A stretch of DNA of 64,000 bases, from NCBI GenBank assembly GCA_030425485.1, contig JAUIAM010000005.1:1-64000 (forward strand), read 5' to 3'. A model generated the notes under the pieces. The model was not told where the DNA came from. It ran no database searches and saw only the letters and a list, made by a program, of their open reading frames with translations. The translations under genes and the position numbers were made by a program. Below, piece after piece: positions 1-64,000 of this stretch; the first letter of the stretch is position 1, and every line of letters starts with the position of its first letter. The stretch is from Verrucomicrobiia bacterium. GTDB taxonomy: Bacteria; Verrucomicrobiota; Verrucomicrobiia; Opitutales; Cerasicoccaceae.

Positions 1-173
1 TGAGGATTTTTTCGGCTTTCGAAGTGGTGTGAATCCAGATTCATGAACTGAGAAAACGGAAAAAGACGCGAAAAGACCCTTTTCTACCGACCTTGATGAA
101 TTTGAAAACACGGCCTAGAGCCGGCAGGTCTGCCGCACACGCGATTTATCCCGTGCGCGGCAGTGAATGCGGA
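1..173. other. Non-coding left edge with hairpin
   Basis: No gene is visible here. The stretch lies downstream of the minus-strand nifJ gene. An inverted repeat at 130-163 (CTGCCGC arms, about 12 bp with one mismatch, 10-base loop) could form the 3' end of the nifJ transcript. No clear T-run follows it on the minus strand, so it is not called a terminator. Confidence 0.4.
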
Positions 174-3713
<3,540 letters not shown>

Positions 3714-4045
3714 AAGCTCTTTCAGGTTATAAATATATTATATATGATTTTGTGGGCGGGTAGCCCGAGAGAAGGCAAACAAGTGGGAGGTGCTTCGAGG
3801 TGTACCCCTACCGCATGCGCCAGACACCCGTACCTCACTGGCCAACGGGTATCCTTGGTGGAGAGAAGGTTTCATGGTCGCTTAGGCAGGCTTGAGTGAT
3901 CGCTAAACGGGCGGATTGTCTACAGCCCAATCGTGTTCTGATAAGCAGACAATTACACTTATACAGCATTCGCGTCAATATAATGAACGCTTATGGGAAG
4001 CCAGATAGCCTGTTCCCGCCTAGTTTGTAGTCCGGCTAATAGCGG
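3714..4045. promoter_or_regulatory. Intergenic region with nifJ promoter candidate
   Basis: A 332-base gap without a convincing gene. Just before nifJ (minus strand) the sequence is strongly AT-rich, with a TATAAT hexamer at 3737-3742, 24 bases from the start codon. No good -35 box was found. A 7-bp inverted repeat (ATTGTCT at 3915, AGACAAT at 3947) lies between nifJ and the end of the next gene and has no T-run. Confidence 0.35.
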
Positions 4046-5569
4046 CTAGCGAATTTGCTTACGCCCCGAAGAGGGGGTTGCGGCCAACTCACGGGCGATC
4101 TGCTCACCCGCCTCATGGTCCAACTGCGCATCGGGCGACCAACCGCCACCGAGCGCCTTGTAGAGCGCGACCACGCTGCGGAGCGACTCCACATGCGAGG
4201 TAATGAGCTTGTGCTCTTGCAGGTAAAGCGTGCGCTGCATGTTCAGCACATTGTCAAAGTCCGTCAGGCCGTTTTCATACTGGATGGTGACCAGCTCAAC
4301 CGAGGTTTCAGTCCCATCAATCGCCTGTACCAGGTAGCCCTGGCGCACACGGCTCTCGTGGTAAGAGACGAGGGCATTCTCTACCTCCTCCAGCGCATCG
4401 AGCACCGACTGGCGGTAGTTGAGGATGGCCTGATCGCGCTGGGCCTCCTTCACCTTCACGTCGTCGAGTACGCGCCCGCCCGTAAAGATGTTCCAGTGGA
4501 TCGGCGCGGCAGCCGTCCAGACGATACTGGAGGAGTCAAAAAAACTGCTCACCGAGTGCGACTCCAGTCCGACCGAGCCCTTGAGGGCAAACTTGGGATA
4601 TAGATTGGCCTTGGCCGCTCCGATCATAGCTGTGGCGGCAGCGGCTTCGCGCTCGGCCTGACGGATGTCTGGCCGCTGGCGCAGGAGTTCTGCCGGCACC
4701 CCGGCCTCGACCGACATGGTCGGCGTAGGCAGCGTGGGCGCATCCCCGATAATCGTACGGAGCGAGCCCGCATCCTGCCCGCAAAGCACCGCCATACGGT
4801 TCAGGGCTTCGTTCAGGTGGATGCGGTACTGGGGCACAGCGGCCTTCGTCTCGTAGAGGTTAGACTTGGCCTGCTCGACATCGAGCTGGGAGGTCAGTCC
4901 GTCCTTAAAGCGTTCTTCGGCCAACTCCAGCGACTGGGCCTGCACCTTGATGTTCTCCTCGGCATTGGCGATCTGGGCCTGAAAGCCGCGGATGTCGATG
5001 TAAGTCACCGCCACCTCCGCATAGAGCGACACCATGACATCGCGGTACTCCTCGACCGAGGCTTCAAAGCGCGCGCCTTCGGCCTCCACCTCGCGACGAA
5101 TGCGTCCAAAGACATCGAACTCCCAGGCCGCATCGAGGCCAAAAACCATCATCCCCTGTGACTGAAAGCCCCCCGGCGGCGCCATCTGGTTAAACACACC
5201 GTTGTTGCTGAGCTTGGTCGCGGTAACCTGCCCCCCCGCGCCCACCGTAGGGAGATTCGCTCCCCCGGCGAAAGCCAGACGCGCCCGGGCCTCCCGCACG
5301 CTGGCCAGCGCCATTTGCAGGGTAAGGTTCGACTGCCGGGCGTCCTCGATCAGGGTGTTGAGCACCGGATCATTAAACAGCTCCCACCAGGTCTGGATTG
5401 GCGCAGCGGGCTCCTGCGGGTCTGTGCCCACGATGTTGGCGTACCACTCATCCGGGGTGTGAATTTCCGGCTTCTCGTAGTCCGGGCCCACGGTACACCC
5501 CCCTAGCAGCGCGGCCAGAAGCAGGCCCGAGAGACGGGCTCGGTACGAAGGCTGTTCGGCGGTGCGCAT
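4046..5569 (-). CDS. Outer-membrane efflux lipoprotein, NodT/OprM type
   Basis: Predicted outer-membrane channel of a tripartite export system (TolC-like OMF). The 507 residues begin with a lipoprotein signal ending in a LLGGC lipobox (Cys25), followed by the family mark TVGPDYEKP. Two alpha-helical OEP repeats follow, with the usual ANLPTVGAGGQ and RPDIRQAEREAAAATAMIGAA segments. Long helical stretches typical of the periplasmic barrel are present. It starts 6 bases after the HlyD-family gene stops, so the two are almost certainly co-transcribed. The substrate is unknown. This is one of three OMF lipoproteins in the window and is clearly diverged from the other two. Confidence 0.92.
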   Translation of the reverse strand: MRTAEQPSYRARLSGLLLAALLGGCTVGPDYEKPEIHTPDEWYANIVGTDPQEPAAPIQTWWELFNDPVLNTLIEDARQSNLTLQMALASVREARARLAFAGGANLPTVGAGGQVTATKLSNNGVFNQMAPPGGFQSQGMMVFGLDAAWEFDVFGRIRREVEAEGARFEASVEEYRDVMVSLYAEVAVTYIDIRGFQAQIANAEENIKVQAQSLELAEERFKDGLTSQLDVEQAKSNLYETKAAVPQYRIHLNEALNRMAVLCGQDAGSLRTIIGDAPTLPTPTMSVEAGVPAELLRQRPDIRQAEREAAAATAMIGAAKANLYPKFALKGSVGLESHSVSSFFDSSSIVWTAAAPIHWNIFTGGRVLDDVKVKEAQRDQAILNYRQSVLDALEEVENALVSYHESRVRQGYLVQAIDGTETSVELVTIQYENGLTDFDNVLNMQRTLYLQEHKLITSHVESLRSVVALYKALGGGWSPDAQLDHEAGEQIARELAATPSSGRKQIR

Positions 5570-5575
5570 CCCTGA

Positions 5576-6706
5576 TTAAAACGGGTTGAACAGGTAGTTG
5601 AGATAGCTCTCGGAGCGGATCTCAAGCTTGCGAATCAGCGCGAGCGCCTCAGGCGTTTCTTTGGTAAAGACCGCCACCAGCGCACTGGCCCCGAAGCGAA
5701 TCGGATAGTCCGGGTCCGGGTTGGTGATCTTGAGGCGGATGGCAAAGGCCATGCTCGGGTGGTTTGTCCCCTCTTGCGGCAGGATACCGCTGGGCTGGCC
5801 CTGAGCCCCACCCGTTGCCCAGCCGATGCTGACCACCTCGGCCTCAAACACCTTGCCGGGGTACATCTCAAAGGCGATCTCGGCCTTATCCCCGACGGCG
5901 ACGTGCTGCATCCCCCGCTGGTCAAAGCCGCCCAGAATCCACTGTTCCTCCTCGTTGACGAAGGGCATAACGGGCTGTTTCAGGCGAATGAACGAGCCCG
6001 GGTAAAGCTGCATGTTGGGCACGTACCCGTCCGCTGGGGCGCGAATCACGGTGTGCTCCAGGTTGTACTGCGCGGTGGCGAGCTTGGCCTCGATCTCGGC
6101 GATCTGCGCGTGCTGGCCATCGAGCATGGCGTCGTAGGCCAGCTCCGACGCCCGTAGATCGGCCTCATCCACTGCCAGTTGAGCCTCCGCATTCTTTACA
6201 TTCTGCTCTTCTTGCTGGATGCGGATGACCGAAACGGCGTTCTTCTCCTTGGCCGCAGAAAACTCGTTCAACTTTTCCTTGTTCAGCGCAAGCTGGGCCT
6301 TGGACTGCTCGACCCGCGCTTTGTTGGCGTCGACCTGAGCCTTGAGCGTGGCCACGGAAGAACGCGTCAGCTCCAACTGTGCCTGCTGCTCCTGCACGCG
6401 GTGCTGCCAAGTCGAGGGGTCCATTTTAAAAAGCGGGTCGCCCTTCTTCACGCGCTGGTTGGCCGCAACGTAAACCTCTTCGACATAGCCGCCGTACTCC
6501 GGCGCCATCTGCACCACGTAGGACTGGGCAAAGGAGTACTTACTGTATGGCGTGTACTGCCCCAGCAGCAGCACCTCGGTCAGGGCCGCGCTGACGTAGA
6601 GCCCGCAGACGATGAACTTCCAAAACAGGTTAAACGGGAGCAGCTTGTAATCGATGAAGATCAAGCGCACGAAAAAGTAGTAGGCGATGGTGATGAGCAG
6701 TTCCAT
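5576..6706 (-). CDS. HlyD-family membrane fusion protein (YiaV-like)
   Basis: Periplasmic adaptor anchored in the inner membrane, linking an inner-membrane component to the outer-membrane channel. The 376 residues start with two hydrophobic stretches (about 1-50). A biotinyl-lipoyl half (MAPEYGGYVEEVYVAANQRV), a long alpha-helical hairpin (about 95-190, rich in A, Q and E), the second lipoyl half (VIRAPADGYVPNMQ) and a beta-barrel domain follow. It lies 9 bases after a DUF3302 gene and 6 bases before the OMF gene. The HlyD plus DUF3302 pairing is the same as Escherichia coli yiaV-yiaW, whose role is poorly defined. No ABC or RND pump is encoded in this subset, so its partner is uncertain. Confidence 0.88.
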   Translation of the reverse strand: MELLITIAYYFFVRLIFIDYKLLPFNLFWKFIVCGLYVSAALTEVLLLGQYTPYSKYSFAQSYVVQMAPEYGGYVEEVYVAANQRVKKGDPLFKMDPSTWQHRVQEQQAQLELTRSSVATLKAQVDANKARVEQSKAQLALNKEKLNEFSAAKEKNAVSVIRIQQEEQNVKNAEAQLAVDEADLRASELAYDAMLDGQHAQIAEIEAKLATAQYNLEHTVIRAPADGYVPNMQLYPGSFIRLKQPVMPFVNEEEQWILGGFDQRGMQHVAVGDKAEIAFEMYPGKVFEAEVVSIGWATGGAQGQPSGILPQEGTNHPSMAFAIRLKITNPDPDYPIRFGASALVAVFTKETPEALALIRKLEIRSESYLNYLFNPF

Positions 6707-6715
6707 AGCAGGTGC

Positions 6716-7081
6716 TTACTTGTCCTTGGACTTGGTTTCAGCCGCTTTAGGCGCGTCTGCCTGGGGCTCTTGAGCCTGTTCCTTGGCGTGCTTGCGTCGC
6801 AAAAACTTGGGCAGAGGCTTGGCCGGCTTTTCCACCTCGGGGTCTTCCTCACGGTAGACTTTACCAATCACCGCGTTGGAGTATGCCCAGACCAGCGCAA
6901 ACATCCACAACGGAAAAATCAACAGCCCCAGCAGGGACGTCACCTCGATCGCCTTGGCCTGCGGGTGATTGCGGTCCTTGGCCACCTTGCCCGGGTAGCA
7001 GTGTATCTTCACGATCCCCAGCGTGATAACAATCACGGACATGAGGATCAATCCGAGCGAAACATAATCCAGCGTAGACAT
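6716..7081 (-). CDS. DUF3302 inner-membrane protein (YiaW-like)
   Basis: Small membrane protein of 121 residues if it starts at the ATG at 7081. The track start at 7171 adds 30 residues unlike the family. Two transmembrane segments are visible (YVSLGLILMSVIVITLGIV and VTSLLGLLIFPLWMFALVWA), with a charged loop containing HPQAKAIE between them. This is the usual DUF3302 layout. A hydrophilic Lys/Glu/Ala-rich tail follows, likely cytoplasmic. It is first of a three-gene set with the HlyD adaptor and OMF. The family has no established biochemical role, and association with the adaptor is the main clue. Confidence 0.82.
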   Translation of the reverse strand: MSTLDYVSLGLILMSVIVITLGIVKIHCYPGKVAKDRNHPQAKAIEVTSLLGLLIFPLWMFALVWAYSNAVIGKVYREEDPEVEKPAKPLPKFLRRKHAKEQAQEPQADAPKAAETKSKDK

Positions 7082-7246
7082 GGTGCAGTGGGTGCAGAAT
7101 ACAGGCGGCCAGACTGGCGCGACCAGCCCGGAACCGGCATCCAGTACTGTTGCCCACGGGCAGGGACACAATGCAAAAGTGCAAAACTTTGCGGTAGTGT
7201 CCTACCGTACACTCCAGAATGTCGGAGAATATCTCACCCACACGGC

Positions 7247-7288
7247 GTTAGCCCAACATCGCCCAAGACTCATACCCCCAGGGCTAAC
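7247..7288 (-). repeat. Inverted repeat after the RND pump gene
   Basis: Perfect 8-bp arms (GTTAGCCC at 7247-7254, GGGCTAAC at 7281-7288) with a 26-base loop, starting three bases beyond the RND stop codon. No T-run follows on the minus strand. It could be an mRNA-stabilising 3' hairpin or a weak terminator separating the RND pump from the DUF3302-HlyD-OMF set. A second short dyad (CGGTAG/CTACCG, 7192-7207) lies nearer the DUF3302 gene and could be an operator. Confidence 0.4.
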
Positions 7289-7290
7289 CG

Positions 7291-10200
7291 CTATGCGCTC
7301 TGAACGCCGCGTTTGGCATGGTTGCGCCCGCGGATGTCCTCCAGGATAAGGTAGAAACAAGGTACAAGCACAAGGATGATAAGCGTGGCAAAGAGAATAC
7401 CAAAGCCGAGCGAGATCGCCATCGGGATCATAAAGCGCGCCTGGCGCGAAGTCTCCATAATCATGGGGAACAGCCCGCCAAAGGTGGTCAAGGTCGTCAA
7501 CACGATGGCCCGGAACCGCGACATGGCCGCCAAACGAATGGCCTCCGAGGCGACCATCCCCTCCTTGCGGAATTTATTGGTCCGGTCGATCAAGACGAGC
7601 GAGTCATTCACCACGACACCGCTTAGCGCGACAATGCCAAACAGGCTCATCAAGCTCAGGTTATACCCCATGATGATGTGCCCAATGACCGCCCCCACGA
7701 TGCCGAAGGGAATCGCTGTCATGATGATGGCCGGCTGCCAATAGCTGTTAAAGGGAATGGCCAACAGTGCGTACACGGCCCCCATAGCAAAGAGCAGCCC
7801 CCAGATCATTGCCGACTGGCTCTCGTTCATATCAGCCTGCCTCCCCTCGAAACCGTAACTCAGCCCCGGGTATTCCCCCGCCAATTGCGGCAGCACCGTC
7901 TTGAGCAAGTCCTGCATGATGGGTCCGGCAGCGGCCTGGTTGCCCGTATCTGCCGTTACGTTAAGCACCCGTCGACCGTCGCGCCGCGAGATGCTGGTAA
8001 AGGCCCGGTCACGCTCGATATCGACCGCGTCCACCAGCGGCACCTCTCCCCCACTGGGCGTCATCAGGATGAGCGAGTCGATGTCTGCCTCCGAGGTGCG
8101 CTGTTCCTCCGGCAATCGTACCATGATCTTGATCTCGTGCCGTCCGCGAAGCTGGCGGATGGCCTCCGAACCGTAGAAGGATGCACGCACCTGCCGGGCT
8201 ACCTCGCGCGAAGTCAGCCCAAGACTCTGGGCCTCCGGGCGCAGGGTAAAGTTAAACTGCTCCTTACCGGGCTGAAATCCATCGCTGACGTCCTTCGTCT
8301 CGGGGTAGTTCGCCAGCTCCTCGGCCAGACGCTCCGCCGCTGCCTCCAACGTCTCGATATTACGGTGGCTCAACTCGACATTGATGCTGTCGCCCGAGCC
8401 GGGACCGCCGCGGTCGGAGGCAAAGCTGCTCGTATCCACCCCGTAGAGCTCCCCGACTTCCTGTCGCCACAGTTGGGTAAACTTCATGGTCGAGATCGGC
8501 CTCACCCCGGCCTCGGTCAGGTATACGCGGAACTGCACATTGTGGCTGCCCCCGCGCCCCACCACGGTATAGATGCCTTTCGAGAGCTCATCGCCCCCGT
8601 TCTGCTCCACCACCCGCTGGGCGGCGCTCAGGACCTGCTGGCGGATTTTCTCCGTATCTTCGACCGGCGAGCCAAAGGGCAGACTCACCTGACCAAAGGC
8701 GTAATCTGCCTCCACCCGGGGCATGAAAATCGTCTGAATGCGTCCGCTGTCCACCCAGGAGAAAATCAGCGCCATGCAGGAAAGCCCGATCACCACGACG
8801 ACGTAGCGCCAGCCGAGCACCTTCTCCAGCCACGGGCCATAGCGCTCGTTGACGAAGCGCATGAAGACCACGCTGAAACGCTGCTGCGCGTTGTGCAGCT
8901 TTCCACGAATCCCCTTCGGGTGAATATCCTTCTGGTGGGAGAGGTGGGCCGGCAGGATGAAAAGTGACTCGATCAGGGACACGGCGAAAACCGCGATAAT
9001 CACCACCGGTATGACCTCGAAAATCTTCCCCATGAATCCCGGGATGAAAAACAGTGGCATGAAGGCCACGATGTTGGTCAACACACTGAAAGTCACCGGT
9101 ACAGCCACCTCGCGTGCCCCATCGATCGCTGCGTGATAAAAGCTCTTTCCCCTCTGGTGGTGGCTGTAAATGTTCTCGCCCACCACGATGGCATCGTCCA
9201 CCACGATCCCCAAGGTGATGATGAAGGCGAACATCGAGATCATGTTGATCGTCGCATCAAAAGGCGGAAAAAACAGGAAGCCGCCCAGGAAGGAAATCGG
9301 AATACCCAGCGTGACCCAAAAGGCCAGCCGCGCCTCCAGAAATACCCCCAGGACCAGCAGGACCAGGACCAACCCCATGAGCAGGTTTTTAATCAACAGC
9401 TCAGCACGTTGACGGTATACGTCGGAGCGGTCGTTGGTGATCTTGAGCGACAAGCCCGCCGGAAGCGTCTCCCGCAGATCGGCCACGACCTCCTTCACCG
9501 CGTTGGACACGCTGATCGGGGTCTGGTCACCGATGCGATAGATCTCCATCAGCACAGTGGGCTCGCCGTTGAAGTGCGCGTACAGGTCGGTGTCTTCGGT
9601 AAAGCCGTCGCTGATAGTCGCAATGTCTCCCAGTAGCACGCGCACCCCGTCCTCTCCGGTAATGATCGGGATATTGGCAAACTCCTGTGCGTAATCACGA
9701 CGCTCCTTTACCCGGACAAGAATCTCGCCCGTAGCGGTCTTCACGCCACCACCAGCCAGGTCCAGCGAGGATGCCCCCACGATAGTCGAGATGTCGTTGA
9801 GCGTCAGCCCGTACAGCCGTAGCGTCTCCCGTGGAACCGTGATGGTGACCTCGTAATCGCGCGCGCCCTCCAGCTCTACCTGGGTAATCCCCTGATGCGC
9901 CAACAAGCTGTCGCGAACCGTTTCGGCCACGCTGCGCAGGGTCCACTCGTCAAAATTTCCGTGGAGCGCCAAGTCCACCACTTCTCTGCGACGGCTGGAG
10001 ATATAAACCGTCGGCTCCTCGGCTTCATCGGGAAAGGTGGTTATCCGGTCTATCTCGTTCTTGATCTCGTTGGCCAGTTGCTGGATGTCCTCCCCCTCGA
10101 CCAATTCCACCGAAACAGAGCCGCTCCCTTCGCTGGCCGACGAAGTCACTTCTTTCACCCCGTCCAGCCCCTCGACCGCCTCTTCCACCGGCAGCACGAT

Positions 10201-10413
10201 GCTCTGCTCGACTTCCTCCGGGCTCGCCCCGGGATAGCTCACCCGGACATTGACAATGTCCATCGCGAACGACGGGAAGACCTCCTGCTTGACGTTCGAC
10301 ATGACCAGCGCACCACCGATCAGGAACATCAGCATGATGAGGTTTGCCGTCACCGAGTGACGCACCATCCAGGCGATGGGCCCCTTTTGCATATGAGAAT
10401 CCGTTGGATGCAT
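7291..10413 (-). CDS. RND-family efflux pump, AcrB/MdtB-like inner-membrane subunit
   Basis: Proton-driven inner-membrane exporter of 1040 residues, the standard RND length with 12 membrane helices and two large periplasmic loops. The first helix region (VRHSVTANLIMLMFLIGGALV), the paired acidic residues of TM4 in GIVVDDAIVVGENIY, and a matching region in the second half (GIVALSGVVVNDSLVLIDRT) are all present. It sits 10 bases after an MFS gene and downstream of the adaptor and OMF genes. The operon therefore encodes a full tripartite pump with an extra MFS transporter between adaptor and pump. Substrate range cannot be told from sequence. Confidence 0.93.
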   Translation of the reverse strand: MHPTDSHMQKGPIAWMVRHSVTANLIMLMFLIGGALVMSNVKQEVFPSFAMDIVNVRVSYPGASPEEVEQSIVLPVEEAVEGLDGVKEVTSSASEGSGSVSVELVEGEDIQQLANEIKNEIDRITTFPDEAEEPTVYISSRRREVVDLALHGNFDEWTLRSVAETVRDSLLAHQGITQVELEGARDYEVTITVPRETLRLYGLTLNDISTIVGASSLDLAGGGVKTATGEILVRVKERRDYAQEFANIPIITGEDGVRVLLGDIATISDGFTEDTDLYAHFNGEPTVLMEIYRIGDQTPISVSNAVKEVVADLRETLPAGLSLKITNDRSDVYRQRAELLIKNLLMGLVLVLLVLGVFLEARLAFWVTLGIPISFLGGFLFFPPFDATINMISMFAFIITLGIVVDDAIVVGENIYSHHQRGKSFYHAAIDGAREVAVPVTFSVLTNIVAFMPLFFIPGFMGKIFEVIPVVIIAVFAVSLIESLFILPAHLSHQKDIHPKGIRGKLHNAQQRFSVVFMRFVNERYGPWLEKVLGWRYVVVVIGLSCMALIFSWVDSGRIQTIFMPRVEADYAFGQVSLPFGSPVEDTEKIRQQVLSAAQRVVEQNGGDELSKGIYTVVGRGGSHNVQFRVYLTEAGVRPISTMKFTQLWRQEVGELYGVDTSSFASDRGGPGSGDSINVELSHRNIETLEAAAERLAEELANYPETKDVSDGFQPGKEQFNFTLRPEAQSLGLTSREVARQVRASFYGSEAIRQLRGRHEIKIMVRLPEEQRTSEADIDSLILMTPSGGEVPLVDAVDIERDRAFTSISRRDGRRVLNVTADTGNQAAAGPIMQDLLKTVLPQLAGEYPGLSYGFEGRQADMNESQSAMIWGLLFAMGAVYALLAIPFNSYWQPAIIMTAIPFGIVGAVIGHIIMGYNLSLMSLFGIVALSGVVVNDSLVLIDRTNKFRKEGMVASEAIRLAAMSRFRAIVLTTLTTFGGLFPMIMETSRQARFMIPMAISLGFGILFATLIILVLVPCFYLILEDIRGRNHAKRGVQSA

Positions 10414-10423
10414 GAAAAATTAA

Positions 10424-11626
10424 CTAAGCGGCTTGTTCGACCGGGGTGAATTGCAGGCGACGTTGCAGCAGCGGCCAGGCAAGCAGCACCACACCGGGCA
10501 GAAGGAAGGTTAACAGGGCCAGGACCAGCACGGGGCGGGACCAGCCCGCAGTCGTCAAGGCCATGCACAATGCACCCGCCATGAACTGCGTAAAAATCAG
10601 CAACGAGGACGCCGAGCCGATGTCGCGATCGACCTGCTCCAGGATAAGGTGGTTGGCCAGGGGACGACTCACCCCCGTGCAAAAGCCAAACATGCTCATG
10701 CCTGCGACGAAGGCGACAAGGTGCCCCCCGCCAAAGAGGGCCAGAACAACGCTGGCCACAAGGCAACCGCACAAGCTGCTAAAGATCAGTGCACGGTCGC
10801 TAAAGCGTGCCAACAAGCGCGTACACAGAAACGCCCCCGCCATCGAACTCAGGGGCACGAGGGCAAAGAACAGGGCAAAGGCGCGTTCACTCAAATGGAA
10901 GTGCTCCATGTAAATGATGCTCGATATCCCCACGTAGCCCAGGATGGGCGCGGCAATCAGACACATGCTGAAGTTGGCCATGAGGAAACGGCTGTTGCCC
11001 GCCAGCCGCAGATAGCGCTTGGTCGCATGGAGCACCCCGCCGCTTTCGCGCGTGGTCGAGCTCTCGTCAAAAAACTTCCAGGCCAGCACATAGAGCACCG
11101 CACTGATGACGCCCAACAGGACAAAGATCGTCTGCCACGGTGCGTAGGCCATCACGAACGCCCCGATTGAAGGTGCGATCATCGGGGCAATGGATACGAT
11201 GATACCCATCCACGCCAGGATGCGCTGCCGCGTACGCCCGGTAAATTTATCCCGGCAATAGGCCAGCGACATGGAGGATGGCGCGGACGCGGCCACCCCC
11301 TGCAAGACACGAAACAGAATCAACTCCAGTGGGCTGGTGGCCAGCGCGCAGAGAACGGAGGCCAGGCTAAAGAGCGCCACTCCGCCGAGCAGAACCGGGC
11401 GCCTGCCCACCTTGTCCGAGAGCGAGCCAAAGATCAGCAGCCCGATGCTGAAGGCCACAAACCAGAGCACGAGCGAAAGGTTAATCGTGCTGGCGGGCGT
11501 TTGCCACAACTGAGACAAGTGCGGAATCGCCACCAGGTACATGTCCGTCGATAGGGGCGGTGTAGCACACAGCGCAGCCAAAAAGATCACACGCCAGCGA
11601 CTGGGGATCTCCGCCTCACTCATCAC
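10424..11626 (-). CDS. MFS multidrug transporter, Bcr/CflA type
   Basis: Major facilitator superfamily exporter of 400 residues with about 12 hydrophobic helices. The motif A loop FGSLSDKVGRRPVLLGG follows TM2. The N-terminus PLSTDMYLVAIPHLSQ resembles the Bcr/CflA start (STDMYLPALP). RVLQGVAASAPSSMSLAYCRD is the usual TM4-TM5 signature. Its start overlaps the adaptor gene by 11 bases and it ends 10 bases before the RND gene, so it is an integral part of this operon. Single-component MFS pumps move drugs into the periplasm, so it may feed the RND system, but that is inference. Confidence 0.9.
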   Translation of the reverse strand: MMSEAEIPSRWRVIFLAALCATPPLSTDMYLVAIPHLSQLWQTPASTINLSLVLWFVAFSIGLLIFGSLSDKVGRRPVLLGGVALFSLASVLCALATSPLELILFRVLQGVAASAPSSMSLAYCRDKFTGRTRQRILAWMGIIVSIAPMIAPSIGAFVMAYAPWQTIFVLLGVISAVLYVLAWKFFDESSTTRESGGVLHATKRYLRLAGNSRFLMANFSMCLIAAPILGYVGISSIIYMEHFHLSERAFALFFALVPLSSMAGAFLCTRLLARFSDRALIFSSLCGCLVASVVLALFGGGHLVAFVAGMSMFGFCTGVSRPLANHLILEQVDRDIGSASSLLIFTQFMAGALCMALTTAGWSRPVLVLALLTFLLPGVVLLAWPLLQRRLQFTPVEQAA

Positions 11627-12872
11627 GCGCTTTCCCCTCCTTCTTAACCACAGGTTTTAGCGGAGTCCCGTCTTCATCGGCCATCACGAGCATCAACCCC
11701 GGTGTGGGCATGGCCAGATTACTCAGCACGATGCGCTCGCCTTCCTTGAACCCCTCCTCCACCAGCACCATCTGGTCGCCCTGCCAGACCGGGTCAATCG
11801 CGCGGACTTCCAGTTTGTCTTCAGGATCAACCACCCAGACATAGGCCCCATCGCGAAATGCCCGACGCGGCAGCTTGAAAACCTCCTGCAGTTCGCGGCC
11901 CATGAGCTCGACGCGCACATAGTCCCCCAGCAGCAGCGGCGGTTGCCCGGCGTTCTCCTCAAGCAGGCAAAGCGGGTCATCCACCGCAATCAAGACACGC
12001 GCCATGCGCCCGGCCGGATCGAGGTCGCCCAGCAGCGCGATCACCCGCCCCTCACGAAACCCGTCACGGTTGGCGTTGGGATAAACGCGGGCTACGCTAC
12101 CCTCCGTCTGGGAGGGGCCGGGTATCCTCAGCCATTTGAGCTGCGACTTGGGCACGGCAGCGCGCACCCAATAAGTATCTGTGCCAGCAAGGCTGGCCAC
12201 GGCGCTCTGGGGCGAAAGGTAAGACCCCAGGTCAACCGATTTCTCCAGCACAATGGCATTGAAGGGTGCGGTAATGCGCGTACGGACCAGGTCCAACTCC
12301 GCTTGCTCCAGGGTAGCCTGAGCCATAACCACTTCCGCCTCGGCTGACTTTAGCTGCGGCTCGCGCAGGGCCAGCGAGGAGTTCACCCCGGCAATTTCGC
12401 TCGCTTCCTGAATCAGCTCCCACTCGCGCTTGGCAATGGTCTGGTTGCCCGATTCGATAGCCATATCGCTCATCTCCATCTCAAGCGATGCCTGGGCCGT
12501 GGCCAAGGCCGAGCGATAGTCGCGGTCGTCAATCTGCACCAGATAGTCTCCCGCTTCGAGGTGGCGGCCCTCGGCAAAGTCTGGCCCCAAGGCGATGACT
12601 TCTCCGCTGACCTGGGCACCGAGGTCAACTTGCCGTTGCGGCACCACACTGCCCATCGCGTCGACAACGACCTGCTCGTCGCTGCGCTCGAGCGTGCGCA
12701 CAATGACATTGGCCTGCATCGGCGCGGGAGGGCGTCGCGACGCCTTCGGCCCGGTGTTGATGATGACCACGCACACGACCGCGCAGATCGCCGCAATCAG
12801 GAAAATGGCAAGGGTGCGCCTCCAGGGGAAGCGATTCGGGGAGTCAGTGGCAGGTTCGGACATGGTGGTCAA
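11616..12872 (-). CDS. RND periplasmic adaptor (membrane fusion protein)
   Basis: MdtA/AcrA-like adaptor of 418 residues. A single N-terminal membrane segment (TLAIFLIAAICAVVCVVII) is followed by the first barrel strand region (GSVVPQRQVDLGAQVSGEV), the lipoyl half (GDYLVQIDDRDYRSAL), an alpha hairpin, and the second lipoyl half (RTRITAPFNAIVLEKSVDLG). It overlaps the OMF gene upstream by 4 bases and the MFS gene downstream by 11. That supports coupled translation and joint function with the RND pump at 7291-10413. It has a membrane anchor instead of the lipobox seen in the second efflux operon. Confidence 0.9.
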   Translation of the reverse strand: MTTMSEPATDSPNRFPWRRTLAIFLIAAICAVVCVVIINTGPKASRRPPAPMQANVIVRTLERSDEQVVVDAMGSVVPQRQVDLGAQVSGEVIALGPDFAEGRHLEAGDYLVQIDDRDYRSALATAQASLEMEMSDMAIESGNQTIAKREWELIQEASEIAGVNSSLALREPQLKSAEAEVVMAQATLEQAELDLVRTRITAPFNAIVLEKSVDLGSYLSPQSAVASLAGTDTYWVRAAVPKSQLKWLRIPGPSQTEGSVARVYPNANRDGFREGRVIALLGDLDPAGRMARVLIAVDDPLCLLEENAGQPPLLLGDYVRVELMGRELQEVFKLPRRAFRDGAYVWVVDPEDKLEVRAIDPVWQGDQMVLVEEGFKEGERIVLSNLAMPTPGLMLVMADEDGTPLKPVVKKEGKARDE

Positions 12873-14362
12873 TCGTCGTGCGAGGCAGCGGGCTCCTCAG
12901 CGTTGTCATCCAGAAGTTCAGCAAAAACGGGCACCAGCGGAATGGTGTCCTCGGGCGAAAGGACGGGCTCGGGCTGCGGGTTGGTCAGCGGGATGTCTCC
13001 GCCCAGGGCCAGATGGAGATCGACTCGCGCCTGCAGCAATGTCGAGACAAGAGAAATGCGCTCGCGCTGCAGCGACTGTAGCGAAGACAGCGAGGAGGTC
13101 ACATCGAGGTAATCGGTCAGGCCATTGAAATAACGCGACTGCGCCTCCACAAATTCCTGCTGGGCAGCCTCCATCTCGCGGTCCATGGCCTCCAGCTCCT
13201 TGTACAGCCAGAACTCCCGCACCAGCGCGTCACGCACTTCCTTGTAGGCGGTCAGCACGGTGCTGCGATATTGCATGAGGGCTTGTCGGGCCAGAGCGAG
13301 CTGACGCTCGACTTCCGCCTGGCGACGCCCGGCGTCAAAAAGCGGCTGGGCCAGTCCGGCCACAAAGGTCGCCGACCAACTGTCGAAGGCATCGGCAAAC
13401 GCGCCCGCCGTCGTGGTGGCATCCGCGCTCAAGGTTAAGCGGGGCAAGCGGTCCGCCCGGGCCTCGGCCACGTTCCACTGGGCAGCGTTGAGCGACTCGT
13501 AGGCCGCCCGCACATCGGGCCGCTGCAGCAGCAGGTCCGTCGGCAGGCCAAGCGTGGGTGCCGGTGGCATCTGCGGCATACCCAGCGTCCCCACCTCAAA
13601 CGTCCAATCGGCCGCCTTGCCCAATAGCAGCGACAACTGGTGCTGATAGAGGCGAATCTGCCGCTCCACTTGCGGCACAATGGTCTCCGACCCGGCCAGC
13701 AACTGCTTCTGCTGGTAAACATCCAAGGCGCTGGCCTGCCCATTGCCAAAGCGGAGCAGGACAAGTTCCAGTTGGGTGCGGTTGGTTTCAATCTGGTTAT
13801 TGAGCAGGCGAAGCCCATCGGCCAGAGCGAGGATGTTCAGCCAGGTGTAAGCGACATCTCCACTCAGCACCAGTGCCGTGGCCTGCAAATCAGCCTGCTG
13901 GTAGGCCAGTTGCGCCTCCGCGCTCTCGGACTGGGCCCGGATGCGGCCCCAGAGGTCCACTTCGTAGCCAATGCCGATCCCCAGCCCCCACTGCTCGGAG
14001 GAGTTGCCAAAGCGCGGCACTTGCTGGTAGGTCTTGCTCCAGTCACCCCCGGCCTCAAGCGAGGGATAAAGGTCTGCCCCGGCCACGACGGCCTGCGCCT
14101 CAGCCGCGCGCAGACGCGCCCAGGCCTCGGCCAAATCTAGATTTCCCGCCAGGGCCTCATCCTCAAGGCTATCGAGATCGGACCGCTCAAAGGCCGTCCA
14201 CCAGCGGTCCCGACGAGCCGCCGCAGACACGTCTTCATCTGCCATACCGTACCCCGCCGGCAGCGACTGCGGTTCGGCCCGCTCCGGTGTATTGGCCGAG
14301 TACTGACAGCCCGCCAGCAAGGTGATGGCCAAGGCGGTTAGGCTAAGTCCAAACTTAGACAC
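12869..14362 (-). CDS. Outer-membrane efflux lipoprotein of the first RND operon
   Basis: TolC/NodT-type channel. I choose the GTG at 14362 as start, since VSKFGLSLTALAITLLAGC is a clean lipoprotein signal (Cys19), whereas the track start adds 36 arginine-rich residues. This leaves 497 residues, the normal size. Two OEP repeats are visible, including RLPRLTLSADATTT and RPDVRAAYESLNAAQWNVAEA. The GTG overlaps the end of the TetR gene by 8 bases, so translation is probably coupled. It is the first structural gene of the operon, followed by adaptor, MFS and RND genes. A proline/acid-rich tail follows the last helix. Confidence 0.88.
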   Translation of the reverse strand: MSKFGLSLTALAITLLAGCQYSANTPERAEPQSLPAGYGMADEDVSAAARRDRWWTAFERSDLDSLEDEALAGNLDLAEAWARLRAAEAQAVVAGADLYPSLEAGGDWSKTYQQVPRFGNSSEQWGLGIGIGYEVDLWGRIRAQSESAEAQLAYQQADLQATALVLSGDVAYTWLNILALADGLRLLNNQIETNRTQLELVLLRFGNGQASALDVYQQKQLLAGSETIVPQVERQIRLYQHQLSLLLGKAADWTFEVGTLGMPQMPPAPTLGLPTDLLLQRPDVRAAYESLNAAQWNVAEARADRLPRLTLSADATTTAGAFADAFDSWSATFVAGLAQPLFDAGRRQAEVERQLALARQALMQYRSTVLTAYKEVRDALVREFWLYKELEAMDREMEAAQQEFVEAQSRYFNGLTDYLDVTSSLSSLQSLQRERISLVSTLLQARVDLHLALGGDIPLTNPQPEPVLSPEDTIPLVPVFAELLDDNAEEPAASHDD

Positions 14363-15002
14363 GGGCAGCAACCTCCCCTCGTTTGGCTTCGATGCCCGCC
14401 TGGGCAAAGCGCACCGTGTGGGCAATGACGGCCTCCACGTCCAGCGGCGCACGCTGCTTCTTTCGCACAATCAGTTGGCGGATGGAGCGGCTGAAATTAA
14501 AGAACTGAAATAACCCCACCACGGACAGGTGCGCGTGCAGGATGTCATCTTCGGTCGCCTCCGGGCCAAGGCTGGCGCGGATAATCGCCCGGAGCGTATC
14601 CCGCTGTTGGGCGATGAGCTCGACCATGATCGTTTCCAGGGCATCCGTCGGCTCGGCCATTTCCTTCACCATCATTTTAGGGAAAAGGCTCCCCTCCCCC
14701 TCATCAAAAATGCGCTGACACATGGCCCGCAGAAAGTGATCGAGACGCTCCTGTGCGGGCAGCTCCGCTTCGTCCACCAGCGGAAACTTCTGGCATGAGA
14801 GCTCAAGCGCGTGCCTCAACGCGCTGACGTACAGCTCGTACTTGCCGCCAAAATGGTAGCTCACGGCAGCCTGGTTGGCATCCGCCCGGGCACAGATCTC
14901 GTGCACACGCGCCTGCCCGAAGCCACGGGCCGCGAACTCCTCCGTCGAGGCGATCAACAGACGCTCACGGGTACACGTGGCCTTCTTCACCTTGGTTGCC
15001 AT
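14355..15002 (-). CDS. TetR/AcrR-family regulator with CecR-like C-terminal domain
   Basis: Predicted DNA-binding repressor of the efflux operon it heads. The helix-turn-helix spans about residues 10-55 (ARVHEICARADANQAAVSYHF, followed by GGKYELYVSALRHAL). The C-terminal half resembles the DUF1956 ligand domain of CecR-type regulators (FPKMMVKEMAEPTDAL). Start taken at the ATG at 15002, giving 215 residues; the track start is an upstream GTG adding five residues. It is the first gene of the minus-strand run and overlaps the OMF start, so it is likely autoregulated together with the pump. The AT-rich stretch at about 15010-15060 probably holds its promoter and operator. Confidence 0.88.
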   Translation of the reverse strand: MATKVKKATCTRERLLIASTEEFAARGFGQARVHEICARADANQAAVSYHFGGKYELYVSALRHALELSCQKFPLVDEAELPAQERLDHFLRAMCQRIFDEGEGSLFPKMMVKEMAEPTDALETIMVELIAQQRDTLRAIIRASLGPEATEDDILHAHLSVVGLFQFFNFSRSIRQLIVRKKQRAPLDVEAVIAHTVRFAQAGIEAKRGEVAARV

Positions 15003-15222
15003 AGCCCCGTAGAACACGCAGTTTAAACAAAAGTTTCAAATGGATATTTAAAATTTAAGAACTTTATCCACCCGAGGCTATGGCAGCCTCCGGGCTCTTC
15101 CCACACGAGAGATTGTACCCTCACGCTAAGCAGGCGAATAAGCAGCGCAACTCAGTCAGCCAATAACCCTTCTGAGCTTTTTCGCCATCTGAGGACATGG
15201 GGCGTCATCCAATCGCCCTACC

Positions 15223-15248
15223 CATAAATGACATCGATGTCATTTATG
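15223..15248. promoter_or_regulatory. 26-bp perfect palindrome, LacI-type operator candidate
   Basis: A perfect palindrome with half-site CATAAATGACATC and a central CG. The symmetric CpG centre is characteristic of operators of LacI-family regulators. It lies about 40 bases before the start of the ADP-ribosylglycohydrolase-fold gene, and a LacI-family gene sits just beyond that gene. The natural reading is that this regulator controls its neighbour through this site. Confidence 0.7.
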
Positions 15249-15288
15249 AATTGACGCCCTGCCCTCATCCGAAAATAATAGCTCCAAG

Positions 15289-16776
15289 ATGACGCAAAAT
15301 CGACCGATACAGATAGAGAACTATCGCGAGAAGATCATGGGCTGCTGGCTGGGTAAGGCTGTCGGTGGCACACTGGGCATGCCCTACGAAGGCTACGCTG
15401 GCCCCTTGAATTTGAATTTCTACGATCCCGTCCCCGAGACCATGATCGCCAACGACGACCTCGACCTGCAAGTCCTCTGGGCCTGTCTGCTCGACGCCCA
15501 GGAGCAGCCCCGCATCAGCCCGGAGCTTTTCATTAAAGGCTGGAGGGAGCACATCGATTTTCCTTGGGACGAGTACGGGGCCTGTAAGCGGAACCTCGCC
15601 GATGGCATCATGCCGCCGCTCTCCGGTTCGCACGACAACTGGTTCCGTAACGGCATGGGAGCAGCCATCCGCAGTGAGCTGTGGGCCTGCCTCGCACCTG
15701 GCAACCCAGAGCTCGCCGCCGCCTACGCCCGCGAAGACGCCTGTCTCGACCACGCCGACGAGGGCCTGCTGGCCGAGGTCTGGCTGGCCGCCATGCAGAG
15801 CGCAGCCTTCATCGAACAAGACCTACGAAAAATCATCGAAATCGGACAAAGCTTTCTCCCCAAGGAGTCCGAGATTCACGCCGCGGCCCAGGACACCCTC
15901 ACCTGGTGGGAGCAGAGCCATGACTGGAAGCAGGTCCGCGAGCAGATCCTGAGTAAGTACGGGCACGAGAACTTTACCAACGTCACGGAGAATCTCGCCT
16001 TTACCCTTCTGGCCCTGCTCGATGGCGCCGGCGACTTCAGCCGCAGCATCTGCACCGCCGCGAACTGCGGCAAGGACACCGACTGCACCGCCGCCACCGT
16101 AGGAGCCCTGCTCGGCATCATGCACCCGGAAGGCATTACGGAAAAATGGCTGCAACCCATTGGCCGCAGTCTGGTCATCAGCCGTGAAATCACGGGTATC
16201 CAGCCTCCCGCCACGCTGGACGGCTTTACCGACATGGTGATGAACCTGCGCAAAAGGCTGGCCGGGCAACCGCCCCAGATGGCCAAGCCCGACCCGACCA
16301 CCGTCCTGCCGCCCGTCCCGGCCAGCATCGGCTTTGCCGACGTCCCCTACTTCGGCCACGGCTGGCAGTTTGCTCAGCCTGTGGAGCTAAAGCTCCCCAC
16401 CATGCAGGCCATCGACTTCCCCGGAACGTGGGTGGAGTTCGATACCGCCGAGGTTGAACAGAACGCCATATTCGTACGCTACGACTTCACGCTCAAGGCC
16501 ACCACCACCGCGCGCGTACTCTTTAATACGCACGAGAACTGCAAAGTCTTCCTCGACGGCAAGCTCGCCTTTGCCCGGGAAAGCGGACGCATGGCCCCCT
16601 CCCCGCACCGCGTCCCTCCGAACCAGGCCATCGACACCGAGCTGGCCGCCGGGCCGCACACGCTGGTCGCTATTATCAAGACACCCGAGCCCCGCAAGCA
16701 GATCGAGTGGGTGGTGGCAGTCAGCGACCGCAACGACAACGACCAGTGGATACCCCAAGTCTGGACAAAGCACTGA
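15289..16776 (+). CDS. ADP-ribosylglycohydrolase-fold protein with C-terminal beta domain
   Basis: 495 residues. The first 330 or so form an ADP-ribosylglycohydrolase domain: an early glycine-rich segment (GCWLGKAVGGTLGMPYEG), a metal-site-like motif NDDLDLQ in place of the usual TDDT, and the C-terminal motif CGKDTDCTAATVGALLG, which matches the family's GxDTDT metal ligands. The last 140 residues look like an added beta-sandwich with VLFNTHENCKVFLDG, reminiscent of carbohydrate-binding or PA14-like modules. Enzymes of this fold remove ADP-ribose or cleave other N-glycosides. The LacI-type operator and neighbour suggest a sugar or nucleoside substrate here. No signal peptide is seen, so a cytoplasmic location is likely. 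Confidence 0.82.
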   Translation: MTQNRPIQIENYREKIMGCWLGKAVGGTLGMPYEGYAGPLNLNFYDPVPETMIANDDLDLQVLWACLLDAQEQPRISPELFIKGWREHIDFPWDEYGACKRNLADGIMPPLSGSHDNWFRNGMGAAIRSELWACLAPGNPELAAAYAREDACLDHADEGLLAEVWLAAMQSAAFIEQDLRKIIEIGQSFLPKESEIHAAAQDTLTWWEQSHDWKQVREQILSKYGHENFTNVTENLAFTLLALLDGAGDFSRSICTAANCGKDTDCTAATVGALLGIMHPEGITEKWLQPIGRSLVISREITGIQPPATLDGFTDMVMNLRKRLAGQPPQMAKPDPTTVLPPVPASIGFADVPYFGHGWQFAQPVELKLPTMQAIDFPGTWVEFDTAEVEQNAIFVRYDFTLKATTTARVLFNTHENCKVFLDGKLAFARESGRMAPSPHRVPPNQAIDTELAAGPHTLVAIIKTPEPRKQIEWVVAVSDRNDNDQWIPQVWTKH

Positions 16777-16897
16777 CGCGGCCATCCAGCCTTGCGCCGG
16801 AAAATAGCTGCACCACACCGACAAAAGTAACGCCCCGGATTTACGCATGAAAAAAGCGTTTATCTAGAGCCATTCCTGCCTTTGGCTATCCACAGGC

Positions 16898-17914
16898 ATG
16901 AGTAACATCTACAAGGTAGCCGAGCTGGCCCAGGTCTCCCCCAAGACTGCCGCCCGCATTCTGGCCGGCGAATCCCCCCGCTCCAAGAACCGGGACAAGG
17001 TGTTCGCCGCGGCCAAGCAGCTCGGCTACATCCGCAATCAGCAGGCCGCGAACCTGCGCAGCGGCACGACCTCCGTCATCGGCATCATCGTGCCAGACAT
17101 CCAAAACCCGTTTTACAGCAAAGTTATTCAGTCCATGCACGATGCCTGCCTGGAGCGTGGCTTTTCCATCCTCCCAACGGCCAGCTTCGGCAACCCCGAT
17201 GGGGAAACGCGCGCGCTGCGGACGCTCCAGTCCTACCAGGTGGACGGCCTCTTGTTCAACGCCTCCGAACTCCCCGCCGGGAAGTCCAGCCTCGCTATCT
17301 GCCGCCAGCTCATCGCCCAGGGAAAGCCCCTCATTCTCTCCGGCGAGTTGGCCAGGATACTCCCCGGCGCAGACAGCCTGCATATCCACAACGACCGCGC
17401 CGTGGCCAAGGCCGTACGCTATCTCATATCACGGGGGCACAAGCGCATCGGCTTTATCGGCGGGCTGAAGGAGAGCCGCGCCATGCAGCAACGCCATCAG
17501 GGCTTTCAACTGGCCATGGATGAAGCCGGGCTCGACCCCGATCCGGCCGCAACGATATTTACCGGGGGCGACCTCTCCACCGTCGTGCCGATGGTGACCG
17601 ACCTCGCCATGGGCTTTTCCACCCGCAAGCGACCCACCGCTTTCATCTGCGGCAACGACATCATCGCCATTTCCGCCATGAAGGCCTTTCAACGCCTCTC
17701 CCTGAAGATTCCCGAAGATGTCGCCCTCATCGGTTTCGACGGCATTGATCTGGCCGAACTTGTCACCCCCTCGCTCACCACACTTCACCAGCCCCAGACG
17801 AAGATTGCGGACGACATCACCGATCTGCTTATTTCCCGCATCCGCAACCAGGCCCCCGCCAAAGGGCGATGCCTTAGCTACGAGCCCGAGCTCATCATCC
17901 GCGACTCGACCTGA
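16898..17914 (+). CDS. LacI-family transcriptional regulator
   Basis: 338 residues, the usual LacI length. The N-terminal HTH reads IYKVAELAQVSPKTAARILAG, with the hinge region QQAANLRSGTTSVIGIIV. The periplasmic-binding-protein-like sensor domain follows, with IPEDVALIGFDGIDLAELVTPSLTT, the typical late motif. It lies 121 bases after the ADP-ribosylglycohydrolase-fold gene on the same strand. It probably recognises the CG-centred palindrome at 15223-15248. The ligand is likely a sugar or derivative, not identifiable from sequence. Confidence 0.93.
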   Translation: MSNIYKVAELAQVSPKTAARILAGESPRSKNRDKVFAAAKQLGYIRNQQAANLRSGTTSVIGIIVPDIQNPFYSKVIQSMHDACLERGFSILPTASFGNPDGETRALRTLQSYQVDGLLFNASELPAGKSSLAICRQLIAQGKPLILSGELARILPGADSLHIHNDRAVAKAVRYLISRGHKRIGFIGGLKESRAMQQRHQGFQLAMDEAGLDPDPAATIFTGGDLSTVVPMVTDLAMGFSTRKRPTAFICGNDIIAISAMKAFQRLSLKIPEDVALIGFDGIDLAELVTPSLTTLHQPQTKIADDITDLLISRIRNQAPAKGRCLSYEPELIIRDST

Positions 17915-17939
17915 GTTGTCATAATATCTGCCACCGTAA

Positions 17940-17966
17940 AAGCACGGGCCTCCCCTACCCGTGCTT
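17940..17966. terminator. Hairpin after lacI
   Basis: Perfect 9-bp arms (AAGCACGGG/CCCGTGCTT) with a 9-base loop, 25 bases after the lacI stop codon. There is no T-run on the plus strand; on the minus strand TTTT follows the stem. It could act as a weak bidirectional terminator between the convergent lacI and araC genes. Confidence 0.5.
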
Positions 17967-17999
17967 GAAAGCCGAGGTGTTGCCGCCAAAGCTCCTACA

Positions 18000-18183
18000 A
18001 GTGTTGTGTTAGCTTAGGCTGTGTTAGCCAAGTTCATTGAATAAGTTAATAGCCGCAAAATGGCACAAAAAACACAAAAGAGCATTAGGCATTGCCTAAG
18101 ATAAAGCTCATATCTGAAGCTCTTTGCGACTTTGCGTCTCTGCGGTGAAATAGTTTAGACAAGAACTAAGCTAACATGACACT
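18000..18183. mobile_element. 184-bp element with 18-bp imperfect terminal inverted repeats
   Basis: The left end AGTGTTGTGTTAGCTTAG (18000-18017) is matched at the right end (18166-18183) by its complement with 16 of 18 positions identical; the inner 11 bp are perfect. Inside are a dyad TTAGGCattGCCTAA, an A-rich track (GGCACAAAAAACACAAAAG) and a heptad-like run CTTTGCGACTTTGCGTCTC. No ORF is present. This structure is what a MITE or other small non-autonomous intergenic repeat looks like. The right end includes part of the araC stop codon. CTA occurs just outside the left end and again at the right border, a weak hint of target duplication. Confidence 0.65.
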
Positions 18184-19048
18184 AGGTTGCCCTGAGGCTC
18201 GCCCGGTAAGTGCTCGGCGTGCAGCCCGTGACCTCGCGAAAGCGCCGGTTGAAGTTCGACAGGCTGCTGTAGCCGGACTCAAAGGCGATCTCCGCCACAG
18301 TCTGCTCTCCCTCCTGAAGCCGGGCACAAACCCGGGCAATGCGCAACTCGTTCAAGTGCTGCTGAAAGGGCCGTCCGCTTTGCTGATGAAAAAAGCGGCT
18401 AAAAGATTGCGGCGACATATACAGCCAGCCCGCAACCTGAGCTTGCGTCAGTGACGCGTCACGAAAGCATCGCTCCAGGCGCTCCAGTACCACCCCGAGC
18501 CGGGGATCATTGCCCGGGCGCTTTCCACCGGAAACCGAGCTCGGGTTCAGGCGGTGACGCTTCCGCTCCAGCGCCAAATCGTACAGGAGCTGGAGCAGCA
18601 CTGCGAGTGGCATCTGCCCCGCCTGCCGTGTCTCGATCCGCTTCATCCGCTCAGCACAAGCCTGCGCCGTGGTTCCACTAAAAACATAGCCGCACTCAGC
18701 CCGGGTAATGAAGCGCAAGATGCGCTTGTTCTCGGGGAGCTCCCAGAAGGCATCACCCCACAGGCTATGGCGAAAGTGTAGCACCGTCCATCGCGCCTTT
18801 GCGCCCTGGGTAGGCGTCGAGGCGTAGGCGTGGGGCAGATTGGCCCCCAGCACGACGAGTTGACCGGCCCGGTAGGGATACAGGGCACGCCCGGCATGCA
18901 GGATGCCCTCCCCTTCGTCCATCCACACGAGCTCAAACTCCGGGTGAAAGTGCCAGTGTGAATCGATGCGCTCCTTTTCAAAAGTGACAACCTTTACCCC
19001 GTACTGACTCGACGGAAGGGCTTCGATTTTGGGCGGTATCGTTCGCAT
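18182..19048 (-). CDS. AraC-family regulator with cupin sensor domain
   Basis: 288 residues. The N-terminal half is a cupin-like sensor (DSHWHFHPEFELVWMDEGEG, then AGQLVVLGANLPHAY). The C-terminal 100 residues hold the two AraC HTH motifs (LTQAQVAGWLYMSPQSFSRFF and TVAEIAFESGYSSLSNFNRRF) and end with the usual TGCTPSTYRA. It is divergent from the PIG-L deacetylase gene across about 140 bases, the normal arrangement for a sugar-responsive activator and its target. Its stop codon lies in the right TIR of the 184-bp element, so insertion may have changed its last residues. Confidence 0.92.
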   Translation of the reverse strand: MRTIPPKIEALPSSQYGVKVVTFEKERIDSHWHFHPEFELVWMDEGEGILHAGRALYPYRAGQLVVLGANLPHAYASTPTQGAKARWTVLHFRHSLWGDAFWELPENKRILRFITRAECGYVFSGTTAQACAERMKRIETRQAGQMPLAVLLQLLYDLALERKRHRLNPSSVSGGKRPGNDPRLGVVLERLERCFRDASLTQAQVAGWLYMSPQSFSRFFHQQSGRPFQQHLNELRIARVCARLQEGEQTVAEIAFESGYSSLSNFNRRFREVTGCTPSTYRASLRAT

Positions 19049-19189
19049 GAAACGAGGTGATTAAAGCAACAATGAGGCCTTTATAACATTAAATAAACAT
19101 TCGCCTATCAATTATTCGTTAACAAAGTGCCAGCATATTGCAAGCCAGAGGGAGCAACTACAGACCATTTCGGCTATAATAGGGTCGAT

Positions 19190-19996
19190 ATGGTAAACCC
19201 AAGTCCCCGCCCCGTTGTTCTCGCCGCAGCGGCTCACCCTGATGACATTGAGTTCTGCTTTGCCGGCACCCTGCTACAACTCAAGGAAGCCGGTTGCGAC
19301 ATCCATATGTGGGCACTGGCCAACGGATGCTGCGGCACAACCACCCACTCGCGTGAAGAGATAGCCCGCATACGCTGGGAGGAAGCGCGCGCCTCCGCTG
19401 CCATAGCCGGAGCCACGGCCCACGCCCCACTCTTCGACGACCTGGCTGTTTTTTACGATCGTGAGTCGATTGCCCGGGTCAGCGGCGTGGTCAGAAGCAT
19501 CCGCCCCACCATCATCCTCACCCACGCCCTCCAGGACTACATGGAGGACCACCAGAATGTGGCCCGCCTCATTGTCAGCGCCGCTTTTAGCCGCGGCATG
19601 CCCAACCACCAGACCTCGCCCGAGTGCGCGCCTTACAACGATCCGGTGCGCCTTTATCACGCCGCACCGCACGGCCTCCACGACGGCATGGGCACCCCCT
19701 TTGCGCCGGACTTCCTGGTCAACATTGACAGTACACTCGACACCAAGCGCGAGATGCTCGCCTGCCATCAAAGCCAATCGGCCTGGCTCCAGGACTCCCA
19801 AAAAATGAACGCCTATCTGGACGAAATGATCTCGATGGGCCAGACCATGGCCCAGCGCACGCCCTTCGGTGCGAAGCATGCTGAGGGCTGGCGCAGGCAC
19901 TCCCACCTCGGGTTCTGCGATGCCACATTTGACCCCATCCAGCAACTTCTCAGCGACAAGTTCCACCCCGTCAGCAAACCTTCTCTTAACCACTAA
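19190..19996 (+). CDS. PIG-L family N-acetylglucosaminyl deacetylase-like protein
   Basis: Zinc-dependent deacetylase of the LmbE/PIG-L family, which removes acetyl from N-acetylated sugars. The metal motif AHPDD lies in AAAHPDDIEFCFAGTLL, and DYMEDHQNVARLIVSAAF supplies the later His ligand region. I start at the ATG at 19190, preceded by AGGGTCGAT; the track start is an upstream GTG that adds 21 residues outside the family. This gives 268 residues. The next gene, a NagB-like protein, begins 12 bases later, so deacetylation followed by deamination or isomerisation of an amino sugar is the likely theme. A divergent AraC gene is the probable regulator. Confidence 0.87.
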   Translation: MVNPSPRPVVLAAAAHPDDIEFCFAGTLLQLKEAGCDIHMWALANGCCGTTTHSREEIARIRWEEARASAAIAGATAHAPLFDDLAVFYDRESIARVSGVVRSIRPTIILTHALQDYMEDHQNVARLIVSAAFSRGMPNHQTSPECAPYNDPVRLYHAAPHGLHDGMGTPFAPDFLVNIDSTLDTKREMLACHQSQSAWLQDSQKMNAYLDEMISMGQTMAQRTPFGAKHAEGWRRHSHLGFCDATFDPIQQLLSDKFHPVSKPSLNH

Positions 19997-20008
19997 CACC
20001 TCCACAGC

Positions 20009-20947
20009 ATGAGCCGACCCAAAAGCAAACTCGCAGAAGCATGGTGGGACTACACCACCCTTGACCCAGCAATCCTAGCCGACGCCGCGCGCCTCACGGC
20101 CAAAGACCTTGCGGAGCTTTCGCGTCCAGGTTTCAAGGTCACATTCTACGATACTCCACAGGAGTTCTACGCCGCTCAGGCACTGGAATACATCACCGCC
20201 TGGCAGCAATCCACGCCGGACAACCCAGTGGGTATCTGCGGCCCTATCGGCCCCACCGAGCAGCTCCCCATCGTCGCACAGATGGTCAACGCGCTCGGCC
20301 TCAATCTGCAAAAGAAGGAAGCCCACTTCTGGGGTATGGACGAGTGGCTCGACGAAAATGACGAGCCCGTTGACGTCTCCCACCCGCTTTCCTTTGCCCG
20401 CTGCGACAACGAACTTTGCTTCGACCGCATCCGCCCCGAGCTCCAGATGCCCACCGCCAACAAGCACTTTCCCTGCGGCGACCTCGAAGCGTACAGCAGC
20501 AGCTACGACTCCGTGCGCTGCGCGCTCATGCAGGGTGGCCAGGGCGAGATCAAGCACTGGGCTTTTAACGACCCGCTGCCTCGTACGGGCGAATTCGCAG
20601 ACGCGCCGCCGTCTCCCGAGCAGTACCGCGAGCTGGGCACGCGCAAGGTGGACCTCCACCCCGTCACGCTCATCCAAAACGCCCGCACTTCTGGCGGAGG
20701 GAACATCGCCCTCGTCCCCGTGCGCGCTGCGACAGTCGGCCCACGCGAGACGTGGAAATCCGATACCGTCAGCATCTGGCACCCCGGCCACCACGACAAC
20801 CCCTTCGGCATGCGCCTGACCGCCCTCATGATTTCCAAGGGTATTTCCGACTCATCGGTTCCCATGTCCCTGCTGGCCGATCACCCGGACGTTCGCTTCA
20901 GCTACCTGCGGCCAAATATCGGCAGCGTGGAAGTCGAGATGCACTAA
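20009..20947 (+). CDS. Glucosamine-6-phosphate deaminase/isomerase-like protein (NagB fold)
   Basis: 312 residues related to NagB/RpiA-type sugar isomerases. The segment [20 protein letters not shown] parallels the NagB region around its DEY motif, and [13 protein letters not shown] parallels the catalytic GHIAFNEP, with Asp replacing Glu. The N-terminal phosphate-binding loop is diverged ([10 protein letters not shown] instead of PTGSTP), so the exact substrate may not be glucosamine-6-phosphate. It pairs with the PIG-L deacetylase gene 12 bases upstream and is closed by a strong terminator. A cytoplasmic role in amino-sugar use is likely but not proven. Confidence 0.78.
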
Positions 20948-20990
20948 GCCGCAACCACGCCCCCCCTGCGGGTGCCGTACTTTTTTCAAG

Positions 20991-21026
20991 CCCCGAAGCG
21001 AAGGTCACACCGCTTCGGGGTTTTTT
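20991..21026 (+). terminator. Rho-independent terminator after the NagB-like gene
   Basis: A perfect 10-bp stem CCCCGAAGCG/CGCTTCGGGG with a 10-base loop is followed at once by TTTTTT. It lies 44 bases after the NagB-like stop codon and closes the deacetylase operon before the symporter gene. Confidence 0.92.
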
Positions 21027-21158
21027 ATGCCTTGGAGCTACGCTTGCTGGCCAGGTAAAGGACATAAATGTGGCGTCGGACAAAATCTTCTGCTGACAAG
21101 CCTTGCACGACAGGTAGGCCGGAGGCAGACTCTACTCACCCCGCAGACCCCGACAAAC

Positions 21159-23489
21159 ATGCATTACATCGACTGGTTACTGGTAATCATTCCCATCTGC
21201 ATTGTTGTCGTCATCGGGCTGAAGGCCCAGCGCTACGTCAAAAGTGTGTCGGACTTCCTCGCCGCCGGGCGGGTGGCAGGCAGGTATGTGCTGGCGGTCT
21301 CTGTGGGTGAGGCGTCCTTTGGCCTCATCAGCCTGGCCGCAGGGTTTGAGATGTTCTACAAGGTCGGCTTCGCCCTCTCCTTCTGGAACCTGCTCTACAT
21401 CCCCGTCTCGATCTTCATCACGCTCTCCGGCTATTGCGTGTACCGCTTCCGGGAAACACGGGCCATGACGATGGGGCAATTCCTGGAGATGCGCTATAAC
21501 CGCGCCTTCCGCATCTTCGCGGGCATCCTCCAGTCGCTCTCAGGCGTACTCAACTACGCCATTTTTCCCGCCGTTGGCGCCCGCTTCCTCATCTATTTCT
21601 GTGACCTCCCGCTCAGCGTAAACATCGCCGGTCTGCAATTCCCGACCTTCGCGCTGGTCATGATGGGCTTCCTCTCGCTGGCCGTGGTAATCGTCTGTCT
21701 GGGCGGGCAAATCACCATCATGGCCACGGACTGTATTCAGGGGATTTTGAGCTATCCCTTCTACATGATCGTGACTGCCTTCCTCGTCATCAAATTCAGC
21801 TACTTTGGTGAGATGGCCCCCGCGCTCATGGACAGGCCCGACGGCTACAGCATGATCAACCCCTTCGACATCGAGAAGCTGCGCGACTTCAACGTCCTCT
21901 ACATCATCGTGGGCATCATGAGCAGCACCCTGAACCGCATGAGCTGGTCCGGCACGCAGGGGTACAATGCCGCCGCGGCCAACGCCCATGAGCAGAAAAT
22001 GGGCGGCGTGCTCGGCACCTGGCGCGTGGGCTTCTCCACCATGATGTTTGCCCTGCTCGGCGTCGTAGCCTACACCTACCTGAATCACCCCAAGTACGAA
22101 GCCGAAGCCGCCCAGACCCGCACCCACTTAATCGAGAAAACGCTGGCCGACTCGACTCAGCACAGCTTTACCGAAGGCTCTACCCTCGCTGCGGAGATCC
22201 AGAGTTATTTGCACAGTGACGAGCTGTCGGCCCCGCTACAGGCGCGCATCGCCGAGGCTCCCATGCAGGTCGATGAGCAATCTCTCGAAGGCGAAACCAA
22301 GAAGGACCGCATACGCGCCGCCATCTCCAGCGAAGCCCCGGCCGACGCCCAGACCTTTGACACCATTTATAACCAGATGCGCGTCCCCTTCGCCCTGCGC
22401 GACATCATGCCCGTGGGCATAGCGGGGATTTTCTGTGCCCTGTGCGTATTTCTCCTCATCAGCACGGACACGACCTACATGCACTCCTGGGGCAGCATCA
22501 TTATCCAGGACATCGTGCTCCCCCTGCGGGGCGACAAGCCTCTCTCGCCCAAGACCCACCTGCTTTACCTGAGACTGTCCATCATCGGTGTAGCCACCTT
22601 TGCCTTTTTCTTCTCCTTCTTCTTTGCCCAGGTGGACTACATCCTCATGTTCTTTGCCATCACCGGAGCCATATGGGGAGGCGGCGCCGGCCCCTGCATC
22701 GTGGGGGGCCTTTACTGGAAGCGCGCCACCACTGCCGCCGCCTTTACCACCCTGATCCTGGGCTCCGCCGTGGCCGTCAGCGGCATCATTTTGCAAAAAA
22801 TCTGGGTGCCCGTCATCTACCCCTGGCTCGATGCAAATGACTGGGTCGCCACGGCCAACAGCTTGCTCATGGCCTGCTCGGCCCCCTTTGAGCCCTTTAT
22901 CAAGTGGCGCGTCACCGCGGAGAAGTTTCCCATCACCTCACAGGAGCTCATGCTCTTTAGCATGCTGATCTCCAGTGGCTCGTTCATCTTCGTTTCGCTG
23001 CTCACCTGCAAGCAGCCCTTTAATATGGAGCGTCTGCTGCACCGCGGTGCCTACCGCCGCAAAGGCGATCCCGACCACAAAGGCGTGCCAGACGGCCCGA
23101 TCCCGGTGCGCAAGCTCACCGTGGGAAAAATCATGCAGAAGATCGTGGGCATCAACAGCGAATACACCCGGGGGGACAAAGCGCTCGCCTGGTCGGTCTT
23201 TATCTACGGCGTGGTCTGGATGTTTGGCAGCACCCTTGTTATCACGGTCTGGAATCTCATCGCCCCCTGGCCGGACGCTTGGTGGGCCACCTGGTTTGCC
23301 ATCCTCAAGATTTACTCCATGGGGCTGATCGGCCTGGTCTCGACCTTCTGGTTCCTCATCGGAGGCATCGTCGACCTGCGCAAGATGTTCCGCCGTCTGG
23401 CCGAAAAGGAAGTCGATCACGCCGACGACGGACGCGTCATTGGGCACATGAACGCGGACGACATCGAACAAAACAAACGCCAACCCTAG
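21159..23489 (+). CDS. Sodium:solute symporter (SSS family)
   Basis: Sodium-driven uptake protein of 776 residues when started at the ATG at 21159 (MHYIDWLLVIIPICIVVVIG, the first membrane helix). The track start lies within the preceding terminator. Family hallmarks include VSDFLAAGRVAGRYVLAVSVGEASFG after TM1 and FFSFFFAQVDYILMFFAITGAIWGGGAGP late in the protein. It is longer than the usual 500-600 residues. About 110 hydrophilic residues (around 310-420, starting HPKYEAEAAQTRT) interrupt the helices, and extra helices follow at the C-terminus. The neighbouring deacetylase and NagB-like genes suggest an amino-sugar or sugar-derived substrate, but a terminator separates them. Confidence 0.9.
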   Translation: MHYIDWLLVIIPICIVVVIGLKAQRYVKSVSDFLAAGRVAGRYVLAVSVGEASFGLISLAAGFEMFYKVGFALSFWNLLYIPVSIFITLSGYCVYRFRETRAMTMGQFLEMRYNRAFRIFAGILQSLSGVLNYAIFPAVGARFLIYFCDLPLSVNIAGLQFPTFALVMMGFLSLAVVIVCLGGQITIMATDCIQGILSYPFYMIVTAFLVIKFSYFGEMAPALMDRPDGYSMINPFDIEKLRDFNVLYIIVGIMSSTLNRMSWSGTQGYNAAAANAHEQKMGGVLGTWRVGFSTMMFALLGVVAYTYLNHPKYEAEAAQTRTHLIEKTLADSTQHSFTEGSTLAAEIQSYLHSDELSAPLQARIAEAPMQVDEQSLEGETKKDRIRAAISSEAPADAQTFDTIYNQMRVPFALRDIMPVGIAGIFCALCVFLLISTDTTYMHSWGSIIIQDIVLPLRGDKPLSPKTHLLYLRLSIIGVATFAFFFSFFFAQVDYILMFFAITGAIWGGGAGPCIVGGLYWKRATTAAAFTTLILGSAVAVSGIILQKIWVPVIYPWLDANDWVATANSLLMACSAPFEPFIKWRVTAEKFPITSQELMLFSMLISSGSFIFVSLLTCKQPFNMERLLHRGAYRRKGDPDHKGVPDGPIPVRKLTVGKIMQKIVGINSEYTRGDKALAWSVFIYGVVWMFGSTLVITVWNLIAPWPDAWWATWFAILKIYSMGLIGLVSTFWFLIGGIVDLRKMFRRLAEKEVDHADDGRVIGHMNADDIEQNKRQP

Positions 23490-23613
23490 GTTGTGTATGC
23501 AACGGGATATTTGCTTGAACCCGGTACACCCCTCAGCGCATATAGCGATAGATACCACCACGACCACGAGCCAGAGCCTGCAAGAAAATGCGGGTCTGCG
23601 CTTTACTTTACGA

Positions 23614-23630
23614 TATAGTCAACTATAGTT
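23614..23630. promoter_or_regulatory. TetR operator candidate before the second TetR gene
   Basis: Inverted repeat TATAGT-CA-ACTATA followed by AGTT, giving overlapping ACTA/TAGT half-sites just before the ATG at 23638. Its position at the start of the regulator gene fits autoregulation. A related ACTA..TAGT site lies at 24334-24343 before the efflux genes. Confidence 0.55.
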
Positions 23631-23637
23631 AATTTCT

Positions 23638-24246
23638 ATGGGACGCACCAGTAACGCCAAGCAAAAGCTAATCGACTCGATTGTAGACCTTATGTGGGAA
23701 CGCTCCTACGGCATGGTCACGATCGACCAGATTTGCCAGCATGCAGGCGTTAAGAAGGGCAGTTTCTATTACTTTTATAAATCCAAGTCCGAGCTCACGC
23801 TGGAAGCCCTCGACTATTTCTGGGAGGCAAACGTACGCGAGAAGCTCGACAGCCTCTTTTCCCCGACCAAGAGCGGCGTACAGCGTCTCATGGACCACGC
23901 CGACTTTAAATACGAGTGGACACGGGAGATGAAACAAAAGGAGGGCAAAATCCTCGCATGCTGCTTGTTTACCGTGGGCCAGGAGATGTGCAACGTCGAC
24001 CAGGACCTGCGCAACAAGGTCAATGATTACCTGACCTGCCACCAGCGCTACTTTACCAGCGCCGTGCAGGACGCCGTGAGCGAAGGAGAAGTCAAAACCG
24101 ACGATGCCCCCGCTCTGGCCACCTGCATCTACAGTTGCTACGAGGGCACCTTCGCCCGCGCCCGCATAGCCAACGACCCGGAGATCATGCGCGGCCTCAA
24201 GGACAGCTACCTGCGCATCCTCGGCATCTCCGCACAAGTCGCCTAG
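23638..24246 (+). CDS. TetR-family regulator of the second efflux operon
   Basis: 202 residues. The N-terminal HTH includes MVTIDQICQHAGVKKGSFYYFYKSKSELTLEAL, a textbook TetR motif. The C-terminal ligand domain (LACCLFTVGQEMCNVDQDLRN) is of the general TetR type with no identified effector. It lies directly upstream of, and on the same strand as, an OMF-MFP-RND set, from which it is separated by about 110 bases. Palindromes with ACTA/TAGT half-sites occur before both this gene and the OMF gene, consistent with a repressor acting on both. Confidence 0.9.
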   Translation: MGRTSNAKQKLIDSIVDLMWERSYGMVTIDQICQHAGVKKGSFYYFYKSKSELTLEALDYFWEANVREKLDSLFSPTKSGVQRLMDHADFKYEWTREMKQKEGKILACCLFTVGQEMCNVDQDLRNKVNDYLTCHQRYFTSAVQDAVSEGEVKTDDAPALATCIYSCYEGTFARARIANDPEIMRGLKDSYLRILGISAQVA

Positions 24247-24257
24247 CCCGACTCCCG

Positions 24258-24292
24258 CTGCCCCGCGCAACGGCTCGGCAGAGACGTTTTTT
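24258..24292 (+). terminator. Possible weak terminator after the second TetR gene
   Basis: A CTGCC/GGCAG stem with a 14-base loop lies 12 bases after the TetR stop, followed five bases later by TTTTTT. The stem is short and the spacing loose. It would separate TetR from the pump genes, which have their own candidate operator downstream. Confidence 0.35.
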
Positions 24293-24333
24293 CAAAAAAA
24301 GTAAGTCAAAGGCTTGATATCCTTTATTTCTTT

Positions 24334-24343
24334 ACTAATTAGT
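24334..24343. promoter_or_regulatory. Operator candidate before the second efflux operon
   Basis: Perfect 10-bp palindrome ACTAATTAGT, 15 bases before the OMF start codon. It shares ACTA/TAGT half-sites with the site at 23614-23630, suggesting that both are bound by the adjacent TetR regulator. Confidence 0.45.
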
Positions 24344-24358
24344 CATCTATTAAAACAG

Positions 24359-25768
24359 ATGTTTGAATCCTCTCACACACTCTCTCCGCTCCGTCTGGCG
24401 GGCCTTTCTGCGCTTCTATTTACAGCGGGCTGCACGGTGGGCCCCGACTACAAAGCGCCCGCATTTCCCGCGCCCGTAGCCTACTCTGACCTGCAGGATC
24501 AGGACGGCACGCCCCTCGCCATGCCCGAGAGCGGCGCGTGGTGGATGATTTTTAACGAGCCACAGCTCAACGAACTGATCGTCAAAGCCGAAGAGCAAAA
24601 CCGCGACCTCCGGGCGGCCTACAAGCGCTGGCAGCGTGCCGAAACCCTCATCGCCCGCGAGGAAGCCGAGGCGCTCCCCCAGGTGGAAGCCGGAGCCGGC
24701 TACACCCGCGAACGCCTGAGTCAGGAAACCACGCAACTCTACGGCGGCACCCAGCAAAACGTTTACAACATGGGCGCTGCCGCCGCCTTGGAAATCGACG
24801 TCTTCGGGCGCGTACGCCGTCTGGTCGAAGCCGCTGCGGCCGATGCCGACGCCGAGCGCGAGGCCCTGGCCGACCTCCAGTTATTCATCAAAACCGAGGT
24901 CGCGGCCATTTACTTTGGCATCCGCTCACTCGAAGCCGAGTTGCTCTATGTCGAAGACAGCCTCTCCACCCGCGAGCAGTCCCTCGAAGTCGTCAAGCGC
25001 CGCTTCGAAGGCGGTGCGGTCAGTGAGCTGGACGTCGCCCAGGCCCAGTCACTTCTGGCCTCCACCCGCGCGGACTACGCCCGTCTTCGTGGCCAGCAGG
25101 CAGTGCTCATCAACGCCCTCGCGGTCCTCATCGGGGAACCCGCACCGACCTTTAGCCTGGAAGTAACGCCGCTGGCGGGTAAGCCGCCCCGCGTCCCGGC
25201 GGGTATCCCCTCCGAGCTACTCTTGCGCCGTGCGGACATCCGCCAGCGGGAGCGCAAGCTCGCCGCCGCCAATGCCCGCATCGGGGTGGCCACAGCGAAT
25301 TTCTTCCCCCGCGTTACCATTGCCGGTAACATCGGGGTCTCTGCCCTCGACGCTGCCCAGTGGTTCCAGTCCAGCGCGGGCTTTTGGGCCATTAACCCGC
25401 AGGTCTCCATCCCGCTCTTTGAAGGTGGTCGCCTCATCGCCAACCTCGACGAGTCCGAGCTGGCCTACGCCCAGACCGTGGATGAATACGAGCAAACCGT
25501 CTTGACCGCCTTTGCCGAGGTGGAGGACGCCGTCGACTCCTGGCGCTGGCTCAGCGAGCAGCGCGCCGCCGAAGAAGTCTCCTCCCGCGCCGCTATCCGG
25601 GCCCAGGAAATCGCCAATGCCCAGTACAACGGCGGCCTCATCGACTTTATCACCGCACTGGACTCCGAGCGCACCGCGCTGGAGAGCCAACGCCGCCTGG
25701 CCAACGTTACGGGCGAAGAATACATCAACGCCGTACGCCTCATCCGCGCCATAGGCGGACGCTGGTAA
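24359..25768 (+). CDS. Outer-membrane efflux lipoprotein of the second RND operon
   Basis: OprM/NodT-type channel. The ATG at 24359 gives MFESSHTLSPLRLAGLSALL, ending in the lipobox FTAGC, followed by TVGPDYKAP. The track start 15 residues upstream would bury the signal peptide. Length is 469 residues. Two OEP repeats are visible, including ALPQVEAGAGYTRERL and RRADIRQRERKLAAANARIGVAT. It is followed 9 bases later by the adaptor gene and then the RND pump, giving the order OMF-MFP-RND. Confidence 0.91.
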   Translation: MFESSHTLSPLRLAGLSALLFTAGCTVGPDYKAPAFPAPVAYSDLQDQDGTPLAMPESGAWWMIFNEPQLNELIVKAEEQNRDLRAAYKRWQRAETLIAREEAEALPQVEAGAGYTRERLSQETTQLYGGTQQNVYNMGAAAALEIDVFGRVRRLVEAAAADADAEREALADLQLFIKTEVAAIYFGIRSLEAELLYVEDSLSTREQSLEVVKRRFEGGAVSELDVAQAQSLLASTRADYARLRGQQAVLINALAVLIGEPAPTFSLEVTPLAGKPPRVPAGIPSELLLRRADIRQRERKLAAANARIGVATANFFPRVTIAGNIGVSALDAAQWFQSSAGFWAINPQVSIPLFEGGRLIANLDESELAYAQTVDEYEQTVLTAFAEVEDAVDSWRWLSEQRAAEEVSSRAAIRAQEIANAQYNGGLIDFITALDSERTALESQRRLANVTGEEYINAVRLIRAIGGRW

Positions 25769-25777
25769 TCCCTAAAA

Positions 25778-26938
25778 ATGCTTTTAAACATGAACAGTCG
25801 CACGATTCTCACCACCGCAAGCACACTCTCCCTTGCTCTGCTCTTCACCGCCTGCGGGCAGGAAGATGCCGCCGCCCCGGCGGAACACCCGCCGCTGGAT
25901 ATCGATGTCACCACGCCGGTCACGGAATCGCTCGTTGAGTGGTCCACCTTCACCGGACGCCTTGAGGCCGTGGAGAGCGTGGTCATCCGCGCCCGCGTCA
26001 GCGGCTACCTGAAGTCCGTCAATTTCAAAGAAGGACAACTCGTCGAAGCCGGGGACCTGCTCTTCGAGATCGACCCCCGCCCTTTCGAAGCGATTGTCAA
26101 TCTGGCCAAGGCCCGTGTCGCTCAGGCAGAGGCTGCCCAGACGCTCGCTCTGGCCAACAAGACCCGCGCCGAAGACCTTATCCGCTCGAACGCCATTTCG
26201 CGCGAAGAACTGGACATCCGAAACAGTGAGGCCATGCAGGCCGAGGCAGACGTGCTCGCCGCGCAGGCAGAACTCGAAGCCGCCGAGCTCGACCTCCAGT
26301 TTACCCAGATCAAAGCCCCCATCACGGGCATTGCGGGCCGCTTTGGCATCACCCAGGGCAACCTTGTTGACGGTGGCAGCAGCGGCGGGACCCAGCTCAC
26401 AACCATCGTCCCCCAGAACCCAATCTACGTTTACTTCGACGTGGACGAGCGCACCTACCTCAACACCCTGCGCCGCATCCAGGCAGGTCAGTTGCCCGGC
26501 CGCGCCGACAACGGCCACATGCCAGTGCAAATTCAGCTCACGGACGAATCGACCTTCAACCACGAGGGCGTGATTAACTTTAAGGACAATCAGCTTAACC
26601 CCGGCACCGCCACCATGCGCGTGCGCGGCCTGCTGCAAAATCCGGACGGCTTCCTCAGCCCGGGGATGTTTGCCCGCGTGCGCACGCCCGCCTCCAAGCA
26701 GGAAGAGCGTCTGCTCCTCCCAGACCATGTCGTGCTGACCGACCAAGAACTCAAGTATGTCTGGGTCGTTGGGCCGGACAACATGGTCGAACGGCGCACC
26801 GTCGAGGTAGGCCCGCTCCACGACCGACTCCGCATCATCCGCTCGGGCCTTGAGCCCGACGAGCGCGTGGCCTCGACCGGCCTGCAATTCCTCCAGCCCG
26901 GCATGCCCGTAACGCCGCGTCAGCCACAAGCCGAATAA
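25778..26938 (+). CDS. RND periplasmic adaptor lipoprotein, AcrA/MexA type
   Basis: 386 residues. A lipoprotein signal ends in LLFTACG (lipobox LFTAC). The barrel and lipoyl parts are clear (RARVSGYLKSVNFKEGQLVEAGDLLFEID), then an alpha hairpin (NKTRAEDLIRSNAISREELD), the second lipoyl half (TQIKAPITGIAGRFGITQGNLV), and the membrane-proximal region with NPGTATMRVRG. This is the standard AcrA/MexA layout. An in-frame ATG at 25790 is an alternative start that would shorten the signal by four residues. The RND gene begins 22 bases downstream. Confidence 0.94.
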   Translation: MLLNMNSRTILTTASTLSLALLFTACGQEDAAAPAEHPPLDIDVTTPVTESLVEWSTFTGRLEAVESVVIRARVSGYLKSVNFKEGQLVEAGDLLFEIDPRPFEAIVNLAKARVAQAEAAQTLALANKTRAEDLIRSNAISREELDIRNSEAMQAEADVLAAQAELEAAELDLQFTQIKAPITGIAGRFGITQGNLVDGGSSGGTQLTTIVPQNPIYVYFDVDERTYLNTLRRIQAGQLPGRADNGHMPVQIQLTDESTFNHEGVINFKDNQLNPGTATMRVRGLLQNPDGFLSPGMFARVRTPASKQEERLLLPDHVVLTDQELKYVWVVGPDNMVERRTVEVGPLHDRLRIIRSGLEPDERVASTGLQFLQPGMPVTPRQPQAE

Positions 26939-26960
26939 GCCTCCCCGAGCAAGGGTCACC

Positions 26961-29900
26961 ATGAACATTTCCCACTTCTTCATCGACCGGCCACGATTCG
27001 CTGTCGTGCTCTCGCTGGTCATCATCATCATCGGCGGGCTGTCCTTTTTCACCCTGCCCACCGCGCAGTTCCCCGAGGTCTCACCGCCCACGATCGTCGT
27101 GCGCGCCAGCCTGCCCGGCGCGACACCCGAGCTGTTGGCCGACACCGTCTCGGCTCCGCTGGAGCAGGAGATCAACGGCGTCGAGAACATGATGTACATG
27201 ACCTCCTCCAGCACGGCGGACGGCACCGTACAGATTACCATCACCTTTAAACTCGGCACAAACCTGGACACCGCGCAGGTGCTGGTGCAGAACCGCGTGG
27301 CTGTGGCCGAACCGCGCCTGCCCGAGCAGACGCGCCAGATCGGCGTGACCGTAGAAAAAAGCGTGCCCGACCTCCTGCTCGTGGTGCAGATGTTTTCCCC
27401 GGACAACTCGCTCGACCAGGAGTACGTCAGCAACTACGCCATCCGCCAAATCCGTGAGTCCCTGCGCCGCATCGACGGTGTGGGCGCGGTCCGCACCTTT
27501 GGCTCCCGCGAGTACAGCATGCGCGTCTGGCTCGACCCCGAGCTCATGGCCAACCTGAACATCACCGCGGGCGACATCGTGAACGCACTGCGCGAGCAGA
27601 ACGTGCAAGTCGCCGCGGGCCTCATCGGCCAGCCGCCGAAGAGCCAACCCGGAGCCTATCAGCTAAACGTCAGCACGCTCGGTCGCCTCAGCACGGTAGA
27701 GCAGTTTGAAAACGTCGTGGTCAAGCGCGGGGATGACGCCACCATTGTCTATCTGCGCGATGTTGCCCGCGTCGAGCTGGGCGCAGTCGACTACAACGTG
27801 ACCAACTACAAGGGCACCACGCCTGCCGTGGCCATGCCCATCCAGCAACGCCCGGGCTCCAACGCGCTGGAGACATCCACTCAGATTCGGGCTGAGATGA
27901 AAGAGCTGGCCAAAGCCTTCCCACCCGGGCTGGCCTACGACATCATCTACGACCCCACGGTATTCATCAGCGAATCCATCGACGCGGTTTTCCACACCAT
28001 CATCGAGGCCATCATCCTCGTGGTCGTCGTCATCATCGTTTTTCTCCAATCGTGGCGCGCTTCGATCATCCCGCTGCTGGCCATCCCGGTCTCGCTCATC
28101 GGCACCTTCTTTGCCATGGCGCTCTTTGATTTCTCCATCAACAACCTGACGCTCTTCGGCATGGTGCTGGCTATCGGTATCGTGGTGGACGACGCCATCG
28201 TAGTGGTGGAAAATATCGAGCGAAACCTGGACAAGGGCCTGTCCAACCGGGAAGCCTCCCGCCAGGCCATGACGGAGATCACCGGACCGCTCATCTCGGC
28301 CACGCTGGTCATGGCGGCTATCTTTATCCCCACCGCCTTCCTGCCCGGACTGACGGGGCAGTTCTACCGCCAATTCGCGCTGACCATCGCCTTTTCGGTC
28401 GCCATCTCCGGCTTCGTCTCGCTGACGCTCAGCCCCGCACTCGGGGTTGTCCTCCTGCGCAAGCACGGTGCCAAACCGGACTTCGTCCAGCGCATCATCG
28501 ACTTCTTCTTCGGCTGGTTCTTCAAGGGCTTCAACTGGGTGTTTGGCAAGTTCACCGACGGCTACTCCGAGATCGTCAAGCGCTTCGTCCGCATGGGCTT
28601 GGTGGCAATCATTATCTTCGTCGGCCTGATCGCCCTTACCGGCTGGGGCTTCAATCTCGTGCCCAAGGGCTTCATCCCGCCCACCGACCAGGGCTACGGC
28701 ATCGTCGTGCTGCAACTCCCCGACGGCGCATCGCTGGAGCGAACGGACGAACTCGTGCGCGAGGTCTCTCAGCGCGCGATGGACGTTGACGGCATCGCCA
28801 ACGTCGTGGCCTTCGCCGGGTTTAACGGTGCGACTTTCGCCAACTCGCCCAACTCGGCCGCGATCTTTACGCCCTTCGATCCCTTTGACGAGCGCACCGA
28901 TCCCTACCTCAGCGGCGATGCTATCATCGGCCGCCTTCAGGCCAGTCTGGCCGACATCCGCGAGGCCTTTGTCATCGTCATCCCGCCACCGCCCGTCCGA
29001 GGCATCGGTAACGGTGGCGGCTGGAAAATGATGGTGCAGGACCGCGCCGGACTCGGCTACGCCGCCCTGCAGGACGCCACCACCCAACTCATGATGGCTG
29101 CCAATCAGGAGCCAGGACTCCAACAGGTCTTCTCCCCCTTCCGGGCCAACGTGCCCCAGCTCTATGTCGATGTGGACCGTGAAAAAGCCAAGATGCTAGA
29201 CGTGCCGCTGGATAGCGTGTTCGACACCCTGCAGGTTTTCCTCGGCTCGCTCTTCGTCAACGACGTCAACCTCTTTGGCCGTACCTACCGCCTGACCGCC
29301 CAGGCCGAGGCGGAATTCCGCGACGAGCCCGAGGACATCGCACGTCTGAAAACCCGTAACGCCGCCGGGGACATGGTACCGCTGGGCTCGGTGGCCGAGA
29401 TCAAGACCATCGCCGGGCCAGACCGCGTCGTGCGCTACAACCTCTACCCCTCGGCAGAACTCCAGGGCAACAACTCACCCGGCTACAGCACCGGGCAGTC
29501 CCTGGCCACGATGGAGCGGCTGGCCGAGCAAATCCTGCCCCCGGGCATGGGCTTTGAGTGGACAGACATCGCCTACCAGGAGCAGCAGGTGGGTAACTCC
29601 GCGCTGTACATTTTCCCGCTCGCGGTGCTCTTCGTTTTCTTTGTCCTCGTCGCACAGTACGAGAACTGGTCCCTCCCGCTGGCCGTGATTATTATCGTCC
29701 CGCTGTGTCTGTTTGGTGCCATCTGGCTGCTGCACTGGCGCGGCATGGATAACAATATTCTCACCCAGATCGGCTTCGTGGTGCTCATCGGTCTGGCGGC
29801 CAAGAACGCCATCCTGATCGTGGAGTTTGCCAAGCAGCAAGAGGACGCGGGTGTGGAGATCCACGAGGCCGCCAGCGTAGCCGCACGCTTCCGCCTCCGC

Positions 29901-30104
29901 CCCATCCTGATGACCTCCTTTGCCTTCATCCTGGGTGTCATTCCGCTCATGGTTGCGACCGGAGCGGGTTGGGAAATGCGCCAGGCCCTCGGCACGCCCG
30001 TCTTTGGCGGCATGCTTTTCGTAACCATCGTGGGGATTTTCCTGACCCCGGTGTTTTACGTCATGATTCGTAAGCTCACCAAGCGTGAGCCCAAGAAGCA
30101 GTAG
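26961..30104 (+). CDS. RND multidrug efflux pump, HAE1 type (AcrB/MexB-like)
   Basis: Inner-membrane proton antiporter of 1047 residues. It begins MNISHFFIDRPRFAVVLSLV, the classical HAE1 start, and carries LPTAQFPEVSPPTIVV, the TM4 pair in IGIVVDDAIVVVENIERN and the late helices GLAAKNAILIVEFAKQ. Length and motifs match AcrB. It completes a tripartite pump with the two genes before it and belongs to a different subfamily from the pump at 7291-10413. It ends in a run of seven in-frame stop codons and a strong terminator. Confidence 0.96.
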   Translation: MNISHFFIDRPRFAVVLSLVIIIIGGLSFFTLPTAQFPEVSPPTIVVRASLPGATPELLADTVSAPLEQEINGVENMMYMTSSSTADGTVQITITFKLGTNLDTAQVLVQNRVAVAEPRLPEQTRQIGVTVEKSVPDLLLVVQMFSPDNSLDQEYVSNYAIRQIRESLRRIDGVGAVRTFGSREYSMRVWLDPELMANLNITAGDIVNALREQNVQVAAGLIGQPPKSQPGAYQLNVSTLGRLSTVEQFENVVVKRGDDATIVYLRDVARVELGAVDYNVTNYKGTTPAVAMPIQQRPGSNALETSTQIRAEMKELAKAFPPGLAYDIIYDPTVFISESIDAVFHTIIEAIILVVVVIIVFLQSWRASIIPLLAIPVSLIGTFFAMALFDFSINNLTLFGMVLAIGIVVDDAIVVVENIERNLDKGLSNREASRQAMTEITGPLISATLVMAAIFIPTAFLPGLTGQFYRQFALTIAFSVAISGFVSLTLSPALGVVLLRKHGAKPDFVQRIIDFFFGWFFKGFNWVFGKFTDGYSEIVKRFVRMGLVAIIIFVGLIALTGWGFNLVPKGFIPPTDQGYGIVVLQLPDGASLERTDELVREVSQRAMDVDGIANVVAFAGFNGATFANSPNSAAIFTPFDPFDERTDPYLSGDAIIGRLQASLADIREAFVIVIPPPPVRGIGNGGGWKMMVQDRAGLGYAALQDATTQLMMAANQEPGLQQVFSPFRANVPQLYVDVDREKAKMLDVPLDSVFDTLQVFLGSLFVNDVNLFGRTYRLTAQAEAEFRDEPEDIARLKTRNAAGDMVPLGSVAEIKTIAGPDRVVRYNLYPSAELQGNNSPGYSTGQSLATMERLAEQILPPGMGFEWTDIAYQEQQVGNSALYIFPLAVLFVFFVLVAQYENWSLPLAVIIIVPLCLFGAIWLLHWRGMDNNILTQIGFVVLIGLAAKNAILIVEFAKQQEDAGVEIHEAASVAARFRLRPILMTSFAFILGVIPLMVATGAGWEMRQALGTPVFGGMLFVTIVGIFLTPVFYVMIRKLTKREPKKQ

Positions 30105-30122
30105 TAGTAATAGTAGTAGTAG
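30102..30122 (+). repeat. Seven consecutive in-frame stop codons (TAG/TAA microsatellite)
   Basis: The stop codon of the RND gene starts a trinucleotide run TAG TAG TAA TAG TAG TAG TAG, all in the gene's reading frame. The array probably arose by repeat expansion and would block any read-through. Confidence 0.9.
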
Positions 30123-30124
30123 CA

Positions 30125-30177
30125 GCGGGTGAGTTGCGGCGCGAGAGAGAGTGCGCCCGGCTCACCCGCATTTTTTT
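30125..30177 (+). terminator. Rho-independent terminator of the second efflux operon
   Basis: Perfect 9-bp arms GCGGGTGAG/CTCACCCGC with a 27-base loop are followed by A and seven Ts. It lies just after the tandem stop codons of the RND gene. Confidence 0.88.
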
Positions 30178-30305
30178 GTCCAGAGGCAAGCGCCCGCACA
30201 GCAACGATAATCTATGCGCAAGTGCTTAAGCACTCAGCACTTGCAAAGTCGCCCCAAACAGGTGTATCTTTGCAGAAAGTTCTCCAGCCTCAATCTACCC
30301 CACCT

Positions 30306-31052
30306 ATGAGTGCTTACCTCGCTGAATTCATCGGAACCGCCCTCCTCATTCTCTTCGGCAACGGCGTCGTTGCCAACGTCCTGCTCAACAAATCCAAAGG
30401 CCAGAACGGCGGCTGGATCGTTATCGCCGTGGGCTGGGGCTTTGCCGTCACCTGTGCGGTCTATGCCGTAGGCCGCATCTCTGGCGCGCACATCAACCCT
30501 GCGGTCTCCGTTTCGCTGGCCAGCATCGGAGCGTTTGAATGGGCAAAAGTACCGGGCTATATCCTCGCGCAAATCGCGGGCGGCTTCACCGGGTCCGTGC
30601 TTGTATACCTGACCTACTACGCGCACTGGCGTGAAACGGAAGACCCGGCCCTGAAGCTGGCCTGTCACAGCACTTCGCCCGCCATTCGCAAGCTCGGCCC
30701 CGCCTTTATGACCGAAGTCATCGGCACTGCCGTCCTGATGTTTGGCATCCTCTCTTTTGGTAAAATCGGCCTAGGCAGCGACGAAAGCGTGGACGCCTGG
30801 ACCGCTGCCGTGGGCACATGGTTCGGTCCCTGCCTGGTCGGCCTGCTCGTGCTCGGCATCGGCTTATCGCTGGGCGGCCCAACTGGCTATGCGATTAACC
30901 CGGCTCGTGACCTCGGCCCGCGCATCGCCCATGCTATCTTACCCATCCACGGCAAAGGCACGAGCGACTGGGCCTATGCCTGGGTACCGATTGTGGCCCC
31001 GCTCATCGGTGGCGTGCTCGGCTCACAGCTCTTTAATCACCTGGGGTTTTAG
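30306..31052 (+). CDS. MIP-family channel, glycerol facilitator-like
   Basis: Membrane channel of 248 residues with six helices and two NPA boxes, SGAHINPAVS and GYAINPARDLGPR. Asp after the second NPAR is typical of glycerol facilitators (GlpF), while pure water channels usually lack it, so transport of glycerol or small polyols is favoured. I start at the ATG at 30306; the track start adds 59 non-family residues overlapping the upstream terminator. It stands alone, convergent with moaD only 6 bases away. No glycerol kinase gene is nearby. Confidence 0.92.
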   Translation: MSAYLAEFIGTALLILFGNGVVANVLLNKSKGQNGGWIVIAVGWGFAVTCAVYAVGRISGAHINPAVSVSLASIGAFEWAKVPGYILAQIAGGFTGSVLVYLTYYAHWRETEDPALKLACHSTSPAIRKLGPAFMTEVIGTAVLMFGILSFGKIGLGSDESVDAWTAAVGTWFGPCLVGLLVLGIGLSLGGPTGYAINPARDLGPRIAHAILPIHGKGTSDWAYAWVPIVAPLIGGVLGSQLFNHLGF

Positions 31053-31058
31053 CGCATC

Positions 31059-31301
31059 TCAGCCACCCGACATGGGCGGCATGAAGGAAATTGTGTCGCC
31101 GTCGGAGACTGCGCACTCCCCCTGACAGAAGGCATCGTTCCGCGCGGCTTTGAGATTTTCCCACGGCATGGTTAAGCCCAGCACGGTACTCACCTCGCCA
31201 TAGAGTTCCTTCACCGTAGCCGCCTCTGTCCTAAAGGCGATTTCGCCATCACCGGCCTGTTCCTTCAGTTGGGCGAAAAAGAGTAAGGTTACCTGCTTCA
31301 T
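31059..31301 (-). CDS. moaD: Molybdopterin synthase small subunit
   Basis: 80-residue ubiquitin-like sulfur carrier. It ends with the required Gly-Gly (FMPPMSGG), which is activated as a thiocarboxylate to donate sulfur to cyclic pyranopterin monophosphate. It starts KQVTLLFFAQLKEQAGDGE, normal for the family. I use the start at 31301, which overlaps the mobA stop by 4 bases; the longer track ORF covers mobA out of frame. It is the last gene of the Moco run on this strand. Its partner MoaE is encoded separately at 49942-50394. Confidence 0.92.
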   Translation of the reverse strand: MKQVTLLFFAQLKEQAGDGEIAFRTEAATVKELYGEVSTVLGLTMPWENLKAARNDAFCQGECAVSDGDTISFMPPMSGG

Positions 31302-31906
31302 GATGCTGTCTGCTGCGTAATGCGGGCAAAATCTTCGGGTGTATTCGCGTTGTCCAGTGCCGATGGATTTCCAAGTTCGAGCAACTCCACCCGCTCGCTT
31401 TCCTCGATGAGAATTTTTCTCGGGCAAGCCCTGCCCGCCTCGTGATATGCCCTCAGCACGGGTAAGAACTCCGCTTCGTAAACTGCACACAGCGGCTCGG
31501 GTAATCCATCATGGCTGCTGCGGTAGGCAACCGCCTCTTTGGTTCCCCGCGCAGCAATCAGCTCCGTAATGGTATTCTCGCCCAGTAATGGCAAATCGCA
31601 CGCAGCAGCCAAAACAGCATGCTCCGGATGACGCGTCATGGCCGTTAGTATACCCGAGAGCGGACCTGAGCTGGTACCCTCGTCGCGCAGCACACGGTGC
31701 GTACTCTGTTCGACACCAGGCAGCACCTGATCCTCTCGGATGGATACGTAAACGGCATCACAAAAGTCGGCCAACAGATCGGCCACGACTTCCCATTGCG
31801 GGCGAGCGTGCTGCGGATAAACCATGACCGCCTTATCGCGACCCATGCGCTTGCTGTGCCCTCCCGCGAGGACGACTCCGACGAGTTTATCCGGTGCGCT
31901 ATTCAT
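31298..31906 (-). CDS. mobA: Molybdenum cofactor guanylyltransferase
   Basis: 202 residues. Transfers GMP from GTP to molybdopterin to make the bis-MGD cofactor needed by nitrate reductases of the DMSO reductase family, such as NasA here. The N-terminal nucleotide motif GVVLAGGHSKRMGRDKAVM and the metal-site region AAACDLPLLG are both diagnostic. It overlaps moaC (upstream) and moaD (downstream) by 4 bases each, consistent with coupled translation in the Moco operon. Confidence 0.93.
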   Translation of the reverse strand: MNSAPDKLVGVVLAGGHSKRMGRDKAVMVYPQHARPQWEVVADLLADFCDAVYVSIREDQVLPGVEQSTHRVLRDEGTSSGPLSGILTAMTRHPEHAVLAAACDLPLLGENTITELIAARGTKEAVAYRSSHDGLPEPLCAVYEAEFLPVLRAYHEAGRACPRKILIEESERVELLELGNPSALDNANTPEDFARITQQTAS

Positions 31907-32391
31907 GCCTGATAATCCGATTTCCCGCCGCGCTTGCTCAGCAGCCGGACACCGGTGATTTCAATCTCATGGCTCAAGCTCTTGGTCATATCGTAAAGCG
32001 TCAATGCGGCCGTACTGGCACCGACCAGCGCCTCCATCTCGACCCCGGTGCGCCCGCGGGTCTTGACCGTACACTGCACCACGATCCGGCACTGCACCGA
32101 ATCTGGCACGACCGAAAAAGATGAGCCTTCGATCGGGATCGTATGGCAAAACGGTATCATGTCCGCCGTGCGCTTGAGGCTGAACGTCCCGGCGACGATA
32201 GCCACATCGCGCAAGGCCCCTTTCTTCGTCACGAAATCGGTAGCCTCAAGTTCCGCCCACGCGCTCTGCGGGTAGAGGACCACGGCTTCCGCTGTGGCCA
32301 CGCGCTCGCTTACGGGTTTGGCCGAGACATCCACCATGCGCGGCTGCCCCTCATTGTCCAAATGACTCAACTTATGATCTACGGGTTCCAT
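31903..32391 (-). CDS. moaC: Cyclic pyranopterin monophosphate synthase
   Basis: 162 residues. Works after MoaA to form cyclic pyranopterin monophosphate, the first stable Moco intermediate. Conserved segments are visible: MVDVSAKPVSERVATAEA, KRTADMIPFCHTIPIEG (the usual LIPLCHP region), VQCTVKTRGRTGVEMEALVGAS and the C-terminal LLSKRGGKSDY. It overlaps moeA by 13 bases and mobA by 4. Its partner moaA is on the other side of the nitrate cluster (50391-51434). Confidence 0.95.
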   Translation of the reverse strand: MEPVDHKLSHLDNEGQPRMVDVSAKPVSERVATAEAVVLYPQSAWAELEATDFVTKKGALRDVAIVAGTFSLKRTADMIPFCHTIPIEGSSFSVVPDSVQCRIVVQCTVKTRGRTGVEMEALVGASTAALTLYDMTKSLSHEIEITGVRLLSKRGGKSDYQA

Positions 32392-33578
32392 GGTACAAAT
32401 AACACCTTGGTGCCAGCCTCCACCATATCCTCACCTTTGTCGAGCACGACAAATCCCGTCGTGCCCAGCAGCCCGGCAAAGTCACCCGAATTACGGGTTG
32501 GCTTCGGCACCGCCTCACCTTGAGAATTTAAAGTGACAGGCAGGTAAAGCGTCTTGTCGCTCAAGGGCTGCCACGGCTCCGCCAGCGGCAACTGCCGCAC
32601 GGCCAAATCATAAGCCACGCCTGACCTTGCCCGCAAATACGGCAGCACATAGCGGTAAACGCCCACCAGTGAAGAAACGGGATTTCCCGGCAGGGCAAAA
32701 ACCATGCAGCCGCCATCGGTCGTCCAAGCTCCCATTGGCTTGCCCGGTCGCTGGGAAACACCGTGAAAGAGCCGCGTGCCAAGCCTGTCCAATGCCTCGG
32801 GTATCCAGTCCAGTGCCCCCATCGATACGCCGCCCGAGAGCACCACAACATCGCTCTGGCTAATCGCGGTATCGAGCAGCAAACGAGATTTTTCCACCTC
32901 GTCGCTCAAATGCCCCAGCTCGCTGCCACGATACCCCCATGCGGCCAACGCGGAAGTCATGGCCTGACCGTTGGAACGGCGCACCTGATGCGCCGCAGGC
33001 TGTGCCTCTATCGGCACCAGTTCGTCGCCGGTACTAAACACACTCACCCGCGGCGGCTGACTCACCCGCAAGCACGCGTAACCACAAGACGCCGCCATAG
33101 CGATCTCCACCGGCCCCAGACGTGCGCCCGGCTCGACCTGCACGCGCCCGGCGGCGCAGTCCAGTCCTTTACGGTGGATGTATTGGCCGGGCTGATACGC
33201 CTCGCCCGGCAGCATTTTAATATGCTCGCCCTCTCGCTGCGTTGCCTCGTAGGGCACAACGCAATCGGCCCCATGTGGCAGCATAGAGCCCGTCATAACC
33301 TCGATGGCATAACCCGGTTCCCCAGACAGCGTCAGGGGTGGCTCGCCAGCCAATTGCTTCGCCTGTACCTTTAGTGGATTCGTCCCATCAGTGTGGCGCA
33401 AGGCGTAGCCATCCATCATCACGCGATCATAGGGGGGTAAATCGCGGTCTGCTACGATAGGTTCGCGCAGCGTGAGCCCGTATGTTTCAGCCAAAGGGAA
33501 GTCAACTGCACGAGCAGGGCGCACTATCTTGCGCAGCAGCGCATCGGCTTCTTCGGGTGTTATGAGTGCAGACTTCAT
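32379..33578 (-). CDS. moeA: Molybdopterin molybdotransferase
   Basis: Inserts molybdate into adenylated molybdopterin. 399 residues from the start at 33578 (MKSALITPEEADALLRKIV), which overlaps the MOSC gene by 4 bases; the track start adds 30 residues from within that gene. Family motifs present: LPPYDRVMMDGYALR, GEPGYAIEVMTGSMLPHGAD, VFSTGDELVP, VVLSGGVSMGALDWI and VFALPGNPVSS. It sits in the run MOSC-moeA-moaC-mobA-moaD, where all junctions overlap. Confidence 0.95.
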   Translation of the reverse strand: MKSALITPEEADALLRKIVRPARAVDFPLAETYGLTLREPIVADRDLPPYDRVMMDGYALRHTDGTNPLKVQAKQLAGEPPLTLSGEPGYAIEVMTGSMLPHGADCVVPYEATQREGEHIKMLPGEAYQPGQYIHRKGLDCAAGRVQVEPGARLGPVEIAMAASCGYACLRVSQPPRVSVFSTGDELVPIEAQPAAHQVRRSNGQAMTSALAAWGYRGSELGHLSDEVEKSRLLLDTAISQSDVVVLSGGVSMGALDWIPEALDRLGTRLFHGVSQRPGKPMGAWTTDGGCMVFALPGNPVSSLVGVYRYVLPYLRARSGVAYDLAVRQLPLAEPWQPLSDKTLYLPVTLNSQGEAVPKPTRNSGDFAGLLGTTGFVVLDKGEDMVEAGTKVLFVPWNP

Positions 33579-34063
33579 GATGCGATTAAAGTGAGTTCCT
33601 GCTCCCCCACCCCGAGCGTCCCCGAGCGGTGAATGCGGCAGCGTAAGCCACCTCGCCCCTTTAGCCACGGATAGGCTCCGGGCGCGATGGCCTCATCCAT
33701 CCAGTAACAGGGAGCGCACTCCTCACTCCCGCTCAGGATAACCTCACCGAGAGAAAAGCGCTTTCCAATTAGCGCGTTAAGGTCCACACCACGGATCAGG
33801 GCGTTACGGCGAAATGCCGAACGATCAACCTGCGCTTTGCCCAACTCAGCTTCCAACTGCGCCGCTACCTCTGCGGAGAAAAAAGTGATCTGTCCCTTGT
33901 AGTCCGGCTTGTAGTCGAAGTAGCGATCGCCTTCGATCCCGCTCCCCGCGACGAGGTCAATCCGCTCACAGGGCAGCATGCCGTGGTTACAACGCTCCAT
34001 GCCATGCCTGCCTTTAAAGTCATGACCGGGCGATATCCAAAGTTGTTCGATGCAAACCTGCAT
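33575..34063 (-). CDS. MOSC domain-containing protein
   Basis: 162 residues if started at the ATG at 34063 (MQVCIEQLWISPGHDFKGRH); the track start is 36 residues upstream and adds atypical sequence. MOSC hallmarks are IDLVAGSGIEGDRYF, FRRNALIRGVDLNALIGKRF and the cysteine segment SEECAPCYWMDEAIAPGA. MOSC proteins are linked to sulfur or Moco handling. Its place at the head of the Moco genes, overlapping moeA by 4 bases, suggests a role in cofactor trafficking or sulfuration. The exact reaction is unknown. Confidence 0.86.
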   Translation of the reverse strand: MQVCIEQLWISPGHDFKGRHGMERCNHGMLPCERIDLVAGSGIEGDRYFDYKPDYKGQITFFSAEVAAQLEAELGKAQVDRSAFRRNALIRGVDLNALIGKRFSLGEVILSGSEECAPCYWMDEAIAPGAYPWLKGRGGLRCRIHRSGTLGVGEQELTLIAS

Positions 34064-34128
34064 GAGTTTATGGTCGTAATAATCGCGGTGACGGGGCGAG
34101 CCTAAACCGTGGCTCCTCACATAGAATG

Positions 34129-34169
34129 AAAAGGCCTGCCTTCTCCATGAGCAGCGGATCGGGTAGGCC
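34129..34169 (-). terminator. Candidate terminator between the porin and MOSC genes
   Basis: An 8-bp stem (GGCCTACC/GGCAGGCC read on the minus strand, one G-U pair) with a 21-base loop is followed by TTTT. It lies 36 bases after the porin stop codon and could reduce read-through from the nitrate genes into the Moco genes. Confidence 0.5.
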
Positions 34170-34204
34170 AAAGCAACTCAGTGCACCCATCGGGCGCAAC
34201 TGGC

Positions 34205-35539
34205 CTAAAGTTTAAAATCGAGCTGGACCCAGGCCTTGAGCACGTCACTCTGGGTGGCAGGTGCGCTGGTATTGCTGGAGCCCCAGTAGCTGCCGAGCTT
34301 AACCAGTCCGGTCAGGTTTTCGTTAAACTGGTAGGACAAGCCCACATCAAACTCCGTCCCGTACTGGCTCCCCGTTTGCGTCTCGGTGAAGTAGTGGTAC
34401 GCGCCCATGAGCTTGAAGTCGTAGGGCAGGCCGGCGCTGAAGGACACGTAGTAGTCGCGCAGCCCCGTCGCTGGCGTTGTCAGGAAGACGTCCGCCCAGC
34501 CGTTGAACTTATGCAGCGTGGCCAGTGGGGTCTGGAAAGCCCGCGTGCCATCTCCGCCAAGGCTCTCGAAGCCCAGGCCAACCTGATACTGCTTATACTT
34601 GGCTCCTGCGAAAAAGTGCCAGTAGCTCGCATTGAAGCTGGCGGGCACGGACTCGCCGTTACCAACCTGGTAGGCGAACTCCGCCCGAAACGGCACGCTC
34701 CAGTCATCATCGATTTTATACGCACCAGTATAAAAGAGGCCAAAGGTCGTCCCGGAATTAGGCGGGCCAAATGTGTTCGGCGGCTTCGACAGGTCGAGGT
34801 AGTACATGTACCCGCCCAGCTCGCCCACGGGCAGGCCCTTATAGTGAAGGTTGACCAAATGGCTCTGACTATTCAGGCTGCGCAATTGATTGTTGGGCAC
34901 CTCCGATTCACCAAAAATACGATTCACCTGCCAGACGTAGGCATAAGATAGCCAGACGTCCGTAATCACTTCCGATGTCAGGCGAACGCCGTCAAAGGTT
35001 TGGTCATTCTGTCGCCAGGCCACCGCGCCAACGAAGCGCTGGTTATCTAAGTTAATCACCTGACGCCCGCCCTTGAAGTCCGAGTTAAAACCATTGTAGC
35101 CGATGAATAACTGGTTGAGCTGGTTGTTGTGCGGGTCCGGGATAATGACCGACCCCGGAGGGCTGGGGTCTGCCGGAGAGCTGCGGTAGTCGCCCGAGTT
35201 AATCGACCATGTGTTTTCAAACTCGGCCAGTCCATAGAAGCCGTAATACTTCGGTGTCTCGTAGCCGATGCGTGTACGCAGGGTGTAGGCATTGGCGGAT
35301 GACAGGCCCGTGACGTTTGCATTCTCATAGCGCATGCGCATGTTCAGGATGATGCGCCCCTGAGAGAAGTAATCGTCGTTAAAGTACGACAGGGCTTCGC
35401 GGCCCAGCTCCGTATTTTTCGGCGTCGCCGCAACGATGCCCGTCGGGGCCTCGCCGAAGTCAAAGAGGTCTGTCGCATGCAGCGGCAAGACACACGTGAG
35501 CGCGATCAGGCCCAGAGCCTGTTGGTGTAGCAGTTTCAT
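34205..35539 (-). CDS. Alginate-export/porin-like outer-membrane beta-barrel protein
   Basis: 444 residues from the ATG at 35539 (MKLLHQQALGLIALTCVLPLHA, a signal peptide). The body alternates short strands with aromatic-rich turns, for example SQGRIILNMRMRYENANVTG and KFNGWADVFLTTPATGLRDYY, and ends in a strand closing LKAWVQLDFKL, as outer-membrane barrels do. It resembles the alginate-export family (AlgE-like). Its place between the nitrite-reductase flavoprotein and the Moco genes suggests a role in nitrate or nitrite passage across the outer membrane. That role is inferred from position only. Confidence 0.75.
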   Translation of the reverse strand: MKLLHQQALGLIALTCVLPLHATDLFDFGEAPTGIVAATPKNTELGREALSYFNDDYFSQGRIILNMRMRYENANVTGLSSANAYTLRTRIGYETPKYYGFYGLAEFENTWSINSGDYRSSPADPSPPGSVIIPDPHNNQLNQLFIGYNGFNSDFKGGRQVINLDNQRFVGAVAWRQNDQTFDGVRLTSEVITDVWLSYAYVWQVNRIFGESEVPNNQLRSLNSQSHLVNLHYKGLPVGELGGYMYYLDLSKPPNTFGPPNSGTTFGLFYTGAYKIDDDWSVPFRAEFAYQVGNGESVPASFNASYWHFFAGAKYKQYQVGLGFESLGGDGTRAFQTPLATLHKFNGWADVFLTTPATGLRDYYVSFSAGLPYDFKLMGAYHYFTETQTGSQYGTEFDVGLSYQFNENLTGLVKLGSYWGSSNTSAPATQSDVLKAWVQLDFKL

Positions 35540-35571
35540 ATATCGCATGAGTTTGATAGTGTATGATAAGG

Positions 35572-35585
35572 TGGGCAATTGCCCA
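35572..35585. repeat. 14-bp perfect palindrome before the porin gene
   Basis: TGGGCAATTGCCCA lies in the 50-base gap between the cysJ-like and porin genes. It could be a binding site or a small mRNA hairpin. No T-run follows on the minus strand. Confidence 0.4.
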
Positions 35586-35589
35586 GTTA

Positions 35590-37359
35590 TTAGTATACGT
35601 CGCGCAAATAGCGTTTCTGGCTCTTGAGCCGGTCCATATAGGCTTCGGTCTCATCCTCGGTCAGCTTTCCCTGCTCACGAATGATGTCCCGCAGAGCGGC
35701 ATCCACATCCTTTGCCATGCGCGAGGCATCGCCGCAAACGTAGAAGTATGCCCCCTCTTCGAGCCATTGATAAAGTTCAGCCGCTTTCTCGCGCATGCGG
35801 TTTTGCACGTAGACCTTCTCCTCGCCATCGCGCGAAAAGGCCGTATCGAGCGCGTGTAGCGTGCCAGCGGTCTGCATCGACTCCAACTGCTCGGCATAGA
35901 GGAAGTCGTACTCACTGCGCTGATCGCCAAAGATGAGCCAGTTTTTCCCCGGTGCTTCACTGGCATGACGTTCCTCAAGAAACGCACGAAAGGGCGCGAT
36001 ACCCGTGCCGGGCCCCACCATAATCATCGGGATCGAGGCATTCGCGGGAGGTTTAAAGTGTTTATTCGGCTGCACATAGACACTCAACTCCGTGCCCGGC
36101 TCCAGCTCGGCCAGAAAGTTCGAGCACACCCCCTTGCGCGGGCGCCCGTGGAGGTAGTAACGCACCACGCCGACGGTTAAGTGCACCTGCTCATCATAGG
36201 CCTTCGGGCTGGAAGAGATCGAGTACAAGCGTGGGGAAAGCTTTCGCAAGAGCCGGACAAAGTCGCTGGCGGAGCCTAGCTTTGCAGGATAGGCATGGAG
36301 GAGATCGATCAGGTGCCGGTCCTTCAGGTAAGCGTCGATGTGGCCGTTCTGGCTGGCGATCATCGCGTCGAGCTCGGGCAGGTGTACCAACGCCGCATAG
36401 GATTCAAGCAGGCCTTTATTAAGGGTGTTAATATCGTAGTGGGACAGCAGGGCATCGCGCAGACAGACCTCATCGTCAGCCGCCCCCGGCACGATCTCCT
36501 CACCGCTAAAGCCCGTCACCTGCAAGATGTCATCAACCAGCGCTTTGCAGTTTTGGGGGATAATTCCGAGCGCATCACCTGCCTCGTACTCCAGGCCGGA
36601 ACCTTTCAGGCAAATCTCGACATGGCGGGTTTCCTTAGCCGAGCCTTCCTTGTTCAAGTTGGAGTTGGAAAGCAGCTTGGCCCGATAGGGATTGTTGCGG
36701 TTATAGGCGGACTTCGCTTCACTTGCTGGCGCGGATTCCGACATGGGCTCGGTTGAGGCAGGGGCGGCAGCTTCCCCGAGAAATCCCTCCAGGGCCGCAT
36801 CACGCCAGGCGGCGTAATCATCGTCAAACTCCACATCGCACCAGACTCCTCCCGCCGCGCGCTGTGCACCGAGCGCGGCCAGCCTGCCATCAAACTCTTT
36901 AGCACACTTGTTAAAATCCGGGTAGTTCGAGTCGCCCAGCCCGAGTACGCTATAGCGCACCTGGTCCAGCTTGGGCACGCCATCGCCCAAAACAAACTGG
37001 TGAAAGGCCTCGGCATTGTCCGGTGGTTCACCATCACCGTAGGTCGAAGTGATGATGAGCAGGTTGCTTTCCTTGGGCAGTCTGTCCTTAGGGTACTCGT
37101 CCATGTCGAAGACCTCCACCCGATAGCCCTTGGCCTTGGCATCTTTGGCCGTCTTCTTGGCCAGGCTCTCAGCGTTACCAGTTTGCGATCCCCAGAGAAT
37201 AGTCAGCGGGGTCTTCGACTGAGGCGTGTCGCCCAGGGCTTGCGGAGCGGAAGCCCTGGAGTAGAGTCCGGCCAGAAACCCATTTAGCCAGGAGCGCTGC
37301 TCCTCACTGAATGGTGCGTTCAGCGGTATAAACGGTACGAGTGGATTAGACTGTGACAT
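35590..37359 (-). CDS. NADPH flavoprotein reductase, CysJ-like
   Basis: 589-residue diflavin reductase: an N-terminal flavodoxin domain ([19 protein letters not shown], then [20 protein letters not shown]), an FAD-binding domain ([24 protein letters not shown]) and an NADPH domain ([20 protein letters not shown]), ending YLRDVY as in CysJ. In sulfite reductase it feeds electrons from NADPH to the CysI hemoprotein. Here its start overlaps by 14 bases the NirA-like nitrite reductase gene, with nitrate reductase and nitrate uptake genes upstream. It is therefore best read as the electron donor for nitrite reduction. A dual role with sulfite cannot be excluded. Confidence 0.9.
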
Positions 37360-39106
37360 GACTGAATTTGGCTTTGAGTTCTTCTTGATTATGGCGGCGC
37401 GTGTACTGGATGAATGACTCGTCGCCGTCGCGCTCGCTCAGGTACGTACGCAAAATGCTTTCGATCACCTCAGGTACTTTCATAAAGGGAACAGACTGGA
37501 GCACCTCTGCCGCGATGCCCTGCTCGTTATCAACTCCCCCACCCAGTACGATGTGGTAACCTTCGACGGTTTCCTCATCTACTTTAACCTTCACGCCCTG
37601 CAAGCCGATGTCACCCACGTAGTGTTGGGCGCAGGAGTTCGGACATCCCGTGAGGTGGATGTTAATCGGCTGGTCCAGCTCGATGCGCTCCTTGAGGTAA
37701 GCGCCCAGCTCCATGGCCTGAGCCTTCGTAGCCGAGGCGGCAAACTTACAACCCGCGTTACCCGTGCAGGCCACAAGGCCGTTGGTGATGTTGTGGTGTT
37801 CGGTGCTTAAGCCCACTTCGTTGAGTGCGGCGATGAGCGCAGGGAGCTTGTCATCCGACACATGCGGAATGATGACGTTCTGCCAGACGGTTAAGCGGAG
37901 CTCGCCCTTGCCAAACCTATCGGCTAACTCTGCCAGGGCAAACATCTGCTCGACGGTCAAATGGCCCACCGGCACAACGACCCCGACATAATTAAGGCCC
38001 GGTTGCGGCTGGGCATACGTACCGATGTAACCATGGCGCACGATCGCCCGGCGTTTCTCGCATGCATCCAGTGGCAGCCGACGCAGTTCGAAGGCTAACT
38101 CTTTCTCGGTCTCCTGTAGAAACTTTGTTTCGCCCCAGGCATCAACGAGGTACTTCAGGCGGGCCTTCTTACGGTTGGTGCGATCTCCGTTTTTGATGAA
38201 GACGCGGAGCATCGCCGCCGCCACCGAGACACACTCCTCCGCCTTCAACAACAAGCCGCAGTCCTTGGCAAATTGCTTATGCCCGGTAATGCCGCAGAGC
38301 TGTACGCGGAAGTATACGCCCGGCTCAACCCCGGCCCCGTCTCCCACGCGCACAGCGTAGAATCCGATGTCATTGGTATCCGCACAGACACTGACCGAGC
38401 CGCCATTGTCAAAGGAGATGTTGAACTTGCGCGGAAGGTCGTACATCTCGCGCGTATTCAGGATGTAGTGGTGCATGGCCTTGGCCAACGGGAGCACATC
38501 GGCGACTTCGTTCGGGTCAAATCCACTCGTGGGCGAAGCCGTGATGTTGCGCACATTATCCGCTCCACTGCCCTGAGCAGTCAGCCCCATGTCACGTAGT
38601 TTCATCAGAACAGAAACGCTGTCGCGGGGCATAATTTCGCGTATCTGCAAATTTCCACGTGTGGTCACATGCGCGTAGCCGCCGCCCCAGTCCTGAGCAA
38701 TCTCTGCCAGACCTGCCATCTGATGCGAGCGCAGCACACACCCCGGAATGCGACAGCGGAGCATGAGTGACTCCTGCGCAGGTGAGACATAGAACAGGCC
38801 GTGAAATTTATAGCGAAATACATCGCCTCCTTCGGGGAATTGCTCTCTGGTCGCGTTATCCAGCATTGTGTCCCAGACATCCAAACCGTGCTGCTCGTGC
38901 TTGATTTTCTCCTCCTTGCACAAGTCCTCGATCAGCACCCCGTGGACTTTCTCCTCGGCCTGATTATCCGTCACGGACTGCCCGGCATCGTGGGTCAATT
39001 GCCCGTTGGGTGTCTGGCCGACGTAGGGTGAAAAGCCACGCTGATCTACACCGGAGAAAAACCCCTGAAGGTACTGCTTTTGTGATTCGCTAAAGTTCTG
39101 ATTCAT
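37346..39106 (-). CDS. nirA: Assimilatory nitrite reductase, sirohaem/[4Fe-4S] hemoprotein
   Basis: 586 residues from the ATG at 39106 ([20 protein letters not shown]). Reduces nitrite to ammonium with six electrons. The sirohaem-[4Fe-4S] ligands occur as [12 protein letters not shown] and [15 protein letters not shown]. The substrate-binding regions include [15 protein letters not shown] and [16 protein letters not shown]. The NirA/SiR repeat appears twice. Its neighbours (NasA upstream by 10 bases, CysJ-like downstream with overlap) make nitrite the likely substrate, although sulfite reductases share the same fold. Cytoplasmic; no signal peptide. Confidence 0.88.
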
Positions 39107-39116
39107 GCGTCGATTA

Positions 39117-41330
39117 TCAAGTTGATGTGATGGCCACTGCACAGGCCTTGTAGGAGGGTTGGCGTGAGTACGGGTCAACCGTATCGAGGGTGAGTTCATT
39201 CACCTCGGCGTAGTGCATGGGCATAAAGACCTGCCCACGAGAAACCGTCCCGCTAAGGTAAGCCTTTGCCACAAGCTTGCCGCGACGCGAGCGCACCTCC
39301 ACCTGACTGCCCGCAGCAATGCCGTAGACCTCGGCATCGGCAGGATTGATTTCCACGTAAAGGTTCTGTGGGGACAACTTGCGCAGCACAGCAGACTTGC
39401 TCGTACGCGTCTGCGTATGCCACTGGGACGAGGTGCCGCGGCCCGTCAGCAAGGTAAGCGGATAAGCCGGATCGGTCGGCTCGGGCAACTCGCGCGGAGC
39501 TTCGAAGATAAACCTTGCCTTGCCATTGGCGTGATAGAAACGCCCGTCCTCGAAAAGCCGACGCTCGGCCGCAAAGCCCGAGGACTGCCGCAGCGGCCAT
39601 TGGATACCGCCATGCGCCTCGATCATGTTATAATTCTCAATCGCCGTAATGTCGCAGGGCTGTCCTGCCGTCAGTTGCTTGAGCAGCTTGAACACTGCCT
39701 CCGGCGAGGACCATTTTTCAAACATCTCACCGCAACCCCAGTAGTGTGATACGAGCTGGAAAATGTGAAAATCCGCCAGGGCCTGCCCGGGGGCACGGCT
39801 CACTTTGCGGATGCAGCCGATGCGGCGTTCGCTGTTTATAAAGGTGCCATCCTTCTCGCCCCAGCCTGCCGCCGGCAACACGATGTCGGCCATCTGCGCC
39901 GTCTCCGTACTGTGATACATGTCCTGCACCACAAGCAGCTCGAGCTTGTCACGCAGCTTGCGGAAGCGGCGCTGGTTTATCCATGAATGCGCCGTATTTG
40001 TCGCCACCACCCAGAGGCCCTTGATCTCTCCCCGCTCGATAGCCTCCATGATCTGGTCATAGGCATAGCTGCTCTGGTCGGGTATGCGCTCAAGCGGGAT
40101 CTCCAGTATACGCGCCACCTTCTCCCGGTGGACGGGATTCTCAAACGCATGCCCACCAAGCAAATTTGTCGTATTACTGAACAGGCGCGAACCCATGGCA
40201 TTGCATTGTCCGGTGATGGAGTTTGCACCCGTGCCGGGCTTACCGATGTTGCCCGTCAGCAGCGCGAGGTTAATCAGACTCTGGGCCACACGCGTGCCCT
40301 CGTAGGACTGGTTAACGCCCATTGTCCACCAGAGCGAAACCCGCTTGCCGCTACCGATTAGTGCGGCCATCTCCAGCAGCACATGCTCATCAATACCTGT
40401 TTCCTGACTGACACGGTAGGCGTCGTATGGACCATCGAGCAGGAAGTGCTTCAACTCCTCAAAGCCGCAAACGTGCTGCTCGATAAAGTCCGTGTCCAAC
40501 CATCCGCTTTCGATTAAGAGTCGGGCCAATCCGTAAAAAAGCACGAGGTCTGACTTCGGTCTCAGGGCGAGGTGCTTCGTCGCCATCATGGCCGTCTCCG
40601 TGCGGCGCGGATCAACGACGAGGATCTCGGGCTTACGGCGGTTACGCATCACGCGCTGCCACATGATCGGATGCGTAATGCAGAGGTTTGAGCCGACAAA
40701 GACCAGCACGTCCGACTCCTCAAAATCCGCATAGGTATAGGGCGGCGCATCAAACCCGAACGACTCCTTGTAGGCCGCTACCGCCGTAGCCATGCACTGG
40801 CGGGTGTTTCCATCGCCATGAATCATGCCCATGCCAAACTTGCCCAACGCTCCAAGGAAGGCCAACTCCTCGCTCGGTATCTGGCCCGTACCGAGCCAGG
40901 CCAATGCCTGCGCACCGCTCGCCTCAGCAATTTGCTTAAATCCGGAGACAAACTGCTTCAGCGCATTGTCCCAACTGGTCTGCACAAGGCGGCCCGACCG
41001 ATCCCGCACCAGGGGCGAAGTCGCCCGGTCCCTCGCCTTCAGCGGCTCCAGCGACTCCCACCCCTTGGGGCACGCCATGCCGAGGTTGACCGGATAACCC
41101 ATCTGAGCCGAGAGGTTGACTGCCTGCTTGTCGCGCAAGTGCACCTTGAGCGAGCAACCCGTCGCGCAAAAACCGCAGACAGAATTCGTGGTGGCATCCG
41201 GCTGAACCTTGCTTGGCAAGTTACCCAAGCCGAACTCCGAGGGGCGCTGAACCAGCTCCTGCGTCAAGGGGCCGTTCCATGCCCGCAACGGGGTGGCCTT
41301 CTCCGGTCGTGTGTCAAAACGTGTCGTCAT
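39117..41330 (-). CDS. nasA: Assimilatory nitrate reductase catalytic subunit
   Basis: 737-residue molybdopterin enzyme that reduces nitrate to nitrite. The N-terminal [4Fe-4S] motif uses Cys52, 55, 59 and 87 ([13 protein letters not shown] and [11 protein letters not shown]). A Mo-ligand-like Cys is in [18 protein letters not shown]. The C-terminal pterin domain has [15 protein letters not shown] and ends in a compact beta domain. There is no Tat signal, so it is cytoplasmic and assimilatory. It lacks the extra C-terminal FeS domain of some NasA proteins. The electron input is probably the FeS-DmsC fusion whose gene overlaps it by 4 bases. Confidence 0.93.
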
Positions 41331-42871
41331 GCGTGGACCCCTCCCGGCATTTTAGGTGAATCCACCGCCACAAAGAACAGGTAACGCTCGGCGATCTCTC
41401 CACCCAATAAAAGCACGATCCCCGCAAGACTCACTACGGTGCTGCTGTTGATCATAGCCAGACCAAGGACAGGGCACAGCCAACGCAGTAAGGTGATGGG
41501 CAGAACGTACTCCAGTTGGATAAGCGCGCACTTAGCGTATACACTTCCACGCCCATCACGCGCGTGCAGCAGTACATGCAGCTCGCCCAGCATCTTGATG
41601 CAGAGCGCGAGCAAGAGCGTCGTCCAGCCCACGGTGGCATTGCCGAGCAGAACAAGGCCGAGACCAGCCGCCAGCATGCTAGTGCCATAAAACCGGATAG
41701 AGGATAGCGGAAGTGCCCATAGCTTTCGGTGGGTGTCATGGTAGATCATCACAGAAGTAAAAACCGCACCCAAGCCGGCCACTGTGCTCGCCCACCAGAG
41801 TTTTCCCGCATACTCCGGAGCGAGGAATGCCGCACCACATGCCAGGGTAAGTACGCCCGCAAATCCGCTGAAGGCGAAAATTTCCCGGCTCAGCCATGAA
41901 TGCGTCAGGCCGAGAAAGGCACGCCATGCTTTTAGCGGACGCCCGAGGTGAAGCACACTTGCCCCCAGCCCGGCAAACCCGAACGCTGCCGCAGCCAGCA
42001 CCAGTCCGAGGGATGACGTACCGCTGTAGGCGATGGCCAGACAAAGGCCGACCGATACTTGCGTAAAGACCAGCATCCAGATCAGCGGCCAGTGGGCATG
42101 CTGCGGTCGCAGCGCATCGGCATCGGCGGCCTGCATCGAGTCCGGCAGCTGGCGCGAGGTGACATAGCGCGTTGTCGGCACCGTTATTTTCTGGTGCGGT
42201 GCACCAGGTAAAAAGGAAGCCGCCTCCCCGCCACGCGCCGCCTGCACCACGCTGTCCTTCTTAACCGTGGTGATGCGGATGGCCTCCGTCGGGCAGGACT
42301 GAACACAGGCCGGCGCCTCCCCTACTGCGAGGCGGCCGTGGCACATGTCGCACTTACGCACGATGCCGAGGCGGTCGTTGTACTTCGGTACATCGTAGGG
42401 GCATTTCAGCACGCAGTACTGGCAGCCAATGCACTGATCATCGAGGTGGAGCACGACCCCGGTCAGTGGGTCCTTTTCGTAAGCATTGACGGGACAGCCG
42501 TTGAGACAACCGGGGTCCACGCAGTGATGGCAAGCCGAGGTCACGGTCTGCTGAAAATAGCCACTGCTGCCGTGACCGTGAATCAGGCCCACGTCCCGCC
42601 AGGCCTCTTGCTCGTCCAATCCGTTCAGGCTGTGGCAAGCCGTGACGCAGGCTTTGCACCCAGAGCAGCGGTCCAGGTCTACCTCGAAGGAGAACTGCTC
42701 CCCTTCGGCCGGATTTTCCAGTGGGATGAGTTGCCGATAGGCGGCTTTCGAGTGCTCATCGTAGAGGCGCGAGAAATCTGCCACGGGCGTCTGCAGGCGT
42801 GACTGCTCCCGCAGCAAACGCTCTACGGGAGTATCCTCATCAACAGCAAGGATATGATTTGGCGCCAGCAT
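41327..42871 (-). CDS. FeS electron-transfer/DmsC membrane anchor fusion for NasA
   Basis: 514 residues joining two modules. The first about 210 residues are DmsB-like with four [4Fe-4S] cysteine sets ([65 protein letters not shown]). From about 250 onward there are some eight membrane helices of DmsC type ([24 protein letters not shown]). It overlaps nasA by 4 bases. The likely job is to take electrons from quinol and pass them to NasA on the cytoplasmic side. This differs from the usual NADH or ferredoxin donors of assimilatory nitrate reductases. Confidence 0.88.
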
Positions 42872-42903
42872 ATTCAGTGTATCAGGATTATCGTGACAAG
42901 GAC

Positions 42904-43758
42904 CTAGACCGTCGCGCTCTGCTTTTCTTCGCTTGCGCCTGGGTTAAAGCGAATGGGACCGCCGCCGTGCTTTTCCGCTTCACAGTCGTCGAGAAATTGG
43001 AGCAGGCGGCCACGGTAGGCGTAAAACTTGTCCGTCTCCAGGATGGCCTCGCGGTCCCGGGGACGGGGAAAATCAATCGTCATGACTTCGCCGACGCGCG
43101 CACGAGGTCCGTTCGTCATCATGCAAATCCGGTCGCACATGAAGACTGCCTCATCCGGGTCGTGCGTTATCATCATCGTGGTGATTTTCTCACGATCGAG
43201 GATCTTTAGAATCACGTCCTGCAGCTCCATACGAGTCAGGGAGTCAAGCCGTCCAAAGGGCTCGTCGAGCAGGAGCACCTTGGGCTTGAGCGCGATGGCC
43301 CGTGCAATGCCGACCCGCTGCTGCATGCCACCGGAGAGCTCGCGCGGGTGCTTGTGCATAGAGTCGGCCAAACCGACCGCGCTGAGCGAATACTCTGTAA
43401 TGACGCGGCGCTGCTGCTTGCTGGCGTGCGGGTAGCACTTGCGCACCCCGAGCATGACATTCTGGTAGGCCGTCATCCACGGGAGCAGGCACGGCGACTG
43501 GAAGACGACCGCGCGGTCCGGCCCCGGACCATCTATCTCACGACGGTCAACAATGATCCCGCCATCGCTAATGTCGTTCAGCCCGGCCAGCATGGTCAGC
43601 ACGGTGGACTTACCGCAGCCGGAGTGACCAATCACGCCAATGACTTCGCCTTTTTGTATGGTGAGATTGAAGCCATCGACAACCTTGACCGCCTCGCCAA
43701 AGGGGTTCGGGTAAGCCTTAACCAGATTGAAAATTTCGACGTATCGTTGATCTCTCAT
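42904..43758 (-). CDS. nrtD: Nitrate ABC transporter ATP-binding protein (second)
   Basis: 284-residue ATPase with Walker [10 protein letters not shown], signature [15 protein letters not shown], Walker [16 protein letters not shown] and a late switch His ([14 protein letters not shown]). The specificity region and C-terminus match NrtD/TauB-type importers. It lies 12 bases after the other ATPase gene and 32 bases before the FeS-DmsC gene. The two ATPases probably form a heterodimer with the NrtB permease. Unlike cyanobacterial NrtC, neither carries a fused substrate-binding domain. Confidence 0.88.
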
Positions 43759-43770
43759 AAGTTCACTCCT

Positions 43771-44664
43771 TTAAGCGGCGCTGAAGTCGATGGGCTCGAT
43801 GTCGGGCATCTCCAGCCCGTTGTCGACACGCAGCGCCTTGGACTCTTTATTCATCTGCGTCATGTAGTGGATGATCTCGTTACGTAGCGCCTTGTACCGG
43901 GGATTTGTGTTCAAGGTTGTCCGGTCGCGTGGGCGATCCAGCGTGACCTGAAACGGCTCAGAAAGCGTCGCCCCGGGGCCCGTGGTTAAGGGGACAATTT
44001 TATCCGCCAGCAAAACGGCCTCATCCACGTCGTTGGTGATGAGCACGACGGTGCGCTTGTCTTCCTCCCAGATGCGTACGAGTTCGTCTTGCAGGTTGGC
44101 CCGGGTGAGCGCATCCAGCGCACTCAGCGGCTCATCCATGAGCAGGATTTCTGGCTGCATGGCCAGCGTGCGGGCCAGCGACACCCGCTGACGCATGCCG
44201 CCGGAGAGTTCACCGGGCTTCTTTTCCCGCGCAGCAGTCAGGCTAACCATCTCGATGTAGCGCTCGATGTGCTCGCGGCGCTCACTGCTGCTCTGGTCCT
44301 TAAAAGCCTGCTTCACGGCAAGCTCGATGTTCCCATAGACGCTGAGCCAGGGCAGCAGGGAGTAGTTTTGGAAAACGATGCCGAGATTCGGGCCCGGCTT
44401 GGTCACCTCCGTCCCGTGTAGCAGGACAGAACCGCTGTCCGGTCGCTGCAGCCCCGCCATCAGCGAGACAAGCGTGCTCTTGCCACTGCCGGAAAACCCG
44501 ATCACGGCAATGAACTCATTTTGCTCAACCTTCAGGTTTACGCCGCTGAGCACCTCAGTGCGATTACCTTCCGGCCCGAAGCCGATGCTTACGTCCTTGA
44601 GTTCAAGATGTGCCATACTCGCAGTTGGTCTGTTGAATGTGAGCGTATCTTCCGCAGTGTTCAT
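43771..44664 (-). CDS. nrtC: Nitrate ABC transporter ATP-binding protein (first)
   Basis: 297-residue ATPase with Walker [11 protein letters not shown], signature [15 protein letters not shown] and Walker [16 protein letters not shown]. The switch histidine region reads [15 protein letters not shown], with Asn in place of the usual His, so this subunit may have an impaired hydrolysis site. The partner ATPase keeps His, a pattern seen in asymmetric ABC pairs. An internal ATG at 44616 ([14 protein letters not shown]) is an alternative start. The gene begins 2 bases after the permease stop codon. It lacks the C-terminal NrtA-like domain of cyanobacterial NrtC. Confidence 0.86.
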
Positions 44665-44666
44665 GA

Positions 44667-46229
44667 TTACAAGGCGGTGGGTGCACCGTCGAAGGAGACG
44701 AGGCGTTGAAAGACGATCATGATGCGGTCCAGCACCAGGCCCACAATGCCCACCACAAACACCACCACAAACATCTGGGCAAAGCTCTCAGACGAGCCGT
44801 TGTTAAACATGTCCCAGGTGAATTTACCGATGCCCTCGCTGGAAGAAAGCAGCTCCGCCGCGATCAGCACCATCCACCCCACTCCGAGCGAAATGCGCAG
44901 CCCGGCGAAAATCAGGGGCAAGGCCGAGGGCAACACGATTTTAAACAAACGGCTCACGAGGCCCAGACGCAGCACGCGCGCCACGTTGATGTGATCCTTA
45001 TCAACCGAAGCAACTCCGAGCGCGGTATTGACCAGCGTGGGCCAGAGCGAGCAGAGCGCAACGGTGATAGCCGACGAGAGGAACGCCGGGTGAAACATGG
45101 AGACGTCCGGGTCGCTGATAAAGCCCCCCACAATGATAAATATGATCGGCAACCAGACAATGGGGGACACGGGCTTGAACAACGCGATGAAGGGTGTCAG
45201 TGCAGCCATGAAAACACGGCTGAGGCCGCAGAAGATGCCCAGCGGAATGGCAATCGCCGTGGCGATAAAGAAGCCCAGGAACACACAGGCCAGGCTCCGC
45301 CAGATCTGCCGTGGGAACGTCCAGGGACGTGAATACTCACTCGTGGCGATACGGTCGATGCTCTCCTGCTTTTTCAGCATGCGCTCCGCTGCTTTAAAGG
45401 TTTCCTTCCCCGTGGTGGCAGAGAGAAAACCCGTCTCCAACTCCTTAAGCTCGATCTGAGCACTCGCAATCTTCAGCTCCTGATTATCGGCGGTCAGGTA
45501 ATCCCGGCGCTTGCTCAGGTACTGTAACTCGGCCTCGATCGTGTTGTATGTTGTCTGCGCGGCCTCCAGCACGGGAAATTTCTCGCTGTAGACGGCGTCG
45601 ATCTTGTCCTTGAATGCGCGTAACGTTTCCTTGTTGGCTTCCTCCATCGCGTCGAACGCTGCCACCTTTTTTAGGTATGCCTGACGCGCAGCGACATCGT
45701 TTACACCAAGCGTATCGGCTTCGGCGATCAGGGCCTCCTCCTGGCTATCCTCCTTTGCTTTTAAGTCGTTGCGGAGTTGCTTATACTCGGCCTCCAGAGG
45801 CGTGGCGTACTTCTCACGGTAGGCCTGCTGTGTGGCCTTGGCCTCCTCCACGCTGGCGGCGGCGGCGACCGAAAGCGGCGTCAGCTCAGCGATACGAGTG
45901 TCAACGGCGGCCAGAGCATTCTGCCGGGCCTCCCCTGTGAGCAGAAAGTCGTCTGCCTTCTGGTTTTCCCATGTGTGGAACTGCTGAATGCCGCGGGCCG
46001 CATCCAACACCACGCCGGGCGTGGGCACCTCGCCAGCCTTGGTCGTATGGCGTGGCGCCAGGTAGCTCCAGAGTAGTACACTCAGGATGATGGTCAGCAC
46101 CGGGATGACGATGAACAGAACGATTTTACGCAACTGTTCGCGCGGGGTTTCGCCATAGAACAGGCGAACGACCGGGTCGAGCATCTGAAGGCCCGCGACA
46201 TCGATGGCTTTGAGGATTTTAAATTTCAT
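44667..46229 (-). CDS. nrtB: Nitrate ABC transporter permease with long coiled-coil insert
   Basis: 520 residues, about twice the family's usual 270-300. TM1 ([24 protein letters not shown]) is followed by roughly 230 hydrophilic residues rich in A, E, K and Q (about 75-300; for example [19 protein letters not shown]), probably a periplasmic coiled coil. The ordinary permease core follows ([23 protein letters not shown]), with the EAA-like loop in [25 protein letters not shown]. The core matches NrtB/SsuC. The insert may contact the binding protein NrtA or the cell envelope. The gene is 84 bases after nrtA, with a strong hairpin between them. Confidence 0.88.
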
Positions 46230-46270
46230 GGCTAAAGGTTTGGTAGTAATGTGTAAACATGCATCCGGGC

Positions 46271-46299
46271 AAAACCGCTCCGGGGCCTTCCCGGAGCGG
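46271..46299 (-). terminator. Intercistronic hairpin between nrtA and nrtB
   Basis: Perfect 10-bp GC-rich stem (CCGCTCCGGG/CCCGGAGCGG) with a 5-base loop, followed on the minus strand by TTTT. It lies 15 bases after the nrtA stop. Such attenuating hairpins commonly keep binding-protein mRNA more abundant than that for the membrane parts. Confidence 0.75.
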
Positions 46300-46313
46300 C
46301 CAATTGCACGACT

Positions 46314-47678
46314 TTATTTCTTGGCAAGACCTTCGGGGTCCTTGTTACCAATAGTGTGAGAATTCAGGTAGCCGATCGGGTCGCGGCCATCGTACGCGAT
46401 GCCGTCGATAAACTCGGTCGTAGCGGGCTTATAGCCGTTGGTGTTCCAGGGCACATCGGACTCCTCGATCAGGCCGTCCTCCAGCAGCAACGTGGCGGCC
46501 TGGAGGTAGATGTCGGGCTGGTAGACTTCTTCCACCACCTCGAAGTACCAACTGGCGGGCTTGGACTCGGTGATCTGCCCCCAGCGGCGCATTTGCGTAA
46601 GGAACCAGACGCCGTCGCTGTACCAAGGATAGGTGCAGTAGTTGTCGAAGAAGACATTAAACTCGGGCATCTTGCGCTGATCGCTCTTCTGAAAGGTGAA
46701 GGTGCCCGTCATGGAGTTCTTGATAACGTCGTAGTCTGCCCCGACGTAATTGGGCTGCGAGAGGATGCGCACGGCCTCCTCGCGGTTGACGAAGTTACCG
46801 CTCGCGTCCTTTTCATCGAGCCACTTGCCCGCACGGATGAGCGCCTTGATTACGGCCACGTGCGTGTTGGGGTTTTCGTCCGACCACTCTTTGGTTACGC
46901 CGAAGACTTTCTCCGGGTTGTTTTTCCAGATGTCGTAGTTCGTCGTAACGGGCACGCCGATGTCCTTAAACACCGCCTGCTGGTTCCAGGGCTCGCCCAC
47001 ACAGTACCCCTGGATATTGCCTGCCTCCAGCACCTGCGGCATCATCGGCGGTGGAGTGACGGAAAGCTCGACGTCGGCATCAGTCCGGCCCCCGGTATCC
47101 GTCTCCGTGTACATGCCGGGATGGATGCCCGAGGCGGCCAACCAGTAACGCAGCTCGTAGTTATGCGTCGAAACGGGAAAAACCATGCCCATCTGGAGCT
47201 TTTCACCCTCATCGAGTTTCTCCTCCACAATCGGCTTGAGCGCGTCGGCACTGATGGGGTGCTTGGGCTGAGGTGTGTCCAGTGCAGGGTCGTTCTCCTG
47301 CATTTGCGCCCAGATGTTGTTCGATACGGTGATGCCGTTTCCGTTCAAATCGAGCGTGTAGGCGGTGACAATGTGCGCCTTGGTCCCGAAACCGATCGTA
47401 GCAGCAATCGGCTGCCCCGAGAGCATATGTGCGCCGTCCAGGTTACCACTGATGACGTTATCGAGGAGCGTCTTCCAGTTTGGCTGGGCGATTACCTCGA
47501 CCTGCAAGCCCTCGTCTTCAAAGAAACCCTTTTCCTTGGCAATGACGATAGGCGCGCAGTCAGTCAGTTTGATGAACCCAACCTTCAGTTCATCTTTTTC
47601 CAGATCAAGATCACTTGCGTTGGCGGTAAAACTGGTGAGCACAACGAGTGCGTTGGCGAGAAATGCTTTTGCTTTCAT
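46314..47678 (-). CDS. nrtA: Nitrate ABC transporter substrate-binding protein
   Basis: 454 residues starting at the ATG at 47678 ([21 protein letters not shown], a signal peptide); the track start adds 18 residues upstream. The body shows [44 protein letters not shown] and [17 protein letters not shown], all typical of NrtA/CmpA nitrate or nitrite binding proteins. It captures nitrate in the periplasm for NrtB and the two ATPases. It is the first gene of the long minus-strand nitrate run. A sigma-54 promoter match lies about 45 bases upstream of the start codon. Confidence 0.93.
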
Positions 47679-47720
47679 GTGGATCAAATAAGTTAGCGTT
47701 CTGTGGACGCGGCTTATTTT

Positions 47721-47736
47721 TGCACTGTCCATGCCA
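47721..47736 (-). promoter_or_regulatory. Sigma-54 (-24/-12) promoter candidate for nrtA
   Basis: On the minus strand the sequence reads TGGCATGGACAGTGCA, with GG and GC separated by exactly 10 bases, as sigma-54 requires. Transcription would start near 47711, about 30 bases before the nrtA start codon. The match is close to the consensus TGGCAC-N5-TTGCA, differing at two positions. Confidence 0.6.
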
Positions 47737-47772
47737 CTTGCCCTTCATGAGCATTTTTTCGCACTTCGAATT

Positions 47773-47877
47773 ATTCATGGCTTTCATGAATCAGATTCAT
47801 AATTCCATAACCCCATTGATTCACACGCATTAAATGGGCTAATGCCCGCATTCATCGGTGTCATGAGCGCCATTCAT
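47773..47877. promoter_or_regulatory. Cluster of ATTCAT repeats upstream of nrtA
   Basis: ATTCAT occurs at 47773, 47795, 47850 and 47872, and on the opposite strand inside TTTCATGAAT (47782-47791). That is five copies in about 105 bases between the sigma-54 site and the 22-bp palindrome. The cluster is a candidate activator-binding array. Confidence 0.45.
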
Positions 47878-47878
47878 A

Positions 47879-47900
47879 TAGCATTTTCCGGAAAATGCTA
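47879..47900. promoter_or_regulatory. 22-bp perfect palindrome upstream of nrtA
   Basis: Half-site TAGCATTTTCC, perfectly mirrored around CCGG. It lies about 180 bases upstream of the predicted nrtA transcription start, a normal distance for a sigma-54 activator enhancer, and about 27 bases after the NasS-like stop codon. A further AGCAT half-site follows at 47908. Confidence 0.6.
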
Positions 47901-47907
47901 AAAATTG

Positions 47908-47919
47908 AGCATGCCAACT
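47908..47919. repeat. 12-bp repeat AGCATGCCAACT, copy 1
   Basis: Identical to the 12 bases at 48978-48989 at the start of the LysR gene. Here it lies in the nrtA upstream region next to the 22-bp palindrome and shares its AGCAT half-site. Confidence 0.6.
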
Positions 47920-47926
47920 TTCAGGC

Positions 47927-48970
47927 CTAATGCGAAAAAGTGCGCTTGGCCAATTGCTCAGCTTCATCCGCAGGCAGCTTTAACCATCCACAGTCGAGGC
48001 TGCCCTTGACCAACCAGTCCAGGTCCGCACGACTGCAATGAGCCTGCTTTCCCGTGCAAAACTGCATCACGCTGAGGCCAGAACGCAGTTTCCCATCACC
48101 GTAGTCAAACTCACCGCGCAGGATTTTTTCCATGCCACGTGCTGCCGGCCCCAAGGCAACCGCACGACGCATTTTTCGCGAAATAGCGGCGGCGTTCTCG
48201 ACCTCAGAGCAATAAGCACAGGCTTTCTGGATCGCTGACCGCAAGGCCTCGACCTCCTCAGGGTGGCTTTGGCAAAGGCGTTCGCGCGCCAGCAGCACTT
48301 TTTCCACATGCCCTGCTGACAGGCTCTGACTCAAGGCCAGCACCCAGCCCAGCCCATCCTTGACCGCGAGGCTGCTCCAGGGCTCCCCCACGCAGTAGCC
48401 GTCCAGCGTACCCGCACGGAGATTTCTCAGCGCCTGCCCCGGGGGCACCACCACGATGCGCACGTCGCGATCAGGATCAAGGCGCAAGCCCTGCAACCAC
48501 TGCCGCAGCAGGATATGGTGGCAGGAGTCGAGCGAGACCACGCCCAGCGTATAGCGCGTCGTCCCCTTGGAAGAACGCACCTCCTGGCGAAAATCCTCGG
48601 CACTGCTCACCCCACGCCCACGGATATGCTGGGCAAGCGTTATCGCATTCCCCATGCGGCTCGTAACCATGAGCGCTCGGCAGGGTGTTGCCGCCACCTC
48701 GTAACCATGAACAATACTCAGTGCCATCGGAGCCAGAGCGTGTGCCGCCTCAAGCTGACCATAGGCGATCTTGTGTTTGATGGAAGACCAGCCCAGCTCC
48801 CAGCTCAATTGGACGCTCAACCCCGCTTCTTTATAGTACCCCAGTTCGCCCGCCATGATGTACGGCGTGGCATCAATCAGGCGTACTAGCCCGATACGGA
48901 AATGCTTCAGATTGTGTGATGCTTGCTTCAAGTTGGAATGGGTTCTGCTAAAACTATGAGCCAATTTCAT
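47927..48970 (-). CDS. NasS-like cytoplasmic nitrate-binding protein
   Basis: 347 residues from the ATG at 48970; no signal peptide. The fold is that of NrtA/CmpA: FRIGLVRLIDATPYIMAGELG, AYGQLEAAHALAPMALSI and [20 protein letters not shown] parallel NrtA of this operon. Loss of the signal peptide and reduced length are features of NasS, a cytoplasmic nitrate sensor that normally holds the RNA-binding NasT antiterminator inactive. No NasT (ANTAR) gene is visible in the window. A LysR gene starts only 10 bases away on the other strand. The start codon is uncertain, since no good ribosome site precedes any candidate. Confidence 0.78.
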   Translation of the reverse strand: MKLAHSFSRTHSNLKQASHNLKHFRIGLVRLIDATPYIMAGELGYYKEAGLSVQLSWELGWSSIKHKIAYGQLEAAHALAPMALSIVHGYEVAATPCRALMVTSRMGNAITLAQHIRGRGVSSAEDFRQEVRSSKGTTRYTLGVVSLDSCHHILLRQWLQGLRLDPDRDVRIVVVPPGQALRNLRAGTLDGYCVGEPWSSLAVKDGLGWVLALSQSLSAGHVEKVLLARERLCQSHPEEVEALRSAIQKACAYCSEVENAAAISRKMRRAVALGPAARGMEKILRGEFDYGDGKLRSGLSVMQFCTGKQAHCSRADLDWLVKGSLDCGWLKLPADEAEQLAKRTFSH

Positions 48971-48977
48971 AGCGCGA

Positions 48978-48989
48978 AGCATGCCAACT
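48978..48989. repeat. 12-bp repeat AGCATGCCAACT, copy 2
   Basis: Second copy of the 12-mer found at 47908-47919. It covers the LysR start codon (ATG at 48981) and lies just upstream of the chosen NasS-like start. Either shared regulation or an ancient rearrangement could explain it. Confidence 0.6.
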
Positions 48990-49922
48990 CCCACTTTCAA
49001 TAGCCCACTGGACAGCCGTCAGCTCATGACGGTGGTCGCGCTGGCGCGTACCCGCAGCTTTACCGAGGCCGCCAAGCAACTTAACCTGACCCAGTCCGCC
49101 GTCAGCCATTCGCTCAAGGCGCTGGAGCGGCAGCTCGGCCACACCGTGTTCGAGCGCAAGGGCCGCTGGGTACTCCCCACTCAGGCCGGGGACATGCTCC
49201 TGCGGGAGGCCACGGAGATCCTCAATCGGATGCAGCGCATTCGCGATCGGCTGGACAACTTGGAGAACTGGGGCGCGGGGCGGCTGCGCGTCGGGGCCAG
49301 CCCCTCGCTGTGCCACTTGCTCCTGCCACCCGTACTGCGCGAATACCGCCTGAGCTTTCCCCGCTCGTCCATCCTCATCAAGCCCGACCGCGGCCAGGCC
49401 AACTTTGAGCGTCTGCGCAAAAATGAAGTGGACCTCATCATGACCGTTGCACCGGGCGATGAGCCAAGCGATTTCAAGTCCATCGAATGGTTTACCGACG
49501 AGCTCGTGGTTGCCCTGCCTCCCTTTCACCCCTTGGCAGAGCGATCCCACCTCACCGCCAGCGACTTCGAGAGCAGTAATATCCACCTCTTCGGCAACGA
49601 CAGCCCGAGCGATATTCTAATCAAGGACTACTTCAACTCCTTTGGCCTGCGGGCAATCGAGTACCTGGAGGTCGGGAGCGTAGAGACGGTCAAAGAGATG
49701 GTAAAACTCGGGCAAGGCCTGGCCTTCCTGCCCCACTGGGTTGTTCAGGCCGAAGTCGAACTCGGCTCTCTGGTCACACTCCCGCTCAACGACCGCAAAC
49801 TGGAGCGCCATTGGCGCATCTACTGGACCGGGCGTAAGCTAAATCTGCAGGAAGAAACTTTTCTTGGGTTGTGCATGGAGGCAAAGGAAGCTATTCTTGG
49901 CAACCGAGTACTTCACTACTAG
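48981..49922 (+). CDS. LysR-family transcriptional regulator
   Basis: 313 residues. The N-terminal winged HTH reads LMTVVALARTRSFTEAAKQLNLTQSAVSHSLKALERQLG, a textbook LysR motif. The effector domain follows (GAGRLRVGASPSLCHLLLPPVLREYR). It is divergent from the NasS-like gene and co-directional with moaE and moaA, 19 bases upstream of moaE. It probably regulates nitrate or Moco genes in the manner of NtcB or other nitrate-responsive LysR proteins; the effector is not known. The two divergent start codons lie about 10 bases apart, so promoters must overlap coding sequence. Confidence 0.92.
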   Translation: MPTPTFNSPLDSRQLMTVVALARTRSFTEAAKQLNLTQSAVSHSLKALERQLGHTVFERKGRWVLPTQAGDMLLREATEILNRMQRIRDRLDNLENWGAGRLRVGASPSLCHLLLPPVLREYRLSFPRSSILIKPDRGQANFERLRKNEVDLIMTVAPGDEPSDFKSIEWFTDELVVALPPFHPLAERSHLTASDFESSNIHLFGNDSPSDILIKDYFNSFGLRAIEYLEVGSVETVKEMVKLGQGLAFLPHWVVQAEVELGSLVTLPLNDRKLERHWRIYWTGRKLNLQEETFLGLCMEAKEAILGNRVLHY

Positions 49923-49941
49923 TGATAGCTCAATCCCCCTC

Positions 49942-50394
49942 ATGGACTTTACTCTCACGGACCATCCGATCTCACACCCTGAAATGCGGACAAGCATGCA
50001 GCGAATTGATGCAGGCGGCTTCTGCGTGTTCGAGGGTTGGGTGCGCAATCACCACTTGGGCCGCGACGTCATTCGGCTCGAGTACGAAGCCTACGCCCGG
50101 CTGGCACTTAAACAGGGAGAGGAAGTACTCAAGCTCGCCACCGAGCGTTTCGATGTGCTCGACATACGGGCCGTACACCGCACCGGGCCACTCGCCCCTG
50201 GAGACTTGGCCGTCTGGGTGGGCGTCTCGTCCGTTCATCGCAAGGACGCCTTCCAAGCCTGCCAGTACGTTATCGACCATATCAAGGACACCGTCCCGAT
50301 CTGGAAGCATGAATTTTACACGGATGGTACAAGCGAGTGGGTTGACCCGACGGCCTGCCACTGCTCACACCACCCCGCCCCGACAGAGCCATGA
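49942..50394 (+). CDS. moaE: Molybdopterin synthase catalytic subunit
   Basis: 150 residues from the ATG at 49942; the track start overlaps the LysR gene. Converts cyclic pyranopterin monophosphate to molybdopterin using thiocarboxylated MoaD. Family motifs: GFCVFEGWVRNHHLGRDV, LEYEAYARLALKQGEE, VHRTGPLAPGDLAVWVGVSS, HRKDAFQACQYVIDHIKDTV and IWKHEFYTDG with the catalytic lysine. Its stop overlaps the moaA start by 4 bases. MoaD is encoded 18 kb away at the end of the opposite-strand run. Confidence 0.95.
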   Translation: MDFTLTDHPISHPEMRTSMQRIDAGGFCVFEGWVRNHHLGRDVIRLEYEAYARLALKQGEEVLKLATERFDVLDIRAVHRTGPLAPGDLAVWVGVSSVHRKDAFQACQYVIDHIKDTVPIWKHEFYTDGTSEWVDPTACHCSHHPAPTEP

Positions 50395-51434
50395 CGTCTG
50401 GAGCCAAAACGAAGCCTGTCCCGAATGGCAAGGTCAGCGCATCGGCCGACCAAAGAGAACGCTACTTGCGCGACCTGCGCCTTTCCCTGACCGACCGCTG
50501 CAACCTGCGCTGCCAGTACTGCATGCCGGAAGACATCTTCGGAGAGCGCTTTCGCTTTACTCAACGCAAAGACCTGCTCACGCCTGAGCAACTCGTGTTG
50601 CTCGCCCGGACTTTTGTCGAGCTAGGGGTGGAAAAAATTCGCCTGACCGGCGGCGAGCCACTGCTACGTCCCGAGTTGATCGAGATCATTGCGGCCATCC
50701 GCAACGTGTCCGCAGAGCTCGACCTGGCCCTGACCACGAACGGCCTCCAACTGCCCCCCCGAGCGTCTGCGCTGTACCGCGCTGGTCTCGACCGGGTGAA
50801 CATCAGCCTTGATGGCATCAATGCCGACGTAGCCAGCAAGATGGCCGGACGCAAGATAAACCCCGGGCAAATACTGGAGGCAGCAGAGGCCGCCCGGTCC
50901 GCCGGACTCGGCGTTAAGCTCAACGCCGTCATAAAAAAAGGGGTCAACGACTCGGAGATCATTCCGCTGGCTCATGCCTGCCGCGAACGTGGGTTCGTGT
51001 TGCGCTTTATCGAATACATGGACGTCGGCTCCGTCAATGGATGGTCCCCAAGCGATGTTGTATCGGGAAAACAAATACGCGAGACACTGAATGTCTTCAG
51101 CGATCTTACCGCCCTTTCGCCGATCAACCCCAGCGATGTCGCGCGGAGCTACCGATACGAAGACAATGGCCTTGAGGTCGGGTTTATTGAGTCGGTAAGT
51201 CGTCCCTTTTGCGGCGGCTGCACGCGCGCACGCATCTCTGCCACGGGCGAACTTTTCACCTGTCTTTTTTCGCAAAGCGGCACCCCGCTTAAGCCTCTGC
51301 TCTCACAACCTGAGAGGCTACGCGCCCATCTGGCCCAGCGCTGGCAAGCCCGCGATGACCACTACTCCGAGTTGCGAGGCACAAGCGCTGGGTCAATGAT
51401 CCGCCACGAAGAGATGTGGCGACTGGGCGGGTAA
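50391..51434 (+). CDS. moaA: GTP 3',8-cyclase (radical SAM)
   Basis: 347 residues. First enzyme of Moco synthesis, converting GTP to 3',8-cyclo-7,8-dihydro-GTP. The radical-SAM cluster motif is DRCNLRCQYCMPE. The C-terminal cluster region contains FCGGCTRARISATGELFTCLF, and the chain ends in GG as MoaA proteins do. RLTGGEPLLRPEL is the SAM-binding GGEP motif. It overlaps moaE by 4 bases. It works with MoaC, encoded on the opposite strand. Confidence 0.96.
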   Translation: MTSGAKTKPVPNGKVSASADQRERYLRDLRLSLTDRCNLRCQYCMPEDIFGERFRFTQRKDLLTPEQLVLLARTFVELGVEKIRLTGGEPLLRPELIEIIAAIRNVSAELDLALTTNGLQLPPRASALYRAGLDRVNISLDGINADVASKMAGRKINPGQILEAAEAARSAGLGVKLNAVIKKGVNDSEIIPLAHACRERGFVLRFIEYMDVGSVNGWSPSDVVSGKQIRETLNVFSDLTALSPINPSDVARSYRYEDNGLEVGFIESVSRPFCGGCTRARISATGELFTCLFSQSGTPLKPLLSQPERLRAHLAQRWQARDDHYSELRGTSAGSMIRHEEMWRLGG

Positions 51435-51478
51435 GCCGTATCCGTTTTCTCGATACAGCTTCCACGTCGTGCAAAAAA

Positions 51479-54400
51479 TCATCGTCCCGCAGCGACCGCC
51501 TCAAAGAAGGTGCCCAGAACGGCTCCGCTACTTCCATCCGATGACCACGGGGAATTCCCGACCCACCAGAACCACGGGCCATCCCGGAGCAAAGCAGGCA
51601 TGGCGCGCCCACTGCCCCCCTCCTTTTCAATCGTAGCCATGACCTCTACCTCACCGGATAGCGCGCCCGGGTCAACCCAGCTCGTATAGGTGGACAGCTC
51701 AAGAGGATAGGTGGCATTACCAGAGGACCACTTTACGCTGGCTCCTGCCGCACTGGTGATGCGTACCGGACCTTTATAGATACCGCCATCGTCATTGGTA
51801 TTGCGCACGCAGATTTCGAGCGTGTTCTCCTGCCCCCAGCGTATGTGCTCTGCCGGGATGGTGTAGCTGCGAGGCGAGGTCCACCAGTTAGCACGATCCT
51901 GTGTCGTTTTTCCGATGAGTTTCCCGTTGAGGTAAACCCAGTCAAAATCGTCGATAGCTCCGATCTCAAGCGTCAGGTCGCGCCCTTTCCAGGTGGACGG
52001 AATCGTCATGCGTTTACGGTACCAGACATCTCCCATGTGATAGAGCGATGAGCCGAGAATCTCCATCTCCCCCCAAAAGGCGGGCACATGCAGCCGTGAC
52101 CACTCGGCAGCCTGGAGGGCGTCACGGGTCGGTTCACCCTTGGTAGAATCGACAAAAGCCGCATCCCACTCGCCCTGAAGATCGATAAAATCCAGCGCGA
52201 CACCATCAGTTATCAGCGGGTTCTTTCGCTTAAAAAAACGGCCCGAGTCGGCCAGGCGATTGCCCATGGAGTATGCTCCCTTGCGCGCCAGAGCGTCGTA
52301 GTCGAGCGTACCGTAAAGCAAAACAAGGCCCGCGTAGTCTTCATCCAGGATACGGAGTAAATCAGGGTCGAGCCAGCCGCTGTCGAGAATGACACCGTCG
52401 TACCCCTCCAAGAGCTCGGGGTTTCGTACGATGCGCAGGCCTTCGAAGACACCAAGCTCGACGCCGTAAGCAGCGGCCAATGCATCGAGGTCGCCAAAGG
52501 TCTTGTCCCCCGCGGCTACGCGCTGCGTATTCTCAATAAAGGCGATGCGGGGCGTATCGGCAACCTCTTCATCCGGCCAGTAGGTACGTATCCACTCGGA
52601 CATCTTTGGCAGGTAGGCCACGCTTTCCTTCAGGTACCAATCGTCATCGGAGAATAGCATACCTCCGCCGCCACGGGCGTGGAAGGCAAAGGGACAAAAG
52701 CCCAAACCGAGCTCGACATGGCGCATAACCTGAGGCTGACGCCCCTCCATCTGCTGCTCCGAATCGTAGCTCTTGAGTGTAAGTGAGGCCGCCTTGCGAG
52801 CGGCAACGCCGCCCATACCGTAGTGCGTGCCCGGGAGCGTGTCTTCCCCGTAGAACGTTGCAATGGACTGGTAGTTAACGGGGATCGGACTCTTGTCCCA
52901 GACGTCACCAATGGTGTACTGAAACATGCCCTCGGCACCGGGTATCCAGCTGCGGATCGACTCCATGACCGCGGTTGATGTCTGCTCCTGCATCCAGGCA
53001 GTCCAGCGCACATGATCCCAGAAACGGGGGTTGTGCGCGTAGGCTTCCTCCGGTGACGTGTCTCCCTGAAACCCCAAAGGCTGGATGCTGTTGTCGTTCC
53101 AACTTTCAGAAGGCTGCAGTTCGTAGGTACGCCCAGGTACATCACTTTGCCAAGCCCGCTCGAGTGCTTCGCGCGTCCCGTATGTTTCCCGCAGCCAGGC
53201 GTTCCATGACTGAATAAGCACGGGGTATGCCTTGATGCCCAGCTTGCCGCGTCCAATCGGGGTCTCGTTAGCGGGGACTTCGAAGGCAACGATATTGGGC
53301 ACGCCCTGCATGGCCTCGGCAAAGCGTCCCCAGGATTCGGCCAAGGCTTCCGGCCAGTGGTAGGCATTATGGTGATCGATGTTCTCCGGCAGCGGCGGGA
53401 TATCGTCCGGGCCATTCATGAACCACTGGGGAAAGGGCCAGTGCAAATCGATGGAGACGCCGAGCCCGTACTTTTCAGCTTCGACCATGATGTCCTGCAG
53501 CATGGCTACATAAGCCGGGTCGAGCTGGCCCCGCTCGGGTTCGAGCCATTTCCAGGTAACGGTCAGGCGAATGCCATTAAACCCGAGAGCTGAAATGTAG
53601 CGCATATCCCACGCCTTCCAGAGATTATCGCGCCCGTTGCCGGGCCGATAGATACTGCGAAAGAAGAAAGGGCCAAACATGCGGTAGGGCTCACCGTTTG
53701 CGCGGATGAAGCGATCCCCCACCTCATCCGTTCCCCAGCGGCGGTCTTCTACCGGAATCTGTGCCTGCACCTGGGCCACCCAGGCATCAAGCTCTCGCTG
53801 CAGGGCGTCGAGCTCAGGCTGTGACGGGGCAGCTTCCAGCGAAGTAAAAGCCGGGATGAGCGTGTCCAGCTCGTCCTGAAAGGCATCGCCCCCCTCGCAT
53901 ACGCTGTCCGCGAGCAGGTGGTACTCCGCCATGCTCAGCCAGTAGTTTACCTGCTCGCGCATGCTGAGCAGTTGGGCAGCGCGCCAGATGATGCGCTCGT
54001 CCTCAGCGGATTGAATCGCCTCGGGTTCCACCTCCAGCGGCACCCCGCGAACCTGCACCCAGGACAACATCGTTTCCAGCTTTTGGCGTTTGCTATTGAG
54101 CATGCGACGGGCGAAGTCCTGCGCCCGCGTCTCGTTGGGGAAGACGAGCGAAAGCGACTCTATAGACAGCGTGCAAGGCACCTCTCGCGTCAGTAGGCCA
54201 AAGCTATTTACCCGACTGCCCCACTTACCCAACTCGTCCTTGGAAACGTGAAAGGTGAGTTCATTCAAGCCCGCCTGATAGGGCTGCGCGGTTTCGCTGA
54301 CGAGCTTGGCCGTCCAGAAGCCCTTGCCCTTCGGCTCGGCACCACGGAAAAACTGCCCCCAAATCTCGCCCGGCTCAGAGGCATAGAAGCGTACCCTCAC

Positions 54401-54733
54401 GCCAACGACTTGGCCCCAGCCCGCATCGGGAAACACCCCTCGACACAAAGCCCACTGCTTCGACAACTGCGCGTCGCTCAAGTCCTGTTTTGGCGTGGCT
54501 GACCAAGTCAAGACCTCGCTACCCCCAGGCCCAGACTCGATAACAAACTGGTTGCTCGTGCCGGAGGACTGATCCGTGCCCCGCGGCGTGACCATAAAGG
54601 TATCATACATGCGGGCCACAGGCGAGCCCACTGTCTCCGGGGAAATCCACGCTTCGACGAACTCTTCCGCGGCTGCGCTCGATACGCAAGCCAGGACAAG
54701 CAGGCTTAGGGTAATCAGAATCGGGTTAGGCAT
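51479..54733 (-). CDS. Large secreted glycoside hydrolase-like protein (clan GH-A type)
   Basis: 1084 residues from the ATG at 54733 (signal MPNPILITLSLLVLACVSSA); the track start adds 48 residues. An N-terminal beta region (about 20-220) precedes a helical linker. A TIM-barrel domain (about 380-700; ISALGFNGIRLTVTWKWLEP, GVSIDLHWPFPQW) follows, with a likely acid/base Glu in FEVPANETPIGR, as in GH5/GH42. A Rossmann-like domain (about 750-880) resembles the trimerisation domain of GH42 beta-galactosidases. The C-terminal jelly roll (VYLNGKLIGKTTQDRANWW) resembles sugar-binding domains. Family assignment is uncertain. Probably degrades an external polysaccharide. Confidence 0.78.
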   Translation of the reverse strand: MPNPILITLSLLVLACVSSAAAEEFVEAWISPETVGSPVARMYDTFMVTPRGTDQSSGTSNQFVIESGPGGSEVLTWSATPKQDLSDAQLSKQWALCRGVFPDAGWGQVVGVRVRFYASEPGEIWGQFFRGAEPKGKGFWTAKLVSETAQPYQAGLNELTFHVSKDELGKWGSRVNSFGLLTREVPCTLSIESLSLVFPNETRAQDFARRMLNSKRQKLETMLSWVQVRGVPLEVEPEAIQSAEDERIIWRAAQLLSMREQVNYWLSMAEYHLLADSVCEGGDAFQDELDTLIPAFTSLEAAPSQPELDALQRELDAWVAQVQAQIPVEDRRWGTDEVGDRFIRANGEPYRMFGPFFFRSIYRPGNGRDNLWKAWDMRYISALGFNGIRLTVTWKWLEPERGQLDPAYVAMLQDIMVEAEKYGLGVSIDLHWPFPQWFMNGPDDIPPLPENIDHHNAYHWPEALAESWGRFAEAMQGVPNIVAFEVPANETPIGRGKLGIKAYPVLIQSWNAWLRETYGTREALERAWQSDVPGRTYELQPSESWNDNSIQPLGFQGDTSPEEAYAHNPRFWDHVRWTAWMQEQTSTAVMESIRSWIPGAEGMFQYTIGDVWDKSPIPVNYQSIATFYGEDTLPGTHYGMGGVAARKAASLTLKSYDSEQQMEGRQPQVMRHVELGLGFCPFAFHARGGGGMLFSDDDWYLKESVAYLPKMSEWIRTYWPDEEVADTPRIAFIENTQRVAAGDKTFGDLDALAAAYGVELGVFEGLRIVRNPELLEGYDGVILDSGWLDPDLLRILDEDYAGLVLLYGTLDYDALARKGAYSMGNRLADSGRFFKRKNPLITDGVALDFIDLQGEWDAAFVDSTKGEPTRDALQAAEWSRLHVPAFWGEMEILGSSLYHMGDVWYRKRMTIPSTWKGRDLTLEIGAIDDFDWVYLNGKLIGKTTQDRANWWTSPRSYTIPAEHIRWGQENTLEICVRNTNDDGGIYKGPVRITSAAGASVKWSSGNATYPLELSTYTSWVDPGALSGEVEVMATIEKEGGSGRAMPALLRDGPWFWWVGNSPWSSDGSSGAVLGTFFEAVAAGR

Positions 54734-54884
54734 TCTCTCGATATAATGAATAAAAGCATTTGCGTTGGGTTGTCCACCCAAGCACTTACCGCCACGGCCC
54801 GGCACCATACGGACACAGTACACCCTGCAGGACTGCATCGACGGAGTCCGGGCGGTGGCTAAAAGCGCACTCGACAAAACAATG

Positions 54885-54894
54885 CCCCCCCCCC
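54885..54894. repeat. Poly-C tract of 10
   Basis: A homopolymeric run of ten Cs lies in the gap between the PEP-CTERM gene and the glycosidase-like gene, outside coding sequence. Such tracts are prone to slippage and to sequencing error. No function is assigned. Confidence 0.6.
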
Positions 54895-54929
54895 GTCCTC
54901 ACGGAGATGGGTCATTGCGTACACGGTTC

Positions 54930-55616
54930 CTATCTGCGGCGGCGCAGGTAGAACAGACCGAGCAGAGCCATGACTGGGAGCACGGCGCTGGACGCCTCGG
55001 GAATCGACGAAGTACCGTTGAGGATAACGTTATCAATACGCGGTGTGCGCAAGGAGCTGCCGGATGTATCCCAGATGTAAATACGGAAGGTCGTGGCTTC
55101 AGTAAGGTCTTGATAGGGAGCACCGCTGAGGGTCACCGTGCGGCTGTCCACTTCATCAAAGCTGAAGCTGTTCACATACTCCTGATTAAAGGAATCAATC
55201 GTGGTGGCGTAGTTATCAATGCTGGAGCGGACAAAGAAGGTCACATTGGCCGAACCGCTCAATCCCTGGGTCGCGTTGGCAATGGTGTCAAAGGTCAAGC
55301 TGGTCAAGCTGACTTCATTTTCGCCGAGCGGCGTCATGGTAAAGCCAAAGTAGCTGCCTTCGGTCACGGCGAGCGCCTCGCTGCTCGGAGCTCCATTAGC
55401 ATAGCCGAGGGCCATTTCGGTGCCTCCGCTGATGATCCACTCGGGGTCGTTCCCAGAGCCTGCCGGACCGATATCGAAGACGGAGCCATCGATGCCGACG
55501 CCGGTAGAAGTCGGGAGAGCAGAGCCTTCTGTAAATTGGTAGTTGATGAGCACATCTGCCATAACTGCAGATGAGAGGCCAAGCGCGAGGAGGGTCAGTG
55601 TCAGGGTATTTTTCAT
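54930..55616 (-). CDS. PEP-CTERM sorting-domain protein
   Basis: 228 residues with a signal peptide (MKNTLTLTLLALGLSSAVMA), a beta-rich extracellular body rich in Ser, Thr and Gly (LTSLTFDTIANATQGLSGSA), and a C-terminal sorting tail of IPEASSAV, a hydrophobic stretch and RRRR. This is the PEP-CTERM layout processed by exosortase in Gram-negative biofilm or polysaccharide producers. The body looks like a single beta-sandwich of carbohydrate-associated type. No exosortase gene is in the window. It lies downstream of nothing and is divergent from an AraC gene. Confidence 0.85.
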   Translation of the reverse strand: MKNTLTLTLLALGLSSAVMADVLINYQFTEGSALPTSTGVGIDGSVFDIGPAGSGNDPEWIISGGTEMALGYANGAPSSEALAVTEGSYFGFTMTPLGENEVSLTSLTFDTIANATQGLSGSANVTFFVRSSIDNYATTIDSFNQEYVNSFSFDEVDSRTVTLSGAPYQDLTEATTFRIYIWDTSGSSLRTPRIDNVILNGTSSIPEASSAVLPVMALLGLFYLRRRR

Positions 55617-55939
55617 AACGATAGGGTTAGTTTCCTTGGATGTTTGCTAGAACGCCCCAAGTCGTTCAACCGGGGCATAGTTGATGTCGAGATAGCTAAT
55701 AATAGACGAAAATGGGCCAAAATTGAGAAGTGTAAAAAAACCAAATAAGTGTTAATTATGTAGCATCATCAGTCTTCCCACGAGTCTCCAACAATCCAAT
55801 CTATTTTGCCATATAAATCTAAAAATGAGCACTTTATGGATTAGGTCGCCGCGAATAAGACAAGGAGTCATGTAAGCACACAGTTGTTAGTTAATTCACT
55901 TGATCTGCCACCTAGATCCAAGTACGTCCCCAGTAGCCC
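55617..55939. promoter_or_regulatory. Divergent promoter region of the PEP-CTERM and AraC genes
   Basis: A 323-base AT-rich gap between divergent genes. It must hold both promoters. No palindrome or clear -35/-10 pair stands out. The A/T-rich core at about 55690-55860 is unusual for this GC-rich window. Confidence 0.4.
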
Positions 55940-56824
55940 ATGAACCAGTCGAAGGAGAAAACAACCATCCTGAAGACTCTCAACGCTTGCCTCAAAGGCA
56001 GCGATGAGCATCCGATCGTCCGCATTCTTCAGGGCAAGCGACCGCTGGGCAAGCAGTCCTCGTTTTTTATGGAAACGGCCCGCGTCATCGTCGTACTGGA
56101 GGGCGTAGGTTCGTTTCGCACCATTGAGGAGGAAAAAGAAACGACGCTCGACATTGCCCCGGGGCAAATGCTCTTTCTCTCGGAAGGCACCTGGATCTGC
56201 CCCGTACCGCAGACTTCCTACACCTCACTGGGAGTGATTTTTCGGGATAGTTCGACCCGCATCACCATCCACTCACGCAAGGTCATCAAGGGAGCCAAAC
56301 CACGCGTTATCCCGGACTACATTGCTCAGTGGCAAACCCGAGAGACGCTGGGCAACTACGGGAAACACCTCCTGGCCCTACTGCGTGAACCCAGTCAGGA
56401 TGAAATCGCTGCAACGGCAGACACGCATTTGGCCAAACTCCTGTACGCCCATTTGATCCCGCTGATGGAGAACGCCCCCGAGTCCGCCAGCCAGCCCCAG
56501 TCGATTCTCTGGCAAAGCGTGTGCGACTACCTCTCTGAACACTGGTCCGACAACGACCTGAGCCGCGAATCCGTGGCCCGGTTTTTCAATCGCCACCCCA
56601 ACCACTTTTCACGCTTCTTCCATAAGCACGCGAAGAAGAACTTTCGTGCATACGTGAACGAACTGCGCCTACAGCGCAGCCTGATCCTGCTCAAAGACCT
56701 GCGCCATAACGTGACCGATGTAGCCGCTATGTGCGGCTTCACTGACCTGCAGTACTTCATCCGTTGCTTTCGCGAGCGCTTTGGCCTGACACCAGGCCAG
56801 TACCGGAATCGCAAAGAACTCTAA
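55940..56824 (+). CDS. AraC-family transcriptional regulator
   Basis: 294 residues. The N-terminal half is a cupin-like sensor (TARVIVVLEGVGSFRTIEEE, then IAPGQMLFLSEGTWICPVP). The C-terminal AraC domain has SRESVARFFNRHPNHFSRFF and VTDVAAMCGFTDLQYFIRCF, ending GLTPGQYRNRKEL. It lies before and on the same strand as the sialidase-like and FAD oxidoreductase genes and is divergent from the PEP-CTERM gene. It is the probable regulator of either. A terminator follows directly. Confidence 0.92.
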   Translation: MNQSKEKTTILKTLNACLKGSDEHPIVRILQGKRPLGKQSSFFMETARVIVVLEGVGSFRTIEEEKETTLDIAPGQMLFLSEGTWICPVPQTSYTSLGVIFRDSSTRITIHSRKVIKGAKPRVIPDYIAQWQTRETLGNYGKHLLALLREPSQDEIAATADTHLAKLLYAHLIPLMENAPESASQPQSILWQSVCDYLSEHWSDNDLSRESVARFFNRHPNHFSRFFHKHAKKNFRAYVNELRLQRSLILLKDLRHNVTDVAAMCGFTDLQYFIRCFRERFGLTPGQYRNRKEL

Positions 56825-56849
56825 GTAGCGGGAAGTTGCTACTTATTTT
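56822..56849 (+). terminator. Terminator overlapping the AraC stop codon
   Basis: Perfect 8-bp arms TAAGTAGC/GCTACTTA with an 8-base loop, followed by TTTT. The first arm begins at the TAA stop codon of the AraC gene. Confidence 0.7.
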
Positions 56850-56850
56850 A

Positions 56851-56884
56851 ATGCCTCCCTATGCAGGAGGTATAGCTTGCAAGC
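56851..56884. promoter_or_regulatory. Paired dyads upstream of the sialidase-like gene
   Basis: An imperfect 8-bp inverted repeat (ATGCCTCC..GGAGGTAT) is followed at once by the perfect 10-bp palindrome GCTTGCAAGC. They lie about 200 bases upstream of the next gene and may be regulatory sites. The evidence is structural only. Confidence 0.35.
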
Positions 56885-57085
56885 GGCATGCTTAAGCCAT
56901 CGTTCTAAGAAACAGGTAAATCAAGCCTCTGGGCGACCAGCCTCACTTTGCTACATTTTTCACAAAATAGCTCGATATTTACTCACGGTCCGACGCGGGT
57001 ATTTCTCTAGGATAGGAGGCAGTTAATATCCCCGCCAGGCACGCAGCAAAGCACCTCGGCGCCCTATCCCACCCCGCAGATATTC

Positions 57086-58282
57086 ATGAGTAAAACCGAG
57101 CATGCCGTGCGCGTTGACGACACTTTACCCAATGCAGAAGCGGAGCAAATCGCTTCCCCGATAACGAACAACTTCGCGCAGTCTATGGCACAGGGTCGCC
57201 CGCCTCTACCCATCGAGCGTAGTTGGGTTTACCTGCCCGAAGCGGAATGGGCCTACTCGCACCATCCGCACCTGTGTGCCTTTAATGGCAGCTTGTATGC
57301 CATGTGGTCCAACGGCCACCACGACGAGGACGCCCCCAACCAGCGCGTGCTGTTGGCCAAATCGGATAACTTCGTCGACTGGTCTGAGCCCACGGTGCTC
57401 TTTGACGCCGGACTTCCAAGCGACACCCCTGTTGCGCAGGGAAGTGTGATGACAGCGGGTGGCTTTCACCAGCATGAAGGCGAGCTCGTAGCCTACGCGG
57501 GCTGCTATGAGTATGCCAGCACAAGCCTGAGCGAAGGACGGCGCCCCGTAGCCGACACCGGACACATCAACACCCGTCTGCTGGCTCGTACATGTCGCGA
57601 GGCCAGCCAATGGGAGCCGTTCCAAGACCTCGGCCTGCCCTTCGTCCCCAACCACGGGCCACAGGCAACAGCATCGGGACGGCTCATCCTCAGCGGAGGC
57701 ATCACCTTTCCCTACACGGATGATCCGCGCGGGCTCAGTGGTTGGGTAACGACAGGCATCGTGCCCGGCGATAGTGTTGTGGACGACTCTGGCAACTTCC
57801 AACCCCTCCAGGCCAAGATGGGCTGGGCAGGCATGCCCTGCGAAGGTTCCTTCTATCAAACAGACGACGGCACTCTGCACATGCTGCTGCGGACGGGAAC
57901 CGGGCAACTCTGGGTAACCGAGAGCGGCGACGATGGCCACACCTGGAGTCCGCCGGCCAAGACGACCTTTACCGACAACAGCACAAAATTCCACTTCGGG
58001 CGTTTGCCTGACGGACGCTTTTACTGCGTAGGCAACCCGGACCCGAAACCGGAGTTCCACCGCTGCCCGCTGGTGCTTTCGCTCTCCAGGGACGGGATGG
58101 TATTCGACCAGGCTTACACCTTGGCAGAAACGCACTACACCCAGCGCTATGATGGCCTGCACAAGGTCGGCCAATACGGCTACCCCCACAGCCTGATCCA
58201 CGAGGGCCACCTGTACGTCATTTTTTCACGCAAGAAAGAAGCTATCGAACTCCTGCGCCTCCCCTTGAACTCCCTGACCTGA
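57086..58282 (+). CDS. Sialidase-like beta-propeller protein
   Basis: 398 residues with the BNR/Asp-box fold of exo-sialidases. One Asp box is clear (SGDDGHTWSPP). HPHLCAFNGSLYAMWSNGHHDEDAP and HKVGQYGYPHSLIHEGHLYVIFSRKKEAIE correspond to first and last propeller blades. No signal peptide is seen, so it is likely cytoplasmic. Substrate identity (sialic acid or another sugar) cannot be settled, and related domains act on many glycans. It is followed 7 bases later by the FAD oxidoreductase gene, with which it is surely co-transcribed. Confidence 0.78.
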   Translation: MSKTEHAVRVDDTLPNAEAEQIASPITNNFAQSMAQGRPPLPIERSWVYLPEAEWAYSHHPHLCAFNGSLYAMWSNGHHDEDAPNQRVLLAKSDNFVDWSEPTVLFDAGLPSDTPVAQGSVMTAGGFHQHEGELVAYAGCYEYASTSLSEGRRPVADTGHINTRLLARTCREASQWEPFQDLGLPFVPNHGPQATASGRLILSGGITFPYTDDPRGLSGWVTTGIVPGDSVVDDSGNFQPLQAKMGWAGMPCEGSFYQTDDGTLHMLLRTGTGQLWVTESGDDGHTWSPPAKTTFTDNSTKFHFGRLPDGRFYCVGNPDPKPEFHRCPLVLSLSRDGMVFDQAYTLAETHYTQRYDGLHKVGQYGYPHSLIHEGHLYVIFSRKKEAIELLRLPLNSLT

Positions 58283-58289
58283 TTTTCTT

Positions 58290-59585
58290 ATGGAATTCAT
58301 CCAATACCATGCATCCATCCCCCTGAGCTACGAGGTCGATGTCGCTGTCATCGGCGGTGGCATGGCCGGTGTATCCGCCGCCTGCGCCGCTGCTCGCGAA
58401 GGCGCGCGTGTGCTCCTGGTGGAGTACTTCGCCACGACGGGTGGTAACGCCACCATTGGCGGGGTCGCCAACTGGAGCGGAGAAACCCGTGGCCAGGGGG
58501 CTATCTTTGACGAAATCATCGCCATGCAGGAAGCCTGGGGCGCCATCGACCCCTACCTCGGCGAGTACGAGCACTTTGCGCTCAGCAGCAACCGCATCTT
58601 TGAGCACTCCGTGCTGGAAATCATCCTGCAGGAGCTCCTGCGACGACACAACGTCCACACCCTGCTGCACACTTGCTATGTCGGTGCGCGCATGGACGGA
58701 AACCGCATCGAAGAGGTCATTATCCGGGGAAGCTCCGGCCCGGAAGCCGTTCGCGCAAAGGTCTTCATCGATTGCACAGGCGAGGCCCATGTCGCCCGCT
58801 CGGCAGGCTTTGCCACCAGTCGTGGGCGAGACGGCGACGGCATGCCGCTGCCCGCTTCGCTCATGTTCTTCGTCCGCGAAATGATGGATGGCAAGCCCGT
58901 GCCGCAGCTCCCGGAGGGCTGGTTTAACCCCGTGCGTAAGGAAGACGACCTGCCCATGACAAGCATCTGGCCACACGGAGCACAGGCCAAAGCACTCAAG
59001 GTAAAAATCCCCGGATATGACAGCACCGATACCGAGGAGTTGACTAAAATGGAGATACGTGCCCGCGAGCGCATGTACGAGGTACTCGACTATTACCAGC
59101 GCGTCGAGAAAAAGCCCTGGCGCTTTGACCACTGCTCACCCCGTATCGGGCTGCGCGAGGGGCGACGCATCATCGGCGACTACGTATTGACCCTGGATGA
59201 CATCCGCGCCGGCTGCGCCTTCGACGATGGCGTGGCCCGAGGCGTTTTTTATCTCGATGGCATGACACCCGATTGCGAGAAGCGCACCTACATCATTCCC
59301 AAGGAGGAGCAAGGCGTCCCCCCTTACCACATCCCCCTGCGTAGCCTGATTGCCCGCGACGGGGAAAACCTGCTCATGGCCGGACGTTGCTTTTCCGCTG
59401 ACCAGCTTACGCTGTCCTCGGCCCGCGTCATGCCCACCTGCTCCATGATGGGGCAAGCCGTGGGTATTTGGGCGGCCAGAAGTGCTGATCTCCGTTGCGC
59501 TCCGCGCCAAGTTGAGTCAGCATATGTAACCCAGAAAGTGCTTCAGTACGGGGCTAATCTGGAAGTTGGCACGCCCGCCGTTTAA
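58290..59585 (+). CDS. FAD-dependent oxidoreductase
   Basis: 431 residues. The N-terminal Rossmann motif is VAVIGGGMAGVSAACAAAREGARVLLVE, followed by TTGGNATIGGVANWSG, the pattern of the FAD_oxidored family. A second nucleotide-proximal motif (FIDCTGEAHVARSAGF) and a C-terminal LMAGRCFSADQLTLSSARVMPT are present. Homologues occur in polysaccharide-use loci of Planctomycetes and Verrucomicrobia, but the substrate is unknown. No signal peptide. It follows the sialidase-like gene at 7 bases and precedes the Verru_Chthon A-like gene by 64. Confidence 0.86.
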   Translation: MEFIQYHASIPLSYEVDVAVIGGGMAGVSAACAAAREGARVLLVEYFATTGGNATIGGVANWSGETRGQGAIFDEIIAMQEAWGAIDPYLGEYEHFALSSNRIFEHSVLEIILQELLRRHNVHTLLHTCYVGARMDGNRIEEVIIRGSSGPEAVRAKVFIDCTGEAHVARSAGFATSRGRDGDGMPLPASLMFFVREMMDGKPVPQLPEGWFNPVRKEDDLPMTSIWPHGAQAKALKVKIPGYDSTDTEELTKMEIRARERMYEVLDYYQRVEKKPWRFDHCSPRIGLREGRRIIGDYVLTLDDIRAGCAFDDGVARGVFYLDGMTPDCEKRTYIIPKEEQGVPPYHIPLRSLIARDGENLLMAGRCFSADQLTLSSARVMPTCSMMGQAVGIWAARSADLRCAPRQVESAYVTQKVLQYGANLEVGTPAV

Positions 59586-59649
59586 CTATGAATTGACGCA
59601 ATACACCCCACCCCACCCAAGACACCCCCATCTAGCGGGATTTATCTCG

Positions 59650-62600
59650 ATGCACCCCGTCCAAAGAATTCCCAGCCACATACGAACCCCCGAAGCAGCC
59701 CACCAGACCAAAGTGGGCAGGGGCTTTGCCTTGATTATAAGCCTCGTGCTCATGGCCTTCATGGTGTTGCTCATCGTATCGCTGACCTCGCTGGTCAGAA
59801 TGGAGGTGACCGTATCCACCCAGTCCGAATCCGTCCAACGGGCACGTCAGAATGCGCTCTTTGGGCTAAAGGCAGCACTCGGCACGCTGCAGGAAGAGCT
59901 CGGGCCGGACAGACGCATCAGCGCGATCGCCACCCGACTTGACAACGACCCCTACGACACGGACGACTTCGATGTTGCCACCGGAACCCTGCAAATTGAC
60001 GGCGTGAAGCAGGATCGCCAACTCTGGACCGGCGTCTGGGAAACATCCGTTGATACCGAGGGCTTCGTGGACACGACCTTCCGCCGCTGGCTGATTTCAG
60101 GCTACCCGGAAACACACAACGCTGCCGAAGGCGATGCCCTGGCCAACGCCACGGATTTCCCCGAGCGCGTGGAGCTCGTCTCCGGCCCCAACCCGATTGA
60201 GGCGGGCCTTGTGGAGCTCACCACAGAGGGGGATACGACCGGGGGCTACGCCTTCTGGATCGGCGACGAGGGCGTCAAAGCCAAGGCAAACCTGACTGCC
60301 GGCAGCAGCCCCATCAGCGCGCAGCGACTTGGCATCGAGACCATGCGCGACCTCGACTGGTTTGCCAACTCCAGCGACAGCATACGCAGCCGCCTGAGCG
60401 ACTACGCCAGCTTTGAGGCCCTTACCCGGCAGGCCACGGGCTCAAACACCATCGCCCCGGAGCACTTTCACGATCTCACCTTCAGCAGCTACGGCGTACT
60501 GGCCAACACCCGCGATGCCGGGCTGCGCAAAGACCTTACCACGGGTCTCTACGACAGCACGACAGAGCCCGCCGGGTTGATCTTTGGCACGGCGGATGGC
60601 TCCGCACCGAGCGTAAATGACCCCGGCGGCCCGGCCTGGAACCAACTCCGCTCATGGCTCGCCCTCCAGCCCGACCCCGTCAGCGGAGACCTTCCCATCC
60701 AGCCCTCGACTGCCGAGCAGGCCGGCGCCTACCCCGTCATCACGGTTTTTCAGTGCTACGTACTGCCGTCGATCGATGCCAGCGGCAGGATCTACCTCCA
60801 CATGATGCCTGCCGTGGTACTATGGAACCCCTATACCGTTCCCCTGGAAGACACGGAACTGATCCTCAGCTTTCTGCGTCCCGGTGACGGAGGCTCCAGC
60901 ATGAACAATGAAACCAATATCTGGTACCGTTGGCACAAGATGGAGCTGAAAGACAGGGACGGAAATAAACTCACCTTTAACGGAAATGACTTTGCCTCCC
61001 TGAACTTCTCCGAGAGCCTCACGCTATACCTGAACAGCGGACGAATCGAGCCCGGGCAAGCCATCGTCTACAGTCCACCCGCGGAGCAACGCCCCTACGA
61101 CCCGAGCGCACTCAGCCCCACCACGCACGTGCTTGAGCGTGGCTACCGCATGGGTTACGGCTACTACGTCGACACCGGCTTTGAGGTCAATCCCATGCTA
61201 GGCCCCTACACCTACAAGTTGTATGGCGATGGCAAACGGGCCAACACCTTCCGCCTCTTCAAAGCAGCAACCTCCGGCCCGGAACTGCTCCAGACCACCC
61301 TTTACCAGCATGACTTTCCCCTCATGCGGCACTACGACTCTAATGTATTTACCACGCTACCCAGTCTGCCCTCTGGACCGTTTCAGGATACAACGTATGC
61401 GGTCGGGTTTAAATCGATGCGCAATTTTGTCGGCAATGAGAAATTCTGGGACGACACGAAAATCACCCTCCCCCCCAGCTCGCACAAATGGCTCAGTCAA
61501 CTGAACCCACGCGCTCAGATAAACGGCCCTACCCCACTGGTCTACGGCGGCAACATCAACACCGTCCTGAGCCCTAACCCAAGTTTTTCCTCGAATGGGC
61601 AGTTTGGTGGAGATGACATGCACATCGGCGTTACACCGTGGTCCGGGGACATCGTATCGGTCGGTTCTGTTAACGGCAACCTCATCGACAATGTATCGCT
61701 CTTTCAGCCCGCGCCGGTGAGAGAAGAGCTCTTCTCGATTGGCCAGCTCACGCACGCCCCGCTGTATAACGAATACGACAACGGCGCGACCTACAAGCAG
61801 CGCGTCCTCCACAGCCGCTTTGGCAACCTGATCCCCGCCTACGCCATCGGTAACAGTCAGGCCAGCCGCTCCATCGAGCTGGACGAAACCGAACGCTACT
61901 GGGACGGTTCCTACACCCCGGAGGAAAGCGACTTCGACTTCAAGGGCGTGCTGCACGACTACTCGTACAAGCTCAACGACGCGCTCTGGGACGGCTACTT
62001 TTTCTCCACCCTACCCAACACAGCGGCCCACAACACCCCCGAGAACTCACGCTTGATCGCAGTGACCGACGCAGGTGCAGAGCCACGCTCGGACTACGAT
62101 GCCGCGGCGGCAGACTTGATGCTAGATGGCGCGTTTAATGTCAACAGCACTTCGGTCGAGGCTTGGCGCGCACTGCTGGCCTCGTTCTACGGCACGGATG
62201 TCACCCGCCAAAGCGGTGCAGTCGATACTGCCGATCCGGCTAACCCTACATCCCCCATCCTTCGCTACGATAAGCCCGTCGGCCCCGCGATTGACTCCGT
62301 CGACAACCTCCTTTCGGACTCCCAGTACAACGGCTATCGCCAACTTTCTCCGCAGGAGATTGAGCTGCTAGCGCAAGCCATTGTTGAAGAAATCAAAGTA
62401 CGCGGCCCCTTCGGCAGCTTGTCCCAGTTTATCAACCGCATGCCCAACCGGCAGGACAACACGTTCTCGGAGCCGACAGACGCCTTTCGCCTGCAGGGTA
62501 CCCTGAGCGCCGCCATTGAAAAAGCTGACCTCAATGATCGTTTGCAGACTGCAAATGTAGCCGCCCATACCAGCGGCATGGTGAATACAGAAGCCAAGGC

Positions 62601-62913
62601 AGAGGCAGGATGGACCACCGAGGGCTTACCCGGATGGCTCACGCAAGCCGACCTCCTCGCCCGGCTGGGTGGCACCCTGAGCGCGCGCTCGGACACCTTC
62701 CGCATTCGCGCCTACGGTGAAAATATCAACGCTATGACGGGTGAAAAAACCATCGCTCGCTGCGAGGCTATCGTCCAGCGGCTGCCGGAGTTTGTCGAAG
62801 CCAGCGCAAATGTAGCGGAAGCTGACTTCGACGACCTTACAACCACCAACCGCCAGCTTGGCCGCCGCTTTGTGGTCGTAAGCTTCCGCTGGCTGGAAAA
62901 CGATGAGCTATGA
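59650..62913 (+). CDS. Verru_Chthon cassette protein A-like, pilin-type N-terminus
   Basis: 1087 residues from the ATG at 59650; the track start lies in the FAD gene. The N-terminus GRGFALIISLVLMAFMVLLIVSL, then a polar helix (VRMEVTVSTQSESVQRARQ), resembles a type IV pilin/PilX-like anchor that keeps its hydrophobic helix in the inner membrane. The rest is a large exported region with repeated WxxF- and Pro-rich turns. I recognise it as a Verru_Chthon cassette A homologue, from sets of envelope proteins in Verrucomicrobia thought to build secretion or surface structures. Its usual partners (B, C, D) are not visible nearby. The downstream gene overlaps by 4 bases. Confidence 0.7.
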   Translation: MHPVQRIPSHIRTPEAAHQTKVGRGFALIISLVLMAFMVLLIVSLTSLVRMEVTVSTQSESVQRARQNALFGLKAALGTLQEELGPDRRISAIATRLDNDPYDTDDFDVATGTLQIDGVKQDRQLWTGVWETSVDTEGFVDTTFRRWLISGYPETHNAAEGDALANATDFPERVELVSGPNPIEAGLVELTTEGDTTGGYAFWIGDEGVKAKANLTAGSSPISAQRLGIETMRDLDWFANSSDSIRSRLSDYASFEALTRQATGSNTIAPEHFHDLTFSSYGVLANTRDAGLRKDLTTGLYDSTTEPAGLIFGTADGSAPSVNDPGGPAWNQLRSWLALQPDPVSGDLPIQPSTAEQAGAYPVITVFQCYVLPSIDASGRIYLHMMPAVVLWNPYTVPLEDTELILSFLRPGDGGSSMNNETNIWYRWHKMELKDRDGNKLTFNGNDFASLNFSESLTLYLNSGRIEPGQAIVYSPPAEQRPYDPSALSPTTHVLERGYRMGYGYYVDTGFEVNPMLGPYTYKLYGDGKRANTFRLFKAATSGPELLQTTLYQHDFPLMRHYDSNVFTTLPSLPSGPFQDTTYAVGFKSMRNFVGNEKFWDDTKITLPPSSHKWLSQLNPRAQINGPTPLVYGGNINTVLSPNPSFSSNGQFGGDDMHIGVTPWSGDIVSVGSVNGNLIDNVSLFQPAPVREELFSIGQLTHAPLYNEYDNGATYKQRVLHSRFGNLIPAYAIGNSQASRSIELDETERYWDGSYTPEESDFDFKGVLHDYSYKLNDALWDGYFFSTLPNTAAHNTPENSRLIAVTDAGAEPRSDYDAAAADLMLDGAFNVNSTSVEAWRALLASFYGTDVTRQSGAVDTADPANPTSPILRYDKPVGPAIDSVDNLLSDSQYNGYRQLSPQEIELLAQAIVEEIKVRGPFGSLSQFINRMPNRQDNTFSEPTDAFRLQGTLSAAIEKADLNDRLQTANVAAHTSGMVNTEAKAEAGWTTEGLPGWLTQADLLARLGGTLSARSDTFRIRAYGENINAMTGEKTIARCEAIVQRLPEFVEASANVAEADFDDLTTTNRQLGRRFVVVSFRWLENDEL

Positions 62914-63737
62914 TGAAATGCCTGCATGCACTCGCCTGTTTCACCCTTCTGGCGACCTCAGCATTCGCCCTCTCCACGGAGGAGGAAGCGGTCTCGATCG
63001 ACTTCCGCATCTTCTACTGGCCAGAACAATCGCGCATCGCCTTCCCCGGGCAACCGGTACCGGAAGCAGCCCCGAGATCGCAACAGCAGAGCCACGAGAA
63101 CATCTCCGCAGAAATCCCGCCCGATGAGCAATTTGTAGCCCCGAAGCTCTACTTTGCCAACGGCCCAGAAGCCGAGGCAACCCTGCTTGACCTGAAGGAA
63201 GGCTTACTCTCGCCCACCTACCAATACCGCGGCGCGCCCCAACTTATCTTCTTCAAGGAAAGCCTGGCCGCGGACAGCACCGTCCTGCGTACCCCGATGG
63301 CGACAACGATGTTACCACGCACAGGCGGCCCGTACGTCCTGATCCTTTACCCGAAGGGTGAGAGCCAGTTCGCTATTTTTGCCCTCAACACCCAATCGCT
63401 CCTGAACCCACGTAACAACGTGATGGCACTCAACCTGACATCATCGCCACTGGAGTGTGCCTTAGGTGAAACCCGCTTCAGCCTCCCGGTTAAGGGAAGC
63501 AAGCTGCTCAGCATCGTGCCCGAAGCGCAATCTTATCATCAGGCCCTGCTGGTTGCCTCCCCCGACATGAACGGTCAACTCAAGAAGCGCATGGCGCAGA
63601 TGATCACCTTGACTGACAGGCAGAAATGGATTCTTCTGCTCTATAATAGAGCGGGCAACGGTGACGGCATCAGCCTACAGAAGATTGACATCGCTCAACA
63701 GTCAGCCAAGCCCGTCACTCCTGACGAGCAGGGCTAG
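62910..63737 (+). CDS. Uncharacterised secreted protein coupled to the Verru_Chthon A gene
   Basis: 275 residues, not recognised. A signal peptide is present (MMKCLHALACFTLLATSAFA). The rest is mostly beta, with a proline-rich stretch near 45-60 and a region PYVLILYPKGESQFAIFALN. Its start overlaps the stop of the Verru_Chthon A-like gene by 4 bases, so the two proteins are probably made together and may interact in the envelope. The second ATG at 62913 is an alternative start. Confidence 0.7.
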   Translation: MMKCLHALACFTLLATSAFALSTEEEAVSIDFRIFYWPEQSRIAFPGQPVPEAAPRSQQQSHENISAEIPPDEQFVAPKLYFANGPEAEATLLDLKEGLLSPTYQYRGAPQLIFFKESLAADSTVLRTPMATTMLPRTGGPYVLILYPKGESQFAIFALNTQSLLNPRNNVMALNLTSSPLECALGETRFSLPVKGSKLLSIVPEAQSYHQALLVASPDMNGQLKKRMAQMITLTDRQKWILLLYNRAGNGDGISLQKIDIAQQSAKPVTPDEQG

Positions 63738-63775
63738 ACGAACCGCTCTCTGCATGTATTTCTCCTTTAAACGCT

Positions 63776-64000
63776 ATGTCTCATACAATCTCATCGGCTC
63801 TGCTGAGTCTCGATCTCGGCGCAGGCTGGGAGTTTTTTCACGCCAAGGGCAATGCCTGGTACGGGGCGATTGTGCCCGGCTGCGTACACAGCGACCTCCG
63901 TCGACATGGGCTCATCCCGGATCCGTTTTATGGGCGCAATGAGCGCAACTTGCTGTGGATTGAGCAGACAGACTGGACTTATCGCAACCGTTTCGAAGTC
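63776..64000 (+). CDS. Beta-mannosidase-like glycoside hydrolase, GH2 family (partial)
   Basis: Only the first 75 codons are in the window, so it is absent from the ORF track. The translation begins MSHTISSALLSLDLGAGWEF, then GAIVPGCVHSDLRRHGLIPD and PFYGRNERNLLWIEQTDWTY, which is the typical N-terminal jelly roll of GH2 beta-mannosidases. The frame is open to the window edge. It starts 38 bases after the preceding stop and is likely part of the same carbohydrate-use unit as the sialidase-like gene. No signal peptide is seen. Confidence 0.85.
   Translation, partial: MSHTISSALLSLDLGAGWEFFHAKGNAWYGAIVPGCVHSDLRRHGLIPDPFYGRNERNLLWIEQTDWTYRNRFEV

Follow-up and report, generated by a model that had tools for sequence, protein, structure and literature searches.

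Insertion sequences of the IS630 family are moved by a cut-and-paste reaction into the dinucleotide TA, which is duplicated in the process (PMC2170065). A preference of IS630 for the TA within CTAG is reported in the title of a 1991 paper by Tenzen and Ohtsubo (cited in PMC2170065). MITEs of IS630 elements are already known, e.g. RUP of Streptococcus pneumoniae, which PMC2229807 presents as the MITE of IS630-Spn1. As described there, RUP is non-coding, is about 100-170 bp long, has terminal inverted repeats (TIRs) in common with an IS630 element and has TA as its target. RUP is unrelated in sequence to the element considered here, lacks its TTTGYG palindrome, and no placement at stop codons is reported for it in the text consulted. 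Correia/NEMIS and other TA-flanked bacterial MITEs, again as described in PMC2229807, are similar in having TA ends, TIRs, a length of 100-170 bp and a mostly intergenic position. MITEPsy1, an IS5-type MITE that inserts at CTAG or YTAA, shares CTAG as a target, but it duplicates 4 bp, carries the IS5-type TIR GGAAGGTCTGAAAAAGCC and is 100 bp long (PMC3189936).

The element located in the window (the whole stretch of 64,000 nucleotides that was analyzed) is a non-coding MITE derived from IS630. It occupies approximately 166 bp at 18017-18182, a length rounded in places to about 170 bp. It is very probably a non-autonomous MITE of the IS630/Tc1-mariner type that has IS630-derived ends, CTAG as its target, stop codons rebuilt upon insertion and an apparently captured interior. 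The TA duplication, the TIRs and a single DDE transposase are features of IS630 and ISY100, and the CTAG preference is that of IS630, as far as the cited title goes. Unlike these insertion sequences, the window element codes for nothing and its partner resides in a sister species. Correia/NEMIS and the other TA-flanked MITEs are unlike it in sequence, and its interior, in a further difference from them, matches a hairpin repeat that is spread across phyla.

A MITE family with common ends

The original prediction described a 184-bp TIR element at 18000-18183 with 18-nt arms at 18000-18017 and 18166-18183. The arms exist (they are 89% complementary and enclose a 148-nt spacer) and the element is real and present in many copies, but its left border was misplaced, as alignment of the copies puts the body at approximately 18017-18182 (Table 1). 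The start of the repeated unit, to the right of 18000, is marked by an inner inverted pair, TGTTAGCCAAGTTC and GAACTAAGCTAACA, at 18022-18035 and 18163-18176.

The genome that contains the window has about 43 clear matches to the element, several of which are 98% identical; the matched part corresponds to window positions 18023-18186. The TIR pattern of the family occurs at 60 sites in this genome, compared to none for the reversed control. The ends are common to the copies in an alignment of 44 rows, the consensus of which, written as CTAGTGTACCGTTAGC...GCTAACACGACACTAG, starts with CTAGTGTACCGTTAGCCAAGTTC and ends with GAACTAAGCTAACACGACACTAG. The copy matches, the consensus and the TIR counts relative to the control thus make the window copy a genuine member of the family, well outside what chance would give, with its left border at the inner repeat. 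As is typical of a MITE, the copies are numerous, have common ends and contain no transposase gene. A search of plasmids with the element gave no match.

The window copy has an aberrant left end, where the flanking tetranucleotide is TTAG and the TIR is a variant. The adjoining segment, 17998-18016, looks like the leftover of a second TIR that is otherwise absent. Other parts of the original prediction held: no ORF of 60 or more amino acids was found inside the element, the internal dyad and the TTTGCG run are both present, and the flanking genes are convergent, with the araC-type ORF ending at the right end of the element. The element is predicted to fold into a long hairpin.

Table 1. Features of the window element and its surroundings (window coordinates)
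Feature	Position	Strand	Basis
MITE body, ~166 bp; first base G, last base C	18017..18182	+	multi-copy alignment, family consensus, TIR pattern, ends of the autonomous IS
Left copy of the duplicated target TA, in TTAG context	18015..18016	.	copy alignment
Right copy of the duplicated target TA, inside CTAG 18182-18185 and also within the araC stop codon	18183..18184	.	copy alignment
Left TIR, variant end GGCTGTGTTAGCCAAGTTC (usual form GTGTACCGTTAGCCAAGTTC); resembles the right end of the IS	18017..18035	+	
Right TIR GAACTAAGCTAACATGACAC; the family's right end is similar to the IS left end, 36 bp	18163..18182	-	
Left inverted run GCCGCAAAATGGCACAAAAAACACAAAAGAGC, pairs with the right run	18052..18083	-	inverted repeats I4 and I9, folding, interior-only matches in relatives
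Small dyad TTAGGCATTGCCTAA in the loop	18085..18099	.	direct reading
Right run CTTTGCGACTTTGCGTCTCTGCGG, 8-nt units, cross-phylum motif	18122..18145	+	
TIR-like putative remnant CAAGTGTTGTGTTAGCTTA, contains the left arm of the original prediction	17998..18016	+	TIR match, <=3 mismatches at 17998
AraC-type regulator ORF; TAG stop made of the target TA and a G from the element end	18182..19048	-	
LacI-type regulator ORF on the opposite flank, convergent with the AraC-type ORF	16898..17914	+	

A separate MITE family with CTAGTGT ends and another interior (GGGGTGCAACCCAG...GCATTTCGGTAACAG) is found in the same genome (L049-L054, L057 and L059) and in the sister species G003 (L111 and L134). It is matched by the GTTACCGAA-type ends of an IS630 copy in G003 (L135).

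The autonomous partner and the probably captured interior

Nineteen relatives were scanned for pairs of the TIR. In G003, a sister species belonging to the same genus, such pairs occur four times with a spacing of exactly 1148 bp, and the four copies are identical in sequence. The 1148-bp element carries one ORF, which codes for a transposase of 365 amino acids (264.8 bits to the NCBIfam IS630 transposase NF033545 and 75.8 bits to Pfam DDE_3, PF13358). The right end of the MITE resembles the left end of this IS over 36 bp, the left end of the MITE resembles its right end over 38 bp, and both pairings fit better than the opposite ones. Homologs of the transposase are present in G002 (as a fragment), G005, G008 and G009, and these genomes contain further IS630 copies with related CTAGTGT ends. 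A partner transposase and a target rule can thus be named for this apparently undescribed MITE family.

In the genome that contains the window, a profile search gave no PF13358 match and a direct search with the 365-residue transposase found no homolog, so that present-day mobility in this genome is only putative. The copies there are perhaps orphans; alternatively, the IS may be absent from the draft assembly, as a multi-copy IS could drop out of its 62 contigs. The same 98-bp flank precedes an IS630 copy at one locus of G003 and a MITE copy at another (L103 and L109), a pattern that insertion of both next to copies of another repeat would produce.

Between the IS-derived ends, the interior of the MITE is a palindrome built of 8-nt units. 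The right arm is CTTTGCGACTTTGCGTCTCTGCGG and the left arm is its imperfect complement. Copies differ from each other by the gain or loss of whole units of about 8-9 nt. Of 241 genomes of the phylum, 19 contain the unit pattern YTYTGYGNYTYTGYGNYTYTGYGG; the control gave one match. At least 118 contigs, drawn from many phyla, contain a longer form of the run. The mention, in the original prediction, of TTTGCG-type runs in several phyla was therefore correct. Among the matches listed, an inverted partner lies upstream of 52 out of 86 such runs and downstream of 2. Both arms could be delimited in 42 cases, also among the matches listed; the median unit is about 94 bp, its ends TTTMACC and GGTKAAA are sharp, and no target duplication was seen at these 42 units. 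The window interior, with its inverted runs of 8-nt units and a right arm ending in GYGGTKAAA, has the makeup of this cross-phylum TTTGYG/CTCTGYG hairpin repeat. Hairpin repeats of the form TTTMACCRCAGAG...[varied loop]...CTCTGYGGTKAAA (L154-L233, many phyla) have a median length of about 94 bp and lack TIRs and target duplications. A literature search with the run strings returned nothing relevant.

The TIRs and the interior are separable. G016 has copies of the interior and no TIR site, whereas G008 has 32 TIR sites and one interior match. Judging from this double dissociation, the interior appears to be a captured palindrome of the cross-phylum type and not IS sequence. The co-occurrence of runs and TIRs in the genus would also suit an ancient single unit comprising the whole element, the interior-only copies elsewhere being decayed MITEs that have lost their ends. 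This is improbable, however, because in addition to the dissociation the runs in many phyla stop sharply at TTTMACC and GGTKAAA without TIRs or duplications, and the genome that contains the window has other MITE families in which ends of this kind enclose other interiors. A bolder form of the capture reading is offered tentatively: the cross-phylum hairpin might be a separate unit taken up as cargo between IS630 ends, with the terminal G and C serving as a stop-codon-repair device for harmless colonization of gene ends, a combination slightly more doubtful than not. If it is true, capture would make the hairpin mobile cargo and offer a first clue to the spread of such runs. One family of these enigmatic TTTGCG-type runs, which are seen across many phyla, is now connected to a mobile element that is open to testing.

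Two copies with a TTTGYG-type interior in G009 (L146-L148) share different flanking ends (TTAGGACTACTTCGTTAAA and TAACTAAGTAGAATTAGGCT), and the same interior is possibly carried there by another TIR family. Other periodic runs (ATTTCGCAGATTCACACAGATG... and ATCTGTGTGATCCGTGGTTAA), located in the flanks of L014 and L032, resemble a sister repeat type that has another unit.

Target site and gene ends

Most copies in the 44-row alignment have CTAG at both ends. Neighboring elements share a single CTAG, and an insertion between neighboring elements was observed. Empty sites were established for one copy, L033, which is not the copy of the window. The orthologous site is free of the element in the three sister species G001, G002 and G003. 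In G002 it reads CCTAGAAGCGGTA, with a single CTAG, compared to CGCTAGAAGCGATA for the joined flanks of the filled site (CTAG-element-CTAG in G000, the genome that contains the window); in G001 and G003 it reads CTCAGAAGCG and CTCAGAAACG, respectively. What had been anticipated for a mobile repeat was thus found: numerous copies that have their ends in common, a transposase whose element has matching TIRs (in G003), a short target duplication (the two-base TA within CTAG) and, at the L033 locus, empty sites in relatives.

Both ends of the MITE would have been inherited from an IS630 element, and the transposase would be supplied in trans, as the IS of the sister species suggests. By analogy with characterized IS630 elements, the MITE would be excised and inserted at the TA of a CTAG with duplication of the TA, i.e. 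C-TA-G would become C-TA-[G...C]-TA-G. The first base of the body is G and the last is C, and CTAG and any TAG stop codon contained in it are therefore rebuilt on both sides, as the positions show. The G of the element completes the stop codon, and the gene product is therefore unchanged. Insertions inside genes would probably be removed by selection, so that surviving copies would gather in intergenic CTAGs and at stop codons, chiefly where genes converge.

The positions of the copies were compared with open frames. Of 63 distinct ends in the genome that contains the window, 30 have a CTAG whose TAG terminates, in frame, an open frame of at least 100 codons; the other two frames give 2 cases each. 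At 27 of the 46 element sites (the araC stop at the window element is one such case), at least one end coincides exactly with the stop codon that closes a long open frame in its own reading frame, and both ends do so in 3, which lie between convergent genes. In G003, proportionally fewer ends lie at stops (5 of 33). The neighboring genes, according to crude ORF calls, are convergent for 21 copies, tandem for 11 and divergent for 2.

This genome has about 7- to 9-fold fewer CTAGs than expected, with 26 occurrences observed and 231 expected in the window, and 105 observed and 742 expected in 200 kb made up of ten other 20-kb stretches. When element-like sites are set aside, a crude ORF caller assigns 73 CTAGs of the 200 kb to coding regions, 19 to intergenic regions and 9 to stop codons. 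Stops therefore represent 9 of the 28 non-coding, non-element CTAGs versus 27 of the 46 element sites. The element touches a stop codon because its target is CTAG and it supplies the missing G. Most of the stop-codon pattern can be explained by CTAG specificity together with loss of intragenic insertions; a modest preference for stops beyond the availability of CTAG is possible. CTAG-specific insertion combined with stop restoration gives a transposon a simple route through a gene-dense genome with little damage. No earlier description of a stop-restoring terminal G, or of stop codons rebuilt by insertion of an IS630 element or MITE, was found in the open-access papers searched, which yielded only unrelated cases.

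Placement that favors convergent gene pairs and folding into a long hairpin would also be expected of a conserved structured RNA or regulatory hairpin at gene 3' ends, such as a terminator or an mRNA stabilizer, that is selected and not mobile. This is very unlikely, because the element has no match among Rfam covariance models up to E = 10, shows no compensatory changes and is absent from the orthologous site in three sister species. The consensus fold calculated with RNAalifold contains no base pair for one strand and 10 for the other, without compensatory pairs on either, and a selected RNA fold was rejected on these grounds. Furthermore, the element shares its ends with an IS, and its placement is accounted for by CTAG at stop codons.

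The IS630 origin of the ends is also to be weighed against mobilization by a resident IS5/IS427-type transposase, which is also very unlikely: the only two PF01609 matches of the genome are IS5-type, one of them has an end at CTAG, and an IS5-type element is adjoined by a second MITE family, the ends of which are CTAGGCCGTGT, but the IS5-type end CTAGGCCGCGTGGAC differs from CTAGTGT..GTTAGC whereas over 36-38 bp the MITE ends agree with those of the IS630 element, and the IS5-type transposases were rejected as the main partner for want of a TIR match.

The ends CTAGGCCGTGTYTTC...GAAKACACGGCCTAG define a second MITE-like family, members of which frequently abut the first. This second family is found at window positions 1-118, at L069:1378-1468 and in the flanks of L010, L025 and L029. 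One of its copies touches an IS5-type element that has the end CTAGGCCGCGTGGAC.
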